From Sanghuangporus weigelae (lineage: Eukaryota; Basidiomycota; Agaricomycetes; Hymenochaetales; Hymenochaetaceae), in contig CP137324.1 of the NCBI GenBank assembly GCA_033182465.1, positions 1,116,001 through 1,180,000 of the forward strand: a stretch of 64,000 nt of DNA, given 5' to 3'. Below the pieces are notes generated by a model. It had not been told where the DNA came from. It saw nothing but the letters and a program-made list of their open reading frames with translations, and did no database searches. Both the position numbers and the translations under genes were made by a program. Shown here piece after piece: positions 1 to 64,000 of the stretch (the first letter of the stretch is position 1; the number at the start of each line of letters is the position of its first letter).

Positions 1-1371
1 TGACAGCAGACGACATTGAATGTCGCTGACTGCCTTCATAATACTTTCCTCTGATCTCAGGCGTCTATGCTGCTCTGATTCCCTTCTCAACTCATTTCCT
101 GCTGTGAGTAACGCAGTTTTGTCTCGGCGAACACTTACATAACGACCGACATTCCCATCGACAGGAAAAGAAAGACCATGTCAAAAGCAAACAAACTGAT
201 GTTCAGCATCACGATCTTCATGTTCTTATTATCGACCACGTACTGGGTGTCATCCGTTGGAAATGAAATTTCGACTCTCGTCGTCATCTTCTCATCTTCT
301 CCTGACCGCTTGACGGTCTGGTCGAGCCTTTTCACCTTGTTCAACTCGCTGCTATTGATCAATGTATGCAAAGTCTTCCATTGATAAATGCTATGCTGAC
401 ACTGTACAGTACGTTTTGACGGATGCGGTCGTTGTCTGGCGAGCATGGGTGTTGTGCAAGGATGGGAGTAAAAAGATTCTGATGGTTCCCTTCTTTTTGC
501 TATTTTGCACTTTTCGTGAGTGAATGTGTTAGAGCATGAGTGATTCGCATTGAAGTACTGATTGCTGATAACTTCTAGTATCTGTCTTGGCGACCATTGC
601 CATCAGAGTCACAATGCTGGTCATTGGGGAAAAGTTAGATTCTATTATAGATGTCACGCAGATGGTGAACTTGGTATTGTCATTGCTCACTAATGTATGC
701 GCAACATCCATCATCGGATTCAGAGCCTGGTGAGTAAACGCATTGCAATAATAGAATGAGGCCATTAATTGTCGTGATAACCACTCAGGCAGCACCGCCA
801 GGAGGTCCGAGAGGTAGTGTCCGAAGAAAGAGGTACCAATTCGAAGGTTGGGAGAATCCTAGTCCTGCTCGTCGAATCAGGACTTATCTATTGCATATCC
901 GGAGTGAGTAACCAGGATCATGGAGTTTTGCATTTTGACACTCTAACTGTCAGTGTCATTAGCTGCTGGTTTTGCTCGCCTCGTTCGTGCATCTTCCCCA
1001 TGGAACTCTCGGAGACATCTATACGCCTGTTCACGTTCAAATCGCTGTAAGTTACATTTCACCAAACAATAAGTCACGGGGCCTTACGTCTTTGTATTCT
1101 CAAGGGAATTTATCCGACGGTCGTACTTGCCCTTGTAAGCCAAAAGCGATCGCTAAAAGAAGGGGCCTTTTCCACTGTGGGCAACACGTCCGCTGTTGCG
1201 GTAACCCGACTGGAGTCCATGAATTTTGGTACAAATCCTACTATCGAGACATCCACGATCTTTCACGATGACACGTCGCATCAAGAAGACGAGGACGAAC
1301 ACAGAAGTTCGGCAGAATCACGCTGGGAGGCGGAGCAAGAATACTCAGGACGACAGAAAGAGAAGCTGTAA
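1..1371 (+). CDS. Multi-pass (7TM-like) membrane protein, 3' part of gene
   Basis: The gene enters from the left edge. A readable exon ends at 103 (GVYAALIPFS...), and after a 61-nt intron (104-164, GTGAGT...ACAG) the frame continues through KRKTMSKANK into a hydrophobic helix near 180-270. Further short exons carry DAVVVWRAWVL, a helix near 580-630, GFRAW before a charged loop, a helix near 865-900 (LVLLVESGLIYCISG) and one near 970-1000. The last exon is a hydrophilic Ser/Thr/Glu-rich tail ending in TAA at 1369-1371. This succession of helices with the 'D-vvvWRawvL' signature is what I know from the large DUF6533/related family of agaricomycete membrane proteins, whose function is not established. 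The start codon lies outside the window. A related gene sits at the opposite edge. Confidence 0.8.
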
Positions 1372-1763
1372 GATTAGCGTTGTACAATTGAGCATACCTC
1401 GCATGGCCAGCTTGTCTAAGTCTAATGCAGTGTGAGATGTAGACCAGGGTTGCTGCATTTCAATGTTTCTGTCCTCGAGAGGCGCTTTCTTAGAAAAATG
1501 TTGATGTAACATTAACTTATTCAGAGTATTCATTACCAAAGCCCAGGATTTCATCCGCTAAGTACTAGCAGTAAGTCTGTGCAAAAATGACTGATTGTGA
1601 GTCAGACAAACGAGGAGGATGAAGATGATGGACGGAACCAGCAGGAAGGATATTGAGCTGGGTTACACGGTCGCGCGAAATGTTCCCACACTCAGACGCG
1701 TCTCCACGTTAGGGCCGACGTGTCACTTCCGCCTAGGACTTTGCTTTCTTTTTGACGTCCACC
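1372..1763. other. Intergenic, no gene seen
   Basis: About 390 nt between the membrane-protein stop and the start of the disulfide isomerase. It should hold the 3' UTR of the former and the promoter of the latter. I see no coherent reading frame, repeat or clear TATA box. Confidence 0.5.
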
Positions 1764-3477
1764 ATGTTCGCTCGCATTTCTGCTTGGACGACGCTGTTCG
1801 TTGCGGCAGTGGCCGCTTCAAATGTTCTGGAACTAAACCCCGACAACTTTGACGAGCACATTGGGAAAGGAAAATCCGCTCTTGTAGAATTGTGAGTTTA
1901 AATATCTTGTAATTACATGGCGTGTATTAAAGCAATATATGGTGCAGCTTCGCCCCATGGTGGTACGTAGTATTGGTGGCGACAGAGTAATACTGATAAC
2001 AAAGTCTTTGAGAACAGTGGTCACTGCAAGGTATGCTCTATAATGCGGAACTCGGAGAGTCCTTACTAAATGGAAGGTGTAGAATCTTGCACCGACATAC
2101 GAGCAACTCGCGGATTCGTACGTATATGCCAAGGACAAAGTCATCATTGCTAAAGTTGATGCGGACGGTGCTGGCAAGCCCCTTGGTCAGAAATATGGCG
2201 TTACTGGCTACCCGAGTATGTCCTTATGTATATTGGATAGCCTCCTCCTTTGTCCTGAGAAATATATTCAGCCCTCAAGTGGTTCGGTCCTGATGGAGGA
2301 GAACCTGAGAAATATGAGGGAGCCCGCGATCTTGAAGCTCTCGCCACTTTGTATGTGTTCAGTTGGCATGTAAAACTCGGTTTCTGAATGTCCTTCTAGT
2401 GTCACTTCGAAATCTGGCGTCAAGTCGAAACTAAAGCAGCCGCCACCCGGTGCTACACTTATTTTGGATGTTCACAGCTTTGACGAAGTGGTCATGGTGG
2501 GCATGATTTCCAAACTTCGATTGTTTGACATATTGGCTAATCACAATCGTTCAGGATCCTACGAAAGATGTTCTAGTTGCCTTCACAGTACGTCCTTAAT
2601 GATTCTTAGCGATCCTTGGCTTGACATTCATCCATCTGGCAGGCCCCCTGGTGTGGTCACTGCAAAAGAATGAAGCCGACTTACGAGGATGTCGCAAAGG
2701 CATTCCTTCCTGAGAGCAACGTACGCCACTTCCCAATTTCCTCGGACTTCTTTTACGATTTTGTCATGCAGTGTGTTCTGGCCAATGTAGATGCAGATGC
2801 AAAAGTTAACGCACCTTTGGCTATGAAGTACGAGATCAGCTCTTTCCCAACTCTCAAGTTCTTCTCGAAGGACAACAAAGAACCAGAGGAATACGACGGT
2901 GAACGCACAGAGGAGGCTTTCGTAAACTTCCTCAACGAGAAATGCGGTACTAAGCGCGCAGTTGGCGGTGGTCTCAATGATGAGGTAGGCTCACTAGAAC
3001 TTTCTGTAAAGCGATCTGAACGGCTAAATCATTACGTTAGGCCGGTCGAATCCCTGAATTCGACGCGCTTGCTGCTAAGTTCTTCAATGCTGTCTCGGAC
3101 GAGAAGAACGTCATCCTTAAAGAGGCCACGGCTCTTGCCAGGGCTGCTGGTGAAACTGCTCAACAGTACTTAAAGGTCATGAACAAGGTTGTGAATAGCT
3201 CAGAGGAGTATCTCGAGAAGGAGACAGCTCGGTTCGTATATTTTTCAATGAGATATAGTCTGTGCAGACTCTGACCTCTTTTAGATTGGCCTCGATCCTT
3301 AAAAAGCGAACTCTCAACGAGAAGAAACTTGATGAGCTCAAGATCAAGGCTAATATTATCTCATCATTCGTAGCACAAAAGGCTGAGGAGGCTAAGGATG
3401 CAGCGGAGGAGAAACTGAAGGAGGTCAAGGAAGACGCCGAAAAGATCACAAAGGAGTTTACCAGAGAGGAATTATAG
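1764..3477 (+). CDS. Protein disulfide isomerase, two thioredoxin domains (ERp38/PDI-D type)
   Basis: Oxidises and rearranges disulfides in secretory proteins in the ER lumen. The ATG at 1764 opens a short hydrophobic signal sequence (MFARISAWTTLFVAAVAAS). Two thioredoxin domains follow, each with an APWCGHCK active site: the first is split by an intron inside the Cys codon near 1962, the second lies near 2641-2670. Each domain keeps its cis-Pro region (GYPTLKWF and SFPTLKFF). The C-terminal third is an all-helical, Lys/Glu-rich domain (about 3040-3470) like the D domain of fungal and plant P5/ERp38 proteins. The protein ends in TREEL, so REEL stands where HDEL or KDEL is expected and probably serves as the retrieval signal. 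Introns are about 45-70 nt. The family call is firm; only the exact first intron junctions are less certain. Confidence 0.93.
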
Positions 3478-3639
3478 ATTTTTCTGGCTTCTCCCTGACT
3501 TCTCGTCGGAAGAAAATAAAAAAATAAAACATCTTTCATACGCATGTAGATCGGTTTGCTATTCATTTAAATTATATGCTATATTCAACATGACTCTTCA
3601 TTCGATGCGTTCTGTGTGAATTCATATGTGAGGCAACTA
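3478..3639. other. 3' UTR region of the disulfide isomerase gene
   Basis: AT-rich, with AATAAA-like runs just after the stop (AAAATAAAAAAATAAAAC around 3513-3530), consistent with a polyadenylation region. No other feature seen. Confidence 0.4.
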
Positions 3640-4120
3640 TAGCAATGGAACAAGCACGGCAGATCGACAGAGCGTCTTGGAAAGCGGTGTAAAGGTCTGA
3701 CATGACTGTACAAACGGGCAGGGGGTCCGAAACGAGAACACGACGCTCAAAGTAATCTGGGGGAGCAAAAAGTCGGCAACGCCTTGAAGACTGCGTTTAT
3801 ACAGCTCCCTCAGGCACATTGAAAACGCCAAATAAATGAGCTGATAGTAAGGTGGAAAGAGCAAGAAGCTGAAAGAATCCGTATGGAAGCGATAACACTA
3901 ATGCTGCCGCAGAAGGAGTGGATAAGAGGTCGAGGACAAGCCAAGATAGGATTATGAAAACCCGCGATGCTGAGAGTTGTGGTCGAGATTGCGTTCGAGT
4001 GCTCGTAGTAAACCATCGTACTTAATCGCGAAAAGAGTGTATGGAGCACGTAATACGGAGGAGGCCTCGATATCTAGCTTTCGCAATGACATCACGGTGA
4101 TAGTCGATACAGGTACCGGG
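3640..4120 (-). pseudogene. Eroded copy (distal) of the helical-hairpin gene at 4850-6558
   Basis: On the minus strand this stretch matches the middle of the intact neighbour. Reading leftward from about 4085 it gives RKLDIEASSVLRAPY and then DGLLRALERNLD, next to RKLDIGASAALRASH and KNLLRAVERNLE in the readable copy. At DNA level the blocks near 3990-4090 and 5515-5610 align easily (for example the cgatatctagctttcgcaatg block against cgatgtctagtttccgcactg). The frame is not kept and the coding sense is lost, with several breaks. It shares a further block (cacattgaaa...) with the middle copy at about 4516. I take it as the oldest remnant of a tandem array. Confidence 0.65.
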
Positions 4121-4800
4121 ACTCCGGCTCTCTCTGTATAGACAGCAGTTATCTGGCTCTCCGTCCAGTGCGCTAGTGACGGAGCCTATCAGCAGTGCAC
4201 CCCCTATATACTCCTTCATAACGCTTGGTTCGTTCTTATGCAAGCTGTTGATAGACTTTGTTGTCGAGATAACGGCTTGGGTATCAGGATATCTAAGGTC
4301 ATCTTCAATATCCAACTCGACAGTAACAGATTTGGCTATTAGGCGGTCAGAAGGCTGGATCCTAAGAGCGGCACCGACGAAGTTAGCATTTCCAGTTCTT
4401 CATCAACGGCAAAGCCAGATGGAAACCGATGAATTGGAGAGCTATAGGAACGGTTGCAACTAAGATCGTAAGAAACACAGAGAAGGGCGCCCATTCGTCC
4501 TCGCCTTAGAGTTTCCCTAGGCACATTGAAAGCCTCCTAGCTGAATGAGTGATTAATAAGACGAGAAGAGTAACAAGTCAAAGGAATATGTATAGAAGCA
4601 ATGAGTTTAATGAGTCCTTCGCGGCTGGCACTAGAAAGGAGTAGGCCGAGGAAAGAGTTTGGCGTCATGCCAGGATAGTACTATAAAACTATGTGGTGGC
4701 AACGACGGTACCGCAATACATACTATGAATGTATAGTGAACTTCGAATATCGTTCGAGTCCTACAAACATCTCGATAAAAGTGCCACAGAATATATCCTG
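4121..4800 (-). pseudogene. Eroded copy (middle) of the helical-hairpin gene at 4850-6558
   Basis: A second degraded relative in the same orientation. Near 4170-4210 the minus strand reads EYIGGALLIGSVTSAL, which lines up with the glycine-rich segment IAIGGASMLSGAAARL of the readable gene. Further right, 4500-4790 repeats the order of blocks seen in the distal copy (ccctaggcacattgaaagcc at about 4511 against ccctcaggcacattgaaaac at about 3808). No open frame spans it, and several breaks are present. Boundaries between the copies are approximate, because the 4020-4320 stretch seems to hold the end of one copy and the beginning of the next. Confidence 0.55.
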
Positions 4801-4849
4801 TCCAAATCGTGGAGTCTCTCGGAGTTTCTAATTGGTCCTCCGATGGATG

Positions 4850-6558
4850 CTACTTCCAGCTCTTGAAGTTCGTAACCTCTGTTCTGCCTGGGACCACTGT
4901 CCTCGAGCACGTCGAGCGTCATAAGAGCTCACCCAATCGTATTGCTTACCCTTCCTAACTTCCAGCTCAACTTGTAGGATACGGTGACAAGCCTGGAACG
5001 AGGTCAGTGCGATCTCGGCCGCGCGAGCCGACTCCGGTACGTGATCTCGTAAGAAGGTAAGGATCTCGTCGAAGGTCGTCTCGCTATATTCTAGATATAG
5101 GGGTATGAGTAAATAAGCTTTCCATTGTCACGAAGATGGCAACTTACTGTCTTGAATGAGTTCGCAAAGCCGAGCGGCTGCGCCAGAGAGCATAGACGCC
5201 CCGCCAATTGCGATTGATTCAAGGAGACCAATAGGATGGACCAAAGCAAACATCGCACCCCCGGCAGATATCAACGCCGAGAGAGCCTGGAAAACTCTCG
5301 CTAACCATCGCCATATCTTCCTTTTTAGTGCACGTTTGTCAGCACTCTCTTTCGTCTTCTCGATGTCCTTCACGAGTGTGCGGAGCCTCTCTTGCATTTG
5401 CTTGACGTAACTGGATAGCGCTCGGGAATGCGCAGATATCGCAGTTGCAAGTGAGGATATCTCAGATGTAAAGATGGGGCCACCCGTCCTGGACTGAGAG
5501 ACTTGCTCAAGATTGCGCTCGACCGCTCGTAATAGATTCTTGTAATTGCGAATAAGGTTGTGAGAAGCACGTAGTGCGGCGGACGCTCCGATGTCTAGTT
5601 TCCGCACTGTTGAGATTATAGCTTGCTCTAGTTTGTCAGTCCGTTTCGAATCCGTCCTGGGCGATATAGAAAGGTTTCCCCGTCACAAAGTGCACTTTGA
5701 ACTGCATGTCGAATAAATCGCGAATACTTACAACTTTAACTGAGCGCGCCAGCCAGTAAATATCTCTTTGCAAATCTCCATTTCTGCGACTGCAATCACG
5801 AGGACGTCGCATTGTGCTAGGTCAGGCCGGAAATCGTCCAAGCGGAGACTCTGTGTTCGGCGTGTATCGGCGCGTATCGGCTTGGCGAACGAAGGGCGCT
5901 TCTCTCGTGCACCGGTGGTAGTAGTACTCTGGACGGCAGATGGTACTGATGCTGGTCTTGGTAAGGCGGGGCTCGGGATGACGCGTCTTATCGTCGCAGT
6001 CATCTGTTCGCCCACGTTGGTGGACTTTCGCAATTTCGGATCAGGTCTAGACTCCTTTGCAGGACGGCTCGGAGGAGATTTTGTCTCCAGACGAGGTGTC
6101 TGCGTTTTGTAGGGCGTAGACGGAGCTCGCGACTGCGGGACAGTACTTCGTTGAACGACTGTACGCGGGCTCGTTTGCACTTTCTGATAGTAAGTCTGTT
6201 GCCTTGCGTAGGCACCGGGATACGAAGCTTGAGCAGGTCGAGCTTGCTTTCCGTAATCAACAGGCGGCCATGGTTCATAGAATATTCTCGTGATGTTGCG
6301 TTCTGCAAGGTTCACGAGGTCATTGACAGTTTCGACGATGTCGCCTAGCATTTCGGTCCAGATATCCCTTGAAGGATCGAAAGAGTCTTCCAGGAAGTGC
6401 AGAACTAGCCTGTGACTACTTATACGGACGAACAGTTCGTCCAGCGGAAGGAAATTGAATGGTTGTCTCATGCCGAGACGGATAGGGGCTGGGGGAAGGA
6501 GGTCGGTCACAGTCGACCGTATCTCTTCGAGTCCTTCATTCCCATAGGCTAAATGCAT
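4850..6558 (-). CDS. Unknown protein: disordered N-terminal half, helical C-terminal half with Gly-rich hydrophobic hairpin
   Basis: I do not recognise the family. From ATG at 6558 the first exon encodes about 275 residues: a short helical N-terminus (IWTEMLGDIVETVNDLVNLAE), a long Pro/Ser/Thr/Arg-rich disordered stretch, then DVLVIAVAEMEICKEIF. An intron (about 5732-5662) leads into the second part: long amphipathic helices (KLEQAIIS, LLRAVERNLEQ, SYVKQMQERLRTLVKDIEKTKES), then a roughly 40-residue hydrophobic, Gly/Ala-rich segment (LISAGGAMFALVHPIGLLES, IAIGGASMLSG), then another helical exon (DEILTFLRDHVPESARAAEIAL, about 4946-5092) and a short last exon ending in TAG at 4850-4852. Helices around a hydrophobic hairpin resemble membrane-inserting helical proteins, but this is only an inference from composition. 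Two eroded copies lie directly downstream. An upstream exon cannot be excluded. Confidence 0.6.
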
Positions 6559-7048
6559 TCATCGGATTCGCATTGACAATATAGAACGCAGAGCAGGGCG
6601 CAAAGTACTGATAAGTCTAGAGACCAGAAGGTCGATCTCTCACGAGAAGCAGCCCCAAAGCTGCCTTGAGGATAAACCTATTACGTCGGCCCGACCTGCA
6701 TACCGTATACATTCTTGAGCATTGGCAGCTTATGTCCGTTATTCTTGCTCCGAGACCATTGTGACGACACGTGAAACAGGAGTCGCATATGTCGGGCACG
6801 GCAAATATCAGCGACAAAGGTCGCGTTGTAGCACTATAAACCGTTGAATCTTCGCGGCTTTTCTCTTGAGGACACGTACCGTCGAATGAAAGATACGGAG
6901 AAGATTGAGTTAAACTCGGAGGGCGCGTGTGCGGCGGGAAGCAATACGAGTCGGCAAACTCCGTTTCCCACGAGCGCGTCGCGACGCGTTCAGCTTTCCG
7001 TAATTTCTTTTCTTCCATTATTCTTGCTTATTGTTTAGGAACAGAGAT
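6559..7048. other. Intergenic, divergent promoter region
   Basis: About 490 nt between the helical-hairpin gene (minus) and the RNase H2A gene (plus). A minus-strand open stretch covers much of it (7018 to 6617), but it has no recognisable composition or motif, so I do not call it a gene. It could hold an unrecognised 5' exon of the minus-strand gene. Confidence 0.35.
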
Positions 7049-8324
7049 ATGGCCATATCTATCTCTTCGAACTCGCAGACAGACCTCCCTGAAACTCAAG
7101 ACTCGGAAATCATTGAAGAGTCGCAAGAACAGGATGTCATTGTCGACGCGAGCACCGCGCACTCTGGCGCAATCCCTTCGCTGCCTACCCCGTTTCGTCC
7201 TCTGACTGAAACGTATTCGTATCATTCTTCGAAACCAACTGCCGCTGGTCCGTACATGCTTGGTGTAGATGAAGCGGGAAGGGGTCCTGCTCTAGGACCT
7301 ATGGTATATGGTGTTGCGTATTGTCCTGTTGCATACAAGAGCCGGTTGGAAGACCTTGGTTTTGCTGGTGCGATAGCTTCGGATAGGTCTATCTCTACAC
7401 GGAAAACTGATGATTTCAAGATTCAAAGACTCTTACACATGATAACCGTACGGGACTACTCGAGATCCTTGGTTCAGATCCAGAAAACCTAGCTTGGTCT
7501 GTCAGAGTAATAAGGTGAGCGATTCATAGCCACCTTTACACCGATTGATCGCTGACTTGGCCGTAGTCCGCAAGCAATATCAAGTGGAATGCTCCGAAGA
7601 CCTCCAACTAATCTAAATAAACAGGCTGAAAATGCGACAATCACCCTCATACAAGAAGTCCTTGATCAGGGAATAACGTTATCAGAGGTGCTCGTACCGT
7701 CCATATAGATGTGTACCTATTCATGTTGAAGTAATTTAGGTATATGTCGATGCACTCGGAAACACATCGTCCTACGAGAAACATCTGTCCCATCTCTTCC
7801 CTGGGATATCCTTCACAGTAACCGCAAAAGCGGACTCGAAGTTCAAGATCGTCGGTGCAGCTAGTATTGCAGCGAAAGTGACTCGAGACGCCTGGATAAC
7901 CGGATGGGCATTCGAGGAGCACGAGTCCAGTCCTCAATACTCGTGGCCTGATGAAAGAGGGAGCGGGTATCCGTCAGGTAAGTCTGGAATGATGAAGCCA
8001 CATGTATACTGAGTGTTCTTACGAAGCCACATAGACCCGAAGACTCAAGCATGGCTACGAGATGCCATCGAACCGACCTTTGGTTATCCATCCTTGGTCC
8101 GGTTCTCGTGGGCGACGATAAAGGTAGCTCTTGACAAGAATGCCCATGCTGTTAAATGGTATGTAGTGTCGGCTTAGCAGGGTCACATTGATGAGTAACT
8201 CCTCTTTAGGCCGGATGAAGGGCAAGCCTCCCTGGTGAAAGCTTTCAAAAGCCCAAAGGGCAGAGACAAGGGGCGATGTGTATTAGCAAGGGAGCTTTCT
8301 ATTAAAAGCGTCGGAGATCTATAG
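7049..8324 (+). CDS. RNH201: Ribonuclease H2 catalytic subunit A (RNase HII family)
   Basis: Cleaves RNA in RNA-DNA hybrids and removes single ribonucleotides from genomic DNA; in eukaryotes it works as a trimer with subunits B and C. The ATG at 7049 precedes about 70 poorly conserved residues, then the catalytic signature LGVDEAGRGPALGPMVYG (Asp and Glu of DEAGRG). A 53-nt intron splits the next hallmark, restoring LGFADSKTLT at about 7417-7440. Later exons give VYVDALGN (third catalytic Asp, about 7741-7760), TAKADSKFKIVGAASIAAKVTRD and GSGYPSDPKTQAWL, which includes the usual fourth-Asp region. The stop is TAG at 8322-8324. Five or six short introns interrupt the gene. All catalytic residues I know for the family are present. 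Confidence 0.95.
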
Positions 8325-8466
8325 GCTCTCATGACTTTTCACTTCACCTTTTCATTTACAAGATAGTCACCAAGAAACGGTGGAATGTATGAGTTACGTT
8401 ACGAATAAACCAACTACAAACAAGATTACCTAAAATACACATGGGCGACCAACACAAAACACAGCT

Positions 8467-9363
8467 TCAACCAGCAAATCCCGGAAAACCATCCGCCATC
8501 CCTCTTGTAATCCTGCGTCCATACATGTCAGGCGTCCCGGTGGCACCAACACTAACAGCACCATTCATCATCCCACCCGGGCGTGTCGGGGTGCCCATAT
8601 CACCGAAGTACTGTCCCGGAGTACCCGCAGCACTCCCAGGTGTACCACCGTAACCAGGCATTCCAGGTGGACCGCGTGTAGGCGTGGCGTGCATGACAGG
8701 TGTACTATTCCCCATGAACGCACCGAACTGCTGTTGGTTAGCAAAAGCGGCTTGACGGGCTTGCTGAGCTGCAAGTTGCTGCTGTTGTTGAGGAGTCTGA
8801 GGTGCTTGGTGTCGTTGGTGCTGTTGCTGATGTTGTTGATGCTGCTGCTGCTGCTGCTGCGAGCCGCTAGGACCGGAGTTGGAAGTGGATGATTGGGAGG
8901 TGTTGTTGTTTGCTGTCAGCGAGCGAGTTGCCTCCAGTAAAGGAGCAGGATCGTAGTAAAGCTCTGACTCCTTCTCTACGAGGAATCTATGAAAAGGAAT
9001 ATAGTCAGAGACTTCACTTCGTTAAAGAAGCGAGAGAACGTACTGCTGCGTGCTCACATCCCAGAACGGACCCCTCTGCGCCCTCGCGCTGAGCAAAAGC
9101 GAATTCCACTCCGAAGCATTCTCCTACACACCGTTTCAAAGAGAAAATTAATTTCATTTCTATAGACTCGAAAGCCAAAGCCAATCTATACCAATGAAGC
9201 ACCAGTCACACTTGGGAGCTCAGCAACAGGCGGTGGTAGTCGTACCAGTTTCTTCTCACGAGTCGCCACTAAGCGCACCGTCGAAGTCAACGAAGGACCG
9301 AGTCTCTGTGCATTGTGACGAGGCACTCGGATTTTGATAGATTTTGAGGTCTTGCAGGGCGCC
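8467..9363 (-). CDS. Gln-rich and Gly/Pro-rich protein of unknown function
   Basis: Minus-strand gene in about three exons. The N-terminus (MAPCKTSKSIKIRVPRHNAQ) is basic. After an intron opening with GTATAG comes ENASEWNSLLLSARAQRGPFW, then FLVEKESELYYDPAPLLEA after a second intron. The rest is low complexity: an Asn/Ser stretch, a poly-Gln/His run (about 8820-8868, imperfect CAG/CAA/CAT repeats on the minus strand), QQARQAAFANQQQFG, and a Gly/Pro/Thr-rich tail ending in TAA at 8467. Composition of this kind is common in transcription or chromatin cofactors, but I do not recognise a family. An in-frame ATG at 9401 would add 13 residues upstream. Confidence 0.7.
8820..8868. repeat. Imperfect trinucleotide (CAG/CTG) repeat
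   Basis: Runs of CTG/TTG triplets on the plus strand encode Gln/His on the minus strand inside the Gln-rich protein. The longest pure part is six CTG units near 8851-8868. Such tracts vary in length between strains. Confidence 0.8.
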
Positions 9364-9528
9364 ATACGTGACTGGAAGAAAGAATGATCGTCCACCTTCA
9401 AATCTCTAATCTGATAGATTTCTTACGTAATGTAGTGGCAATTCTGCTCTGCTATTTTCAACATAGCGTCTAAGTATTGAATCTGACAGCATTACAACAA
9501 AAGATTGATATAGAAAGACGGGGCACAG

Positions 9529-12276
9529 TTACCATCGCCTCTTTGTTGGCGGAGTTCCAAGCCCGTCTTCAGTCGCCTTTCGCTTTGTACTGAATCCAAA
9601 GGCAACTTTCGTCCGCTCCCCTGAAGCAGGTGTAGCCATTTCCAAAACAGGCTCCGATACTTGAGAGAAACTAGACTTCATCATAGACGGCGCGGGTGAA
9701 TTTGAACTCCTGCCAGGACCTGGACTAGACGACAGGGGTCGCGAAGGAGGAATAGAGGTAAATCCGGTCATGTCGACGGCAGCTGCTGCCTGCTTTTTCG
9801 CTGCATTCTTCTTTTTCTTCGTCTTCTCCGTCTTGCCCTTAGACAGAGTTGGAGGTTCGAAGAACTCGGTAGCTTGAGGGACCGTGCCTCTGTTCCCTAC
9901 AGATAGCACGAAATGCGCTTGCCCAGTCTTCTCCTGTCTCATCTGGAATGCACGGTTCATAGATAATGGCGTGTCCCCATTTAACATAGCCTCTTTCTTC
10001 TTCTCTTCCGCGATCTTCTTCAATCGTTTCTCGGTCTTCATCCTTCCGGATCCCTTTCCGTGGAAGCGATGCGACAATACCTTCCATGCTTCTTTGGGAG
10101 TCAGTTCTCGACCAAATTCGTCATGGTATACGATGTTGACGTCTGGCTTGTAATCCCTGAACAATTCCATGGCCTCGCGTGCCTCCTGCTGTTCTCGTAA
10201 TCGGTTCTCGTATTCGCGCTGCGCCTGGTCCTTCTTCTCTCCCTTCGCCTTCACGCGTTCCAGCTCACGCAAAGCAATGCGAGCACGGTATTCTGCAAGC
10301 CACAGATCTCGTTGCTTTTGTATTCGCTCCCTCTCTTTAACGTCATCAGAGGCAGCTGCCAGCAATCCCTGTGATCGCAAAACCTTGAGAGTTGATGCAA
10401 GCCCGGCGCCGTAAGTCTGCTCAGCCGCCGTCCCAACTTCCGCGTCTTTATTTTCTTCCTTCTTAAGCTCCGACTCCGCAGCTTGCATAGCACCTTCGAG
10501 CGCATGGAGCATAGCTTCCTCATCTTCCTCCTCCTTCATGGTCACCTCACCAGCCTCGACTTCATTTGATTCCTCTGCGTCCATCATATGTACGTCAACC
10601 TGGGTGTCTTCGACCTTCACAGACGCTTCCTTAGGTTCAGCCCTCGCCTCTACCTTCGCCTTGACAGGGTCATACTGAACAGAACGAACGAATTCTGAGG
10701 TGTCGTCAAATACAAGACCAGATTCCTCTTCGGTTTCTTCAACTTTAATAACGCCATCTTCAGGAGCGCCGCTTGCTCGAGCTCGCTCTTCCGCAACTGA
10801 AATACGAATACAACTGGTCAAAGAGGAGAAAATAGAACGAGAAGGATGAGACGTACGTTTCCTCGCGATTTCCTCTTGCGTCAAAACCTTAGGCTTTTGC
10901 ATAGTTTTAGCTCGCCGTTGTCTCGCAAGTGAGGCCTGGAGTTCATCGTCATCAACAAAATTATCATCCAAGTTTCGTGCTCTGCGAGCAGGTTTTTCAT
11001 CAACATCCATGCCAGTCTCACCATTCACCGGGGGAATAAAAGAGTCCTCGGCGACCCGGCGAGAAGGACGCTTCTTCTTGGTTTTAGGCTTCTTGAAGCC
11101 GATATCGCCTTCTTGTAGATAGTCCGCGACCTCCATGTTCTCTGAGAATAGAAGACTTCAGTCGCACCTGACAAATCTGTCGCAATGAATCACGTCTACT
11201 TACTAGCATAGTCAATCGAAAGCAAAGACTTTTTAACGGCAGCTGCGGCTTTCTCCTGTTCTTCCTTGAGCTGCGCAGATTTCCGAGGAAGGTTACTACC
11301 TAGGCGAAAGCCCTGTTTCAAAGATCAATATAGATCTAGAAGATATGGAATACTACAAACCGTCTCTTTCGAGCCCTCCAGATCTTCATCATATTTGGCG
11401 AGAATGGATCGTCGAACGCCAGCTTGCCCCTCATTAAACTCCTCGTCATCATAGCCTTTATAATCTCTCTTTTTGATTTTGAGTTCATTATCCTTCTTCG
11501 CACGCTCACTCTCGGCCAATTCCACGTTCATCAATTCATCCTCTGTGAGGTAACGATCAGAAATGATTCAAGGGAAATTTCCAAACAAAACCAACCTTCA
11601 TTATCAAGGATTCGACTATCTTTAAGAGTCAGAATGCGGTCCTCGCCTTCACGGAGCTCCTCTAGGTCGTGAGCGACTTTTAGACCCTCAAGGTCCTCTA
11701 ACGAGTCACAGGTCAGTAAGCAACGTTGTGCCAAATCTTGTAAAGACCACATACTTTCAGTGTATTTGTCGCCCTGAAATTGCTTGTCCATATCCTCGAG
11801 CTCCTCCATCCTCTTCTTCGCGAGCTCCTTTTCTCGCTTCTTTGCCTTCTTGATCCATTTCAAAGTGTTGTCTGAATCCGCGTCTGCGTCGCCCAATGTA
11901 GCTCCCTTTAGCGATGCATTGAGTTCACGCTTGTTCTTTACCCTGAACGACAGAGGTCAATGAGCATTCTGCTCAACTGCAAGAATAGTAGAAGTATCGG
12001 CTATGCCATACTTATGAAAAGTATACTCACTTTGCAATCTTGTCCTGTAGCCGCCTATAATAATACACGACTCATGTGAGTACATGAAATGCACTGGCAA
12101 GGAAAGACTTACTTCTTCTCTCTTTCCTTCTCTTCTTCCTCCCTCTTCTTTGCAAAATTCTCTTCCGCCTCTTTCTCCTTGGAGTCTGCAGGGGCCTTGT
12201 CATCGGTCAAAGGCTTAAGACCAAGGGAAATACGGATCTTGTTGGTCTCTTCCAAACTGATGCTTTCTTCAATCAT
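9529..12276 (-). CDS. SNU66: U4/U6.U5 tri-snRNP protein SART1 (Snu66)
   Basis: A spliceosome component that helps hold the U4/U6.U5 tri-snRNP together and is needed for activation. The first exon reads MIEESISLEETNKIRISLGL, the conserved SART1 opening, followed by a Lys/Glu-rich coiled coil (about 12110-12200). Later exons give LKGATLGDADADS, the KWIKKAKKREKELAKKR helix, KVAHDLEELREGEDRILTLK and KIKKRDYKGYDDEEF, all typical of SART1. The large last exon (11136 to 9529) has disordered acidic and Lys-rich stretches and the C-terminal motif KDQAQREYENRLREQQEAR, then NIVYHDEFGRELTPKEAWK and LSHRFHGKGSGRMKTEKRLK. ATG at 12276 was chosen because no earlier in-frame ATG is visible. It shares a 275-nt divergent promoter with the RMND1-like gene. 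Confidence 0.94.
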
Positions 12277-12550
12277 CTTGATTGGCTCGTCCGCGATCTT
12301 CTAAAGGAGGGCGTCACTTATTAAACCAAGATGTACGGCGACAGAGCGGGGAGAAAGACAAAGAATTTAGGTGAGCTCCGTAGTGGTCGTTAGTAGAGAC
12401 CGTGACAGGTCAAGACTTTTCCGTATTTGTCAGCAAGGTCGGGTATTCCGTCAATGACTTTTTGATTTTTGAACTTGAATCTCTTGCATTACATTCAGGT
12501 TTGGGTAGCATATTCCTTGCATGTATCAAATGTGCTGATTTTTTTTACAG

Positions 12551-13943
12551 ATGAATGTTACAGGTCGTTGTCTATGGCGCAATCTCCGGCTGAGCCTGTA
12601 CAAACCAAAATGCGCTTCAAGACTCCTTCAGGTCGGACACCCATCCGCACTGAGGTTTCGTAATTATGCAGCTAAGGCATCCAATGATTCGAACGTGCAA
12701 CAAGAAGCGGCGAAACAAAAGCCGAAGGCTGCTACGCAGCTCAGGCGGACTGCAGCCGCCTCGCTGCCAATTCGTTCAAATCCCAACCCATCAAGGAGCG
12801 AAATTCGACCAGTCTCTGTTTTAACCACGGCTGAGCGATATTTGCTTCCTCAGCTACGATTGCGTCTTCCAGCCTCTGCGATCAGATTACAGAGTGCATG
12901 GTGGATCCCAAGATGGGCCGGACTTGATGGAAAGGAGGGCGAGATTTTTGTCTTCGAGAACGGAAGCATCGTGTGCTGGGGCTTGGAAGAGAGGGACGCG
13001 CAGAAGTTTACCAGGGATTTCATAAGTGGCTCGCTTGTTGAATCGGGACATTTGAGCGAACCGGAGACTGAAGATGTCGAATTCGTGATGGATCCGAATG
13101 AGTGAGTGACTTTGTTCCATTATATTTTCACCTCATTGGACCTGGATCTAATAACTACCTGCCAGAAAAACACGTATCCAGGGTGATCTCATCATCCTTG
13201 GCGAAAGCCCACCTCCTGAAGAACCCACGTCGCTACCTTCTTCAATACCCGAAATGGTTCTACCAAAAGATACTCTTCTCGCTCGATACGCATTTTCTCA
13301 AGGTCTCGCTCGTTCATCTGCGCTGTCGGCACTCGAAGCAAAGCTAGACTCTTTCTTGCTTTCCGTTTCTGCTCTACCAGTCACACTCTCAAAGACTGGA
13401 AAAGTTGGGCTAAAGCGACGAGAGGTAATCATGAAGCTCGGGGAGCTTATGATCTTTAGACAAGGGATCAACCTTAATCATGAGAATTTCCTCGATACCC
13501 CGGATTTCTATTGGGCTGAACCTCAATTAGAAGGTGTGTATACTCCGGGTAAAAAAATGCTGCAGATGCTTACTCTTCACCCATTTAGCATATTTTAATT
13601 CTATCTCCGATGCTTTGGATATTAGATCCCGCACTCGTTCTCTTAACAACAAGATAACTTACGCCGCCGAGGTGAGCCAAAATTTCCATTGTGTAATGGC
13701 ATCTGCTTATGTTACTACAGGTCCAGTCGGTGCTTCGAGAGCTCCTTACTGAAGTATGTGCTTCTATTCTAGTGGACCGAAATTAATTCTTATGATTGTT
13801 TCCAGTCCTCCTCCCATCGCATGGAACTAATCATCATTCTTCTCATCTCGGTCGAAGTCGTGATAGTGCTTATACGGGAAGGCCCAGATCTATGGAATAT
13901 GTTAATAGGGAAACCGCGGTCTGAGAGTCGAAGGCACCATTGA
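12551..13943 (+). CDS. Mitochondrial RMND1/DUF155 family protein
   Basis: Homologous in type to human RMND1 and yeast Rmd1/Mrx10-class proteins, inner-membrane proteins linked to mitochondrial translation. The N-terminus is an Arg-rich, acid-poor presequence (MNVTGRCLWRNLRLSLYKPK). The DUF155 core follows: GEIFVFENGSIVCWGLEERD, then GDLIILGES, LPKDTLLARYAFSQGLARS, LDSFLLSVSALPVTL, GKVGLKRREVIMKLGELM and the conserved DTPDFYWAEPQLE near 13495. A helical segment (ALDIRSRTRSLNNKITYAAE) leads to SSHRMELIIILLISVEVVIV, the single C-terminal transmembrane helix usual in this family. The stop is TGA at 13941-13943. Introns are near 13106-13168, 13532-13590, 13675-13720 and 13755-13803. Confidence 0.92.
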
Positions 13944-14157
13944 AGAACCATTTTTTCGACATGCCCACACAGTGAGAAATCGACTCCCCGCTCCATCATT
14001 TAATTCTAATATAAAGCAAGCACCAAAACAAGTACATCTAGTCTATACCAACGCGTAATTGTTTTGCATAGATATCACAATACATGCGTCACAGACCCTC
14101 CGCTTCTTCCGATTTTGATTCGTATATTATACCTGACAAATTTTGCCGGAAGAGAAA

Positions 14158-15524
14158 TTAAGACATTTCTACATCTTCGTCGGATTCTTCAACATCCTCC
14201 CATTCGCCTTCAGGTCCGTCGTCATCTTCATTCCCGGCTCTCAGTTTAATGCCTAGCGCGTCTAGTCGGTCAATGAGCTCTGTAGCATGCTGCAGAAGTC
14301 CTTCGTCTGGATATTGAAGAGACACGTGCAGCTAAAGGGGGGAAATGAAATAAACATATTGTGTTGTGTTGATAAGTAGAGAGTACGGAGGAAACTTTAC
14401 CGTTTTGCAATTCTCTAGACATTCTCGAGCATCTTTTGCAAGCTCTTCCCATGACAGCTCTTCCACCTTTGCCCCAGTTTCTTTCGCTTGTTCTGCCATA
14501 AGAAAGAGGCACCATCCTTGAAGATACCATGCCATCACCTCCTGGTCGTCTAAAGCCATTATAGTCTGCAGCACCACTAGCGCGTGCGAGAATTCCGATA
14601 GCTCGATAAAGCGCTTCGCGAGTTCTATTCGAATAGATAAAGGTAACGATTTGGAATCATCTATGTATAGAAAAGAGTTTGATCAATACAATAAATGGAA
14701 GACAAAGTCGTACTTAACGCACCTTCATCATCTTTGGATGACAACCAAGCCTTTATCGCTGCCTCCTTGGCTTCTTCTGGTCTCTGTTGAGACAGACGAA
14801 ACGACGATAGACATATAAGTGCTTCAACGTTATCGGAGTCAGTCTCGAACGCGGACTTTAACAGAGCTTCACAAGTTTCCTCCGCTCTGAGATCATCACT
14901 ATAGATGCATTAGAACACATTTAATCAGCCAAACTCGATGAAGGAATCATACCAAAGATCATATTCCGGAGACATCCAAATCTCAACCATCGCTATCAAA
15001 ACCCGAACAATGTTTCGTCGAATATCCAACTCTGTCTCTCCTAAACTATCCATGATTGCACGCTCCTTCCCTTTCAGCTGGCCATGCAGTAACGCTACAG
15101 CCGTTTCATAGTGTTCCAAAGCAGCGTGTGGATCATCTTCGTTGAGTTGTGCTAGATACAGGTGCGCCGAAGGAGGAGGAGGGTTAGGTGCGCCTGGCAC
15201 AGGTGGTAGTAACGACCGGAATGTCTTGGGAGCTCGTAAGTCAGTGACGAATAATAGTTCGTGAACTATATGAAGACGTGAATAAACCTCTTTAGCTTCC
15301 TCGAGCTGGCCTTTTTCGAGCTGCGTAACACCCAACAGCTCTTTGGCTTCAACGTTACCGGGAGCACGTTGCAAGATTCGGAAAGCAAATTTTTGGGCGA
15401 GATCATAATCGCATTGCGTCAATAAAGATTGAGCCTTCGTAAAGAGCGCTTCTATTGACGGGCCATCCTTCTCTGATATACCAGATACTAAAGTTTTCTT
15501 TGCCCTTATTCTTGTTCGACCCAT
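14158..15524 (-). CDS. TPR protein, Acl4-like (Rpl4 assembly chaperone)
   Basis: The ATG at 15524 gives MGRTRIRAKKTLVSG, followed by tetratricopeptide helices: LFTKAQSLLTQCDYDLAQKF, ILQRAPGNVEAKELLGVTQL, AHLYLAQLNEDDPHAALEHY, then EALICLSSFRLSQQRPEEAK and VMAWYLQGWCLFLMAEQ in later exons. The C-terminus is strongly acidic (EDDDGPEGEWEDVEESDEDV), ending in TAA at 14158. TPR repeats plus an acidic tail match yeast Acl4 and its fungal homologues, which hold newly made ribosomal protein L4 until it joins the ribosome. The TPR call is firm; the Acl4 assignment rests on overall layout. Four short introns are visible. A longer N-terminus from 15620 is possible but looks like 5' UTR. Confidence 0.8.
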
Positions 15525-15636
15525 GAGATTGAAATGAGATCTGGGAAACAAGGGGCGAAATATTATCGCGCCAATTATTTCAACAATTCTTGATTGCCAA
15601 ACGAAGCAAGCGCCGATCATTTATAAGTACGTAATA

Positions 15637-16294
15637 CAGTCATTTACCGGTCCTTTAAACAGTACCGTTCCTTTGAACACTTGAATTTCCTCCCTCAATT
15701 CTTCTTCCTTTGTCACGAAAAAAATCACACTGATGCAGAGAATATGTACCAATGATAATATCAAATTTCAGAAAATTTGAGTGTTGCGTTCAGTGTAGAG
15801 AAATTGTGCACTGGCTAATTTGGTTGTATTTGGTTGATTCTAATTTGCAACAATTGCTCTTGAGCTTGTTCTGACCAATTTATATAGAAGATAGCTGCAC
15901 ATATCACTAAAGTATCGTCATGGGTACATCTGTGCAAAGTTTGAAGAGAAAACAATAACTCTACGAATTAATGCAGGGGAAATAAACAGAAAGTGTGACA
16001 GATGGGAGGAACATGCTAAGATCGGCGGTTGTATTGCCATACCCGAGAACTAGTGCCGTGACGGTAAACTCTAATGTCACACGGTGTTCAAAGGAGCGGT
16101 TTTTGTGACATTCTTGCATCTTTTTTCTTTCATCGATAATAATTTCTCCTGTACAATTTACAGCTTGAAAAAAATAGAGAATGTTGCCCTCGTCAAGGGC
16201 TATCAGAATATGTACTTTAAATATATAAATTGGCTGTGTGGTGAGCTGGGCGAGCGCATCTGTATTGGGTGTTCAAAGGACCGGTAAATGACTG
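15637..16294. mobile_element. Non-autonomous DNA transposon (MITE), Tc1/mariner type
   Basis: The ends are inverted repeats. The left end reads CAGTCATTTACCGGTCC followed by TTTAAACA; the reverse complement of the right end is the same except TTTGAACA, so about 24 of 25 bases match. Both ends are flanked by TA (15635-15636 and 16295-16296), the target duplication of the Tc1/mariner group. A second, inner inverted pair is present: ACCGTTCCTTTGAACAC at about 15663-15679 and its partner GTGTTCAAAGGAGCGGT at about 16083-16099. The 658-nt interior is AT-rich and has no transposase frame. It lies in the divergent space between the Acl4-like gene and the unknown gene at 16414. Confidence 0.8.
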
Positions 16295-16413
16295 TAGTAC
16301 AAGTAAAATACACTTCAATGTATTACCAGAAGAAGCCAATGATTGATCGACACTATGCTTGGTTCCGGCTTTGTGCGACTCGGACTTGATTATTGTCCAC
16401 TACATGGCGGCTA

Positions 16414-17433
16414 ATGGTTGACGCAACGACAGAATCATTCGACGAGGATGCTCTCTTCCTAGAGCGTTTAGATGTCTTTCTTGAGAAGAGCCTTAACGAT
16501 TTACGGGAATTTGCGCGAAGAGAGTGTCGAGACTTCGAACAGGTATGTGGAGCTTCTACTTATGCACTGACTCGTTTTACCTTTTGTTTACAGATAAGGC
16601 TGAAGGCCGCAGAATGGCATAGCAGATATCTTTTTGATTCGGTTCGCTCAGAAAGTCGAACTAAAGTCAATACTAGTAACGCTTTAACGATCGGTAAGCG
16701 TTCACGGTACTACAAGCCTTTATACCCAGCTCACCTCAACGAGCTTAGTCAATGATGTTCTCCTCGAGACATCAAGAGCATTAGAGTCCTTGGAATCCGC
16801 AGCTGGACGACATTCTCTATTGCTTGTCGTTGATCCTGCCAGTTCAGATGACGTTGATGACGGGTTTCTTGGTGGCACAACCACAGGTCGCGAATTCTGG
16901 CGTGGCCTTAGACATGGCGGTTCAGCTGGTGCTCGTAATTTTAAAGAATACTGCAGAAATGTACTGGGATTCCCGCTTGGTGGCTCCATCTCGAAGAGCT
17001 CTGGGCAGACTCCGGCTGGAATTATGAAAAACAATCTTTATACGGAAATGCGTTCAAGGTTGAGGCAAGTCCAAACAGTGTCTACAAGTATACATCTAGC
17101 GCGTTGCTAAGAAGGCAGTGATTCAGGGCAATAAGCGGTGTTCGGAACGCTGAGATGAAATGGACGAAGCCTGACAAACTATCTGTCTATGGAGTTGCTC
17201 TGGAGGGATGGCCGAGGAACATCGTATATAAGAATCCCTCCAAGATGACGTTCAACGAGACATCGATGCTTATGAAAATGCTGCAGGAGAACGCATTATA
17301 CTTCCGTTCTCTACGCGACAGTGCTAGCATCGGTCTGCCTCGATCGGATGAGAATACGTCTTCTGCTATTGCTGACGTATCATGGGCACTGAATGAAGAC
17401 AACAATGGATTTGATACAAGGACAGATAAGTGA
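16414..17433 (+). CDS. Unknown protein, agaricomycete-type, with a YGVALEGWP motif
   Basis: From ATG at 16414 an acidic helical N-terminus (LERLDVFLEKSLNDLREFAR) runs to a first intron with donor GTATGT after FEQ. The second exon gives IRLKAAEWHSRYLFDSVR, the third LLETSRALESLESAAGRHSL and a loop with DPASSDDVDDGF, then TEMRSRLR. The last exon has AEMKWTKPDKLSVYGVALEG followed by WPRNIVYKNPS, and stops at TGA 17431-17433. I recall the K/W...YG(V)xLEGWP...KNPS arrangement from unannotated agaricomycete proteins, so this is probably a lineage-specific family. I cannot assign a function. The third intron has two possible in-frame donors, one of them GC. Confidence 0.6.
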
Positions 17434-18373
17434 ACGAAACTCATTCGCTTCGGACATTAAAGGTAAGTCAGAATCACCTATCTTGATGAATAAGTCAAAC
17501 TTTTCCACCCAGGGTCTTTGCTGTAAAAGGAGGGCCTACGGTTTAAATCCCGAATACGATTTTTATGGGCCACTTTACTCAACCTGCCCACTTAGCGGGT
17601 CGCAAGGAGCAGGAAGTGGCCTGATGAGTTTTCCGTGGGCGGCATGTATCAAACTGGTGCCTCAGTGGCAATCCAGTTGTGAAGAATCGCAAGTGGGCCG
17701 ATAGTTAAGATAATAGGAGCGAGGTGACAAGTGAGCGTCGTTTTGCGCACACTGGCAGCAGTTGAATTTGTACCTCATCAGAGAATTGTAACCTAATTAC
17801 CGAAAAGTAACGTCTATCTGAATCGTTACTCGAGAACCATGTCTCGCCCATGTCAAGTCTTGACTGCATGACCTCTGACCAAACTCTTATGTGTATACAC
17901 AACTATCCTCTCCGATTCGGTAACTAACATCACAAAATGAATAGTAGGCATTCGCATGGTTGTTACTCACTATACCTCAAAAGGCTGCCCGAAACAAGGG
18001 CTTCACTTTCCTGATATGGCTTACAATAGCTGTGGGTGTTATCGCACTTGAAACGCGTTGCCAACAAGCTCTATTGTGACAAATGAGAATAACGACTACA
18101 CGGATGCTATTATTATTAGATCTTCTCGGTGGCTCGACCTCCTTCGCGTACATATAAGTAGCTTCAACAAGTCCTAATTTGCGGAATAAATAATGCAGAA
18201 CGTACACACAGAGCTGCAGTCTCTACTGGTCCACACTTCAGAAACGTAAGTACACCGTTAAGTTTTCCTGTGACACCGGATATGCCTGATATTTTCAGGG
18301 AAGTCAGAAGGCTTTATGGGTCGCTCTAAGCCAAGCACATCTTTCATCCGCGCACGCGGTGTCTGTCCGAGAG
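17434..18373. other. Intergenic, possible 5' exon of the F-box gene
   Basis: About 940 nt. An open frame continues on the plus strand to 17704 but has no recognisable content. At 18193 an ATG opens 17 codons followed by GTAAGT at 18246, and an acceptor CAG at 18298 leads into the F-box frame (GSQKALWVALSQAHLSSAHA), but the phases do not join cleanly, so I have not included it in the gene. Nothing else stands out. Confidence 0.35.
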
Positions 18374-19864
18374 ATGCTTTCCAGCGCCTTGAGAATAAGG
18401 GCTGTACATCACAGAACCATTGGATTGCTCCTGAAGTGCCACTATGCGCTGTCTAACAGAGGGCTGCAAAACCTTCCCTTCGATGTCTTATCTTATATCT
18501 TCAAGACGGCCTGTTCATCCCCTGCAAGAGGCTCGCACGCCATAACGATATCACACGTTTGCCGACGCTTCCGACAAATCGTGCTAAACACTGCAGTCTT
18601 GTGGTCGCGTTTGTATTCCCAGGATCCGATTCCTAAAACGGTTGCGTTTCTCAGTCGTACGAAGGAAGCAGATCTTGCCGTGATTATCGAAGAGGATCCC
18701 GATTCGCCTAATTATCTCGCACGTCTCGAGGCATTCATGGCTCTAGTTATACCGCACTGCTATCGATGGGCAGAATTTCGATATTTGCCGGCATATTTTG
18801 CCGAGGACGAGATGGGTTGTTTTTCCATCTTGGGCGACCTGAAAAATCTAACGGCCGGTTTGAGGCTCCCTCGTCTTCGTGATTTGTATATTTATGCCGG
18901 ACCAGGCGAATTGCGCACGTTTAAATTGGATCAAGGGCCCACGATCTGCAGCGACTGGTCGACTCCAGCGTTAAGGCATCTGACATGTTGGAATGGCCAA
19001 CCAGACTGTTGGCTCTTCAAGAGCCTTACAACTTTGACGTTACAGTGTGAGGGATTTACGCAGTTTGATGTGCAGCCTTGTTTTCCATCTCTGCTCGAAG
19101 CATTGGCAGCGCTCCCGCACCTGGAGATCTTGAAGGTCATATTTTTACGATTGAGTTGCGAGAAGAGGGCGTTCCCTGTCACGGAACTGTATGGTCTCAA
19201 GACATTGCATCTAACTGCAACTGACTTGGGAGACAACGTAACTCTTCGCAAGTTCTGCTCCGCACTTCGGCTACCCTCTCTTTTGAGGCTCTCGTTGATG
19301 ATATCCGTGTTGATCGGATTTTCTGAGTTTCCGCCGGCCTTAGAATGTGCTCTTTTCAAGCCGATGCAATGCCCATCTCTTCAGGATGTTCATTTCGAGC
19401 GGGACGGAATATTGCATAACAGTGGCCCTAGACCTTCCATAAGCCTCGACCCTTTTTTACAGGCCTTCCCAAACGCACGGAATATTTTTATCAATCTCAT
19501 TGACCTAAGTGCCTCCTATACAGTGGCACGGACGCCTGATTATCTCGAGACCTTTTCCATTATATGTCATGAGATCGAAGTATCTGACCTGGAACGCCTC
19601 ATAAAGGGAATCAAGTCGGCCCCTGGATACACAGGCTTCCACAGGCTGGTCATTTCTAGTGCCGACGCCCGTTCCCCGAATTCGTTGGATGAATGTGAAA
19701 GCCTCCTCCAGATGATCGGTGGAAAGCTGGTTTTCGATCGCGAAGCCGCGACGTGAGTTATTCTCTTTCATTATTTAAAACAGAATGAAACTAATCAGTT
19801 GTTCAGAAGGCGCCCCCTCTGGGCCGAAGAATTCGCAAGAAGGTACATAGAAGATATGGATTAA
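18374..19864 (+). CDS. F-box and leucine-rich-repeat-like protein
   Basis: An F-box (NLPFDVLSYIFKTACSS, then ISHVCRRFRQIVLNTAVLWS) begins about 30 residues in. F-box proteins dock substrates onto Skp1-Cullin ubiquitin ligases. The remainder has loosely repeated Leu-rich stretches: LKNLTAGLRLPRLRDLYIYA, TPALRHLTCWNGQ, FKSLTTLTLQCEGF, ALPHLEILKVIFLRL, YGLKTLHLTATDLG, LPSLLRLSLMIS. This is the layout of the large expanded F-box/LRR families of agaricomycetes, where targets are mostly unknown. An intron at 19753-19806 joins the short last exon (RRPLWAEEFARRYIEDMD), with TAA at 19862-19864. The start is uncertain: the frame is open upstream to the acceptor at 18298. Confidence 0.85.
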
Positions 19865-20042
19865 CCTGGCGAGATGGGGACGTTAATATTAATATTGTAA
19901 TACTGGGAGCTACTTATGACCCATTGTTCCCACGAATATATCATGAGTCCTAAATAATAAATGCACAACATGCAATACGACCGGCCTCGCGTGAACTACG
20001 ACACCCATAATAACTGAACTGACTTCCTCTGTTTCGTTGACA

Positions 20043-21469
20043 ATGTCTTGGCTTTGGGGGTGAGCGGCGAACTTTCTTTTCAGTCGTTTGCTCATCGTGA
20101 GGCAGAGCTGCACCTGTGGACCCTAATGCGCCGACCTTTCACCCTGTGTCGTCGCGATACCCAGAGGACGAAATTGCCGGAGAACTAGAGCCTAGAGACC
20201 TCGAATGGATGTGCTTAGGAGGTTTTGTAACAGAAACTCAGACATTCTACAATTTTCTGGACGATGGCACGTTTCTCATGTGCCAGGTGATCCATTCTTC
20301 AATAGGGTGAGTGTTCGCGTCTAATCGCACCAACCACTATAACTGTGCTGAATATGTCTGAAGCGTCTGGTATCCAACAGTGCAGTTCACCTTCAAGCTG
20401 TACAATCCCACTACTAAAGAACATGTGTGGAGATCGGATAATGTGTCCAATTTCGTGAGCCCGCCGCCGGGCCATGACAAGAGGTCCTGCAAGTCGGACC
20501 AGTTCACGATTACTTATAAATCCAAACCCGGATCGGACTCTCCAGAGTCGTTCACCATCTTCTCCCACGCTGCAAAGGATGTCCAAATTTCGCTTGAAGT
20601 TGTGCGATCTTCTTCGGCTCCTGGGTGGAAGATTGGAAAAGGCCCGAAATCGGGATTCTCGTATTATGGTCCAGACGTCGAGAAACCAGAAGGGTTCGTA
20701 TTCCATAGCTTCTGGCCTCGCACGCATTGCAACGGGCATATCATCTACAAAGGGAAAGCTATAGAAGCGAGTGGACCAGGGATGTATGTTCATGCGATTA
20801 TGGGCATGCGTCCCAATCTCATAGCGTCTCGCTGGAACTTCGCCGATTTCCAGAGTACCGAACACGGAGGGGTTTCTTCTATTCAGATGGAGCTCACTAC
20901 GCTCGATGCATATGGTTTGAAAGGTGCGGGTTCTGGGGGTGTCAAGGTCAATATTGGTTCGTTAGTTGTCGGTGGGAAACTGGTGTTGGTCACAGCGGAG
21001 ACGACTCTGCCTGGTCAAGAGCAGTCCGCGGACTCGAAATTCAAATCTCGCGCTTTCCACCACGACGTGGAAGTTGATCCGGACACTACACATCCGAAAC
21101 CGAGGGTGCTTGAATTCGTTTGGGAGGGACCTTCGACATTGAGGGATGCTCCGGGTCAAGTCTCCGCACTTCTCAAGGTCGATGTGGGTAGTGTTGCTGA
21201 TCCGAAAGGTCTTGTCGAGAAAGTGGATGTTCTCGCTGAAATTCCTGCCGTCGTAAAAGCTGTGATCAACTATGTTGCTGGTGCGAAACCTTACATCTAT
21301 CAGGTAATGAACGTCCCCTTCGTACCAGTTGAGCTCAATGCTAACAGTGAAAAAGTGGCACAACCCGACGACTCTGAAACTGACGGCTCCCGATTCTATT
21401 CTTCCAGGAGCATCTGCAGGCGTCGAGATACAAGGTTCTATATACAACGAGGCATCGTTTGTCTCTTGA
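20043..21469 (+). CDS. SVF1: Svf1 family survival/ceramide-transfer protein
   Basis: Yeast Svf1 supports survival under oxidative and cold stress and has been linked to ceramide transfer between ER and Golgi. The first exon is tiny: ATG TCT TGG CTT TGG GG at 20043-20059, then an intron with GTGAGC, giving MSWLWGAAPVDPNAPTFHPV. The short N-terminal helix is typical of the family and acts as a membrane anchor. The body has the two lipocalin-like halves: EPRDLEWMCLGGFVTETQTF, VIHSSIGVWYPTVQFTFKLY, NPTTKEHVW, GFSYYGPDVEKPEG, HSFWPRTHCNGHIIYKGKA, GMRPNLIASRWNFADFQSTE and EFVWEGPSTL. The last exon starts at WHNPTTLKLTAP and ends with GSIYNEASFVS, TGA at 21467-21469. Three introns fit the frame. Confidence 0.95.
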
Positions 21470-21625
21470 TCGATTGTTCCACGTTACCCAACCCTTTAAC
21501 GTTTGCGACGCTCACTCCGTGCACGACTTAAATGTTTTGTTTTACCCTTACACGAAATACATAGATACGCTTAGTACAGAAAATTTCAGGGTCTCTCGTT
21601 GTACAATGATTCATAGTAACAAGTT

Positions 21626-24373
21626 TTACACAACACCGTCACTTCTGATTGCGCATTGGCCGAGGTTCTGCTTCGTGAGTCCTTCTTCCTTCGGAAGGAT
21701 ATCCTGCAGGTCCAATCGTCAGGATCCGTTCTACTATTCGACTCGAAGTTGCATTGCTTACGAAGTCAAAAATACCAAGTGGCAATGCCAATGTGACACA
21801 TGCGTTGGGAGAGTCGACAACTGCGCCGACGTGGCTTTCTACCGGCGCAGCGGATAGCAATAGATCTAAGAAACTTTGAGTGACACGCGTAAGGGAGGAT
21901 GAATTGGCATTACTTACAAGCTTGCTCGCGAGCTACGCGCTCATGAATAAGCATCATTCGAGGACCAAGATTTAGGACTCACTATATCCAATCTGTCAAA
22001 GTGTATTAGAATCTTCGATACAAACTTGAAGAGTCTAGGAACTGGGCAAGTACCTTCATAAGATAAGTAATTGCGTTCAGGGCAGCTTGTTTGTATGCAA
22101 CCGTTCTGTAAGATCATTGCAGGTTAGGAGATGGAACGGGCTGGATTATGAATTTACTGACGCGTCCATGTTGTACTGTTTGCCATCGCCATCTAATGAA
22201 CCCGTTAGCTATTTCCGCTGCACTCAGGAAACAACCAGCTCACGATAATCGACAGAAATGCCTTCGAAGACGAGCTGAACAAAGAATCAGAATCAGAAAA
22301 TCAGCAAGCCTGACCATGGCGTCCAACTTACTTTCGCAGAGTAAAGTGGATCGACAGGCGAAGGCTAGATTAACGCAAAAGGGTAGCACGGACGTCTACA
22401 AATGGAGCATATAAGTAGTACCAGGAAGATCGGTTGTTTCAGGGCGAATTTCTCCACACCTCCTTTGATGATGCTCGTTTTGAAGGTAATGATGCCGGCC
22501 TGGTAAACTCGTCAGGGGTGCTTATTCCAACAGATAGAATTGGTGTGTACCATTTCGATAGCCCCACAGAATGACATCTATTTCCATTAGCTGTAAGAGA
22601 AAAGATGCCGAGATATGTGTATTTACCTCTCCCTATAAATGAGATCAATAAACCGGTCCTCGGAGGTTGAAGTCAACCAATTTACTCACGTCACCCTGTG
22701 AGAAGTGAAGATCCCCAACAGACAAGTTTGCGCCTTTGATAAACACGGGGAAATAGCATCGCGATCCTCTATAGAACAGATCCGTAAATGACTATGCCTG
22801 GCCGAAGGTATTCTAGTGTTCTCACCTTGACAGGTTCTTGATCTACAGAGCTTCGTTTGGTGAATAGATGAGGGCAAACCAAACCGAGACTCACATCGCA
22901 GTTTCCACCATGCTCCCGACCTGGGATAGTCCTAGCGCCCTCCTTCGCGATCTTCTCCATGACTTCCTTTGGAATATCCTGTCCAACATATGCACCTACG
23001 GGTTCGGGAGGAAAGGCGACCGGAGGCACGGAGTTAGCGTGTTCGGCAATGAGTTTGCCCTCGCGTTCGTTCCATTTTGCGAGCAGCTCGGGAGAGGGTG
23101 CCGTTCCACTGTCATGTCGCAACAAAAAAAAAAACCGAAATCAGAAATAGATGTGATAGAGGAGAATTTGCGCATACATCAAGCCTGGATGAGAAACACC
23201 AGCGAACCGAACGCCTGGAACGTGTCTAGACGTCGCATATATTCCTACGAATCATATATATATGATTCCTTTTGGCCGAAGCATTGTTGATACGAAGTGT
23301 ACCTTGGAAATCCCAAATAGCTTTGGCTGCTTTACTATCAAACTCGCGTGCTGGCGAATCACGATCAGAAGGAGAATGGGTCTTATTTTTCACAATATAC
23401 GTACCAAACAAGCCACCTCCGTTATTAAGTTCGAAGATACCCTACTCCAGGTGGATCACATAAGGTCCTTTAGGAACTGAGAGATGTCAGAAGATTATCT
23501 TACGGTGTAACCCCAAGGCATCTTCTCGAACGGCTGCACTGCAAAGTTCAACAATGAGTCGGAGTCATAAGAAGAGAAGGCCTTAGATACCATCGAGTAT
23601 ATCGACGACCAGACAGTCGCCTGGCTCCGCGCCTTCTACAGCGAGAGGTCCACTCAAATTATGAATTTTGGTGAGGTCGATATTTTTGATATCATCGCTA
23701 TCTGTCCGAAGTTGCGTTATAATGCGAAAGCTCGTAAGGTAAAGCCAAAAAGAAACATACTGTCGTTATTTCCGATCTGTGCACCGGTCCAGTCTTCGGC
23801 CAGAGGCTCAGAATCGCTTGTTCTTCAAATTGCTATCGACATACCGATGCATTCAACTTTGAAAACCTAATAGGAATATGAATAATCCATTGAATCAAGT
23901 CCAAGAATTAGCCAAGAATATCGAGAAGGTTTACTCACATCTCCAGGCTTGACCGTCGCGACGGGAGGAATATCCGGGCTAATAGCAGCGGAATCAGTAA
24001 ACAGATGCAAACACAGTTATCCAAGAAAGAAAGAAGAATAGAAATAGACGCTAGAAGAAAAAGCGCATAGACTGACTGCCAGCGATTGTGAAGGCCCTTT
24101 AATATTGACAAACGTTAGAAAGAAAAATTAGGCTTTAAGAAGGTGATACAGACCTTCTGCTGGTCGGCCGGTCTTCGATAATGATAGTGAAGCGAGTCAG
24201 TAATGGAGCGCTGAGGATATTGATAAAGAGGACAGACATGAAGGGATCAATCTAACAAACACACACGTAAATTCAAGCAGAATTAGAATGCGGGAAGAAA
24301 GGATAGATAAGAAGACGAGTACACGTACTTGAATCACGGTCGGATGAGGGACAGAGTTAGCCTTGGTAGCCAT
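21626..24373 (-). CDS. Formamidase (acetamidase/formamidase family), about 26 exons
   Basis: Hydrolyses formamide to formate and ammonia, a nitrogen-scavenging step. The gene is cut into roughly 26 exons that join in frame. From MATKANSVPHPTVIQ the parts read LHNRWHPDIPPVATVKPGD, VFKVECIDWTGAQIGNND, SDDIKNIDLTKIHNLSGPLA, VEGAEPGDCLVVDIL, VQPFEKMPWGYT, SKAAKAIWDF, YATSRHVPGVRFAGVSHPG, TAPSPELLAKWNEREGKLI, GARTIPGREHGGNCD, IKNLSR, KGANLSVGDLHFSQGD, GE, MSFCGAIEM, SIIKGGVEKFALKQPIFL, PSPVDPLYSAK, VFEGISVDYH, MDATVAYKQAALNAITYLMK, YLLLSAAPVESHVGAVVDS and PNACVTLALPLGIFDFDI. This follows fungal formamidases (FmdS type) from end to end. One exon is only six bases (22627-22632) and two others are 10 and 15 bases. 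Exons 2-3 near the N-terminus are the least certain. The stop is TAA at 21626-21628. Confidence 0.92.
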
Positions 24374-25058
24374 CCTTTCGCGAACGAGAAGCGCCGCGTT
24401 CAGAGTTCCCTAGTCGTCGGAGTAAAAGAAGAAGGCAGAGAGACGAGAAGAGACAAGCTGTCTCAGCTGGTTAGTGTTTATCAACTCTCCAGCATAAGTA
24501 ACAAGCCAATAGATAAGGATAAGGAATTGATTCCGACCTCGCCAATAAAGTCCGCGTACGTGGTTTATCCACCGCGCTCGGCTGGAGGGGGCGCCTGATA
24601 GATAAACTGCAAATGATTGGGAAACTGAGGCGGGTGAGAGAAATGTTTATGACGGAAGCCAAGTTCTCACCAGCCCGTCTTATCCCATCATCACGAGGTA
24701 CCAAACCGCCGAAGCATAGGTCGGTTAGGAGGGGGAGAGACCAGAAATAGATATCAATTAGAATGATAAATAAATGTTGATTTGATGTCGTCACAGGCAG
24801 AGTCGTATTGAGTTCGTTACGATTGGAATAGATAGAAATAGAGAGAATAAGAAAGAAAATGCGTGTGCAAAATACAAGATATAGAATACAGAAAAGGGGA
24901 TTGGGACTTTTGCTTGTTTGCTTCGTAGAGACAGCGAGTGATAGAAACACAGCACGGCAACGACAACGAAAGAAAAAGAGAAAAGCCAACGAAAGAGCCC
25001 AAGAACAAGCAAAATATTGTAATTGGAGAAAAAGATACAGACCGTACAGAGATATAGT
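24374..25058. other. Intergenic, formamidase promoter side
   Basis: About 685 nt upstream of the formamidase start (minus strand) and downstream of the arrestin stop. It is purine-rich on the plus strand from 24820 on. GATA-type sites are described separately; no gene is seen. Confidence 0.4.
24511..24608. promoter_or_regulatory. Cluster of GATA motifs upstream of formamidase
   Basis: On the plus strand AGATAAGG and GGATAAGG overlap at 24511-24524, and TGATAGATAAAC lies at 24597-24608, giving four HGATAR-type sites within 100 nt, 140-235 nt upstream of the formamidase ATG. In Aspergillus, formamidase expression depends on the GATA factor AreA. A GATA-factor role here is inferred from that and from the clustering. 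Confidence 0.4.
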
Positions 25059-28000
25059 TTACTGTCCAAACCCTTGCTGATACTTCCTAATCAAATCCTT
25101 CAACCGTGCTTGTCCAAAGGCAAGTTCATTTGCAACCACAGGTGACTTGGGTGTTGCCATTAATGGTGATGGTGGTGATGACGACGACGACGATGCATGA
25201 GCTCTCGGGGGAGAAGATTCCGCTTGAGGCGATAATTCCGCAAAGGGGGACAAAGACGTGTGTACGGGTGGGTATGTGCGTTGTTTAGTCGGGTATGGAG
25301 CTGCCTGGATGGGGCGCGCTAGCGATGCGGTGGATGATAATACAGGCGTTGCGAGCGAGGAGGAAACTACGGCGGGCACGGACGTCGCTTTGACCATTCG
25401 GGCGCGACGGGCGCTCAGGTCGGCGACGTTCGTCCCGTTCGTGTCTTCGTGCCGTTTCTTGGCGTGAGGAGGCGTACGAGGTGGTCGGCGTTTATCCCTC
25501 TCTTTGTCTTTCTCTGGTGTAGTCCTTGTTTGTGCGCCTTTGAAGGTAGGAGTGAACGTTCCTGCGGCCTTCTCTGGTTGGCGAACCGGTGGTGTCTGTT
25601 GTTGCTGGGATGCAAGCGAAGCCCACAAAGCTGCGACACTCGTGACCTTCCCTCCTCGGCCTCCACGCGCGGAGCGAACATCATACTTAGCGTCCGTGGG
25701 TTGTCCTTTACCAGGCGCCTCCATCAGCCTCCGGAGAACGGGCTTTAGTGGAGAAGGACTCGTCACCGTAGGCGTCTCAGGTGATGAAGTAGCTGCCGCT
25801 CCATTCTGAGGCGATACCCGAATTTCAGAGCGTTTAGTAGGAGGGGGCGCGAAAGTTGAAGACGTGTCTTTCGCAGCATGAAGAACGAATCCAGATGATC
25901 GGGTGGGTATCGTATCGTGCTGCGGACTCTCGTTCGTCTCTTCCCTCTCAGGGAGTACCACAGCTGGCGAGCGCAGTAAGGGATGCGGACCCAAATCTGT
26001 TGGAGAGGGTAGATCCTGTAGGGACACTTCTGGACTGCTAAACGGAGAAGTCTGCGTTTCAGGAGGCGAGGCGGCACAATCGATCCTTCCCAGCCAGGCT
26101 GCTACGCGCCCCGTAGCAGCCTCTCGTAAATTTCGAACATGGTTTCGTTTACCCTTCTTGCGTCCATTTACCATACGCCTTTCTAGCGAGGTATCCTCGT
26201 CCACCCCGTCTTGCCTAGCAAGAGGCGACGTGCTAGGTACGGCATCTAGCTTCGGCGGAGGTGGTGCATCTTGGAACGAGTTTTCCGCGCCGAGAGCGAG
26301 ACTCGAGATAGCTGAATCGTTTGGAGGGTCTGAGCGCGGATCGTTAGAAGAGGGTATCTTGATTGGCTCGGGTAAGACACTGCGCACGTCTTGCGGTCGG
26401 TCGGCTTCGGGTTTGCGAGTTCCAACTTGCTCGAGGAGTTTACGCTCAAGAGCAGCAAGTCCGCTCTCCCTTCTCCATATCTCCGGATGCGGGCGTGTTG
26501 GGAGAGGTAATAAAGTCGGTTCGGGTGGAAGACGAGGTGTATCAGGCGTTTCTGGAGCATTTGGCGCAGGCGGAAGAGTCTTGTTCCTGTCTTCGCTCCG
26601 CCTTCCCGTATTCGGGCTCGAGTTCTTCTCTGCCTCCTGTTCCGCGGCCATTCGCTCCAAGTCAATGACATGCTCGCTCTTCACCGTACCGCGATCATGG
26701 GAGAAAGACTGCTTCGGCGTGAGCACCGGCCGCGGGGAGAGGACTTCATGACTCTGCGTCGGGCTCGTCCGCGGGAAGTCCACGAGGAGAGGAGATGGCG
26801 CTACCTGTAGCTGTGCCGGAGTTGCGCCGTTGTTGTCGACCATGGAAGGAGGAGGGAGAGCTGCAGCCTCAGGGAATCGGTGCGAGGGAGGCGAAGCAGA
26901 GCGGTTGCGCGAGGACATGCGCAGGTGGGCTGAAATGCGTGATGCACGTTCGCCCTTCCCAGGCTCTCCTTCTACTGGACTCGCGTTCATATCTACGCCC
27001 ACGTCAGCAAGCCCAACACCATTTTGCGCTGCTGGGCCCGCACCTGCAGGTACGCTGACGTTCTGAGTGGGCAGAGTTGGTAAAGGACGCGAAACGAATG
27101 GGTCGGCGCTTGAAGGACGTGCCGGGTACGCATATTGCACGGGAGGTGGAGGAGGATAATAATACCATTGATCGAGCATCATTGGCTGCTGAGGCGGGAT
27201 AACCTGAGCTGGTGGTGGTGACCACACAGGTAGATTAGGAGGTAAAACCGGCGGAGACATCGGTGGACTGATGTAAGCTCCAGGGTACGCATCATAAGTC
27301 GGAATAAAAGACGGAGATTGATACGGAGACATCGCCTGAGCAGGAGGAGAGCGCAATCTTTGTATGGGAGGTTCCGGAGGAGGAAGAAGAGGAAGTGCAC
27401 GCATTGCAGCAGGGTGGAAAATCGCAATAGGCAATTCAAGAAGGATATCCTTGTTGCCTAGTCCCATGCCCATTTTTATTTCCAGCATGCACTGGACGTC
27501 GAATAGGCTTTCGACTGGTTCCCGGCCTTCGTCTTCTTCTCCTGTTTCTAGTCGGCCTGAGCGGACGCCTTGAGCATTTCGGGGTACGGAGAATACAAGG
27601 TTCGCAACGCCTTCTGTCCCTGGTTGGACGATGTATTCTGGACCTCGGAAGGGAACATTAGCTAGCACGTCGGAGAGCTGGAGAGTTTGTTGTAAGTGTG
27701 AGGTGGACGGGAGATGGAGGTATCGAGCCAATGTCAAGGAAAGGCCGGTCGTCTGAAAACGTAAATGCCATCAGGAATGTACATACTAAAGAATTGAGAG
27801 AAACCCACTCGTTTAGTCGAATGATTCTTAACGAACAACTCGACACACGCATCTCGTCCGGCAACAACATACGGGTTGAGCACGCGCCCCTGAGCCCAGA
27901 TCTTGCCATTCTCTCCCACAACAATTCGCTCCGTATCCTCCGGATGGTCAGCAGGAGCCTCCACAACAACCACCTCTCTCCTCTCCATCACCCTCTGCCG

Positions 28001-28518
28001 TTCGCTCCTCCACGACACGCTCACAGTAGCGCGTACCTCATACTTCAGCTTCGCGAGCCCCTTACCAAAGTCGATGCTCGCCGGCGAAGACGTGGGGAGG
28101 GGGAACTTGAAGAAGAACGTCGTTGTTCCTTTCCTCGCGAGGTGGTAGTCTACTGGAAGGACGTTGTCGTCCCCCGGTAGAGGATGTGGATGTACGGCGT
28201 TGGAAGGCGGTAAGCCCGTCCCTTGGAAATACCGCGTCAGATGGAGGAACGTATTCGTCGCAGAGTGGTCTCGCGATGTCAGCTCTACAAGACGATTCGT
28301 CCATTTGTATAAATGTATAATATCTTTCTGAACGGACCTTGAATAGCGAACAACTCGACTTTGATATCGCCGATCCCCAGGCCCCTTTCCGCCTTACACT
28401 CCAGTTCCATCTTCCCTGAGACATGTTCGCCGGCGACGAAGAGCGAATCTGCGAAGAAGAGAGATACATTGGCTTTACTGTGCGCATGGGTTGCGTTTAT
28501 GGGTTCTGAACGGGCCAT
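25059..28518 (-). CDS. Alpha-arrestin-like protein with a very long Pro/Ser-rich tail
   Basis: Alpha-arrestins recruit ubiquitin ligases to membrane transporters. The first exon (MARSEPINATHAHSKANVSL) and the next (LFVAGEHVSGKMELECKAER, LGIGDIKVELFAIQ, then DFGKGLAKLKYEVRATVSVS) form an N-terminal arrestin beta-sandwich. The second sandwich continues with NPYVVAGRDACVELFVKNHS, then after an intron TLARYLHLPSTSHLQ, PEYIVQPGTEGVANLVFSVP and LFDVQCMLEIKMGMG...LLELPIAIFHP. After about residue 330 comes a disordered tail of some 750 residues rich in Pro, Ser and Arg, with a basic patch (RRMVNGRKKGKRNHVRN) and conserved-looking helices at the end (LAFGQARLKDLIRKYQQGFG). I see no canonical PPxY ubiquitin-ligase motif in it. 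ATG at 28518 is the first in-frame start before the beta-strand pattern begins. Confidence 0.8.
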
Positions 28519-28796
28519 GAGAACATGGAAGGAATCGAATCGACTTGAAGCAAATATTTCAAAGTAAGTAGTAAGCCCTTGATTTGATTCACGGTCACAT
28601 GTACTCAGAACAAACAAACTTTATTTATTTATTTTATTGAAAGGAAAGTAAAACATTGTGAGGAAACTTATTACAGAGCTATGAACTCACGACTTGAACG
28701 GTGAACCGAAGCCCAGCCGGCTAACCATGGCTTACATAAGAGCAAGTTACTTAAGAAGAGTCACTGCGATCCTTGCCTTGCCTTGCCAACGACGAC

Positions 28797-29258
28797 ATGC
28801 TACCTCGAAGTCGCGTTATCCGCCTTCGCACAAGCTCGGGACCGCCCCGCCGGACGTCGCTCGCCGTGTCCCGGCGCTCCGTTTCGTCCACGTCCGCGTC
28901 TTCCGCAACACCACCTCCATCCCCATCCTCACCCACCACCTCCTCCTCCTCCCCTTCCCCTCCCGCCCCAAACGCAAACAACAAAACACACTTCAAAATA
29001 ACCCTCACGCGCTCCGCCATCGGGCTCGGCGCGTCCAAAAAGTCCACGCTCGCCTCGCTCGGGATCCACCGGCGCATGCAGACCGTCTTCCACCCGCACA
29101 AACCCGAGTTCGCGGGCAAGATACTCGCTGTGAAGGAGCTCGTGCGGGTGGAGAATGTTTCTGGAGCGGAGGTGAGGAGCAAGGAGGAGATGAGGAGGAT
29201 GAGGAGGCCGCAGAGCGGGTTTGAGGTCGTTGGGCGCGTCGGGGAGGGGTTGGCTTAG
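28797..29258 (+). CDS. MRPL33: Mitochondrial large-subunit ribosomal protein uL30m
   Basis: The ATG at 28797 gives an Arg/Ser-rich presequence (MLPRSRVIRLRTSSGPPRRT) and a Ser/Pro/Thr-rich spacer. The uL30 fold follows: HFKITLTRSAIGLGASKK, LASLGIHRRMQTVFHP and AGKILAVKELVRVENVS, the conserved ribosomal L30 signature. A short charged tail ends in TAG at 29256-29258. In yeast the matching protein is Mrpl33. There is no intron, unusual in this window. It is divergent from the arrestin gene, with 278 nt between starts. Confidence 0.9.
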   Translation: MLPRSRVIRLRTSSGPPRRTSLAVSRRSVSSTSASSATPPPSPSSPTTSSSSPSPPAPNANNKTHFKITLTRSAIGLGASKKSTLASLGIHRRMQTVFHPHKPEFAGKILAVKELVRVENVSGAEVRSKEEMRRMRRPQSGFEVVGRVGEGLA

Positions 29259-29651
29259 CTTGCTGGAAGGATTGTTTTTTTTTTCGCGTTCTGGATTGGG
29301 GGAGCTTGTGGTACGTGCTTTGTGATTCGATTCTAGAGACGTTGTTGTGCGGATTTGGACTGACGGTGGTGCGTTTAGCAGAATGTCCTTGCATTGCTCG
29401 TGTCGTCGACGCTCAGTCTCTTCGACCGACGACCCCGCCGCACGAAGACAATTCAGTTCGCTGCTGATTACTTCTATACTCCCACTAAATAATCAATGTT
29501 CATGTGTCCCTTCTTTCCGTTCGCAAATTCCACTATCCTCAAACGTCCTCGGTGAATGGCGCCTTTTCTAACATACAGCTATTGTATACAAATTACATTC
29601 ATATTTATTCACAACTTCTTAACATAAATGCAAAAAAAAATTATCAGATTC
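29259..29651. other. Intergenic between convergent genes
   Basis: About 390 nt holding the 3' UTRs of uL30m (plus) and PP2A methylesterase (minus). A T-rich run lies at 29274-29284. Nothing else seen. Confidence 0.4.
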
Positions 29652-31201
29652 CTACCGCTCCCCGACTTTCTTGACACCAATGACGACTTTCTCGTTCCTC
29701 CTCCAGAACTCGACGATGATCTCAGCAAGGCGCGCAGGGTTGTCCTATGAAAACGAAAAGGGGGGCACAAGATATCAGACGGGTCAAGACAAGCGAGAAA
29801 AAGCATTAACGAAGATTGAAAGAAAGAAAACTGTTTGATATTCACCTCGTGAATCATATGCCCCGTGTCTGGCACGACCTGGAGCTGGAACTTGCCCTGC
29901 ATCTGGCCGATCATGAGTTCCTTGTCGAGTCTTTCCGTCCCGGCGAGGACGAGCAAACGCGCAGATCGTACACTCAGGAAAGACGATGAGAGTCCTCGGA
30001 ACCAACCTACGGATGAAAAACGTTTCAGTCCTTGCGCTAGAGGTGTCAGTTATGCTTCAGTGTGGGCACTCACTCTCCCAGTATGGTGCCGTCGAGCGGA
30101 GTGGTGTCCTCCAGATATATTTTGGATTCGTGTTGGAAGTGGAGGGGACGACGAGGGAGGGTACGCTTATCCGTGCGGAGAGCGGGTTTCGGATCGTATG
30201 GTTCGCGACACTATCCAAACGAACAACCATTCATCGAATGTAAACAGATGAATAAGAATACGCACTGCCATTCGATAGCCTCTTCCAGCGTCTGAAACCC
30301 CTCCGGTCGGCTATCGAGTAGAGTGTGCATATGCGGAAGCGCATCGATCGTGAATCCTTCTACGATGTCGAGGACCGCGATGCCCGTGAGGCGGTACTTC
30401 GCGTCCAGAAGGCGCGATGAGGCGCGGACTAGGACGGACCCGCCTAGGCTGTGTCCTACGAGCTTTGCGAGTGTGTAAGCTTTCGGATTAATAACAAGAG
30501 AGGGGAGGAATACGTACGACGAACGTCGGTGCATTTGCGGGATCGGGGAATACAGTTACAAGGAGGTTGTATGCGTCTGAGACGAGCGTGTCGATGGCCA
30601 GATCCGAGTCGTCTTTCGTGTCGTCCAACGGTTTCGTCTTTCCTACAATCACACCCAAAATGAATCGCAGCAATAAAATGAGCGGGCGAACACATGCGCA
30701 CCATGCCTCCTCGCGTCCAGCGCAAGTACGCCACACTCCCCCCTCGTCCGGTCCTTCACCTCCTTCGCGAAGAGCGCGAAGCTAAGAGACGAATGCCCCG
30801 CGCCGTGGTGGCATACGAGCACTGTTCCCTTCTTCTGCGGCGCTCCTGGGGCGAGTGCGGGAGGGGTGTAGTAGACGCGGAAGGCGAGGCCCGATGCGGG
30901 GACGGCGACTTCTGCTGCTTGGGCGAAGTAGCCCTCTGCGGAGAGGGGTGCGTATTGCGGGTTTGGCAAGCTCCTCTGTTTCGAATGTGGTCTTCTACAG
31001 AGTTGTATGAGAGTACTGGTGAGCATTGGATGGAAAAGGTTGAACTCACGGGGGTGGTGGGCCCATTGAAGGTAAAGCACCCAACGAGTCGTTTTCCTCT
31101 TCTTCTTCTTCGTTATCCTTGTCGTCGTCCTGAGCGTAAGGAGATATTGTAGGCATGTGAGGCAGCCTGTTTAGCATTGCTGAGCGGCGCAGATCGGACA
31201 T
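29652..31201 (-). CDS. PPE1: Protein phosphatase methylesterase 1 (PP2A demethylase)
   Basis: An alpha/beta hydrolase that removes the methyl ester from the C-terminal Leu of the PP2A catalytic subunit. The N-terminus ([17 protein letters not shown]) is followed by an acidic Glu/Asp run. The hydrolase core reads [20 protein letters not shown] (oxyanion loop), [26 protein letters not shown] (nucleophile Ser in GHSLGG), [20 protein letters not shown] (the family-specific strand with the general acid region), [40 protein letters not shown] and [18 protein letters not shown] (catalytic His). It ends [15 protein letters not shown] at 29652. The LDIVEG and GFQTLEEAI stretches distinguish PME-1 from other hydrolases. 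Six or so introns are present. Confidence 0.94.
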
Positions 31202-31278
31202 GGTCGCGGTGATCAAGTAACGCGACGCGAGTCGCGATTGTCGTCACAATTAGATAACTTCAATTATAATTGTCTGAG

Positions 31279-31732
31279 GCCCTGATCGGTAAAAAAAATA
31301 ACGGGTGGATAAGGGCGGATAACTGGATAACGAGTTAACGACGTGGGATCCGGCATTTTCCCTCTTTATTTGTTCCTATTTGTTCAGATAGTGTAATCAT
31401 CACTTCCGTAATGTTCCGGTACCAAAATGGCAGGGATCTGCCTCAATCATACATTTGCAATAAATCATCCAGTTGGGATATGTAGACTTTGACTTGCATG
31501 CTGACAGAGTAAAGCTTCTTTTTATTATTACCAAGTAATTCTAAGTCACCATCAGCTGTTGGGACATGTAACTTCTAAATGTGGCAAGTGTGTCGATCGC
31601 GTTTGTAATCCAGTGATCAGCAGATGCCGAGTGCTGCCGACTAAATTACCTCACAACAGGTAGCCTCCGAGTCGCACGATCTTAATCTTCGGATAAGCTA
31701 TCCGCCGTTATTTTTTTTACCGATCAGGCCCT
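31279..31732. mobile_element. MITE-like element with terminal inverted repeats
   Basis: The left end (31279-31304) contains CCTGATCGGTAAAAAAAATA followed by ACGG, and the right end (31706-31732) is its inverse complement, so about 24 bases match exactly. The reverse-complemented right end starts CAGGGCCTGATCGG, which resembles hAT-type ends, but I cannot define a clear 8-bp target duplication (CTGA occurs on both sides). The 400-nt interior has GGATAAC/GGATAAG repeats near the left end and no reading frame. It fills most of the 650-nt divergent space between PP2A methylesterase and the glycine-zipper gene. Confidence 0.7.
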
Positions 31733-31818
31733 GAATGTATCCGGGTCCGTGTCTCAGACTGCGACGGAGAGGGGCGCTCCACCGACACGACATGACCTCA
31801 TCCGCCCTCTCTCCCGCC

Positions 31819-31825
31819 TATATAA
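31819..31825 (+). promoter_or_regulatory. TATA box of the glycine-zipper gene
   Basis: TATATAA stands about 31 nt before the ATG at 31856. It implies a very short 5' leader if used. This is positional evidence only. Confidence 0.4.
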
Positions 31826-31855
31826 CCTCGCTATGTCTACGCTAACTAGTACATT

Positions 31856-34800
31856 ATGGCTTCAATAACACCAACAGCGCACGCCACGCCAAACGTACAC
31901 TCTCAAGTCAGACGTGCATCGTCGCACCCGTCTCTTCCAATAACGACGACCACGAACGGCAGCAAGTTCAAGTTGACCTCCCCGCCTCACTCCCGCTCTT
32001 CCACCTCGGAGCTCGGAAATATCCCGGGCACTTATCCGCGCGACCCGCGCATTGCGCTTGAGCATCTGAACGACAAAACCGAGAGGACCGGTATGGAGTC
32101 TACTGCTGCGAACAACGGGACCATACTCGATGCTGCCCGGGAAGACTGGCGCTATGCAGTCGACGTAGCGTCTCAGTACCTGCCTGGCACCGTCGTCGGT
32201 GCTGCATTCGGCTACGCCTTCCGTACGTAATGTTCTCTCTGAATCGGGGGTTGTTCTAATTGGGGGTTGTGTATTTATAATAGCATTCGGGACCACGAAT
32301 CCCGAAGAGGCCGAGACCGAGAAGAAGCTTCAGGCCGGCGGAGTTGGTCAGCAAGCTCCATTCGCCGTCGGGGGTATCGTATCTGATTTTGGTATGTATT
32401 TAAATTTAACGCTCAATTTTGCCGTTGCTTATTTTTAATCGCCAGACCCTCGCGCGCCACACTCCGAGTCCAGTTCGAACAAGCACGCCCCCGCATCAAA
32501 GGTAAAGAAAGACGACGATGTGCAAGAGGTTTCTCCCAGACAGCCTCAATCTCAGTCTTCCGACTTGAGAAAGAAGGCTATTGAAACTGCTGCGCTCGGC
32601 GCGGGCGTAGGCACTCTCGGTGGTGCGGCGTACGAGTCCTCACGTTCGTCGGCTCAGCCGTCTAGCAAGGTCAACCCAACTTCCAAGGACTTTTCACCTG
32701 CTTCGTCCGAAAGCGCTACTCTTCCGGAGCAGAGTGCGAAGGAGCATCCTGCGTTCGCAACGTACGCACCTGCACCTGTTATAACGGACACCTCCTCCGA
32801 GGATACCGCAAAGTCAACTGCTAGCGCGAGTAGCGGCCCATCTGCATCGTCAACTTCAACTTCAATCTGGGACGAACGAGGAAGGAGCGATACTCAGAAG
32901 GCTTTGCATCCTCATCGGGCTAGCGGGACTGACAAGAATGGTGCGGATAGGAAGAAAGCGATCCAGGCAGCTGCGCTCGGAGCTGGGATCGGCACGGTCG
33001 GAGGCGCGACATACGCGCATTCGCATTCGCATTCGCCGAAGGATGCTGCCGACCAAGTCTCGCCCACCGGCACTGCTCAGCCGCAAGTTTCAGGCGGCAA
33101 GTCGGAAGAATTTCCTGTCAAGGATTCTGAGAAATCGCGCGGAGGCGATGCGGTTGCCGCTACTTCAGACGGCAAACTTTCAGAGGACCAGCCAGCTTTT
33201 GTCTCATACGCACCCGCACCCGTCATCACCGAGGATTACACCCCCGATGTCCCCGAAGACGACGACGAGGAAGTCCCACCTACGTCGTCAGTTCGTGACG
33301 AAAAGGCCACTCCTAGCAACGCTCAGAAATCAGTAGAGAAGGATGACCCGGACTTGCCCAGCGACTCGAGAGCAAAGAAAGGTGTTGAAGGTGCAGCGTT
33401 AGGAGCGGGCGCCGGAGCTCTGGGTGGTGCTGCGTATCAGCATTCGCGGAAGAATGACAAACCAAAGGGTATGTAGAGCTTTCGTGTTCACGTTCAGTCA
33501 TTAATTCCAGTGGATATCTCTAGGGGACGTCGCTGTTGCGCCTGCGGGTTACGCAGAGACGAAAGATGAGACGAAACCGACAGCGAAGGAGGTTTCTGTC
33601 GAACCGGAAACGCGTTCTCATAAGACTCGAGATACGCAAAAGTCCGCAGACCAGGATGTTTCGAGGAGTGACGACGCAAAGGAGAAGAAACGCGCTGAAG
33701 GTGCCGCCGTCGGAGCGGGAGCCGGTCTGCTGGGCGGTGCAGCGTACGCGCACTCGCGTAGATCCGATCAAGACCCATCCGTCGATTCCTCTACTTCAAT
33801 TTCTTCTCCAACGGCGCATTTCAAGGAAAGGCCTTCATCTCCCACTGCGGCTACGGATTCTCAGGCTCAACCGGCATCCAAGTCTGCTGTACCAAGCACG
33901 GACACGTCTGGGTCCAAAGATACTCAAAAGGCCCCCAGCCAATCCGACTCCGCAGTTAAGAAAGGAGCTGAAGGCGCCGCTGTTGGCACGGGAGCTGCTC
34001 AGGCTTCTTCCAAGACGTCTGGATCCGAGCCGTCTCAAAGGCAGATTAACCCTGAAGCTGAGGGAAAAGACTCGACCGCCCCTCAAGATTCGAAGTCTAA
34101 GAAAGGGTTCTGGGTCGCTGCACTTGGAGCAAGCGCAGGCGTTTTGGGCAGCGCTGCATTGCATTATTCGCGTAAGAATGGAGAGGATGATTCTGGCAGC
34201 AGGGCGACAGAGGGTTCGCCGGTTTCTCAGTCCAAGGCGAGCACCGACCAGTCGCCTGGTGCGGGTGGGGACAAAGACACGAAGTCAGCTGACAAGAAAG
34301 GCATCGCTGCTGCTGCAGCCACGGGTGCCGGGGTAGGCGCTATCGGTACTGGGCTCGCCTCTGACAAGAAATCCGAGACAGATCGGATCGCGGAGAATAG
34401 AAAGAAAGAGGCCGAGAAGCGCGAGAAGGACAGCGTCGCCGCTTCTTCCTCTGACAAGAGAGGTGCGACGAGGAAGGAAGATAAGCGTGACGCGAAGGAG
34501 GCGGAGAAGCAGCATCAGGCTGCGAAGCGGGAGAAGGAGGTGAAGAAGCACGAAAGGGATGTTACAGCTTCTAGTGGCAACAAACATGCGAAGCGTGCGG
34601 AGGGAACGACGGAAGTGACGCAGCCGCAGCAGGACGAGATCGTGCGCGAGGATGCGAAGAGCAAGGATCAGAGTAAGGGATCAGCAGCCGGCGCCGCGGG
34701 AGGTGCTGCTCTCGGAGCTGGAACAGGACTCGCCGCAAATTCGCTCAGAGAGACTAAGAAACACCAGCCGTCGGACGAACTCACCTCCACCGCATCTCAT

Positions 34801-35352
34801 CAAGCCGGCACCGACTCAGACAAATTCTCACGACACCAGGCTCATCCATCCATCAAAGCCGCTTCGAACCCACCACACCGCCCAGGTCCGATCGCACACG
34901 GCGCAGCCGGACCCTTCGACGTCCCCAAGTCGGGCGCAGACAGCGACTTCCCGCTCCCCTCTGCCGACGCGAGCTCGACGGACGTCGCCCCCAAGGCCGT
35001 GGATATCGACGGATCTGGCAAGCCTTCCGCGACTGACGAGAACAAGTCCGATTGGAAGGCTCATTCAAAATCTGAGAGGAAGACAGCAAACACTGCTGCT
35101 GGGGTCGTCACAGCCGGAAGTGCCGCCGGCCAACCTGGCGGCAAGTCGCGTTATCACGGTTCGGAAGGTATCCAGGAGAAGCATGAAGGCGGCGTGTTGA
35201 GGTCCAGTACGATTGAACGGATGAGGAATGCGAGCGGAGACGGTAGTAATGGAAGTGGGAATGGAAACGGAAATGGACATGGGAAGAAGGAAGGATTCGT
35301 CAAACATATCGTCGAGAAGGTGAAGGACAAGTTGCACCATCATGACAAGTAA
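31856..35352 (+). CDS. Low-complexity protein with eight glycine-zipper repeats
   Basis: I do not recognise the family. From ATG at 31856 a Ser/Thr-rich N-terminus leads to YLPGTVVGAAFGYAF, then after an intron PFGTTNPEEAETEKKLQAGG. Introns also fall at about 32390-32445 and 33473-33522. A Lys-Lys-led hydrophobic unit then recurs: KKAIETAALGAGVGTLGGAA near 32570, KKAIQAAALGAGIGTVGGAT near 32955, KKGVEGAALGAGAGALGGAA near 33375, KKRAEGAAVGAGAGLLGGAA near 33687, a shortened one near 33957, KKGFWVAALGASAGVLGSAA near 34099, a divergent one near 34297 and GAAGGAALGAGTGLAANS near 34690. Most are followed by Tyr and His/Ser/Arg residues (AYxHSR). The GxxxG spacing would form glycine zippers able to insert into or bind membranes. 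Linkers are acidic, Ser/Lys/Asp-rich and disordered, and two share PAFxxYAPAPVIT. The Lys/Glu/Arg-rich C-terminus ends KEGFVKHIVEKVKDKLHHHD. Confidence 0.8.
32560..34755 (+). repeat. Eight dispersed glycine-zipper coding repeats
   Basis: Units of about 27 codons at roughly 32566-32650, 32955-33040, 33371-33450, 33680-33760, 33954-34012 (short), 34096-34180, 34290-34370 and 34675-34750. Consensus KK(A/G)xEGAALGAGxGxLGGAAY. Identity is highest among units 1-4, and units 5, 7 and 8 have drifted. Spacing is irregular (200-400 nt), so they have spread apart by linker growth and are not a simple satellite. Confidence 0.8.
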
Positions 35353-35578
35353 TTTCTCTCGAGGTGAAAAGGTGCTCTTCCCGAAAAGTAGCTTAGTGTT
35401 TGTTTCACAGCGATTCTGTAATTGTATCTCGTTTTATTTTATTCAGTAATTAAATGCTTATCTACAACAGTTAAAATGATATATAATTTGCTAGGCGTAT
35501 TTAACAAGAGTTGTGTGCAAACAAGAGATTTTAGAGATGATACACTATATCCGAGCTAGATTAGAAAACTTAAATACT

Positions 35579-36162
35579 CTACGCCTGATCAGAAGTATTC
35601 GTCTTGACCCTCCTCACGAGGTTCCTTCCCCTCCTCCTCGGCTTAGGCCGGGGCTTCTTCCCCTCCGCCTGCAGAGCCTGCGACTCTTCCTTGAGCACAC
35701 CATCCTCACCTACATCCGCATCCATCGCGTTCACATCCGCACCCCCATTCCCAGAAATAAGACTGAACAACCTCCGCTCCTCAGCCCTCTGGCTCGGATC
35801 CTCGTACGTCACGCGCATGCTCTCCTCGGCTGCCGCGTCACTCGCGTTGCGGTTGAACAGCTCCGTGGGCGACTCGGCGAAGTGGCCGGAGCTCAGCGTG
35901 AAGTCGAATGGATAGGCGGACCCGGACCCACCACCGGTGCCTGAAAGCATCGACGACGTCCGCCCGAGGACCTCCAAGCTCGTCGTGCGGGAGAACGAGC
36001 GCGCGGAACAGGCGCCGGACCCGCCGTCCGCAGCACCCTGCCGCGATTTCGTACGCGGAGGTGGTTTCGAGCGTTTTGACGCTCGCGTAGTCAGAACCGG
36101 CTGCTGCTGCTGTTGCTGCTGTTGCGTTGCAGGCGCCTTATCTTGGCTGTCACCCTCCGCGT

Positions 36163-36193
<31 letters not shown>

Positions 36194-39085
36194 ATTGTCG
36201 TCTGAGGAGGGTCGTTTTCCCAAGAGCGAGGCGATGGCGTCTTTGAGAACGCTGGCGCTCTCGCCGCTGAGCGTGCTCGTGCTTGCGGTAGCTGGAACTG
36301 ACGATGGCGAGATAGTCCGTGCCGCTGTTGCTGCTGATACTTCCTGTTGTTCCTTCAGAGTATTTTTGGATGGCATTCGCATCGGTGACGGCGTTGCGCT
36401 TGACGGTACGCGCTCCATTACCATGCTCTTTGATTTACTCGGTGAGGTGAAGGGAGAAACCGAGGGTCGCGTCGATAGCATGCTTTCTCCCAAAGTAGTA
36501 TGTCTGCGGACCGGGGAGGGGGTCGTCGGAACTGTGTCGGGAGGAGACGAAGTTGGTGGATTCGCCGGAGCAGGTTCCGAAAGAAGCGCGCTAGCTGTCC
36601 AATCGTCCGAAGAGACTTGTCGGGCAACATCAAGAGATGACGAATTCGAAGATTGCGATTTGTTTGAGCTTTTCGCAAAGCCTTTGCTCTTCGAGGAACC
36701 CTGGACAAACTCGCTGTTCGTTATGTCCGCCATCATCCCACCCTCGGGAGAGCTCTTTGCAGGAGCAGCAGAAGAACCATCAGCTGTAACTAGATAGTTG
36801 TCGACGTCATGTATTTTGCCGGACTTCACGGTGTCAAATAGCCATTGCAGGCTCAGAACAGGAATTCCCCATTCTAGCGCTTTCATAAACTTCGGACCAG
36901 AGCCGCAAGGACAAATGAGGTGCGTATTTCGCCGTGAGAGTTGGTCAGTAACAGTTGCACCTGTTCAATTTGAGACATTTATAAACGGGAAGAGTTATAG
37001 ATGATATCAACACGAACCGATTGCTTTGAGAAGCCGGACAGAAGGCATCTTCTCTGATGGTATTAAACCAGATATGTGAACCATAAGTTTATCGGCACCT
37101 TCAAAGACGATCAGCTGAATTCTATACCCCGACATTGCAACGCACCTGGAAGTGGCGTAGGAATCCGGAGAGGAACGAACGCAGGGTGTTCGTCCCCAGC
37201 ACATATTCTTTCCTCAAACATGCACTGTTCGATCCAGCATTCTGTTCGAAATTTCTGGCGCTCTGTTTGACTCGGCTCATTACGGTAGAATATGCTTCCG
37301 CTATGTATTCTGTCAGACAGTCCGAGCGAGAATGATGCTGTGGAAGACCTACCTCACGAGGCGAACAACTATGAAATCAACCTCAGTATCGGCATCGACA
37401 ATCACAGTACCGCCCCGAAGCTCAAGTGCTTCCGTCAGTTTCGTTCCACTTGCCTCTCCTAAAGCTCGAAATCTGAGTCCAGCAAATAGAATCCGTTCCC
37501 CTTCTGGGATCTGGTTACGGTCCTGCAGAGCAAGTGAGCCTGAAATTGTTGCAGGAACCTGCCGGTTTTCCGTAGCCGCCGCAGGAGTCGACAGCACGCG
37601 CTGAAATGCAGATTTTGTGGCGTCAGGTTCTGCTGTCTTCGCCGCGAATGACTTGGTTCGTTTAAAAGCCGCGTTCAGAGAGCTCTTCGTCCTCGACGAG
37701 GTTGCAAGTTCATCATGATTGTGGGATGAGGGAGAAAGCGGTATCTGAGAGCCCTCTCTTGAGAGAAAACTTGATTTACTGGGACTCCGTAACAACTTTC
37801 CATCTTTCATTTCAAAACCCCTCTTCTTTAGCGCACTTTCCCAGAGAAGAGCGGCCGCTTCAGGCATGCGTTTGACGTTGGCAGTCTCTTCCGCATCCGC
37901 GTTGGCATCGAATTGAGAAGAGGGGGTTGGAGCACGTTGTTTACTTTGTTCGGCTGTTGAGGTTATCGGTAAGACAAGCGGAGAAGCTACCCGAAGAAAT
38001 ATGGTCAAGATCGTAAACAGGCGAAGGAAGATGAGAACTTACGTTCCCGTCTTATTCTGCGCGGAGGACGAGGTCCAGTTGCTAGATAACTCCTTTCATC
38101 AAGGATACCTATAGACAAGTGAGTTTAGGAAGATTCTTTGGTGGCAGCACGAACCTTTGAACTCTAAGCAATCCCAAAACCAGTCTTCCCAAACAAGATG
38201 CACCTTTTTAGCTCGAGTATCGTTGTATTTCATAGCATATTGCATTTTTGGCGTGAGACCCATCTGGTCCGTATTTTCTCCTCTATCCGGACCGCATAGA
38301 AGATGTGTCAGCTCCATGCCTTTGCTGAACGTCTCAATAAATGCGCCTCCATTCTTTTCGAGCTGCTTCTGGATTTGTTTTCTCCTTTCGATATCGTTGA
38401 TTGCTGTCATGCATAAGTTCACGGACTTAAAGGTCGGAAATCGATGCATAACTGCAATCTTTCCATGAGTAGGTCATGAGCAAATAACGAACAGGAAACT
38501 TAATTTTTAACCGCATACCTTCTCTACATCAATACTTTCTCCGTTGATCCATTTTTCGTAAATGTCAGATATCCAGGATGGTTGTAATATCGGAATCCCG
38601 TGCTCCACGCAGTACTGGCGAAAAGTGAGTTCTGTGAGACAAGCATGAGGTGGTTACAGACGCACGTTATATTTCGGAGTGCCAGGGCTTTCGCAGACGA
38701 GATGCGTGACGCGATCCGTTAGGTTTGACGATGTCTGAGCTCCCAGCTGTACTGCTTGTTGATACAAATTGACCTGCAAACCGACCAAGTAGTTAGCCAC
38801 GTTACATATATTCTACGTGGCCATTACCTTGTCGCTAAGGCCAGATCCACAGATGACCACTCCGACGAGTGGTTTCTTACAGCTTCGCAGAATCTCCGTC
38901 GAGTCAACATCGTCTTGAATTGACGAATGTAGTCGGGTTAACTGCGTGGATGGCTCGCCCGACTTGCTTGACTTGGTTGGCGCGGCTGGGCGTAGTTTCA
39001 CGCCTGGCACCTTTTAAGATATGAGCTGCATTCAACAAGAAATGATATGGCCGCATACTTTGGTTGACCCGTGTCCTTTCCGCAT
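35579..39085 (-). CDS. TopBP1/Dpb11/Cut5-type BRCT protein
   Basis: A scaffold for replication initiation and checkpoint signalling that binds phosphorylated partners. The start is ATG at 39085: MRKGHGSTK, then an intron, then VPGVKLRPAAPTKSSK. Four BRCT domains can be read: first KPLVGVVICGSGLSDK with THLVCESPGTPKYN and GIPILQPSWISDIYEKW; second FKSVNLCMTAINDIERRKQI with THLLCGPDRG and KVHLVWEDWFWDCLEFKG; third ILFAGLRFRALGEASGTKL with RGGTVIVDADTEVDFIVV; fourth LIVFEGADKLMVHISGLIP with THLICPCGSGPKFMKALEWG and SLQWLFDTVKSG. Two pairs of BRCTs match Dpb11 of yeast and Rad4/Cut5 of fission yeast. The C-terminal part from about 36800 is disordered, with a poly-Gln run, an Asn/Ser repeat and a basic end (KPRPKPRRRGRNLVRRVK). 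About ten introns. Confidence 0.92.
36102..36197. repeat. Two microsatellites coding poly-Gln and Asn-Ser repeats
   Basis: CTG/TTG triplets at 36102-36126 encode eight Gln on the minus strand, and GTTGCT hexamers around 36162-36193 encode an (SN)n run. Both lie in the disordered tail of the BRCT protein and are likely to vary between strains. Confidence 0.8.
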
Positions 39086-39348
39086 GGTCTACGCTTGTGT
39101 CGTAATGAACGGAAAGCGCTCTTGACTTGAAGCCAAACCATCTCGCGAAGACGCGCTTGGCACCGCAATTCAGGGCCGGTCATTACGCTCCTCATTTTCA
39201 CGTGCACCTTTCGTGGCTACGCGTGACGGCTTCGCGAGTCGTCTCGTCTGTTACTGATCTCTTCCGCATCTAAGATATCCTCGGCTCGGTCAATTAAACT
39301 CACTTAGTAAAAGTCAAAATCAGTAGATTGTATTTTGTATTCCTACTG

Positions 39349-42033
<2,685 letters not shown>

Positions 42034-42180
42034 GTTCGTTTAAGGGTGCCGCGGCCAACAAAAAATAATGTTTAGAGCGTACGCGTCGATCCTTCAGATC
42101 CAAACCAGGTAATACTCACGGTCATGCCGAATCTCGGTCATTCTGTCATCTTTCGCCACGACGACCCACAACGTCGAAAA

Positions 42181-42540
42181 ATGGGTTGGCTACCTTGGTC
42201 GAGCAGTAAAGGCTCAGAGCCCAAGCCACCGGCTCGCCAGGATCGTAAAAAATGCTGGAAAAGCCGAGATGCGTACTTCGCCTGTCTCGACGCGGCTGGG
42301 ATGATCAAACCTGGTGACGAAGCATCAGGGACATGTGCGAAGGAACTCAAGGTGTATGAAGGAAGTTGTGCTAAAAGTTGGGTACGTCGCAGATGTATGG
42401 CTAATTTTTCTGTGCGGCAGCTTACTTAGTAACTTAAGGTTGAGTACTTTAATCAGAGGAGAGTGCTTAACGAGCAACAAAAGGAGCAGCTTGCTACGGT
42501 GAATGCTCAGGCGGAGGAGGCGCGAAGGAAAGGGCGGTGA
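42181..42540 (+). CDS. COA6: Cytochrome c oxidase assembly factor Coa6
   Basis: A small twin-cysteine protein of the mitochondrial intermembrane space that helps deliver copper to Cox2. From ATG 42181 it reads MGWLPWSSSKGSEPKPPARQ, then RKKCWKSRDAYFACLDAAGM and GTCAKELKVYEGSCAKSW, so the cysteines form Cx9C and Cx10C pairs as in Coa6. An intron near 42380-42436 joins VEYFNQRRVLNEQQKEQLAT, and the stop is TGA at 42538-42540. An in-frame ATG at 42124 would add 19 residues (MPNLGHSVIFRHDD); I prefer the shorter form because MGW is the usual start of the family. The gene is divergent from Rix7 with only about 90-150 nt between starts. Confidence 0.93.
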
Positions 42541-42888
42541 CGAAAGACCTGAATCGGATTGAGTGAGCCTATCTACTACTACTTCCGAATTCACTATGTT
42601 CATTCTACACCGACTTTCCAGTCTGTGCTCCGTGATTTCCAGCAAACTTCATCGAAACACCTCATTGCATTTACATAATTCTACTGTACAACTTTGCTAC
42701 CAGAGTCAAGTCTCTATTTTACTGATTACAGACTATGACCGCCCTTAACGTCTTTAGGTGCGCAATGAGAAAAATAGTGTCCGGTGTGGTACGGCCTCCC
42801 AAAGTCTAAATCTACACTCTCAAGTCCATAGTGGAACACAAAAGCAAAGGTGTCAGAGAAAACATTCAATTGGCCGCTCGACAGCTCC
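42541..42888. other. Intergenic between convergent genes
   Basis: About 350 nt, the 3' ends of COA6 (plus) and the membrane glycoprotein gene (minus). No feature seen. Confidence 0.4.
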
Positions 42889-44684
42889 TCAGCTCCTGTT
42901 GCGCATAGATGCAGGATACGGAGGAAGCGATCTCCTGTCTTGATCTCCTGACGCCTCGCCTGTCCTCGTAACACTGTCTACCTGTCGAGCAATGAGCAAA
43001 AGGAGTCTTTCTACGGTCGACAAGGAAATAGATGAGACGGTGGGTCGGGCGCCTGTGCTATCTGGAAGAACAATTCTAAGTGGCTCTGAAATCAATCAAT
43101 CAGTACGTTCAAGTGAGATTCTGTCGCCTGTTGTCTTACCATCTTGATTCAATTCCAGCGATGAAGAATCCTTTGATCCAGCTCTACTTATAGTGTTGCT
43201 CGTTTCCTAGATACCAACCGGATCAGTCAGCTACTTTGAACCATTGTCCCTCTCAGAACCCTTACTTCAGTGCTAACTTCAAACGGAGTTACTGCATTTG
43301 GCCCCGACGTAGAAATTTTTCGCCTTTTCATCAAGATTATAATAAGTGCTGCAAGAATAACGACGCCAGCGATTGATCCAACAATTGCGCCGATGAGGGC
43401 TGCCCTGTGACTACGGGCAGTACTGCTCCTTGATATGCGTATTCCATTAGTAAGAAGGTTGCCGAACTGACATAATAACAGTAACGCACGACGTCCACGC
43501 CGATGATATCCCATTGGTCGAGTTGAATGCAAAAACTTGAACTCGGGATACACAAAGGGTAGTCTCGCCATTTCCCAAATTTGTGAGATGCAGTGTGGTT
43601 GTATTACTTTCACTGAGCCCGTCCTTGTAGAACAGGACTGTCTCATTGATCGGAGTGCTCGAACTCGCATTTACGACATGAACGTCGTTTCCTTGCATCT
43701 GTGAGTAAACGGGAAATTATCCAGGGCGATGAGCCCGCATTTATCAAAATATGGTGAAGGGACAAGATGCGCTCACAACCGAGAAAAAGCCGCTGCTCGC
43801 ATTCACTGGACCGTAAATAGCAACCGCTCTACCTCGGACAGAGAAAGACATATTATCCCCTGGGGAGTTTGTTGCTCGCACTGTCACGTTTGGATTCGAG
43901 CTGAGAGGGAACCGATTATTCTGGCTCTTCCTATGCCATGTTCCGTGAGCCTTCATCACGTCATCATCACTGTGCATTGAGATTTCTGGATAACGACTCC
44001 TGAGTCCAATGGTAAGTATCCCCGATAGTTTCTTTAATTGTTTACTCGCCTGCCTAACACATTCGAAGTCACTGTGGCATAATCAAATTGAAGAACTTGG
44101 TTTTCAGAGGCGCTTAGGACATTTAAGTATACTTGGTATTCGCGTAGCTCAGAGCAGTCGGACTGGAATAGTGTATTCTCGCCGCTGGATGGCAGAGAGA
44201 CATTTTGACCATCGAGATATGCCTCATATAATGCGTTGCTTGAGCCAAATAAAGTGACTCCAGTACCTTTGAAAACATCACATTAAGCGTAGCTCAGATA
44301 TCACAGACCTAGAGAGAGACGGACCGTAGAACGTGAATGAAAGGCTTGCATTTACCATTCTTGTGATGTGGTGAGTCGAACCAGTTTTGGCATTGTGCAT
44401 GATTATCCAACCCTTGGAAACATCTGATTCGTCACCTGTGAAGCATGAATAAGGTGGAGATAACGGAAGATGTCAAAGATAGACTCACTGGGGGGAGAAT
44501 ACTGGAACATAGGACTAGTATCATCCAAAGTGAAGTTGTACTGGACAACAGTGAAGACCATCTTGTACCAGCCAGTGGTGCAGCAACACCATCCCAACTG
44601 ATTCTTCTTATACGTTTGGCTCAGCCCACCGAAAGAAAGGTTCCACACAAAGCACCTGTTATTGGCTCTCAGGTTACTAAGCAT
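42889..44684 (-). CDS. Single-pass membrane glycoprotein of agaricomycete type (start uncertain)
   Basis: Minus-strand gene in many short exons. The 5' part includes FTVVQYNFTLDDTSPMFQYS, DESDVSKGWIIMHNAKTGS and LFGSSNALYEAYLDGQNVSL, then PLSSNPNVTVRATNSPGDNM with VRGRAVAIYGPVNASSGFFS, and GNDVHVVNASSSTPINETVL with HLTNLGNGETTLCVSRVQVF. These are beta-strand-rich, N-glycosylation-rich extracellular modules. A Ser/Arg stretch follows, then the transmembrane helix AALIGAIVGSIAGVVILAAL followed by KRRK. The cytoplasmic tail is Ser-rich and basic, TGA at 42889. Two beta modules, one helix and a Ser-rich tail recur in many agaricomycete membrane proteins of unknown role. I could not find the signal peptide exon; 44684 marks the end of the readable frame, not a proven start. 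Confidence 0.65.
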
Positions 44685-45207
44685 CTCGATGATTTGTTGC
44701 CAGTTACTGGGTTTCAGAAATGCGCGACGATAATTTCTTGAAAGATCCAGATCCGGCTCCTCGGACAGATGCGAGTTCTGCAGTACGTAAAATAGCGCTC
44801 AGTTCACCGGCCTAGTTTCAAAGCTCTGCAGATCTATAGTGAACCTCAGAGGGGTAACTGAACTGAACAGCAAGTCTGACTCGGATTTCGAATCAAGATG
44901 AGAAGCGGGAATTCATTTTGATAGTATCGGTCAGATTCGGTCTGGGATGCCTTCTGTGCATTGGTCGTAGATGAGCAGCACATTGAACACTATTTCTGGT
45001 TTCCGACTCAAGGATTGCGTTCGTGGGACGTGAGGAACGGGAATTCGACTGAAATTGCTGAAAAATCGGAAGTTTGATGGAAATTTAAAGCACGTGACCC
45101 ACGGATGAACGTCACCATGACAAGCTTGCCATTCGACCGATCATACCAAGAGACACGATGTTCTGAACTATAGGGAACATTCAAAAGTTCATCATCCATG
45201 GATTGGG
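44685..45207. other. Divergent intergenic region
   Basis: About 520 nt between the membrane glycoprotein (minus) and the TBC gene (plus). It probably contains the missing signal-peptide exon of the former. CACGTGAC occurs at about 45092-45099. No gene seen. Confidence 0.35.
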
Positions 45208-48200
45208 ATGTCTGCTACTCCGAATACCCCCGCATCTCACAATATTGCAGTCAGTCATCCCCTCTCTCCTGTTCTTCCATCATCAAATCGTCGTGGTCGT
45301 CCCAAGCAAGTTCCTCCGTCCGATGAAGAAGTCCGACCAAGTACAAACTATTTTACCCTCAAAGCCCAAGCGGAGCAAGGTCATTCGCTTCTCGGAGAGT
45401 GGACGAAGCGCGACGGGAGAAGCAGAGGACTTTCCGAGGCGGGTGGAAGTGATTGGTCTTCGACCGAGGCACGCGACCCTTCGGAGCGGTCATTATCTTC
45501 TTTGTGGGATGGTCGACTGACTCTAAAGGCAAAGTCAACCAATGTCACTTATAGAGAAGATATTTCATCTACTCCAGATTCAACTCGTGCTGGTGCACCA
45601 AGAGCTTTGGCTGGAAAGGATATAGGCGACTTCGGGCCATTTACAGCCTCGCAAGTCCTGAGTACGAAATGGCACGAGATGTCCGACACTCAAATCAAAG
45701 ATACAATCTCACGATACAATACTTCAGCCCCTTCCTCTGATGTACCGGCCCAAGCGTATCATTCTACCTTGCGCGCACTTTCCACCGCCCTAGAAGAGCT
45801 GTCCGTGGAACGAACAGAGTTGGATAGATTGCGTGTCTTCATGGAAGAACGCGATAAGTCTCTGAGGAAGAAAGCTGAACATGCCGTCAATATGCTTCCA
45901 GATTCAGAACGGGAGATAGGGCAACGCATCCTTACTCCCATCTTTTCGGATACTGAAGAGCCGCATGTTGTTGTGAAGCGTAGTAGCGGGATGGTGAGTT
46001 ATGGTCAAGGATATAAACTATAAGGAGATTGACTATCACTCGCAGTCACTCGCTCAGTCGTTAACCGAAGCTTTGACCGAGAACGTCGACATGGTACCGT
46101 CGATTGTTGCCGAGGAGAAGGCATCGGTCAAAGCGGAAGTCACAGCATCAATCATCGATGATGGCATCGATGCTAATATTTCAAATTTAAGGGGCCAATC
46201 CGAGGTTTCAGAAGACTTGTCAGCTGCGAAAGATGCTACTCTATCTGATTCCTTGGTTTCTACGAGCCCTGCAAGCAGCCGATCTATCGGTCACCCTGAT
46301 GACAAAGCTGTGTCTGCGGACCGTCCTGCTTTCGGGAAGTGGATGGGAACTTGGTGGGCCAAAGATAAAGCAAAGAGAGAGCGCCCGCCAATGTCGATCT
46401 TGTCTGCGAATAGCAGTACGGACCTCTTGACGCCACCTCCTTCGATAGCTAGGCGTGCGGAGTCAGTCAAGTCTGACAAAACACGGCGCAAGCACAGCAA
46501 AAGCGTTTTCGGGACCCTCGGCATATCTATCATGAATCCCTCTTTATCACCGTCATCCAGGAAATCTGCTCCGGAGGAGCACCTTGTCTCCGCTGAGTCC
46601 AGTGCTCAAGAAGTTGAACATATTGATCCGCCTCACACCGCTCTCTCTTCCCCAACACATGATATTGCACCCGTAACACCACTTCCTCCGCAACTTACCA
46701 GATCACCTGATATTTTGGACATCGATAGCGCGACTTCATCGTTTGTGTCTTCCTCCCACGAAGTTCTTCCCCAACAAGGTGCAAGCCTACAAGCGATTGT
46801 TAATGCAACGCGCGTTATGAGCAAAGATCCCTCTAGCATCCTTGTTGACCGTGGTCATGGAGCGAGCGAGCTTATCGCGCAACTCGCAATGAGGCTCGTT
46901 TCGAGTGCTCGTGAGGAAGGTCTGGTCTTCAGGGAGAAGCCTCGAGAAAAGAAATGTTCAAGAGATTCTGCTGCTGCTTCGGACGCTTCGCAGGTCAGGG
47001 GAGTCATCGATCCTGTTGAGCATGCGGACGTCCGTGCCACGCTTAACAAGGCTCTTTCTGGTCAACCGGCTGTAGATAGAGGCAGACGATCTCAGCCTTC
47101 AATAGCTTTGTTTGGGGGTCCATTGTTTGGGCCATTCATCGCGGAGCAGCAGCGGAAATTTTCAAATGCTGTGGGCGTCGTTCAAAAGAGTGCAGGCATA
47201 GTTTCGTCGAGTAATACTACCAGTGCTGGTCAAAGCAGTGGTGACGTTCAATCATCTTCCCAGCAGCATAGTCAGAAACCTCGTTCTGTTCCTCTGGATT
47301 CGATTATTCCGGATACGGCTAAACCTCCAACACAGTACTTTGCCAAGCGTTATGTATCTCTCACGTCAAAAGATTTTCGCTCAACGATGCATATCTCGAC
47401 TGCTGCTTCACGGTATTCCAGACAAAGTGAGGACTCGAAAAGGGAACCGCTTACTGATCGATACGGATTCATTTACGATGTCACGCAATACGATGCACTT
47501 TTACTTCAGAGAGCAGAAGAATGTCAGAATGCTGCACCTGCTTGTTTGACTGGCATCAAAATTGCTGATAGACGGGAAGAAGAAGAATGGTCCGACGACG
47601 CCCTTGAGAAGACGACTCTGGAGATCATAAAGGGTGACTGTCACTGCGATCATTCATTCGATGAAGGTCATAGTGAGCGGTCTCGATCTTTGGAAAGAGA
47701 GTCGATACATTCTCAGGTTTCAAAAGGAACAGACTCGCCATCCCTTCATCGTCGTCCGTCTACAATCTCCTCTCGCGGGAGATCAGGAACTGTCATAGCT
47801 CCCTCTGCTCCGAAGCCACCGACCTCCATCTTGTCTGTTGATGGTGATACACCCATTCACGTTTGCGAGAAGCACATACGCCACATGCTGGAGATCCTGA
47901 GAGAAATCCACGATCGGCAACAAGCAGCGCGAAAGAAGTCCTGGGACGTCTTCATCAAACAACGCAATAAAGCAAAGAGCAAAGCCCAACAATCTGCAGC
48001 ATCTAATATTAGCAGTTTAGCAGGCGCCGCTGCTGTGCTAGGCTTAGCAACTCCAGACAACGCGGAGGAGCTGGACCATAATGACGGTCTGATCGGATTC
48101 AATGGGATGGGTTATTCGTTGACCCGTGATGAACGAAAAGACCTTGAGCGCCTAATTCGGGGCGGTGTTCCTCTTGATTATCGGGCCAAGATATGGCTTG

Positions 48201-49123
48201 AGTGTAGTGGCGCCTCGGAAATGATGGAACCGGGTCTCTTCAGAGAGTTGTTACAAGATCACGAGGATGAGGGCGTGGCCGCCGAGATCGAGAAGGACGT
48301 TGGCCGAACTATGCCATTGAACGTATTCTTTGGTGGTGACGGCCCTGGCATTGACAAATTACGCAGAGTTCTACTCTCGTATAGCAGGTAAATATTTGTT
48401 TCATTAGGGATTTCAGCTCTTACTGAACATTATTCTATTCTAGGCGCAACCCTTCCGTAGGATATTGTCAGGGCATGAATCTCATAACATCTACTCTCCT
48501 CTTAGTTTACGGTAACGAAGAGGAGGCCTTCTGGATACTCGCCGCGACCATTGAGCGTATCTTACCTAACGACTTCTTCTCGCCCTCCTTGCTAGTGTCC
48601 CGCGCGTGTCCTCTTGTGCTAATGGACTACGTCGAAGACCTCATGCCGGCTCTCCATCGGCATCTCACAGAGCTAGGCGTTGATCTACCAGCGATATGCT
48701 TTTCTTGGTTTTTATCTTTATTCACGGATTGCTTGCCAGTTGAGGTGAGCTATGAACAAATTCAGAGGCTGAGGTGGGCTGCTAAACATACGTTTCGTGC
48801 AGACACTGTTCAGGGTTTGGGATCTCTTTTTCGTCGATGGACTCGATGTACTCTTCCGGATTGCTCTAGGCGTACTGCAGATAAGCGAGTCAGAATTACT
48901 AGCATGCCAGTCTATTTCTGCCGTGTACATAGCTCTGGAGAGCCTACCGACGCGAATGTGGCAACCGGATAAGCTTCTGCAGGTAAGATAGTTCTACGTT
49001 TTGTCCTAAAACAAATTCATCATGTTTATTTAGGCAGAAGCTGAACTGCGCAGCAATGTTGTTCATTCGGACATTTTAAAACGGCGAAACGCCCATGTCA
49101 AAAAGCTTTCGGAGGTGCTTTGA
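45208..49123 (+). CDS. TBC-domain Rab GTPase-activating protein
   Basis: Switches off Rab GTPases in membrane traffic. The first 270 codons (45208-45990) and most of the next exon are Ser-rich and disordered, with one coiled coil (ALEELSVERTELDRLRVFME) and a small helical region near 47870 (KHIRHMLEILREIHDRQQAA). The TBC domain starts at ERLIRGGVPLDYRAKIWLEC (about 48150). It carries AAEIEKDVGRTMPLNVFFGG (IxxDxxR with the catalytic Arg finger) and, after an intron at 48390-48444, RRNPSVGYCQGMNLITSTLL (the Gln finger in YCQ). LDLL-type helices follow, with LPAICFSWFLSLFTDCLPVE and LFRVWDLFFVDGLDVLFRIA. The end is KRRNAHVKKLSEVL, TGA 49121-49123. Both catalytic fingers are intact. The long N-terminal region is not one I recognise. 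Confidence 0.9.
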
Positions 49124-49472
49124 TAGAATTAGGACCTCAACTTTCATACACAAATACACTCATTGCATAACTGGAATACCCATGTACGAGTCGTCTATTG
49201 TAGTATATAGTAGATTGACTGATAGTTGTATCATATGTATTACACACTACGTCGTAGAAGTAACATCGATATCAATATTGTTGTGTACCGCATTTTATCT
49301 ATTTTAGACATGGCGATAGTTTTTAGTATTCGGGCCGGGCCAATCATGTGACGATCATTTTGAAATGCTTTGCACGACGAAATTTACCATTCTTCTCCCC
49401 TCTGCAAGTGCCTTCCTCCCGCATCCTTCTTCACATGTCTCACGAGCGATAGGATACAAGATTTCTTGAAAG
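49124..49472. other. Intergenic, LYS4 promoter
   Basis: About 350 nt between TBC gene and homoaconitase, both on the plus strand. AT-rich in the left part. No TGACTC box seen on either strand; nothing else stands out. Confidence 0.4.
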
Positions 49473-51731
49473 ATGTTCTTCGCGTCCATGGGATGGACGA
49501 GGACAGCTCGCCGATATCTAGCGACAGCCGTCAGCAATCACCGAAATCGTATTCCTCAGACGGTTATCGAGAAAGTTGTCCAAAAATATGCTGTCGGACT
49601 GCCTCCTGAAAAGACTATCCGAGCAGGAGACTATGTGATGATTAGGCCAGAGCATGTAATGACTCACGACAATACTGGACCTGTGATTTCGAAGTGAGTA
49701 GCGCCAATGTTCGGTTCATGAGCGATCTTTAATTCATGTGTTACTAGATTCAAGTCTATAGGTGCGACACGAATACATAACTCTCGACAGCCCGTGTTTA
49801 CACTGGACCATGACGTACAGAACAAGTCTGCGAAGAACTTGCAGAAGTACGCTTCGATTGAAGCATTTTCACGGAGCCATGGTGTGGATTTCTATCCTGC
49901 CGGTCGCGGTATCGGGCATCAGGTTCTCGTCGAAGAAGGATATGCCTTCCCTCAGACACTTACTGTCGCTAGCGATAGTCACAGCAACATGTACGGCGGA
50001 GTTGGTTGTGTCGGGACTCCGATTGTTCGTACAGACGCTGCCGCCATTTGGGCAACTGGAAATACATGGTGGCAGGTTCCTCGAATGGTGAAGGTCGAGC
50101 TGAGAGGGAAGCTCGCTCCCGGTGTCACAGGAAAGGACGTCATAGTTGCACTTTGCGGATCTTTTAACAAGGACGAGGTGTTAAACGCGGCCGTCGAGTT
50201 CACGGGCGAAGGTGTTTCGTGTCTATCTGTCGACGACCGATTAACAATATCGAATATGACGACCGAATGGGGCGCACTTGTTGGAATATTTCCCGTTGAC
50301 GATATCTTGCTGAAGTGGTATGACGATATGCTGAAAAAACTTGAGCTTCGCACCTTCGCTTCTGGTCTGGCATCGTCTATTCCCGCACCTCCAGAACATC
50401 CACGGCTAAATAGAAGAAGATTGGATTCACTAAGGGCATCGCTCCTTCGCTCAGATCCCGATGCGTCATACTCATCTCATTTGATCTTTGATCTCTCGAC
50501 TCTCGCCCCACACGTCTCAGGACCGAATAGCGTCAAAGTGTCCACTCCATTACCGGATCTCGAAGCGCAAGGAATAGCCATTCAGAAGGCATACCTAGTC
50601 AGCTGTACAAATTCTCGTGCTTCTGATATCGCAGCAGCTGCTTCCGTGATGAAAGGTCATAAGGTTGCACCTGGTGTTCAGTTCTACATCGCTGCAGCGA
50701 GTTCCGTTGTGCAACAAGAATCGGAGAAACGTGGTGATTGGGATGCCCTCGTCTCTGCAGGCGCTAAAGTTCTTCCGGCCGGTTGTGGTCCATGTATAGG
50801 ACTGGGAACTGGACTGTTAGAGGAAGGCGAAGTCGGTATCAGTGCGACGAACAGGAACTATAAAGGACGGATGGGTCACCCAAAGGCTTTGGCTTACCTT
50901 GCTAGTCCAGCTGTCGTAGCTGCGAGTGCTGCAAAAGGTTACATCTGCGGACCCGACTCGCTCGACCCGGCGCGTCTTCCGTCTAGCAAGACACCAACAT
51001 TCTCAATTGAGGAAGTGCCTGAAGCTACTAGCCAAGCTTCGACTTCATGCGCAGAGAGCGAGCCTCTTCTGCCCGGATTTCCAAGCAAGTTTGGAGGCCC
51101 ACTTGTCTTTGCTCCACAGGACAACTTGAACACCGACGGAATCTACCCCGGGAAGTACACATACGAGGATGATATTACTCTTGAACGACAGGCACAAGTT
51201 GTTATGGAGAACTACGATCCATCATTCGCCAAGACTGTCGCTGACCTTCTCAAAAACAACTCTCCCTCAACCACTGGAGTGAATGAAACGAAGAAGGCTG
51301 GCGTAGTACTAGTGAGCGGATACAACTTCGGTACAGGGTCATCGCGAGAACAAGCGGCGACAGCGCTCAAAGCCGCAGGCATTCCACTCGTCATCTCCGG
51401 CTCCTTTGGCGATATCTTCAAGCGTAACGCAATCAACAACGGCCTCGTATGCATGGAATGTCCGGCCCTTGTCGCAGATCTCACAAATGAGTTCGCTAAG
51501 GACGGAAAACGAGAAGCTGGAGGCAACCATGGAGAGCTCACAGTCATACCCAGGTTTGATATCGAAGTTGACATGACCAGTGGGGGAGTTACTGTCACTA
51601 AGGCAGATGGCTCGACGAAGACATATAACGTTCGTCCTGTCGGTCCGAGTGTTCAAGAGCTTTGGCTCTGTGGAGGTTTGGAAGGATATGTGCTCAAATC
51701 TATAAAGGAAGGTCCTCAATCTCAATCTTGA
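49473..51731 (+). CDS. LYS4: Homoaconitase, mitochondrial
   Basis: Catalyses the hydration of homoaconitate to homoisocitrate in the fungal alpha-aminoadipate route to lysine, in the mitochondrial matrix. ATG 49473 gives a presequence ([20 protein letters not shown]). One intron (49695-49749) restores [20 protein letters not shown]. Aconitase-superfamily motifs follow: [60 protein letters not shown], then the iron-sulfur cysteines in [17 protein letters not shown] and [20 protein letters not shown], with [16 protein letters not shown]. The swivel domain has [18 protein letters not shown] and [20 protein letters not shown] with [19 protein letters not shown]. The [12 protein letters not shown] stretch separates Lys4 from aconitase. 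About 735 residues, normal for the family. Confidence 0.97.
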
Positions 51732-52002
51732 CGCTAGAATGAAAAGTACCTGTATCTTGTAGTAATAATAATATCAACTCCGTTGGAAAGATGAACTTGA
51801 AGGGACACGAGGGGGCGCGGCTGTCATTGTTGCGAGTACAAATCGTACTTATGGTACATTGATAAGAATAAGAAAAGAATAAGATTGCAAAAGTGGTTAT
51901 ATCCAAGAAAACGAACAGAACAGAACAGAAAGCATTTGCTTGTTGAAATTCACTGCTGAAAAATTAAAATTTGCGCATTCAGGCTATGCAAGCCCGGCGT
52001 CC
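51732..52002. other. Short convergent intergenic region
   Basis: 270 nt, the 3' UTRs of LYS4 and the dioxygenase gene. It has an ATAATAATAATA run at 51764-51774 and a GAACA repeat at about 51914-51929. Confidence 0.4.
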
Positions 52003-53963
52003 TTAGAAAAGCGGACTCCAATTTGCTCGCTCAAACTCCTTTTCCTTCTCCCCACTCTCAGCTTCCGACTTCCCAGAAAACCTCTCCGTTAAGACAGTCA
52101 ATTTAGAGCGATAGTCGTCCATCCCAATGTACGCTCCGCACATTCGGCGCCTGCCATCGAAAGCCGAGCGACCGTGTAAGACGCGGTGGTTATCAATAAC
52201 TAATGAAAAGTGAGAAGGATCAATTTAATACTACTGAAACCGGGGAAAGTACGAAGTGGAAGAAGCTGTACGTACTGACTGCTGTTCCCGGACTGAGCTG
52301 GACCCAATACTCAGAATCTGCGCTCTTAATTGTCTTGTTCCATAATCGCAAAGCCTCATACCTGCGCAAAACTCTCAAGTCCACGGCAAAAGAGAAGAAA
52401 AGAGAAGAAACCCATACCACTTCTCCAACTCCTCCGAAGTAACACCTTTCATCGCACTCCTATCATCGTTATTGTACCGTACCTGATAAAGCTTTCCACT
52501 CGGATCCAAATTCAATATTGGGTACCCTTCAGGAGGATTAGGCCTGTAAAGATCGCCTGGTTCGCCAGCGGCGTGGGTTGGAACGCGTACGGAAGTAAGT
52601 GTGTGGTATGCTTCGGGGTGTAGCTCTTTGAGGATGGAGGCAACGTAGAAGCCGTCAACGAGAAGAGTCTCGCCGCCGTGTCCGTCGGTGTGGGAGAGTA
52701 GATGGAAGAGTTGCAGACCACATGGATCAGTCTGTGAAGGAAAGTTAAAGTTTACGACATAAATGAGAAGACGTGAGTGCTCACGAAGTAGGTCGTATCT
52801 GTATGTGCACCCAAAGCGAGAGTCGTGTATGCGGTATCGCCTTTCGCAAGATCGGAAGTAAAATCCCAGAAGGTGCCGTCTAAGAAAGGACATCAGAACG
52901 AGCAAGATATCCAGAATGAATAGAGGGCCGTACATTGTGTTGGTCGGATGTTCGCTATTCTAACAGCAAGCTTCTCCGTCGCCTCAGGCGTCGCTTCAAC
53001 ACCCTGGATAAAGCAAAACCCAAATGTTTCCTATCCCATTTAAAGTGCCCAGCTCAGCGCCTTTCTTCTCTTACCAACGATATCACAACGTCAACGCACA
53101 ATCTTCCTGAGTAACTTCCACAGTCCTCGGTCTTCGTTCATGACATAGTCATTTGCAACGGATGGTGGATCTTGCACAATCTTTGCTCCCCAAAGCACCT
53201 TCCTAATAGGCGTAAGTTCAGATCCAACTACAGCATCCATAATCACTTACTCAAACGGCTGGATAGGCGGCTCCTCTGCAGGCAATAGTGCGACAGGCTC
53301 AGGAGAGTGCCATTTCAGCCAGTTCCATGGGTAAATGGATACATGTGGTTTTAACGAAGCCGGCCCTGTGTGCTATCAGCCCCGAGTGAACAAATAAGTT
53401 CAAAACTCATCCTTACAAGTTACTTTCAAGCCTTCTTCAGTCGCCTCAACATTCGTAGGCTGCACTTCTGGAGGAATCTGCACAAACAAGGCGTTCGTCA
53501 GTTCTGATACAACTAGATAAGTCAAATAGAAAAGAGAACAGACGTCAAACGTATCCACAAGCCGTTGCTTCGTAATTTGGTGGAAGCATTCCGGACATCG
53601 ACAATGATCTCTCAGCCAAAGGTTGAGGCTACATTCAATCACATCCGAGACCCAGACATTAGCCTTTCTGACTAAATGGTCTATCATGAAAGACTGAAGA
53701 ACGCACTATCTTGACCAAGTTAACGGATCCCACCCGACGTGCACCTTCTTCTCATCCATCTTCACAAGCGGTAGCTGCTTGTCCGAAGAGCTCGCCGATT
53801 CCGGGGTGACATTCGTCTTAGCCTTTGGTGCATCGGATTGCCAGTGTGCGGTCGAAGCGGATGATGCTGGATCTAACGTCGGGTTTCGCGACGTCGCCGT
53901 CGATAAGTATCGCAAATTCCGCATACATTTTGACCCTGGATTTGCCAGTATGTACGACCGCAT
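52003..53963 (-). CDS. Trimethyllysine dioxygenase (carnitine biosynthesis)
   Basis: An Fe(II)/2-oxoglutarate dioxygenase that hydroxylates N6-trimethyllysine, the first step to carnitine, in mitochondria. ATG 53963 gives MRSYILANPGSKCMRNLRYL with STATSRNPT, a plausible presequence. An N-terminal zinc-binding domain follows (NLWLRDHCRCPECFHQITKQ, then RLVDTFDIPPEVQPTNVEAT). The catalytic domain reads VEATPEATEKLAVRIANIRP, TQYGTFWDFTSDLAKGDTAY, LGAHTDTTYF with the metal-binding HxD, DPCGLQLFHLLSHTDGHGGE, TLLVDGFYVASILKELHPEA and, at the end, IDNHRVLHGRSAFDGRRRM with the distal His and Arg. The stop is TAA at 52003. Homology to gamma-butyrobetaine dioxygenase is close; the RDHCRCPECF opening and the QTNxVD-like body favour TMLH. 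About nine introns, and exon joins near 53000-53350 were not all resolved. Confidence 0.88.
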
Positions 53964-54483
53964 TAACGCGGGAGCTGCCTTGCTCTATAGAAACCAAGAC
54001 GTTCAGTAAACACAGGAGAAAGAGTGGTCGTGAGCAATCGGAAGAGTCTATGCACCTTCGACCCCGAGGTTCTGTTGTTAACTCGAACAGTATTCCTACA
54101 TAACGAATATCTCACTCCTTGTCGAGCAGCCAGCATCATCCCAGCGACGACGCTGCAAGATGATAAGAGGTGGGAGGAGGAACACCGAGACACGGAACAA
54201 AACTCGAAGCTCAGGTATATCGGGCACTGGCAGCGTCGATCTCATCTCATCATTACCGGCTGCGAAACTAGTGCTGCGATCTACCCCGCGCCAATCACTT
54301 TCATCCAATTTTCTCCGTGCAAAACAGATTTATTCTATATACAATGTATATATGCAAGAAAGATATAAAGCAAGTAACCAATCTATACGCCTAGAGAATG
54401 AGAGAAATATTTTTGTGTTGTTGAGACAATAATCCTCCTGAAACAATCGGAACGTCTCTTTTCGAGTGAAAAAAAAGAAGCAT
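53964..54483. other. Intergenic, no gene seen
   Basis: About 520 nt between the dioxygenase start and the ILV5 stop, both on the minus strand. It includes the promoter of the former and the 3' UTR of the latter. Open stretches on both strands here lack any recognisable content. Confidence 0.4.
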
Positions 54484-55879
54484 TCACTGCTTCGCATCGG
54501 GACGAAGAGAGCGGACAGTTTTGCCTTGTGAAAATGCGTCAGAACAATATTCATACAATATCTCTGAGAGGACATACCAGCAACCCAAATCTCCTGCTCG
54601 TTAATCTCCTTCAGCTCCTTCGCAAGGTCCTCTCGGTAAGTCGGCCGACTGTTGAACTCCAGCGCATTCTTCGTCTCCGTGCCATTCTTCACGCTCTGGT
54701 ACAGCTTCTCGAACACAGGCTTGTTAGCAGCCTCGAAGACGGGCGCCCAGTCGAGTGCACCACGTCGTGCAGTCGTCGAGCACGCGTTGTACATGTAGTC
54801 CATGCCCTTCTCGCCGATGAGCGGGTAGAGGGACTGGGTGGCTTCTTCGACGGTTTCATTAAATGCTTCCGAGGGAGAGTGGCCATTTTCACGGAGGACT
54901 TTGTACTGAGCAAGGAACATGCCCTCTGCAAGATAAGGCGTCAGAAAAAAAAAACAATCCTACTAAAGACTTGACTTATACGTACGGATACCACCCATGA
55001 GGACACCTCGCTCTCCAAAGAGATCAGAGTAGACCTCTTTCTCAAATGACGTCTCATACATGTAGCCAGAACCAATAGCAACGCCGAGTGCGGTTGCCCT
55101 CTCGATCGCCTTGCCAGTTACATCCTGGAAGACAGCAATAGACGAGTTGATACCCCGTCCCTCCTTGAACAGCGTGCGGACGGTCCTCCCAGAGCCCTTC
55201 GGCGCAACAAGGATAACATCCACATCTTTCGGCGGGATGACATGCGTCAGATCCTTATACACAATCGAGAACCCATGCGAGAAGTACAGCGTCTTCCCCT
55301 TCGTGATCAATGGTGCGATCGTCGGCCACGTAGAGCTCTGTGCAGCATCAGACAGGAGGTTCATAATAATCGTACCGCGCTTGATAGCTTCCTCGATAGG
55401 GAAAAGCGTCTCCCCTGGTACCCATCCATCTTCCTGTGCCTGCTTCCAGCTCTCGCCATTCTCGCGCACGCCGATGATGACATTCAGACCATTATCGCGC
55501 GCGTTGAGACCCTGGCCGTGCCCCTGCGAGCCGTACCCAATGAGTGCGAGGGTGTCGTTCTTGAAGTAGTCTTGGAGCTTGGGGAGAGGCCAGTCTGAGC
55601 GCTCGTATACTTTTTCCTCAACGCCAGCGAAGCTGAGTGTCTTCACGCCTCGAGATTGCTAACATAGTCCCTCTTAAGTGAAAACTACTCAGAGAATGAG
55701 CTTGCTCAGAAGATGGATACCTGAGTAAACGTAACAGCTTTTTGCACCGGCCTCGCACTACGAGCAACGAAAGAAAGTGATCGTGCAGCGTTGCGAGAAA
55801 GCGTTGCAGCGCTACGTGGTGCTGTACGTGCAACAGCACGAACAGCGTTCGAGGCAGAGCGAGCGGCGATGGAGGCCAT
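54484..55879 (-). CDS. ILV5: Ketol-acid reductoisomerase, mitochondrial
   Basis: The NADPH-dependent second enzyme of valine and isoleucine synthesis. ATG 55879 starts an Arg/Ala/Ser presequence (MASIAARSASNAVRAVARTA). After an intron the mature part reads LPKLQDYFKNDTLALIGYGS with the NADPH loop GYGSQGHGQGLNARDNGLNV and VIIGVRENGESWKQAQEDGW, then LLSDAAQSSTWPTIAPLITK, YFSHGFSIVYKDLTHVIPPK and VDVILVAPKGSGRTVRTLFK. The catalytic knot domain has YSDLFGERGVLMGGI (the metal-binding Glu region), then EGMFLAQYKVLRENGHSPSE and EKGMDYMYNACSTTARRGAL. The last exon encodes KTVRSLRPDAKQ, TGA 54484. This is the single-knot class I enzyme found in fungi, complete and in frame. Introns lie near 55646-55720, 54923-54985 and 54530-54577. 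Confidence 0.97.
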
Positions 55880-56402
55880 GAAAGATATTGGGCAAGGACA
55901 ACGGTCGTTTGCTTTGAGTCGAGTCGAGTCAACAAGACAAGAGAAAAAATATTTCAATCTAGCATCGGCCGAAGAACGGAGGTTGCAATTACATAAGTAT
56001 ATATTTATTTCAACACCGCGCATCCATTAGTATTACAAGTCGACTTGTATAACAATCAGAATCCATGAAGGTCCTTGCACATGAACTAACTCAACGAAGC
56101 TTGTGCAATTATGAGTGATGGACAATGGATGCGAGGGCGATATCTTTGAGATAATGAATCAAGTTGTAGTGGCCCGGAGCGAATCCCAGGCGGTATACCG
56201 TGAATACTATATCCACATGAAAAGAGATCCATAACGCGACGGGAACAAGCGATGCATACCTACCTTGCTGGCACAGACGCTCCCCTCATCACCTAGTTGC
56301 CGGTACCTAAATCCCTGACGGACTAGAACATCCGAACGAGAAGACGGGTCGCCAGCAAGGAAAGCGCAGCGTCATTGAAAACCTAGCATCCGAAAAGCCT
56401 AG
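55880..56402. other. Intergenic, ILV5 promoter
   Basis: About 520 nt upstream of ILV5 (minus) and downstream of the LENG1-like gene. See the separate Gcn4-type site. No gene seen. Confidence 0.4.
55917..55931 (-). promoter_or_regulatory. Possible Gcn4/Cpc1 site before ILV5
   Basis: On the minus strand TGACTCGACTCGACT lies 38-52 nt before the ATG. TGACTC is the core half of the Gcn4/Cpc1 box that drives amino-acid genes in fungi, repeated as GACTC three times. It is very near the start codon, so it may simply be leader sequence. Confidence 0.3.
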
Positions 56403-57566
56403 CTATCTTCGACGCCAGTCTTTCCGATCATCTCTCCTTCGCTCGTCTCTCCGTTCATCGTCCCATCTTCTCTCCCTCAAATCATCATACTCCCGATGCC
56501 GATGTGCAGCAGCAACGTCCCTCGCATTGAACTGATCTCCATACCTAAACGCATCCTCATCCCCACGTACAGTCGAAGGCGTAGCACTCCCAGCTGCTTC
56601 CCGCCTTTTACGTTCTTTCAGTGCCTGCTCTCGTGTGCGTTCGGAGGATTCTCGCGACTCGCGAGCTGCACGAGGGTCCTTTTCTTGAAGGAGATTTGAA
56701 GAGCGGTTAGGGTAGGACGGTGGAGCGCCCCACGTTCGTCCATTTGATAAATCGTTATCTCTTGAAGAAGATTGAGATGGGTATCGGATCTGTAATTCGC
56801 GTTGTATTTCCGTTAGCGGGTCGGATCGCGCCTTCCTACTCAAATCCTTCGATCTGATAACAATGCGTACAATGGTGCCTTAGCAAGACAGTGAATTACG
56901 CAGCACCTAGAACGAGCTCACCGTTTGCTGTCATCAACAGGTCCATCGTCATCTTTCTTCCTTTCCGAATACCATGGCTTCAGATCCTTCTTATTCGGAG
57001 CAAGGGGAATTCCTTTCTCCAACTCCGCTGCCTCCTTCGTCTTGGCTTTCCCTAGCTTCTGTAACCCCCTTGATGTAGCAAGAGCAGAGGTGGCTATGCT
57101 CTGTTCATAACGATGAACACGAGTACAATTCATAGACTAAGAGGTAATCATACCTGTTCTAGATCTTCAAACAAGTTGATATGCTTCCCGCTTCCAAGAC
57201 CGCTTATCGACGAAGATACTGGCGCGAGTGCTTCTCGTCGTGCATCAGGATCTGTCGCCTGTGCCAATAACTCTTGTTCGCGTTTCTCGTCTTCTCTGCG
57301 TCTTGACTTTGAGGAGCTAGCAGCACCCGCCCGCTCTCGCAACACCGAAAGCTTGGCCTCAGAGTCCTAGAATATCAACAATGAGCTAGCATAGAATGAA
57401 TGAATGTATATATGAGATTGTCGTGGAGACGAACCGCAAGAGTCATCCTACCCTCCTCTTTCGCCTTCTTTATCTCATCCTCTTCTTCATCTCGACGGAC
57501 CTTTTCTATGTTATCTCGTCGATACGGATGGTACGATTTGTGATGTGCAATGTTAAGCTTCCCCAT
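56403..57566 (-). CDS. CIR N-terminal-domain protein, LENG1-like
   Basis: The first exon reads MGKLNIAHHKSYHPYRRDNI, then EKVRRDEEEDEIKKAKEEGR and MTLA, the CIR N-terminal motif (CBF1-interacting co-repressor) shared by LENG1, CIR and Cwc25-type splicing proteins. The second exon continues DSEAKLSVLRERAGAASSSK, which fits LENG1 best. Later exons give HINLFEDLEQ, then KEAAELEKGIPLAPNKKDLK with PWYSERKKDDDG, again LENG1-like. The C-terminus is Arg/Asp/Glu-rich (DDLRERRWDDERRDERRRDD), ending in TAG at 56403. LENG1 has been seen with spliceosomal proteins; its precise role is not settled. All five or so exons join in frame. Confidence 0.85.
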
Positions 57567-58018
57567 GTCTGGAACGCTGACAGGCACCTACAATGGTGGA
57601 TGTACCTGCACACAACTCGGATTTGAACGCAAGACAGACGCGTGCATCGAAGCAGGATCGCCGCTGATGGCGGATCGGATCAAATTTGATCGATTGCTCA
57701 TCCAATCCCGGCACGCGAGAACGGACGCCCAAGTAATCATCCTATTGATCGACACCGAGTCTTGACTTCCGTCTTATTGTCTTGGGCTCGCGTCTTGGGA
57801 TGCGGAGGAATACCCAAGCTAAGATATTTGTAAAGTCTAATTTATTTTATAGAGCGGTCGGGGAAGGCGGCCACAAGTTGCGGTGCGTTTTAGGAAAATT
57901 ATTCATTTTTATTTCCAAGGTTTTGTTTTACAAACTGGTTGGAATTGAATGAACGATAGCTCTTGCATTGCACCACGTGCCGAACACTGACGGGAATGAC
58001 CACAGCGGTGGAGATAGG

Positions 58019-58155
58019 GTTCCGACCGTATCGTATACGGATACGGCCGTATAACTCGAGTCTTATACGGGATACGACCGTATATTTGGTGGTCAAGGTC
58101 TCATACGGATACGGAACACCCGTATACGGGAATACGGCGTATACGGAGGTTCCGT
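58019..58155. repeat. Palindromic GTATAC-rich element, left copy
   Basis: Starts GTTCCGACCGTATCGTATAC and ends at ATACGGAGGTTCCGTAAC. It is packed with CCGTATA, TATACGG and ATACGG units in both orientations, so it can fold on itself. Both ends carry GTTCCG. It resembles small palindromic MITEs. No reading frame. Confidence 0.65.
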
Positions 58156-58448
58156 AACTCTACCACATCAGGACATACTAACAAATATTTTTTCAAAGTG
58201 TTCAAAGTCTATCTCGATACAATGAAGGTTCTGTTCACTGATAATGGTGCTTAGGGATGATTTTCAAAGCTGTCCGAGCAGATCAGCGTATATGTGATCA
58301 CCGGATGTGCTTACCTGGTTGCATATTGCCAAAATTTTTGTTGACACCAGTCCTGCCGTGCTTGGTAACACTCAAATTATGATTTCCAAAGAAAATAATA
58401 TGCTGGAAGGCAGGGACAAATACCCTTCCAAAGGGCATGCCAGGTGGA

Positions 58449-58593
58449 GTTCCGTATATGGCGCATATGCCGTATACGGCATTTCTTTCCCAACTCTATA
58501 CGGGATACGGCCGTATATATACGGGCCGTATATTTTCTTCTTTTTCTCTTATACGATACAGCCGTATACGCATTATACGCATACGGTCGGAAC
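58449..58593. repeat. Palindromic GTATAC-rich element, right copy (inverted)
   Basis: Starts GTTCCGTATATGG and ends ATACGGTCGGAAC. Its reverse complement starts GTTCCGACCGTATGCGTAT and so matches the start of the left copy. The two copies therefore face each other across a 290-nt spacer. Confidence 0.65.
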
Positions 58594-59528
58594 ACTAGGT
58601 GGAGAACGAGAAGAGTGACATGGAACGCAGAAAAAATGCACAAATACCACGCTTTTCGATGGTCAGCGATAGAGCGCGTCTCTGAGTCAATTCAAAGAAC
58701 GCCCGCACTGGCTATCTATCATCGAGAGCTCCAAGCTATCAGGTTGTCTATCTCCTTGCCCCGCACTGACTCCTCCTATTCGAAGAAACTCCTGTCTCTG
58801 AGCACCGTTCACACGACGAATTTGGGCAACGCTTCCATCTCCTGTGCTACATAGCCAACGCACGAGTGTAACTCCGTTTAGTCACAGTTCTAAGTCCGAG
58901 ACCGAGTCTCACCTCGGCAACACCTCGGCAGCAGAGAAGGGTTTAGAGAAAATTTCGATTACGGCAGGGTGCGCCGCAATAAGAATCACGTTATGTGCGC
59001 TGGTTCAAAGCAAAGATTGATATCCTTACTTACGCTTAGGATGCGGCTTTTTCTGAATGCACGTTCTTTCAGAGTCTACAACCATTCAGAAAGATGCAAG
59101 AACAAACATGCGAACCGAGTTTGATGGCATGAAGGGGCTATGTGATATCGACTATCCCGGGCGGTGAGTGAATGGTGAAAGTTAACCCAGGCAGGCATTG
59201 TTGTTATTACAATTGTACCTGATACAGACAAAGCGGCAGAAACCGCCAGATAGTCCGGATTTCCGTGCCTTGGGTGGAGCACCTGTCGTCACTCTGTCGT
59301 CCGAAAACCGCCCGTCAGGAGTTGTCGGCCACTTTTCTTTAAGCTTAAGCACCAGTCTCTACGACAGGGAATGCGCAGTCGTTGACGACGAGTAGTGATA
59401 CCTGAAACGCAAACACTCAACCTTAGTCGTTTCGCGCGGAAAATGAGGACTTTTGACTGATATTTGACATTCGAAAGCTCGGCGTGTGCGGAAGGAACGT
59501 GCCAAGATGACAGAGAGCTTTACTTCGT

Positions 59529-59587
59529 CACGTGACAGAGGTGCGTCTTCGCAACCAACCAATCAGGATACTGTATCTTTGCACGTT
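59529..59587. promoter_or_regulatory. Pho4/NUC-1-type E-boxes upstream of PHO84
   Basis: CACGTG at 59529-59534 (context GTCACGTGAC) and CACGTT at 59582-59587, 295-355 nt before the PHO84 start. CACGTG and CACGTK are the binding sites of Pho4/NUC-1, which activates phosphate transporter genes under phosphate limitation in yeast and Neurospora. Use in this species is inferred. Confidence 0.45.
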
Positions 59588-59881
59588 CAAGGGACGAAAC
59601 AGGATGGCAAGGATGTTGACTTAAAAATACCAATAAAAGATCTTGGCCTAGAGTGCGGAATCGGGTGGATATGGAATTTGCATATGCTCTCCAAATCGCT
59701 CTCAGATCTATCTCGTGGCTCCTCTTGATGGCCGTCCGTGAACTTCGCAGGAACTACGGTGCCGTATCATCGTTTATTTCATATCATATATAGAGTCCTT
59801 TAGTCCACATGCGAGGCCCCCAAGACGGCCGCTCTTTCTTCCACCCAGTCGTCTTTCCTACATTCCTGCTTGTTTGTTGCG

Positions 59882-62026
59882 ATGGACAATGGCTACACTC
59901 CAGAAAAGACGTCCTCTCGCGGCTCTGTCGACATCCATGCTGCTGGTGATGTCTACCACCTCGACCAGCGCCGGCGTGCAGCCCTGGCCGAGGTCGATAA
60001 TGCCAAATTCTCGTCAATAACCCCGTCCAACCTTTTCTTTTATCAAAAAATTTGACATTTTTTGAACAGGCGGTTCCACGTTAAAGTGGTCCTGGTGGCA
60101 GGTGTCGGCTTCTTCACAGATGCGTAAGTATTTCCAGGTACAGCCCCAGTCGAGCAATTTTCTCACTCGTTTTCCGGACAGATACGATATCTTTGCTGTA
60201 AGGCGAACTTGTGACTCGTCTTCAACGGCGCCTAAATTAGATAATAGATCAATATAGCATCGACGATGCTCGGATACGTCTATGGTGCAAACCTGACCCT
60301 TAACCAGGACCAGGACCTGGGAATCAAGGTTGCTACCCCGGTTGGAACTCTCGTCGGACAGCTTCTCTTTGGCTGGCTTGCGGATCTGCTCGGTCGTAAA
60401 AGGATGTGTACGTATTTCATTCGATACTTCTTGCTGTACCTATCGTTTTTCGGTGCTTATCGACCCGAATGTCTGTTTTCAGACGGTATTGAATTAATGA
60501 TCATCATTATTGGTACCTTTGCACAAGCATTGTCTGGAGAAGCACATGCTGTAAACATACTCGGCGTGCTTATTGTCTGGCGATTCATTGTACGTGTCGA
60601 TGACTCGTTATTTTCTTCGGCGGACCTAATTCTCGACTTGAACAGATGGGTATTGGTATTGGAGGAGATTACCCGCTTTCTGCTACCATTGCCTCTGAGT
60701 TCTCCGCAACAAGAATCCGCGGTCGTTTAATGACTGCCGTCTTTGCCGCGCAAGGCTGGGGTAATTTGAGTAAGTTAATTTTAGACTATCGCATTCGTTA
60801 ATTTAATGATGATTTAATTTCACAGGCGCTTGCCTTGTCGCACTCATCGTCGTTTCTGCATACAAAACGTCCCTCTTAAACGACGACCCGACCGACTTAA
60901 AATCTGTCGACTTCATGTGGCGCTTGCTCATCGGCTTGGGATGCGTTCCCGGTTGTGTGGCACTCTACTTTCGTCTTACTATCCCCGAGACTCCACGTTT
61001 CACGATGGATGTAGAACGAAATGTCCACCAGGCAGCCGCAGATATCGATGCAGTCATTGCTCATGGCAAGTTCGGCTCAGATGCTGAAGTCGTCGAACGT
61101 GTTGTCGCACCGAAGGCCTCGAGACATGATTTCGCTCAGTACTTCGGCAAGTGGTCAAATATGAAGATCCTGATTGGTACAGCTTGGAGTTGGTTTGCTC
61201 TCGACGTAAGATTTTTCGCCGACAGTTGCTTGTTATATGCGCTGAGCCTCTCGATCGTTGTAGATTGCATTCTACGGTCTTGGTCTCAACTCTTCCATCA
61301 TCCTGGATGCCATTGGGTTTGGTAACCCTTCACCAGATGTTACAGGCACACAGAAAGTGTACGAAAACCTACACAACATCTGCGTCGGCAATCTCATTCT
61401 CTCAGTCGCTGGTCTCATTCCGGGATACTACGCCACGTTTCTAGTCATCGACAAGTGGGGACGGAAGCCTATCCAACTCATGGGCTTCATCATCCTTACG
61501 ATTCTATTCGTCATAATGGGTTTCGCGTACGACAAACTGACCGCATCGAGTGGCCCGAGGAAGGCATTCGTATTTCTGTACTGCCTTACGAACTTCTTCC
61601 AGAATTTCGGTCCGAACACGACGACGTTCGTCATTCCTGGGGAGGCTTTCCCGACGCGCTACAGGAGTACGGCTCACGGTATCTCTGCCGCGTCCGGTAA
61701 GCTCGGTGCTATCGTCGCTCAGGTCGGTTTTGCGCGGTTACGCAACATCGGTGGTACGAACCAGTTTGTCAAGCACATGTGAGTTTTCTCACTTTCCCTT
61801 CTCTCTTCCGATGTGTCAAATCAGAATACATGGAACTGACATGTGATGTTTTCTTAGTCTTGAGATCTTCGCTTTCTTCATGCTTACTGGAATCTTCTCG
61901 ACGCTGCTCATCCCGGAGACGATGAACCGCTCACTCGAGGAAATCTCGAACGAGAATCAGCAGGGCTTCATTGCTGGCCCGGCCGGACGAAGGTCCGGAG
62001 ATGCTACTCGATTAGAGAAAAAGTAG
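59882..62026 (+). CDS. PHO84: High-affinity inorganic phosphate transporter (Pho84 type)
   Basis: A proton-coupled phosphate symporter of the major facilitator superfamily in the plasma membrane. From ATG 59882 a short hydrophilic N-terminus ([20 protein letters not shown]) leads to [20 protein letters not shown], the first helix with the conserved TDAYD. Next are [20 protein letters not shown], the sugar-porter loop, [20 protein letters not shown] (the Pho84 signature [10 protein letters not shown]) and [16 protein letters not shown]. The middle loop has [20 protein letters not shown]. The second half has [55 protein letters not shown] and [20 protein letters not shown]. The C-terminus is [20 protein letters not shown] 62024-62026. 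Twelve helices and the phosphate-binding residues known from the family (Asp/Tyr region) are kept. Eight or so introns. Confidence 0.96.
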
Positions 62027-62999
62027 ACCGTGTCCATCTACTTCAAGTCTCTCTCTCCCCTCCTTCTCTATTTGTCTTGTCCATTGTATTGCGTCGCCCT
62101 GCCTCGACCCGGATCGGCTCGGTTTTTAATGTGTTGTTTTGCCTTTGTGGTTCTCTTGTTACTATTGCTTCTCCCGATCTCGGATGTACTCACTCACGCT
62201 TTCGGCTGTTAAGCTAGATTTCTGTTGTCACGACGACAGCTCCAATAAGGAAAAGGCATATCTTCAACGATGATAATTTTCAATCATTCCTCGCTTCATA
62301 AGTAGTGACCTGGACTTTACAGTCAAGATTAAGCTCCTTTTTTTACAAATACATTGCGTTACTGCCACTACATGTAGTCACCCGAAGAAGAGTCAGCCAG
62401 AGTCAGGAGAAGGAGTAGCGGAAAAGGCTCAAAATTTTAAACCGCTCTCATTAACATCCCAATTGCTTAGTGGCAATATCAATGCACAGAAGGGACTAAA
62501 AAGCCACATGAAACGAGCCAACGTTCGTCGGAGTAGGGGAAGGGTCTAGCGCCGGCCACACCGGCGATCGCGCGTCGCGATCGCTCCCGTCTCACGCCCC
62601 AACTTTTTCAAAATGTGGGGGAAATGTGCGTGAACCGCGGGAGACTCAAGCGAACAGAACAACAAATGAAAGAAGAGGAAATTTAAACCATCCGAAGTTC
62701 GCTCTTGAACTTTGTCTCGGATTTGTGGGTCCATAACCATTTACAAAGGACGATCAGCGCCGATCACGATCATCCTCGGGTACCCAAAATGGTCTGTACG
62801 TCCTACACCCGGGAAAATATTTAATAAAAATTTCCAGAAATTTCCAATTCCCTGCTTCGAATTGCAAACGATGAAACTCTCAGAGACGACCAGACGATCG
62901 GATAGTTGCAAAGATCGGTATCTTATGCAAGCTGAACAAGGGAAAAGTTAAGTATAGATTACAAGAAAAAGTCGTACTGGCAACCCTTATCCTCAATCA
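62027..62999. other. Intergenic between convergent genes
   Basis: About 970 nt with the 3' UTR of PHO84 and the 3' side of the right-edge gene. It contains a 21-nt CG-rich palindrome at 62564-62584. No gene or tRNA could be supported. Confidence 0.4.
62564..62584. repeat. CG-rich palindrome
   Basis: GCGATCGCG and CGCGATCGC arms around a one- or two-base centre (62564-62584), the only such sequence in an AT-rich intergenic stretch. It could form a hairpin in RNA or DNA. Confidence 0.5.
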
Positions 63000-64000
63000 T
63001 CAGTCGAAGCTCAGCACCCGCGACTCCGATCCAGATCCAGGCAGAGTAGAAGAAGAGAAGGTATGCATTGGAATCTCTTCGAAACTGCGTTCCACGAGCG
63101 TCGTGCTCGCTGTGTGACTTGCATGAATGCGCACGGAGCGTAGGCCCTCGGAAGTCAAGGACTTGTATGCACCACGAAGACGTAGGAGAAGTCGTGCACA
63201 GAGTATGCTGTGGATTACGCCCTGCGTCCTGAGCAAGGGCGTGTGAACGAATAAGTATCGAAGCTCTTGAGCTTCCGAATTATCTAGTGTGGGAAAGCAG
63301 AATAGACGTACAGGATGAGAATCGTCCGAAGGTTTCTCTGAATCCATTTTTAAGAAGAATTGTACGATCAGTGAGGCCTGGCGAGTTAGATAACATGGGA
63401 GAACACTCACGGTGGCGAGTAACAGAACCAACAAGTTCGCGAGCGAAGTTACTACGGGCGAATAGAATCAGAAGACGAAGTTTCACTTATGGTGCTTATT
63501 TACTCACCGAGAACACAAAGATAGTACAAGATACCTATCCGCGATAGAGGGAAGAGGGTCAGTCATGTGCTCTGGAAGAACCTTTATACCTACCATCTTT
63601 GACTACCATGCGCAGGATCCTCGATAATGAATATCCGTCTACATTTTTATTGGACATTGATCAAGTATAATCGTGATTTGTTGAAACTCACGGGAGAGGA
63701 ACGCTCTAGTAAGGATAAGGACGAGCATGACTGTGGTGAGCAAGTCAGAATCAGTTTGCGTGTTCATTTTCCTCCTTGGTACCCACAAGTTTCGTGAAAT
63801 AGGAGAACCAAATAGCATATCCAGAAATCCGTACTCTGATACACCACCACACATCCGGAACCGAACAACTCTGGTAATGATGCTATTCCACAATGAGCTG
63901 AGGAGACAGTAACAAGGATGGACTTGGCGCACTGGCTATAGCTGAAGTCGTGGCATGTATAGTTGCATATGTTGCCCCAACAACTCCAGGCTATGCAAAA
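63000..64000 (-). CDS. Multi-pass (7TM-like) membrane protein, C-terminal part, runs off right edge
   Basis: Read leftward, exons give SDLLTTVMLVLILTRAFLS (about 63690-63750), SRILRMVVKDG joined to ILYYLCVL across an intron (63535-63590), VTSLANLLVLLLATV with a further intron, then PLLRTQGVIHSILCARLLLR followed by LRGAYKSLTSEG, and a Ser/Thr/Glu-rich tail ending SRVLSFD, TGA at 63000. The helix-loop pattern 'DGILYYlcvl...aNLlvll' and 'QGVxxSILcaRLLLxLRgAY' is that of the DUF6533/DUF6534-type membrane proteins expanded in agaricomycetes; function unknown. It is related in type to the gene at the left edge, but its tail is different. The start and N-terminal helices lie beyond the window. Confidence 0.75.

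Follow-up and report, generated by a model that had tools for sequence, protein, structure and literature searches.

The gene studied here lies on the forward strand of contig C7 of Sanghuangporus weigelae, at positions 31856-35352 of the window, by which we mean the whole 64,000-nucleotide stretch that was analysed. These bounds had been proposed from the sequence alone, and they coincide exactly with the start and stop of the gene; however, the gene between them is split, and three introns have to be removed before it can be read as one protein. Four exons join into a single spliced frame without a stop, encoding 1108 residues (Table 1). All three introns are GT-AG and all lie in phase 1, in a model that, like that of the relative described below, was picked by eye from the sequence. 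Other genes of the window encode Svf1 and SART-1 domains, which together with the spliceosomal introns mark the stretch as fungal.

Table 1 Features of the gene and its protein, in window positions.
Feature	Positions	Strand	Residues	Basis
Whole gene	exons 31856-32222, 32284-32391, 32446-33468, 33524-35352	+		single spliced frame, 1108 aa
Conserved N-terminal segment (...YAVDVASQYLPGTVVGAAFGYAF)	32129..32222	+	from 92	common to the C9 relative; phase-1 intron after
Unit 1, glycine zipper	32571..32645	+	201-225	profile 94.5; GxxxGxxxG
PAFxxYAPAPVIT copy 1	32748..32786	+	260-272	score 62 vs shuffle maximum 44
Unit 2, glycine zipper	32952..33026	+	328-352	profile 94.0; most conserved unit, 1/46 sites changed
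PAFxxYAPAPVIT copy 2	33192..33230	+	408-420	self-comparison
Unit 3, glycine zipper	33375..33449	+	469-493	profile 100; OsmB likeness over 12 residues
Unit 4, glycine zipper	33685..33759	+	554-578	profile 95.5
Unit 5, degenerate, without GxxxGxxx[GST]	33958..34032	+	645-669	profile 35.2; 10/50 sites changed
Unit 6, most hydrophobic glycine zipper	34099..34173	+	692-716	profile 58.2; predicted insertion +1.7 kcal/mol
Unit 7, weak	34294..34368	+	757-781	profile 37.2; GxxxGxxxT
Lys/Glu-rich predicted helix	34375..34575	+	784-850	AlphaFold2 exon 4, block pLDDT 60-90
Unit 8, weak	34675..34749	+	884-908	profile 31.5; three overlapping GxxxGxxx[GST]
Conserved C-terminal basic helix (GKKEGFVKHIVEKVKDKLHHHDK)	35281..35349	+	1086-1108	AlphaFold2 and C9 likeness

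The encoded protein contains 14.5% alanine, 13.2% serine, 9.7% glycine, 8.8% lysine, 4.3% arginine and 3.2% histidine, and it lacks cysteine. Hydropathy averages -0.92, and the net charge is -5 (150 acidic vs 145 basic residues). AlphaFold2, run without an alignment on exons 3 and 4 alone, placed 225 of the 340 residues in exon 3 and 480 of the 608 in exon 4 below pLDDT 50. Taken with the disorder-like composition, these values predict a mostly disordered chain. In neither model is a zipper unit confidently helical; exon 3 has a single helix, of low confidence, which covers residues 198-210 and crosses the start of unit 1. The models thus speak neither for nor against zipper helices. For the Lys/Glu-rich region of exon 4 the model gives two helices, 284-307 and 310-350 in its own numbering, or 784-807 and 810-850 in the protein. 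The predicted C-terminal helix, residues 1087-1103, has a block pLDDT of 86 in its middle and 55-63 on either side.

To the repeats themselves we applied a profile built from units 1-4, which was slid along the protein and compared with 100 whole-protein shuffles (maximum 33.8). Units 1-4, from which the profile was made, necessarily score high (94-100), and unit 6 reaches 58.2, while units 7 and 5 (37.2 and 35.2) are barely above the shuffle maximum and unit 8 (31.5) falls below it, being inseparable from glycine/alanine-rich sequence in this test. Of the eight units counted in the sequence-only reading, five (1-4 and 6) are thus clear, two (5 and 7) are marginal and unit 8 does not rise above the shuffles, so that the protein carries five clear glycine-zipper units of ~25 residues and three degenerate ones. 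The zipper pattern is far above chance: taking GxxxGxxx[GST] as the criterion for the glycine zipper motif (G/A/S)xxxGxxx(G/S/T), we found 16 occurrences, where 2000 shuffles have 3.0 on average and 11 at most, so that none of them reached 16. Eleven of the 16 start inside units, and seven of the eight units carry one, the exception being unit 5; of the five outside, three are in the asparagine/glycine tail, and the N-terminal segment and residue 1031 account for one each. Lys pairs head seven of the eight units, and one tyrosine follows the zipper in units 1-4. The second motif that had been noticed, PAFxxYAPAPVIT, is indeed present twice, at residues 260 and 408, with a self-comparison score of 62 against a maximum of 44 in 30 shuffles, and its copies form the sole above-threshold self-comparison pair lying wholly outside the units. 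A short (D/N)(T/A)QK motif stands ahead of units 2, 3, 4 and 5.

The description of the first four units as nearly identical proved overstated, since their six pairs share 60-80% of amino acids and 60-75% of DNA positions, and a tandem-repeat finder gave no entry within the gene. Codon position 3 agrees in 32-52% and position 2 in 72-88%, and dS is 0.9-2.4 in five of the six pairs (undefined in one) with a dN of 0.16-0.32. Had the duplications been recent, silent sites would match as well; their divergence indicates that the unit duplications are old and that the likeness has been kept by selection. Growth of the gene by internal duplication, as proposed earlier, therefore holds for units 1-4, unit 6 and the PAFxxYAPAPVIT motif. 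It took place long ago, however, and what keeps the units alike appears to be selection, not recency.

This age is also reflected in the genome (33.87 Mb, 13 contigs), where C7 also carries, close to its end, two broken copies of the gene. A query with one unit hit the window gene at five units, and each broken copy likewise at five, which indicates that those five predate the segmental duplication; among the best-scored candidates no unit was found beyond these three places. We compared the gene with the broken copy on the minus strand at C7:2612672-2616323. Of 36 gaps in the coding region, 29 are multiples of three and seven are not (p=8e-9 against one third). At codon positions 1 and 2, all eight units together changed at 38 of 394 sites, compared with 220 of 1538 in the linkers (p=0.016), where linkers are all residues except the units, 86-160 and 1060-1108. 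The five clear units alone changed at 20 of 246 sites (p=0.009, in a grouping made after the units had been scored), whereas the three weak units, with 18 of 148, do not differ from the linkers (p=0.54); at position 3 the clear units and the linkers change alike. Conservation is uneven from unit to unit: set against 464 linker windows, units 2, 3 and 7 fall within the most conserved tenth and units 1, 4, 6 and 8 outside it, and unit 5 changes faster than 86% of these windows. The Lys/Glu-rich region (residues 783-850) changed at 22 of 136 sites and is not more conserved than the linkers.

The most conserved parts of the protein include its two ends. Residues 92-125, which hold the YLPxxVVGA segment, changed at 3 of 66 sites at positions 1 and 2, and the C-terminal helix at 1 of 46. 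Both ends recur in a second gene, which we traced from a weak match (E=0.003) to C9:31649-33154 and modelled with four exons and 445 residues. The N-terminal 150 residues of this relative align to the window protein with a score of 84 (shuffle maximum 66) and its C-terminal 50 residues with a score of 111 (maximum 49); in neither case did any of 500 shuffles score as high. In both genes a phase-1 intron follows just after the YLPxxVVGA segment, and both proteins end in KKEGxVKxxVxKVKDKL. When scanned with the unit profile, the C9 relative shows no unit (best score 13). Because both ends are common to a protein without zippers, the ends, and not the zipper units, define this family; either one member acquired the zipper string or the other lost it. 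These ends, kept by the C9 relative, had been overlooked when the layout was first described. A C-terminal query of the genome returned only the window gene, one broken copy and the C9 gene among the best-scored candidates, and a query with the C9 N-terminus returned only C9 itself, missing the window gene, so distant members could escape such short queries.

That the layout belongs to no named family, as had been suggested, was borne out within Pfam, NCBIfam and the PDB sequences, the first two giving no match at cut-off and the last none up to E=1. The Pfam family PF13441 (Gly-zipper_YMGG) scores 21.8 bits with unit 3 alone and 6.5 with the whole protein against a gathering threshold of 28.9, and PF13488 (Gly-zipper_Omp) scores at best 16.2 bits against 25. 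The best-scoring NCBIfam model is that of an osmotically inducible lipoprotein, OsmB (NF007830), which lies far under its curated cut-off (24.5 bits vs 98) with a best stretch of 15 residues. The further matches in Pfam and NCBIfam, all below cut-off, were to unrelated models, among them RnfC, EbpS and DUF2530 (E=0.014, over unit 1), and were set aside. When the genome was searched with PF13441, three places were found, all below cut-off, one of which is unit 3; the best of them is a 130-residue frame at C9:2215819 whose start resembles a signal peptide by eye. A match on C5 (E=0.6) had no unit in the matched stretch and was dropped. No relative of exon 3 was present in the IMG/VR and GTDB genomes, as expected for a fungal protein, and a search of open-licence papers found nothing on the protein, its units or its ends.

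The likeness to OsmB is confined to a core, AxGAGAGALGGA, at which unit 3 is identical in 11 of 12 residues and both show the small-xxx-small pattern. The alignment of unit 3 to the OsmB zipper scores 56, where 500 shuffles reach at most 52, and is barely above what composition gives. OsmB is an annotated lipoprotein of 72 residues, whereas the window protein is a disordered chain with several units, and the resemblance is likely to be convergence.

Membrane insertion of the units, which the sequence-only reading had suggested, was scored on a position-dependent scale; as expected of such a scale, the Ala/Leu controls change sign from three to four leucines. On it the eight units range from +1.7 to +6.7 kcal/mol, and only unit 6, which comes close to the border, lies below +2.8, the value of the N-terminal stretch. 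The zipper of E. coli OsmB reaches +3.8 on the same scale; because it scores as poorly as the units, the insertion score cannot decide the membrane question. Insertion is thus weakly supported: seven of the eight units are clearly unfavourable to it, but so is the OsmB zipper, and the test makes the membrane reading less probable. On the Kyte-Doolittle scale, units 1-4 have a hydropathy of 0.9-1.0, and units 6 and 7 reach about 1.5. The hydrophobic moments of the eight units are low (0.03-0.16), which indicates that the units are not amphipathic helices. At the ends, the stretch 92-110 has a moment of 0.46, reached by 2.6% of shuffles, and the C-terminal helix is basic and not significantly amphipathic, its moment being reached by 27% of shuffles.

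These observations bear on four other accounts of the protein. A membrane tether, in which several zipper helices per chain sit in or on a membrane and so cluster or bridge membranes, was the original reading and seems to us rather unlikely. Glycine zippers are frequent in membrane proteins, and the zipper of Tde1 acts at membranes (PMC10240207). The Lys pairs ahead of the units, the near identity of the unit 3 core to an OsmB zipper of equally poor insertion, the comparatively insertion-like unit 6 and N-terminal stretch, and the high moment of residues 92-110 all agree with such a role. However, the remaining seven units cost +2.8 to +6.7 kcal/mol to insert, units 1-4 have a hydropathy near 1.0 with low moments throughout, the OsmB likeness scarcely exceeds composition, and none of the 14 most hydrophobic windows (counted by hydropathy only) falls in the first 100 residues. 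It is improbable that the protein is a fast-evolving low-complexity chain whose glycine/alanine-rich stretches have no specific function: the fast linkers, the fast unit 5, the three weak units and a C9 relative wholly without units would all suit this account, but units 1-4 keep their residues while third positions diverge in six of six pairs, and the excess of frame-keeping gaps argues against it.

An unlikely role is that of a hydrophilin or LEA-like stress protein, which would protect membranes or proteins in drying or osmotic stress, with zippers that fold on drying. Hydrophilins are recognized by a glycine content above 6% and a hydrophilicity above 1; the glycine content of the window protein (9.7%) exceeds the first value, and its mean hydropathy (-0.92) misses the second. 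High glycine, disorder and hydrophilicity are among the traits that PMC6054528 lists for yeast hydrophilins, and the best NCBIfam model is an osmotically inducible protein, even if far under its cut-off. Small size is also on that list (PMC6054528), yet the window protein has 1108 residues, and Pfam shows no dehydrin match for either the full sequence or its C-terminal helix. A septal-pore plug, which like the ascomycete SPP/SPA proteins would be disordered and gel at the pore when hyphae are wounded, we consider improbable as well. Long disordered regions occur in 13 of 23 SPP septal-pore proteins, but these regions favour Arg/His and avoid Lys/Gly (PMC10023807), whereas the raw percentages of the window protein, which are not the measure used in that paper, put lysine above arginine and histidine and include 9.7% glycine.

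We favour, tentatively and at somewhat under an even chance, a cytosolic, multivalent, self-associating disordered scaffold that is perhaps anchored to membranes at its ends. The two conserved ends would be functional anchors common to the family, and the zipper units would be short helix-forming stickers that make contacts in the same chain and from one chain to another; with about five strong contacts on offer per chain, oligomers or clusters could form. The ends, a helix-like YLPxxVVGA stretch and a basic terminal helix, would probably attach to a partner or to the surface of a membrane, and the assembly would then form there. As far as can be read from the sequence, the protein is probably self-adhesive and may also adhere to membranes. 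The scaffold is favoured by the zipper pattern above chance, the conservation of the units, the predicted disorder, the conserved ends, the unfavourable predicted insertion of seven of the eight units and a soluble precedent in SMN. Counting against it are the lack of a confident unit helix in the AlphaFold2 models, the uneven conservation of the units and a C-terminal helix that is not significantly amphipathic. In addition, GxxxG motifs occur in soluble as well as membrane proteins and are often found there in loops or coils rather than helices (PMC12470825), which counts against assuming that the units are helical.

The SMN precedent is the YG box, a GxxxGxxxG helix of a non-membrane protein, where it forms dimers and oligomers (PMC8287954). 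SMN has a single zipper domain with interleaved tyrosines (YxxxYxxxY), whereas the window protein has several units; the two are likened by motif pattern. In Caulobacter CdzC and CdzD, extended GxxxGxxxG segments are thought to drive self-assembly, and the authors credit the aggregation of CdzC largely to its hydrophobic zipper region (PMC5380434). Those proteins are secreted and consist mostly of glycine and small hydrophobic residues, unlike the zipper islands in a hydrophilic chain seen here. In overall plan the protein resembles Leashin (LAH), the ascomycete Woronin-body tether, which is likewise a long repeat-bearing fungal linker between functional ends (PMC2690989). Leashin was nevertheless rejected as a relative: of its repeats, LPVDEDLDLLPALPES and PEEVELPASP, which lie in an acidic PELS-rich chain (PMC2690989), neither is present in the window protein (best 5/16 and 4/10 residues), where P, E, L and S make up 28.5% and acidic and basic residues number 150 and 145.

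More speculatively, and with a low probability in our estimate, a conserved two-ended fungal adaptor with an OsmB-like soluble zipper string may have become a tunable multivalent scaffold whose stickers are zipper helices rather than aromatic or charged motifs. Glycine zippers have been studied mainly as contacts between membrane helices, one or two per protein. If the scaffold reading is true, a soluble disordered chain with at least five selected zippers would be a natural test of zipper helices as multivalent stickers, and the zipper-less C9 relative, which carries both ends, would be a ready control for separating the roles of the ends from those of the zippers.

The glycine-zipper gene of the window belongs to a larger segment that is present a second time on the same contig, C7. 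Window positions 31731-39204 and 52190-54213 have a rearranged segmental duplicate at C7:2.604-2.616 Mb, in the stretches L021 and L022, with a DNA identity of 75-89% to the window parts; only ~30-43 kb separate this duplicate from the contig end. Both broken copies of the gene sit within it, as does the neighbouring BRCT-domain gene, which probably reaches about 38470 judging from its reading frames and which we take to be probably a Dpb11/Rad4/TopBP1 relative. The upstream neighbour resembles a protein phosphatase methylesterase; a Pfam search with the two pieces of this gene gave no matches.

Neighbours of the glycine-zipper gene and the inverted repeat in the C7 duplicate
Feature	Position	Strand	Remarks
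Upstream neighbour gene, divergent	window 30211-31210	-	resembles a protein phosphatase methylesterase
Downstream neighbour gene, convergent	window 35582-36964	-	BRCT domains (Pfam PF12738 and PF00533)
Inverted repeat, 4.4 kb	L021:2367-6758 and L022:3687-8078		arms 99.8% identical

A telomere-like 12-base repeat, mostly alternating (TTAGGGTTAGGC) and different from plain TTAGGG, was found at the right end of C7 (stretch L049) and the left end of C9 (stretch L050). The zipper-less relative (L023:3650-5155, corresponding to C9:31649-33154) is also near a chromosome end, ~31.5 kb from this repeat.

In both broken copies, ACG occupies the position of the start codon. When the minus-strand copy is aligned to the window gene, seven of the 36 gaps that fall in coding sequence shift the frame. 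The inverted repeat contains a broken copy, the plus-strand one being cut short, together with Tim54-like sequence; judged by the near identity of its arms, it is a very recent event.
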